10,820 bases of DNA. Source: Deltaproteobacteria bacterium RBG_13_61_14 (GTDB taxonomy: Bacteria > RBG-13-61-14). Shown in pieces: positions 1 to 10,820 of the stretch. Below the pieces are notes generated by a model. That model saw only the letters and a program-made list of their open reading frames with translations. It was not told the DNA's origin and did no database searches. A program made the position numbers and the translations under genes. Numbering within the stretch: position 1 is the stretch's first letter; every line of letters begins with the position of its first letter. The DNA is taken from assembly GCA_001797815.1 (NCBI GenBank), contig MGQK01000107.1, positions 32,173 to 42,992 on the forward strand. Reading direction: 5' to 3'.

Positions 1-832
1 CGCCCACGGCGGCGCGGGTGGCCTGGGCCAGCCGGCGGTGCTGGGCAAACATGTTTTCCAGGCCCTGGGCCTTGATCCCGGCCAGGACCTCTTGCAGGCC
101 CACCAAAAGCGTTATGGCCGGGGTGTAGGCGGTCTGATCCTTGTCCAGGTTTTTCTTCTCCTTGCTAAAGTTGAAGTAATACTTGGGCAGGTCGGAGTGT
201 TTGCCCGCCTCCCAGGCGCGCGGGCTTAAGCAGGCAAAGGCCAGGCCCGGGGGCAGCATCAGCGCCTTCTGCGAGCCGGTCACGAGCGCGTCCAGGCCCC
301 ACTTGTCAAAGGGCAGGGGGAACACGCCCACGCCGGTGATGCCGTCCACGAAGAGGAGTGTATCGCGCTGGCGGGTGATCTCGGAGATTTCCTGAACCGG
401 GTGGACCACGCCGGTGGAGGTCTCGGTGGCCTGGACGAGCACGGCCCGGTAATTCCCTTGGTCCAGCCGCTTTTTCACCTCGGCCGGGTCCACCGCGCTT
501 CCCCAGGGAATCGCGATCTCGTCGTAGGCCACGCCGTAGGCCCGGCAGATTTCGCCCCAGCGCTCGCCGAACTTGCCGGCCTGCACCACCAGGACCCGAT
601 CGTCCTTCTTGAGCACGTTGACCACCGCGCCTTCCATCGCGCCGGTGCCGGAGGACGCGAGGATGATCACTTCCTGCTGGGTCTGGAACAGGTATTTAAG
701 GCCCTCGCGGATCTCGTGGAGGATGGCCTTGAAGCCCGGGTGCCGGTGGTGCGGCACCGGCAGCGCCATCTTCATCAGGGTGGCCTCGGCCACCGGGGTG
801 GGGCCGGGAGTCATCAGAATTTGTTTGGGCAT
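1..832 (-). CDS. Class V aminotransferase (alanine/serine-glyoxylate type), 3'-partial
   Basis: PLP-dependent aminotransferase of fold type I, class V, related to serine-glyoxylate, alanine-glyoxylate and serine-pyruvate aminotransferases. Visible in the 277 codons: an N-terminal MTPGPTPV motif; the glycine-rich SSGTGAME segment; VDGITG, supplying the PLP-ring aspartate; and TGSQKALMLPPG, whose Lys189 is the expected Schiff-base lysine. The family is usually about 360-390 residues, so roughly 100 C-terminal residues lie beyond the left edge. The ATG at 832 is preceded by GGAG six bases upstream. It lies 46 bp downstream of argG on the same strand and is probably co-transcribed with it. In many anaerobes this type replaces SerC in serine synthesis and sits beside serA; that gene would lie outside the window, so the pathway is inference. 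The substrate cannot be read from the sequence. Confidence 0.9.
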   Translation of the reverse strand, partial: MPKQILMTPGPTPVAEATLMKMALPVPHHRHPGFKAILHEIREGLKYLFQTQQEVIILASSGTGAMEGAVVNVLKKDDRVLVVQAGKFGERWGEICRAYGVAYDEIAIPWGSAVDPAEVKKRLDQGNYRAVLVQATETSTGVVHPVQEISEITRQRDTLLFVDGITGVGVFPLPFDKWGLDALVTGSQKALMLPPGLAFACLSPRAWEAGKHSDLPKYYFNFSKEKKNLDKDQTAYTPAITLLVGLQEVLAGIKAQGLENMFAQHRRLAQATRAAVG

Positions 833-840
833 GACTTTCT

Positions 841-871
841 CCGTATATCGTATCCCGTATATCGTATACGG
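841..871. repeat. Short direct and inverted repeat between argG and the aminotransferase gene
   Basis: CCGTATATCGTAT occurs twice (841-853 and 855-867). The second copy continues into a perfect hairpin, CCGTATATCGTATACGG (855-871), with 7-bp arms and a 3-nt loop. The element fills the 46-bp gap between two co-directional genes and is far more A+T-rich than either neighbour. No T-run follows the hairpin on the minus strand, so it is not an intrinsic terminator. It looks like a dispersed intergenic palindrome. Confidence 0.75.
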
Positions 872-878
872 TATAGGT

Positions 879-2078
<1,200 letters not shown>

Positions 2079-2111
2079 CGGACTCCTCAAAGCTTTTTTC
2101 CAAACTTTTCT

Positions 2112-2140
2112 AAATTAATCGCTTTTCGCATGATTGTCAA
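2112..2140 (-). promoter_or_regulatory. Predicted sigma70-type promoter of argG
   Basis: On the minus strand a perfect TTGACA (2140-2135) is followed by a 17-bp spacer and TAATTT (2117-2112), which matches three of the six -10 positions. Transcription would start near 2105, leaving a leader of about 27 nt containing the argG ribosome-binding site. The surrounding bases are A+T-rich compared with the coding DNA. Consensus match only. Confidence 0.55.
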
Positions 2141-2217
2141 ACTTGCTTCAGAATCAATCGCCCCGGAAATCAAGATCATTTCTTGCGCGCCCGTTGCCCA
2201 AATGCCGAAGGGCTGTT

Positions 2218-2308
2218 GGTAGGGGCGACCGGACTTCGGCGAGCTCCCCCTCGGCAAGCTCGGGGCCTGAGGTAGTCGAAGGCAGTCGAGCCGCCGGTCG
2301 CCCCTACC
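2218..2308. mobile_element. MITE-like element with 15-bp perfect terminal inverted repeats
   Basis: A 91-bp element bounded by GGTAGGGGCGACCGG (2218-2232) and its exact reverse complement (2294-2308). The interior holds further complementary pieces, for example CTTCG near 2234 against CGAAG near 2277, so the whole could fold into one long cruciform. It has no coding capacity and sits in the argG/radical SAM divergent spacer. Size and structure fit a small non-autonomous palindromic element. No target-site duplication is obvious. Confidence 0.65.
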
Positions 2309-2318
2309 GCGCAACCCG

Positions 2319-2330
2319 TTGAAATTTCAA
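2319..2330. repeat. 12-bp perfect palindrome
   Basis: TTGAAATTTCAA is a perfect palindrome, and outside a single G/T position the flanking CCC and GGG also pair. It lies 10 bp beyond the MITE-like element and about 125 bp upstream of the predicted radical SAM promoter. It could be an operator or another repeat remnant; position alone does not tell. Confidence 0.4.
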
Positions 2331-2454
2331 TGGGCATATATTCTGGTATGGATGAAAAATGATTTGGGCAAAAGGCCCTTGCCTCCTCGCCCCAGGATCA
2401 TCAATGGCAAAGCAACCGCGGCTCGCAAGAGGAGGCCGCGCAACCGCTCGCGGG

Positions 2455-2483
2455 TTGGTTTCTGCCGAAGGGGAGGATATAAT
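2455..2483 (+). promoter_or_regulatory. Predicted promoter of the radical SAM gene, possibly leaderless
   Basis: TTGGTT (2455-2460), a 17-bp spacer and a perfect TATAAT (2478-2483) lie immediately upstream of the ATG at 2490. The expected transcription start therefore falls on or within a base or two of the start codon, giving a leaderless mRNA. A GGGGAGGA stretch (2470-2477) could instead be a ribosome-binding site, but it lies 12 bases from the ATG and inside the promoter spacer. Consensus match only. Confidence 0.45.
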
Positions 2484-2489
2484 TACAAC

Positions 2490-3491
2490 ATGAAACTGCG
2501 CGCGCTCTTCCGGACCGGGATGGGGATTATTGGGCCGGCCCGCCCCCTCATTCTCTATCATAAGCCGACGGCCCGGTGCGACTGTCGCTGCAAGTTCTGC
2601 GACTTCTGGGTTCATCAACCCCAACAAGATGACGCGCTCCCCACGGAAAAGATTTTATCTCTGCTCGGGCAGGCCCGCGCCGCGGGGATGACCATGTATA
2701 CGGTCTGGGGCGGCGAACCTTTGCTGGTCGAGCCCTTGCCCGAGTGGCTCGGGCGCGCGAGCAAGCTGGGGATGATGACCACCGTCTGCACCTCGGGCTT
2801 CCGTTTGCCCGAGCGCGCCCCGGAGCTGGCTGCAAACGTGAACCAACTTCTTCTTTCTCTCGAAGCAGTGGGCGCTCGCCAGGATCAGATCCGCGCAACC
2901 CCCGGACTTTTCGACCGGCTGACCCGCGGCTTGCACGAGTTCAAACGTCGGTCCAAGGGGGACGTGATCATCTGGAGTAACCTGAGTCGCGCCAACCGGG
3001 ACCAAGTCGAAGAGATCGCCCGGTTGGCGAAAGATGAGAAAGTGGGTCTCGAATTTTTTCCCATGAGCCTTTATCCCGGTTACAATGAAAAGTTGGTGTT
3101 TGACCACCGGGAGCGGGGAGAGGTCTTCTCCGAGGTCCTCGCGCTCAAGCGACGGGGTTATCCGATTTCCAATACTTTTTATGCGCTTGAGCTCATGCGC
3201 TCGGGCCGGCCCTTCCAGTGCAACCTGGCGAGGCTCGCGGTCCAGGTGGATTCGAACGGAGACCTCTACGCCTGCGAGCCCCGGGTGATTCCGGACCTGG
3301 CCCCTTACGGGCGCCTCGGCGAACTGGACCTGAAAAGCTTCCCGGCTTCGGAAGCCTATCGGCAGGCTCGAATGCGACTGGCCAGCTGCAACGCCTGCCT
3401 GTTACCCTGCGTGGCGAACATGGCGGACTCCCTCCTGCTCCAGGCCCTTCGCCGTCTGTTTAACCGATTCTATTATCGTTCGCATTTTTAG
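2490..3491 (+). CDS. Radical SAM protein with SPASM-like C-terminal cysteines
   Basis: A 333-residue radical SAM enzyme of unknown substrate. The SAM-binding [4Fe-4S] motif CX3CX2C is at Cys30, Cys34 and Cys37, followed by the SAM-contact motif GGEP at 74-77. The C-terminal part has Cys244, Cys262, Cys300, Cys303 and Cys307 (including CNACLLPC), resembling the auxiliary-cluster region of SPASM or twitch proteins. An open frame continues 57 codons upstream to 2319, but its composition is unlike the family; the ATG at 2490 gives a normal N-terminus. A geranylgeranyl-reductase-family remnant begins 29 bp downstream on the same strand, so the pair may once have worked together, perhaps in lipid or isoprenoid modification (inference). 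It is not the AmmeMemoRadiSam radical SAM protein: the cysteine spacing and N-terminus differ. Confidence 0.85.
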   Translation: MKLRALFRTGMGIIGPARPLILYHKPTARCDCRCKFCDFWVHQPQQDDALPTEKILSLLGQARAAGMTMYTVWGGEPLLVEPLPEWLGRASKLGMMTTVCTSGFRLPERAPELAANVNQLLLSLEAVGARQDQIRATPGLFDRLTRGLHEFKRRSKGDVIIWSNLSRANRDQVEEIARLAKDEKVGLEFFPMSLYPGYNEKLVFDHRERGEVFSEVLALKRRGYPISNTFYALELMRSGRPFQCNLARLAVQVDSNGDLYACEPRVIPDLAPYGRLGELDLKSFPASEAYRQARMRLASCNACLLPCVANMADSLLLQALRRLFNRFYYRSHF

Positions 3492-3520
3492 GGACCATGG
3501 CCTCTCTTAAGGAATCATTG

Positions 3521-3847
3521 ATGGGTCGGCCGATTAGGGATGTGATCGTGATTGGTGGTGGACCCGCCGGGTCCATGCTGGCCGCTCAGTTAGCCAAGGC
3601 CGGGGTTCGAGTTATGGTTTTGGACCAGAGTGTTTTTCCCCGGCCCAAGCCCTGCGGGGGCGGGTTATCCGAAAAGGCCGTTCGGCTCCTCGATCCGGCT
3701 CTGGACCAGCAGTTAATTTTTGAAGATCACTGTTCGGAGTTGCGTAGTTCCCGGCGTGGAGAAACTCCGTATCGGCAGTTGCTCTTGAAGGCTCTGACCG
3801 GCGGAATCTTCCGCCAAAGCCCGCATGATCCGCACGCACCGAAATAG
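3521..3847 (+). pseudogene. Truncated geranylgeranyl-reductase-family flavoprotein
   Basis: The first 60-80 residues match the N-terminus of FAD-dependent geranylgeranyl-reductase-family oxidoreductases: a Rossmann motif (VIVIGGGPAGSMLAAQLAKAG), an acidic residue ending the second strand (VMVLD), then the family signature PKPCGGGLS. The frame ends after 108 residues, whereas the family is usually 350-400, so the substrate and catalytic domains are absent. Similarity fades around 3750-3800, close to a palindrome at 3800-3815. The ATG at 3521 has AAGGA seven bases upstream; an earlier in-frame ATG at 3497 has a poorly placed AGGGA. No continuation in another frame is seen before hisA, so a deletion or rearrangement is likelier than a simple frameshift. 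The product is probably non-functional. Confidence 0.75.
3800..3815. repeat. Palindrome at the broken end of the flavoprotein gene
   Basis: GGCGGAATCTTCCGCC is a perfect inverted repeat with 7-bp arms and a 2-nt loop. It lies where the reading frame of the flavoprotein remnant no longer resembles its family, so it may mark or have promoted the breakpoint. No T-run follows on either strand, so it is not a convincing terminator. The remaining convergent gap to hisA (3848-3904) shows nothing recognisable. Confidence 0.45.
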
Positions 3848-3904
3848 GAAAAAGAGATAGGCCAGACAAAGGGTTGGGGCTGAATGCGGGAAAGGAACCG
3901 GATT

Positions 3905-4657
3905 CTATTTCGCCGAAGTCTTCTTCGATAACCCCTGCTTGGACAGCGCAATCGCCTCGGCCAGGTCCAGGGTGCCCTCGTAAACCGCCCGGCCGGTGAT
4001 CACGCCTTCGAGGCCCTTTCGGGCCAGGGGCAGCAGCTCACGGATATCTGCAATGTCTTTCACCCCGCCCGAGGCAATCACCGGAATCTTCACCGCCCGC
4101 ATCAAGCGCCGCGTGCTCTCGACCGCGGGGCCGGTCAACATCCCGTCGCGGGCGATGTCGGTGAAGATGATCGCGCGCACGCCCAGCCCTTGGTAGCGCC
4201 GGGCCAGTTCCTCGGCCGGAACCGCGGTGGTCTCGGCCCACCCCTCCACCGCCGCCTTGCCCTCCCGCGCGTCAATCCCGACCACCACCCGGCCCGGAAA
4301 TTTCCCGCAGGCTTGTCGGACCAGCTCCGGGTGGCGATGAGCCGCGGTCCCCAGGATCACCCGGGAGACGCCGCGCTCGAGATAGAAAGAGATGGTTTCC
4401 AGGTCGCGGATGCCGCCGCCGACCTCGATGGGCACCGCCGTGGCTTTCAAGATTGCATCAACGGCGGCGGAGTTCACCGGCTTTTTTTGGAAAGCGCCGT
4501 CCAGGTCCACCACGTGGATCAGCTCGGCCCCGGCTTCTGCAAATTTTTTTGCGGTCGCCGCTGGATCGGACGAATAGACCTTGTCCCGGTCCAGGCGGCC
4601 CTGTTCCAGCCGCACCACCTGGCCGGACTTGAGGTCAATGGCAGGAATGACGATCAA
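3905..4657 (-). CDS. hisA: HisA, phosphoribosylformimino-AICAR ribotide isomerase
   Basis: TIM-barrel isomerase that converts ProFAR to PRFAR in histidine synthesis; its product is the substrate of HisF/HisH. The product is 250 residues, near the usual family length. Asp8 in IPAIDLK and Asp129 in GIDAREG are the expected catalytic aspartates. The phosphate-binding loops GGGIRD (80-85) and ASGGV are present, as is the family motif TDIARDGMLTG (166-176). Translation starts at TTG (4657), because VIPAIDL must be close to the N-terminus and no ATG or GTG is available. The TTG overlaps the stop of the upstream gene as TTGA, and only weak AAAAG precedes it, so translation probably depends on coupling. 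hisF does not follow: the gene ends next to the broken flavoprotein gene, at an apparent rearrangement. Confidence 0.96.
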   Translation of the reverse strand: MIVIPAIDLKSGQVVRLEQGRLDRDKVYSSDPAATAKKFAEAGAELIHVVDLDGAFQKKPVNSAAVDAILKATAVPIEVGGGIRDLETISFYLERGVSRVILGTAAHRHPELVRQACGKFPGRVVVGIDAREGKAAVEGWAETTAVPAEELARRYQGLGVRAIIFTDIARDGMLTGPAVESTRRLMRAVKIPVIASGGVKDIADIRELLPLARKGLEGVITGRAVYEGTLDLAEAIALSKQGLSKKTSAK

Positions 4658-5367
4658 GGCTTTTCAGTGGCCACCGGTTTCAAACCGGTGGCACTACCGC
4701 TGGCGCTTGCAAAAGAAGCTAAGGCTTTAACCATGCCCTCGCGGGCGAGCACGTCCACCGTCACCCACTTGGCCCCCCGGCGGAAAAAAGTCTTGGCCTG
4801 GAGCAGGTCGTCCAACAAGGGCTTCTGCTCTTCCTCGTAGGCCCCGGTCCAGACCACCCGGCGGTCCGCGACCGAATGAAGCTCCAGCTCGAACGCCGCG
4901 GCCGAGGGCTGGGCCGAGGCCCAGCCCTGGCCCGAGCGGTTGCGGAAGCAGGTGACCGTGGGTATCAGCACCGCGTCCGCCTTGAGCTGCTGGGCCAGGG
5001 TGAACGGAAATTCCGGGCGGAGCCGGGCCCGGGTCAGCTCGGGTTCCGGGATGGCTTGCAGCGCCATATTCAATTCCCCCTGGTCCACGATCTCGAAGCC
5101 GGGATAGGTCTCGAGCTGGTCCCGCAAGAGCCGGGTGAGAGTGGCTTCGGCGCCTTCCTCGATCGGGCAGGCCATCAACACCCGGCCGCAGCGGGGGCAG
5201 GCCCAGAGGTTCTCCCGCGCCGGCGCCCGGGCGAACGGCATCACCAGCAGCCGGGAAAAATGGAATTCGGGCTTGGGTTCCGCGGCTGGGGTCAGGCGCG
5301 GCCCTTCGGCTTTAGCGCCCAGCGCCAGCATCAAACCCAGCGCGACCATGGCGCGCGCGCGTTTCAT
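4654..5367 (-). CDS. Exported protein of unknown function inside the his operon
   Basis: A 237-residue protein with a Sec-type signal peptide: KRAR, a hydrophobic core, then cleavage probably after AKA at residue 20. No lipobox cysteine is seen. The body (FSRLLVMPFA, LEIVD-like strands, ADAVLIPTV, AAFELELHSVADRRVVW, EEEQKPLLDDLL) resembles the fold and spacing of small periplasmic or outer-membrane lipoproteins of the GNA1162/CsgG-like type; this is recognition by pattern, not proof. Cys57, Cys60 and Cys67 form a CPRC-x6-C arrangement that could bind metal or be oxidised. The start ATG overlaps the hisH stop (ATGA), and its stop overlaps the hisA start (TTGA). The last codons, residues 226-233 (ATGLKPVA), are encoded by a palindromic repeat, so the native C-terminus was probably altered. 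Nothing suggests a role in histidine synthesis. Confidence 0.75.
   Translation of the reverse strand: MKRARAMVALGLMLALGAKAEGPRLTPAAEPKPEFHFSRLLVMPFARAPARENLWACPRCGRVLMACPIEEGAEATLTRLLRDQLETYPGFEIVDQGELNMALQAIPEPELTRARLRPEFPFTLAQQLKADAVLIPTVTCFRNRSGQGWASAQPSAAAFELELHSVADRRVVWTGAYEEEQKPLLDDLLQAKTFFRRGAKWVTVDVLAREGMVKALASFASASGSATGLKPVATEKP
4670..4692. repeat. REP-like palindrome forming the 3' end of the exported-protein gene
   Basis: GCCACCGGTTT (4670-4680), a single central base and its exact reverse complement (4682-4692) form an 11-bp-arm palindrome; the flanking GTG and CAC pair if one G is bulged. Read on the minus strand in frame it encodes ATGLKPVA, a peptide I recognise as typical of this sort of dispersed repeat. 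It ends only 13 bp before the hisA start codon, so it occupies the region where a hisA ribosome-binding site would normally lie. Confidence 0.7.
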
Positions 5368-6014
5368 GAGCCTTGCTCCACCAGCCGGCCGAAGTTCCGG
5401 AGGATCGCTAGCCCCCGGGCCTGGCTCTTTTCCGGGTGAAACTGACAGGCGAAGATCTGGTCCTGGGCCACGCTCGAGCAGAACTCGATCCCGTAGCGGG
5501 TGGTGGTGGCCACGAGGCCCTGGTCTTCCGGCGCTACGTAATAGGAGTGGACAAAATAGACCCAGCTCTCGTCGGCCAGGTTTTCCAGGCAAGGGGAATT
5601 CGCCCGGCGTTGGATGGTGTTCCAGCCCATGTGCGGAACTTTCAGGAAAGCCTCGGGCACCTTCGCGTCCGGGTCGGGCAGGGACGAGGGGAAGCGGACC
5701 ACCCGGCCGGGGAAGTAGCCCAGGCCCTCGGTGCGCTCGAACTCTTCGCTCTCCTGGAACAGCACTTGCAAGCCGAGGCAGATGCCCAGGAAGGGCTTGC
5801 CCGAAGAAAGCGCGTGGCAAAGCGGCCGGACCAGGTTCAGCCGCTCGAGGTTGCGCAGGCAGTCGCGGAACGCGCCGACGCCGGGCAACACCACACCCTC
5901 CGCATCCTCCACCGCCTGGGCCGAAGAGGACACGCTGGCTTCCACCCCCACCTGCTCCAGCGCCTTGTGCACCGAGCGGAGGTTGCCCATGCCGTAGTCC
6001 ACCACCACGATCAT
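5364..6014 (-). CDS. hisH: Imidazole glycerol phosphate synthase, glutaminase subunit
   Basis: Class I glutamine amidotransferase subunit that supplies ammonia to HisF for making imidazole glycerol phosphate and AICAR. The product is 216 residues, slightly longer than the usual ~200 because of a short insertion around residues 105-122. The catalytic triad is visible: Cys79 in GICLG, and His193 and Glu195 in QFHPEKS. The HisH-specific PGVG (44-47) and HMGWN (128-132) motifs are present. The ATG at 6014 has AAGGA eight bases upstream. Its stop overlaps the start of the exported-protein gene as ATGA. Its partner hisF is not in the window. Confidence 0.97.
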   Translation of the reverse strand: MIVVVDYGMGNLRSVHKALEQVGVEASVSSSAQAVEDAEGVVLPGVGAFRDCLRNLERLNLVRPLCHALSSGKPFLGICLGLQVLFQESEEFERTEGLGYFPGRVVRFPSSLPDPDAKVPEAFLKVPHMGWNTIQRRANSPCLENLADESWVYFVHSYYVAPEDQGLVATTTRYGIEFCSSVAQDQIFACQFHPEKSQARGLAILRNFGRLVEQGS

Positions 6015-6026
6015 CAGATCAGTCCT

Positions 6027-6051
6027 TAAGTCATAAGTCAGTGTCTGACAC
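6027..6051. repeat. Tandem heptamer plus TGTC/GACA hairpin between hisB and hisH
   Basis: TAAGTCA is repeated in tandem (6027-6033, 6034-6040) and is followed by GTGTCTGACAC (6041-6051), an inverted repeat with 5-bp arms; GTCAGTGTCTGAC (6037-6049) is an alternative hairpin. It occupies much of the 54-bp hisB-hisH gap and overlaps the edge of the hisH ribosome-binding site. The GTGTCAGACAC core resembles REP sequences associated with RAYT transposases in other bacteria; that link is recalled, not shown here. Confidence 0.5.
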
Positions 6052-6068
6052 CGAGAGAGTTACCCCGG

Positions 6069-6668
6069 TCAGGCGAGCCGGCCCTTGCTCGAAGGCACGC
6101 CCTTTTGCCGCGGATCCATCGCCACGGCCTGGCGCAGGGCCCGGGCCAAGGACTTGAAGACCGCCTCTAAACAATGATGATAATTGGTCCCGGCCAGGAG
6201 CCGCAAGTGGAGGGTGAACTTGCCCGCGCTGACCAGGGCCCGGAAGAATTCCGGGACGAGGTTGGCGTCGAACTCCCACTGCTCCCGCTCCGGGATCTCG
6301 ACCTGGTAGTCCAGGAAGGGCCGGCCGGACAAGTCCACCACCGCCTGGGCCAGGGCCTCGTCCATCGGCAAAACTGCATACCCGAACCGATGGATCTTTT
6401 TCTTGTCGCCGAGCGCCTGATTCAGCGCCTCGCCCAGCGTGAGCCCCAGGTCTTCCACCGTGTGGTGCGCGTCTATCTCCACGTCGCCCCTCGCCTTGAC
6501 CGAAAGGTCAAAGAGCGCGTGCTGGCACAATGACTGAAGCATGTGGTTCAGGAAACCCAGCGGCGTCGCTGCCCGGACCTGGCCCGAGCCGTCCAGGTCC
6601 AGGGTCAACGAGATCTCGGTCTCCTTGGTCTTCCGCTTGACTGTTGCTCTGCGCGCTTTTCCCGCCAT
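6069..6668 (-). CDS. hisB: Imidazoleglycerol-phosphate dehydratase
   Basis: Monofunctional HisB that dehydrates imidazole glycerol phosphate to imidazole acetol phosphate, using two metal ions. The product is 199 residues, the usual size for the dehydratase alone, with no phosphatase domain. Both metal-binding motifs are present: DAHHTVED (66-73) and NYHHCLEA (162-169). The N-terminal family motif reads GFLNHML, with Asn41 where Asp is commonest. The ATG at 6668 is preceded by an A-rich stretch with GGA about nine bases upstream. hisH follows 54 bp downstream, and the MEMO gene ends 110 bp upstream across a repeat-filled gap. Whether hisB has its own promoter or is read from the MEMO transcript is not clear. 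Confidence 0.97.
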   Translation of the reverse strand: MAGKARRATVKRKTKETEISLTLDLDGSGQVRAATPLGFLNHMLQSLCQHALFDLSVKARGDVEIDAHHTVEDLGLTLGEALNQALGDKKKIHRFGYAVLPMDEALAQAVVDLSGRPFLDYQVEIPEREQWEFDANLVPEFFRALVSAGKFTLHLRLLAGTNYHHCLEAVFKSLARALRQAVAMDPRQKGVPSSKGRLA

Positions 6669-6705
6669 CTCATTTTTTCCTTTTCAAATCCCGTCTTTTT
6701 TGTAG

Positions 6706-6733
6706 CCCACCCTTGCGTCCGCGCAAGGGTGGG
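6706..6733. repeat. 12-bp perfect hairpin between the MEMO gene and hisB
   Basis: CCCACCCTTGCG (6706-6717) and its exact reverse complement (6722-6733) surround a 4-nt loop. On the minus strand, the direction of MEMO and hisB, the hairpin is followed by CTACAAAAAAG rather than a T-run. It is therefore not an intrinsic terminator for those genes, although it could protect or pause the transcript. Confidence 0.7.
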
Positions 6734-6779
6734 TTTGCGTCCACGCGAGGGTGGGTTTGCATCCACGCGAGGGCGGGTT
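6727..6779. repeat. 22-bp tandem repeat, 2.4 copies
   Basis: Two 22-bp units (6727-6748 and 6749-6770) differ at one position (GCG against GCA), and a third is cut after nine bases (6771-6779, one mismatch). The first unit starts inside the right arm of the neighbouring hairpin, so tandem copying of part of the hairpin sequence is a simple explanation. The array ends at the MEMO stop codon. Confidence 0.75.
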
Positions 6780-8038
6780 CATTTGACAATCACCGCCGCA
6801 TACGCCACCACGTCGCCGTAATCGCCGGTCACGTCGCCGGAGTTGCGGTAGTCCACCACCTGCGCCGAGGTCGCGCCCAGCTTCTTGGCGGCATAGAGCA
6901 TGACCGTGGCCGGGATGAACCCGCACATGCTGATCTTGTGCTTGAGCACTGTCTCGAACAGCGCCTCCGGGTTCAGCTCCCGCACGCATTGCAGGGCCAG
7001 CTCGTCCTTCTGCTTCGCCGTCTCCGCCGACTGGAAATGGGTCATGTCCGAGCTCGCCACCACCAGGGCCGGCGAGCGGCTCTCCGTGATCGCCGCGGCC
7101 ATCGCCTCCCCCAGCTCCCGGCACTCGCTCAGGCTCACCCGCGAAAGCGAGATCGGCACCAGCTTGAAGCCCGGCCGCACCTGCTGCAAGAACGGCAGCT
7201 GCACCTCCAGCGAATGCTCCTGGCTGTGCGCCCAGTGGTCCTCCTTGACCAGGTGGCACAGCTTCTTGATCCGGCTGGCCAGCTTCGCGTCCAGCGCCAC
7301 CTCGCCGGTCGGCATCTGCCAGGAGCCTTCGGACATGATCGCCACGTCCTCCCCCAGGCCCCGGTGGTTGGGGCAGAGCACCACCACCGTGGCCGGCACC
7401 TCGACCCGGCTGTAAACGATCCCCGCCCCTTTGCCGGAATAAATATACCCGGCATGCGGCGCGATGATGCCCAGCGCTTTCTCCCGGTCGGCCGCGGGCT
7501 CCATGAAGCTCGCCACCATCTGGGCCGGCGAGCGGCTCTCCGTGATCGCCGCGGCCATCGCCTCCCCCAGCTCCCGGCACTCGCTCAGGCTCACCCGCGA
7601 AAGCGAGATCGGCACCAGCTTGAAGCCCGGCCGCACCTGCTGCAAGAACGGCAGCTGCACCTCCAGCGAATGCTCCTGGCTGTGCGCCCAGTGGTCCTCC
7701 TTGACCAGGTGGCACAGCTTCTTGATCCGGCTGGCCAGCTTCGCGTCCAGCGCCACCTCGCCGGTCGGCATCTGCCAGGAGCCTTCGGACATGATCGCCA
7801 CGTCCTCCCCCAGGCCCCGGTGGTTGGGGCAGAGCACCACCACCGTGGCCGGCACCTCGACCCGGCTGTAAACGATCCCCGCCCCTTTGCCGGAATAAAT
7901 ATACCCGGCATGCGGCGCGATGATGCCCAGCGCTTTCTCCCGGTCGGCCGCGGGCTCCATGAAGCTCGCCACCATCTTTTCGAGCTCGGCCCGCGCCCGC
8001 GGATAAAACTGTCCGGCCACGGCTGGTTTTCGGATCAT
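6779..8038 (-). CDS. MEMO-family protein with duplicated N-terminal half
   Basis: Member of the MEMO family (AmmeMemoRadiSam system protein B), related in fold to LigB-type extradiol dioxygenases; the bacterial role is unsettled. The product is 419 residues; removing one 152-residue repeat leaves 267, the normal family length. The repeat spans residues 21-172 and 173-324. Each copy has APHAGYIYSG (His43/His195), CPNHRG (His73/His225) and EHSLEVQLPF. The C-terminal SSDMTHF (Asp331, His334) and MCGF (Cys372) occur once. A complete active-site set therefore exists only for the second copy plus the C-terminal part. The ATG at 8038 has an excellent AGGAGG (8046-8051); an in-frame GTG at 8044 sits too close to it. 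No AMMECR1 or AmmeMemoRadiSam radical SAM gene is visible. hisB lies downstream on the same strand. Confidence 0.92.
   Translation of the reverse strand: MIRKPAVAGQFYPRARAELEKMVASFMEPAADREKALGIIAPHAGYIYSGKGAGIVYSRVEVPATVVVLCPNHRGLGEDVAIMSEGSWQMPTGEVALDAKLASRIKKLCHLVKEDHWAHSQEHSLEVQLPFLQQVRPGFKLVPISLSRVSLSECRELGEAMAAAITESRSPAQMVASFMEPAADREKALGIIAPHAGYIYSGKGAGIVYSRVEVPATVVVLCPNHRGLGEDVAIMSEGSWQMPTGEVALDAKLASRIKKLCHLVKEDHWAHSQEHSLEVQLPFLQQVRPGFKLVPISLSRVSLSECRELGEAMAAAITESRSPALVVASSDMTHFQSAETAKQKDELALQCVRELNPEALFETVLKHKISMCGFIPATVMLYAAKKLGATSAQVVDYRNSGDVTGDYGDVVAYAAVIVK
7066..7977. repeat. 456-bp tandem duplication with no mismatch seen
   Basis: Bases 7066-7521 and 7522-7977 look identical throughout when compared by eye. 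The unit is 456 bp, exactly 152 codons, so the frame is kept. A 12-bp sequence, AGCTCGCCACCA, occurs at 7051-7062, 7507-7518 and 7963-7974, just beside each junction. Unequal exchange at this short homology is a likely origin. The absence of divergence means the event is very recent or is an assembly error. Confidence 0.95.
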
Positions 8039-8118
8039 GGCCACACCTCCTGGCAGTCGAGGTTAGAAGACCGGCATCCCTCCCCGCTTTTACCAACTCC
8101 TTCGCTTCCGCAGATCCC

Positions 8119-8147
8119 ATGTTATCCAAAAGCCCGCGATTTGACAA
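8119..8147 (-). promoter_or_regulatory. Predicted promoter of the MEMO gene
   Basis: On the minus strand TTGTCA (8147-8142), a 17-bp spacer and TAACAT (8124-8119) give a reasonable sigma70-type match. Transcription would start near 8112, about 74 nt upstream of the MEMO ATG. The -35 overlaps the -35 of the divergent riboswitch promoter. Confidence 0.45.
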
Positions 8148-8169
8148 GCCGCCGGAAAAAGACTACCTT
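8141..8169 (+). promoter_or_regulatory. Predicted promoter of the TPP riboswitch transcript
   Basis: A perfect TTGACA (8141-8146), a 17-bp spacer and TACCTT (8164-8169). The expected transcription start near 8176 falls exactly at the first bases of the riboswitch P1 stem, which supports the call. Confidence 0.6.
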
Positions 8170-8170
8170 G

Positions 8171-8264
8171 AACTGGCTAGGGGTGGCCGCCAGGCCTGAG
8201 AGTTCGCTCGAACAACCCTTGGAACCTGATCCGGGTCATGCCGGCGGAGGGAAGCAAGCGTTGC
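8171..8264 (+). promoter_or_regulatory. TPP riboswitch (THI element)
   Basis: All the conserved aptamer pieces are present in order: GGGGTG (8180-8185), the thiamine-sensing CTGAGA (8196-8201), ACCC closing P2 (8215-8218), AACCTGATC (8223-8231), a P4/P5 hairpin with CCGG arms, and GGGAAGC closing P1 (8249-8255). A GTTC/GAAC hairpin lies between CTGAGA and ACCC. It is followed at once by an intrinsic terminator and then the start of the HydG-type gene. TPP binding should therefore end transcription early. The bases 8187-8194 are perfectly complementary to the 5' arm of the terminator, giving a simple anti-terminator. Confidence 0.96.
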
Positions 8265-8270
8265 AAGAAA

Positions 8271-8304
8271 AGGACCTGGCGGGAACACCCGCAGGTCTTT
8301 TTTT
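8271..8304 (+). terminator. Riboswitch-controlled intrinsic terminator
   Basis: GACCT-G-GCGGG (8273-8283) pairs with CCCGCAGGTC (8288-8297) around the loop AACA, with one bulged G, and is followed by seven T residues (8298-8304). The AGG in the 3' arm (8293-8295) is also the only plausible ribosome-binding site for the ATG at 8305. Forming the terminator would thus both stop transcription and hide the translation signal. Confidence 0.9.
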
Positions 8305-9654
8305 ATGATGTTCGATCTGCAATACCTCCGGCGGCTCACGGAAACCGCGGCGCCGGCCAAGAACCTGGCTGAGGTCCTGGCCAAGGCCGAGGCTCTGGAA
8401 AAGCTTTCCCTGGAAGAGGTCGCTTCGCTCCTGGCCGTCACCGATGCGGAAGACCTCGCCCAAATCCGGCAAAGCGGCTTTCGGGTCAAACAGGAGGTGT
8501 TCGGCCCGCGGGTGGTGCTGTTCGCCCCGCTCTACCTTTCCAACCGCTGCATCAACAACTGCCTCTACTGCGGCTTCCGCGCCGGCAACCGCGAGCGCCA
8601 GACCCGGACGCTCTCGCCCGAGGAAGCCGCGGCCGAGGCCGGACACCTCGCCCAACTCGGCTATCAGCGGCTCCTGCTCGTGACCTCCGAGCACCCGGAC
8701 ACCGGCGCTGATTACCTCGAAGCCGTGGTCCGCGCGATCTACGAGCGCGCGGCCATCCGCATCCTCCACCTCAACGCCCCGCCCATGTCGCAGTCGAATC
8801 TTCGCCGGCTGAAGGAGGCCGGGCTCGGGGTTTACCAGGTCTTCCAGGAAACCTACGATCCCGAATGCTACCGCGAGCTCCATCCCTCCGGGCCCAAGGC
8901 GGATTTCAGTCGCCGGCTTGCGGTCATGGACGACGCCATCGCCGCCGGATTTGACGACGTGGGGCTGGGCGTGCTCCTCGGGCTCCACCACCACCGCTTC
9001 GAGGCCCTGGCTACGGTCGCTCACAGCTACTACCTGCGCGATCGCTATCACTTGAACCCCCACACCCTCTCGGTGCCCCGGCTCCGGCCGGCTGAAGGCT
9101 CGCCCATCACTACGCCGCCGGCGCCGGTCAGCGACCCGGAGTTCCTGAAGATCGTGGCGCTCTATCGCCTGGCCGTGCCCACCGCCGGCGTGGTGGTCAC
9201 CACCCGCGAGAGCAAAGAGACGCGGGAGCAAGCGCTTGGGGCCGGGGCTTCACAGATCAGCGCCGGCTCGCGCACCGACCCCGGCGGCTACTCGGAGGAA
9301 GGCAAGACCAGCCAGTTCGAGGTGGAAGACCGCCGCACCCTGGAAGAGGTGATCCTGGACCTGGTGGCCGCCGGGCATTTGCCCAGCCTGTGCACCGCCT
9401 GCTACCGCTCCGGCCGCACCGGCGTCCGCTTTGCCGAGATGGCCGGCGCCGGCGAGATCGCGGCCTTCTGCCAATCCAACGCCATCCTCACCCTGGCTGA
9501 ATACCTGGCCGCGCATTCCAGCGACGGCCGCTTTGCTCAGGCGGAAGCCATGCTCCAGCATCTGCTGGAAGAGATCCCGGACCAAAAGCTCCGCCAAAGC
9601 CTGGCCCGGAAACTGGAAGAGGCCCAAGCCGGGGCCCGCGATCTTCATTATTAG
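8305..9654 (+). CDS. hydG: HydG-type radical SAM tyrosine lyase under TPP riboswitch control
   Basis: Member of the ThiH/HydG family, which cleaves tyrosine with SAM. HydG converts tyrosine to p-cresol, CO and cyanide for the [FeFe]-hydrogenase H-cluster; ThiH makes dehydroglycine for the thiamine thiazole. The 449-residue product has the SAM cluster motif at Cys82, Cys86 and Cys89 (CINNCLYCGF), the family motifs QETYDPECY and ELHPSGPKADF, then PHTLSVPRLRPAEGS and QISAGSRTDPGGY. The C-terminal CTACYRSGRTG supplies Cys363 and Cys366, with Cys389 22 residues further on: the CX2CX22C auxiliary-cluster motif of HydG, which ThiH lacks. Length also fits HydG (about 470) better than ThiH (about 370). 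Yet the gene lies directly behind a TPP riboswitch, which points to thiamine. ATG at 8305 or 8308. Family is certain; HydG over ThiH is well supported by sequence but open by context. Confidence 0.85.
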   Translation: MMFDLQYLRRLTETAAPAKNLAEVLAKAEALEKLSLEEVASLLAVTDAEDLAQIRQSGFRVKQEVFGPRVVLFAPLYLSNRCINNCLYCGFRAGNRERQTRTLSPEEAAAEAGHLAQLGYQRLLLVTSEHPDTGADYLEAVVRAIYERAAIRILHLNAPPMSQSNLRRLKEAGLGVYQVFQETYDPECYRELHPSGPKADFSRRLAVMDDAIAAGFDDVGLGVLLGLHHHRFEALATVAHSYYLRDRYHLNPHTLSVPRLRPAEGSPITTPPAPVSDPEFLKIVALYRLAVPTAGVVVTTRESKETREQALGAGASQISAGSRTDPGGYSEEGKTSQFEVEDRRTLEEVILDLVAAGHLPSLCTACYRSGRTGVRFAEMAGAGEIAAFCQSNAILTLAEYLAAHSSDGRFAQAEAMLQHLLEEIPDQKLRQSLARKLEEAQAGARDLHY

Positions 9655-9678
9655 AGGAGAACCCGCGGAGGCGGACCT

Positions 9679-9707
9679 TTGACATAGACGCGAGCCTGAG
9701 AGATAGT
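9679..9707 (+). promoter_or_regulatory. Predicted promoter of the acyl-CoA synthetase gene
   Basis: A perfect TTGACA (9679-9684), a 17-bp spacer and GATAGT (9702-9707), four of six matches to the -10 consensus. The start would be near 9714, about 29 nt before the ATG. This would allow expression independent of the riboswitch, although no terminator separates the genes, so read-through is also possible. Confidence 0.5.
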
Positions 9708-9742
9708 TCGAGCAAGGAAGATCAAATCCGAGAGAGGTCAGG

Positions 9743-10820
9743 ATGAAGAACATTCAAGCCATTATGGCGCCCAAGTCCATCGCCGTGGTGGGTGCGAGCA
9801 ACCGTCCCGGCAGTGTCGGTCTGGCGGTTTTCTCCAACATCCTCCAGGGCGGATACCAGGGCGTGCTCTACCCGGTGAACCCGAAGGCGCGGTCCGTGCA
9901 AAGCGTCAAAGCCTATCCGACCCTGTCCGAGATCCCGGACGAGGTGGACCTGGCCGTGCTCATTGTTCCCGCGGAGCAGACGCCGGCCGTCATGGAAGAA
10001 GCGGCCCGGAAAAAGGTGAGGGGCGTGGTGGTGATCTCGGCCGGCTTCAAGGAGGTCGGCGGCCGCGGCCTCGAACTCGAGAAAAAACTCCAGGCCCTCG
10101 CCCGGCGGCATGGGATCCGGATGATCGGGCCCAACTGCCTGGGCGTGGTGAACACCAACCCGGAGGTGCGCATGAACGCGAGCTTCGCCCCCAAAGCGCC
10201 CAAGCCGGGCAACATCGCCTTTATTTCCCAATCGGGCGCGCTCTGCACCGCGGTGCTCGATTTCGCCGCGGGCAAGAACATCGGCTTTTCCAAGTTCATC
10301 AGCTTCGGCAACAAGGCCGACGTCAACGAGATTGACCTCTTGCGCTACCTGCAGGACGACCCGGACACCCAGGTGATCGCCATGTATCTGGAGGACATTT
10401 CCGATGGCCGCGCCTTTATCGAGACCGCGCGCGAAGTCACCTGGGCCGCGCACAAGCCCATGCTGGCGATCAAGTCGGGCCGCTCGCCCGAGGGGGCCAA
10501 GGCCGCGTCCTCCCACACCGGCTCCCTGGCCGGCTCGGACCTGGCCTATGACGCCATCTTCATGCAGAGCGGGATCATGCGGGTCGGGACCATGAACGGG
10601 TTGTTCGACTCCGCTTTCGCCTTTGCCAACCAGCCGGTGCCCCGGGGCAAGCGCATCGCCATCGTCACCAACGCCGGCGGGCCGGGGATTTTGGCCACGG
10701 ATGCCGCGGTGCGCTCCGGGCTGACCCTGGCGCAGTTCTCGGAGGAGACCAAGCAAAAGCTCCGGGAGCACCTCCCGCCGGCGGCCAACGTGAACAACCC
10801 GGTGGACGTGATCGGGGACG
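9743..10820 (+). CDS. ADP-forming acetate/acyl-CoA synthetase-type protein, 3'-partial
   Basis: NDP-forming acyl-CoA synthetase superfamily: acyl-CoA + ADP + Pi gives acid + CoA + ATP, a fermentative ATP-yielding step, or the reverse. The 359 visible codons show the N-terminal CoA-binding Rossmann domain (SIAVVGASNRPGSVG, residues 12-26; YPVNPKA; IGPNCLGVVN, 128-137). The succinyl-CoA-ligase-like domain follows (NIAFISQSGAL; FGNKADVNEID). SSHTGSLAGSD has His258, the expected phosphohistidine. The third flavodoxin-like domain then begins (RIAIVTNAGGPGILATD). The ATG at 9743 has AGAGG five bases upstream. The gene runs off the window; whole proteins are about 460 residues (alpha subunit) or about 700 (alpha-beta fusion). 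A protein acetyltransferase with an extra GNAT domain cannot be excluded without the C-terminus. The start lies 88 bp after the HydG-type gene. Confidence 0.88.
   Translation, partial: MKNIQAIMAPKSIAVVGASNRPGSVGLAVFSNILQGGYQGVLYPVNPKARSVQSVKAYPTLSEIPDEVDLAVLIVPAEQTPAVMEEAARKKVRGVVVISAGFKEVGGRGLELEKKLQALARRHGIRMIGPNCLGVVNTNPEVRMNASFAPKAPKPGNIAFISQSGALCTAVLDFAAGKNIGFSKFISFGNKADVNEIDLLRYLQDDPDTQVIAMYLEDISDGRAFIETAREVTWAAHKPMLAIKSGRSPEGAKAASSHTGSLAGSDLAYDAIFMQSGIMRVGTMNGLFDSAFAFANQPVPRGKRIAIVTNAGGPGILATDAAVRSGLTLAQFSEETKQKLREHLPPAANVNNPVDVIGD

Follow-up and report, generated by a model that had tools for sequence, protein, structure and literature searches.

What is a gene for a HydG-family enzyme doing directly behind a TPP riboswitch? 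The HydG gene is used as a marker for [FeFe]-hydrogenase. A gene of this kind lies in a 10,820-nucleotide stretch of DNA from Deltaproteobacteria bacterium RBG_13_61_14, which is referred to here as the window. An earlier, sequence-only reading of this stretch had offered two answers: either a HydG-like protein has been recruited, or retained, as the tyrosine lyase for thiazole formation, or hydrogenase maturation is tied to thiamine status. The evidence assembled below strongly supports the former.

Riboswitch, terminator and enzyme in the window

The features of the locus are as follows.

8169-8269, + strand: TPP riboswitch aptamer (Rfam RF00059; cmscan 69.6 bits, full model)
8187-8194, + strand: predicted antiterminator half-site CCGCCAGG, inside the aptamer and complementary to 8275-8282 (CCTGGCGG)
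8272-8304, + strand: intrinsic terminator hairpin and U7 tract (from fold energy and sequence)
8305-9654, + strand: HydG-family radical SAM tyrosine lyase of the thiamine-linked group, 449 aa (from a TIGR03955 score of 397 bits, group, signature and genomic context)
8548-8571, + strand: radical-SAM motif CX3CX2C (Cys82, Cys86, Cys89; from alignment), invariant in every sequence compared
9061-9063, + strand: His253, the equivalent of His265 in T. italicus HydG (from alignment)
9391-9471, + strand: C-terminal auxiliary-cluster motif CX2CX22C (Cys363, Cys366, Cys389; from alignment)

The aptamer exceeds the gathering score of its Rfam family (54.3; E 2e-12). It is the sole TPP riboswitch detected in the source genome (4.74 Mb, 95% complete), and the hydG-like gene is the only gene found there to be under predicted TPP control. 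The aptamer is followed by a GC-rich hairpin at about 8272-8297, a U7 tract at 8298-8304 and the ATG at 8305; the predicted folding energy of 8263-8307 is -24.0 kcal/mol. The sequence-only reading had called both aptamer and terminator clear, and they are, although the stretch that it marked begins at 8171, two bases off the aptamer's start.

The half-site is a perfect 8-bp complement of 8275-8282. In minimum-free-energy folds of transcripts ending at 8280, 8288, 8292 or 8296, CCGCCAGG (8187-8194) pairs with CCUGGCGG (8275-8282), which is the 5' arm of the terminator, and this pairing breaks the predicted aptamer. Among predicted folds of the leader, those with a full-length terminator favor the terminator together with the aptamer-side fold. 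As modeled, the anatomy is that of a standard TPP-off transcription switch. At low TPP, the nascent leader would form the antiterminator and the gene would be read; a TPP-bound aptamer would block the antiterminator, whereupon the terminator would form and transcription would stop. An AGG in the 3' arm of the terminator, 9 nt upstream of the ATG, may be the Shine-Dalgarno sequence.

The protein passes the NCBI equivalog model for HydG (TIGR03955; 397.4 bits, cut-off 312) and fails the NCBI model for ThiH (TIGR02351; 292.6 bits, cut-off 380), and four relatives do likewise. Its nearest solved relatives are the HydG proteins of T. italicus and C. hydrogenoformans, followed by ThiH. An AlphaFold model (mean pLDDT 87) can be superposed on HydG (4wcx) from end to end (455 columns, TM 0.95), whereas with ThiH (7pd1) the core alone aligns (TM 0.72). 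The residues typical of tyrosine lyases are retained, namely Arg301 and Arg307, with Ser or nearly always Ser at positions 316 and 319. His253 corresponds to His265 of T. italicus HydG, which we take to be a ligand of the dangler iron; the column holds His in 40/40 proteins of the thiamine-linked group and in 78/78 hydrogenase-type (Hyd-type) sequences, but not in four ThiH proteins. The numbering offset of 14 in this alignment was fixed by Phe81 of the T. italicus enzyme (PMC9046217). Cys363, Cys366, Cys389 and His253 are all retained in the same 40 proteins. Thus, the assignment to the HydG rather than the ThiH type, made previously from the CX2CX22C motif, is upheld. A ThiH protein with an accidental CX2CX22C motif is ruled out by the model scores, the tree, the full C-terminal domain and the fold match.

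The gene downstream matches a model for ADP-forming acyl-CoA synthetase, as proposed, but nothing was found to link it to the hydG-like gene or to PFOR. Elsewhere in the window, a nearly perfect direct duplication of 456 bp (7051-7350 and 7507-7806, 99% identical) lies within a MEMO1-like reading frame (6779-8044, - strand); it arose either by recent in-frame duplication or as an artefact of assembly. A 116-aa reading frame (3497-3847, + strand) resembles geranylgeranyl reductase-type flavoproteins in their initial part only and looks like a truncated gene or a frameshift.

Relatives and their gene contexts

The source genome encodes a second HydG homologue, on contig C28, which is 48% identical to the window protein. 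It is of the canonical type (533 bits with TIGR03955), adjoins genes for aspartate ammonia-lyase, HydE, HydF (571 bits) and [FeFe]-hydrogenase (344 bits), and has no TPP riboswitch. The genes thiG (381 bits), thiE and thiC lie together on contig C113, where no TPP riboswitch was found, so the window gene does not adjoin thiG. Because a canonical hydG stands beside hydA, hydE and hydF, and the thi genes are separate on C113, the window gene is a second, spare paralogue of the HydG type. No ThiH over the cut-off was found in this genome, in which the only strong matches to the ThiH model are the two HydG proteins. The sequence-only reading had named a separate thiH plus a complete hydEFG set elsewhere as a finding that would speak against it; the hyd set is present, but ThiH is absent.

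The closest 80 loci in a species-representative collection split in two. A TPP riboswitch lies directly upstream of the gene at nine of them, eight detected with Rfam (L008, L009, L010, L011, L013, L014, L016 and L017) and one, L012, with a model built from the aptamers of riboswitch-bearing loci (46.9 bits). The sequence of L007 starts 7 bases before its gene, which precludes judging this point, and none of the remaining loci exceeds 13.7 bits with the aptamer-built model. No TPP riboswitch was found at the hydrogenase-type loci searched. In most genomes of this set, the order is TPP riboswitch, hydG-like gene, thiS, thiG, lgt in some cases, thiE and thiC; the operons of L010 and L017 are interrupted by contig ends. 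ThiG is present in the source genome and in all ten relatives whose genomes were checked (G001-G010). In these ten relatives, neither HydF nor ThiH was found over its cut-off, nor was the [FeFe]-hydrogenase large subunit HydA, and no ThiO over the cut-off was found in the ten or in the source genome.

For a test on genomes picked without regard to similarity, a profile of the eleven proteins of the first set (the ten linked to a riboswitch and that of L007) was run on 198 genomes each of the phyla of G003 and G006. The G003 phylum gave 17 matches of at least 652 bits, with the next match at 559. The riboswitch is present at 15 of the 17, and 16 adjoin thiG, the exception lying at the end of a contig; three lower-scoring controls adjoin hydE or aspA and have no riboswitch. 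In the G006 phylum, 17 matches that scored 616 bits or more were examined; 11 have the TPP riboswitch and thiG, and 6 lack the riboswitch and stand beside a ThiF/MoeB-family gene, whereas three lower matches are fused to or adjacent to HydE. The six loci beside a ThiF/MoeB-family gene rather than thiG are L190, L193, L194, L195, L197 and L199; at L199, the residue that matches ThiH Glu158 is likewise Glu.

Taken together, 30 of the 39 relatives have the TPP riboswitch, which confirms that the riboswitch-hydG arrangement is shared, and thiG is adjacent in 32/39, where thiS and thiG come first after the hydG-like gene and thiE and thiC after them, and a ThiF-like gene in 6/39. With the window gene included (n = 40), the counts are 31, 32 and 6, and each member bears at least one of these marks. 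Retention in 31/40 members rules out a chance match to the riboswitch model. Of the 29 genomes added by the phylum samples, 0/29 have ThiH and 0/29 have HydF over the cut-off. In total, ThiH over the cut-off was found in 0/40 genomes of the group and HydF in 0/39 relatives' genomes, absences to be read with the fact that these are mostly MAGs of undisclosed completeness. Since few genomes of these phyla have ThiH at all (1/29 comparison genomes), its absence is weak evidence by itself. The co-occurrence with HydE, HydF and [FeFe]-hydrogenase expected of HydG as a maturase is not seen in the relatives (HydF 0/39, HydA 0/10).

Four residues distinguish the group. Ile153, His155, Val176 and Leu362 (window numbering) are fixed or nearly so in its 40 members, and the same columns hold Arg, Asn, Thr and Phe in 78/78 Hyd-type sequences; the window protein thus lacks the residues fixed around the second site of Hyd-type HydG. 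Among the examined matches from the two samples of 198 genomes, this signature tells loci in thiamine context apart from those in hydE/aspA context with zero exceptions. The AlphaFold model puts the signature residues where strands 153-157 and 176-178 begin and immediately past strand 359-361. This is the modeled lower barrel end, towards which dehydroglycine is believed to move in HydG as well as in ThiH (PMC9046217). Glu133 of T. italicus HydG (PMC9046217) was dropped as a marker because its column is Val in 68/75 Hyd-type sequences.

In a tree of the first set, the ten riboswitch-linked proteins and that of L007 group at 97/92, and in a larger tree the 40 thiamine-type members form one group (SH-aLRT 87). 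A single clade of Hyd-type HydG receives an SH-aLRT of 5, and positions of the thiamine group as sister to the Hyd-type proteins or nested among them both fit. ThiH sequences are set apart at 100/100 and the window protein has the cluster domain, which places it outside the ThiH family; a position firmly among ThiH with loss of the dangler-iron site, the other outcome that the sequence-only reading had said would count against it, is not what the tree and the retained Cys3/His ligands show. Loss of that site is likewise ruled out as an explanation, given that the ligands are retained in all members.

The surveyed loci include several unusual hydrogenase-type arrangements. A HypC-HydE fusion stands beside Hyd-type HydG at L159 (G010, contig C130), L030, L020, L019 and L200, and at L159, L030 and L020 these genes adjoin genes for [NiFe]-hydrogenase subunits. 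L159 also has a HycI-type protease, and L030 a similar-looking reading frame. HydF over the cut-off is absent in G010, G229, G266 and G281, and [FeFe]-hydrogenase HydA is absent in G010. At these fusion loci, HydE and HydG may supply Fe-CO-CN to [NiFe]-hydrogenase. In L202, HypC, two radical SAM stretches and two BATS stretches are united in a single protein of 943 aa; the 922-aa reading frame of L201 is similar. At L112 (G012, C354:4358-5323), roughly 0.6 kb away from two genes that resemble [FeFe]-hydrogenase, lies a HydG homologue that has diverged strongly (35% identity, long branch) and whose C-terminal Cys pattern is altered.

Proposed role and alternatives

Because the gene is controlled by a B1 riboswitch and its relatives lie in B1 operons in dozens of cases, a gene that would be labeled hydG very probably makes the thiazole precursor. 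The recruitment proposal draws on the thi operons, the conserved riboswitch and a separate group with its own signature, and gains further support from the lack of ThiH or HydF over the cut-off in the relatives' genomes. With riboswitch, family, operon context, signature and the absences of ThiH, HydF and HydA as the observed basis, we infer an activity, a fate of dehydroglycine, a switch direction and a role for the retained site. The window gene very likely encodes a HydG-family tyrosine lyase that does the job of ThiH and delivers dehydroglycine to ThiG. With SAM and its N-terminal [4Fe-4S] cluster, the enzyme would convert L-tyrosine to p-cresol and dehydroglycine, and the latter would pass to ThiG (encoded on C113), to be joined with DXP and ThiS-thiocarboxylate to yield thiazole phosphate. 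The altered surroundings of the auxiliary site lead us to expect a loss of dehydroglycine breakdown to CO and cyanide: with Ile153 in place of Arg, His155 in place of Asn, Val176 in place of Thr and Leu362 in place of Phe, the remodeled lower barrel presumably releases dehydroglycine instead. In a thiamine pathway, making CO and cyanide from it would be wasteful and toxic.

The retention of C363, C366, C389 and H253 counts against this scheme, as it would be unexpected in an enzyme that only releases dehydroglycine. The site probably continues to bind a cluster, which might be structural, might form a docking surface for ThiG or might have a new chemical role. It is possible, although doubtful, that an auxiliary [4Fe-4S]-Fe(His)(Cys) site works in thiazole synthesis, for example by holding or activating dehydroglycine, or a sulfur/cysteine ligand, before ThiG. 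If so, a thiamine enzyme would carry the second metal site of HydG, and it might represent the ancestral state or an intermediate between ThiH and HydG.

The same retained ligands, within a complete HydG architecture, could be taken to mean that the window protein is a true HydG that makes CO and cyanide for [FeFe]-hydrogenase and whose expression follows thiamine status; the source genome does have hydA, hydE and hydF, and the window gene is not beside thiG. However, a canonical HydG without a TPP riboswitch already occupies that hyd cluster, HydF is missing in 39/39 relatives' genomes and HydA in the 10/10 checked, genes of the group are located in thi operons, and the second-site surroundings are unlike those of all 78 Hyd-type sequences. 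We consider this reading highly improbable, with a slight probability left for a role in hydrogenase maturation in the source genome alone, and hydrogenase maturation under TPP control, as once proposed for this locus, is rejected as the explanation. The invariance of Cys3/His (40/40), although the relatives lack HydF, and HydA where checked, might instead indicate an enzyme with two functions, which provides dehydroglycine for thiazole and also uses the auxiliary site to make Fe-CO-CN, or CO and cyanide, for some iron enzyme. This is improbable too, as no candidate acceptor enzyme was seen adjacent to the gene and the lower-barrel residues fixed in hydrogenase-type HydG are replaced. Substitutions in an active-site strand (His155 lies two residues before Asn157) raise the further prospect of a lyase with another substrate or product that serves a different thi-operon step. 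There is very little to be expected of that prospect: the tyrosine-lyase residues are retained (Arg301 and Arg307, with 316 and 319 as above), and ThiG needs dehydroglycine in genomes where ThiH or ThiO over the cut-off was not found.

Comparison with known systems

ThiO is the aerobic source of dehydroglycine. This glycine oxidase and the window enzyme share a proposed product, glycine imine, but ThiO is an unrelated flavoenzyme, and none over the cut-off occurs in the source genome or in G001-G010. That ThiH or ThiO works with ThiG in making thiazole is textbook knowledge (PMC4403557), and Geobacter genomes have been described in which thiH is missing and the THI element is present (PMC545781, PMC3543383). 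Our search of open-licence papers found no description of a HydG-family protein in a thiamine role, and an earlier description elsewhere is possible. Where the ThiS-ThiG pathway is otherwise standard but ThiH and ThiO are missing, a thiamine-type HydG would supply their step.

With ThiH (2-iminoacetate synthase; TIGR02351; T. carboxydivorans 7PD1), the group shares the radical SAM tyrosine lyase core, the tyrosine-binding residues, the thiS-thiG neighborhood and TPP control. The window protein differs in its ThiH-model score (293 versus the required 380 bits), in having a C-terminal cluster domain of ~90 residues and His253, both missing in ThiH, and in an Asn where ThiH has Glu158.

With HydG (TIGR03955; T. 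italicus 4WCX, C. hydrogenoformans 4RTB), it shares the full length, the CX2CX22C C-terminal domain, the His265 equivalent, the Phe channel residues (73 and 180), Asn157 and the fold (TM 0.95). The thiamine-linked group differs from HydG in its thi operons and TPP control, in relatives without HydF (and without HydA where checked), in strand 3 (Arg-x-Asn to Ile-x-His), in Thr176 to Val and Phe362 to Leu, in the loss of Met377 and in forming a group of its own. Because its members pass the NCBI HydG model and yet sit in B1 operons of bacteria without HydF, and without [FeFe]-hydrogenase where checked, annotation based on HydG, and H2 metabolism deduced from it, will be wrong for this group. These proteins constitute a natural experiment on HydG chemistry, in which the metal ligands of the CO/CN-forming site are retained and the residues that surround them are swapped.
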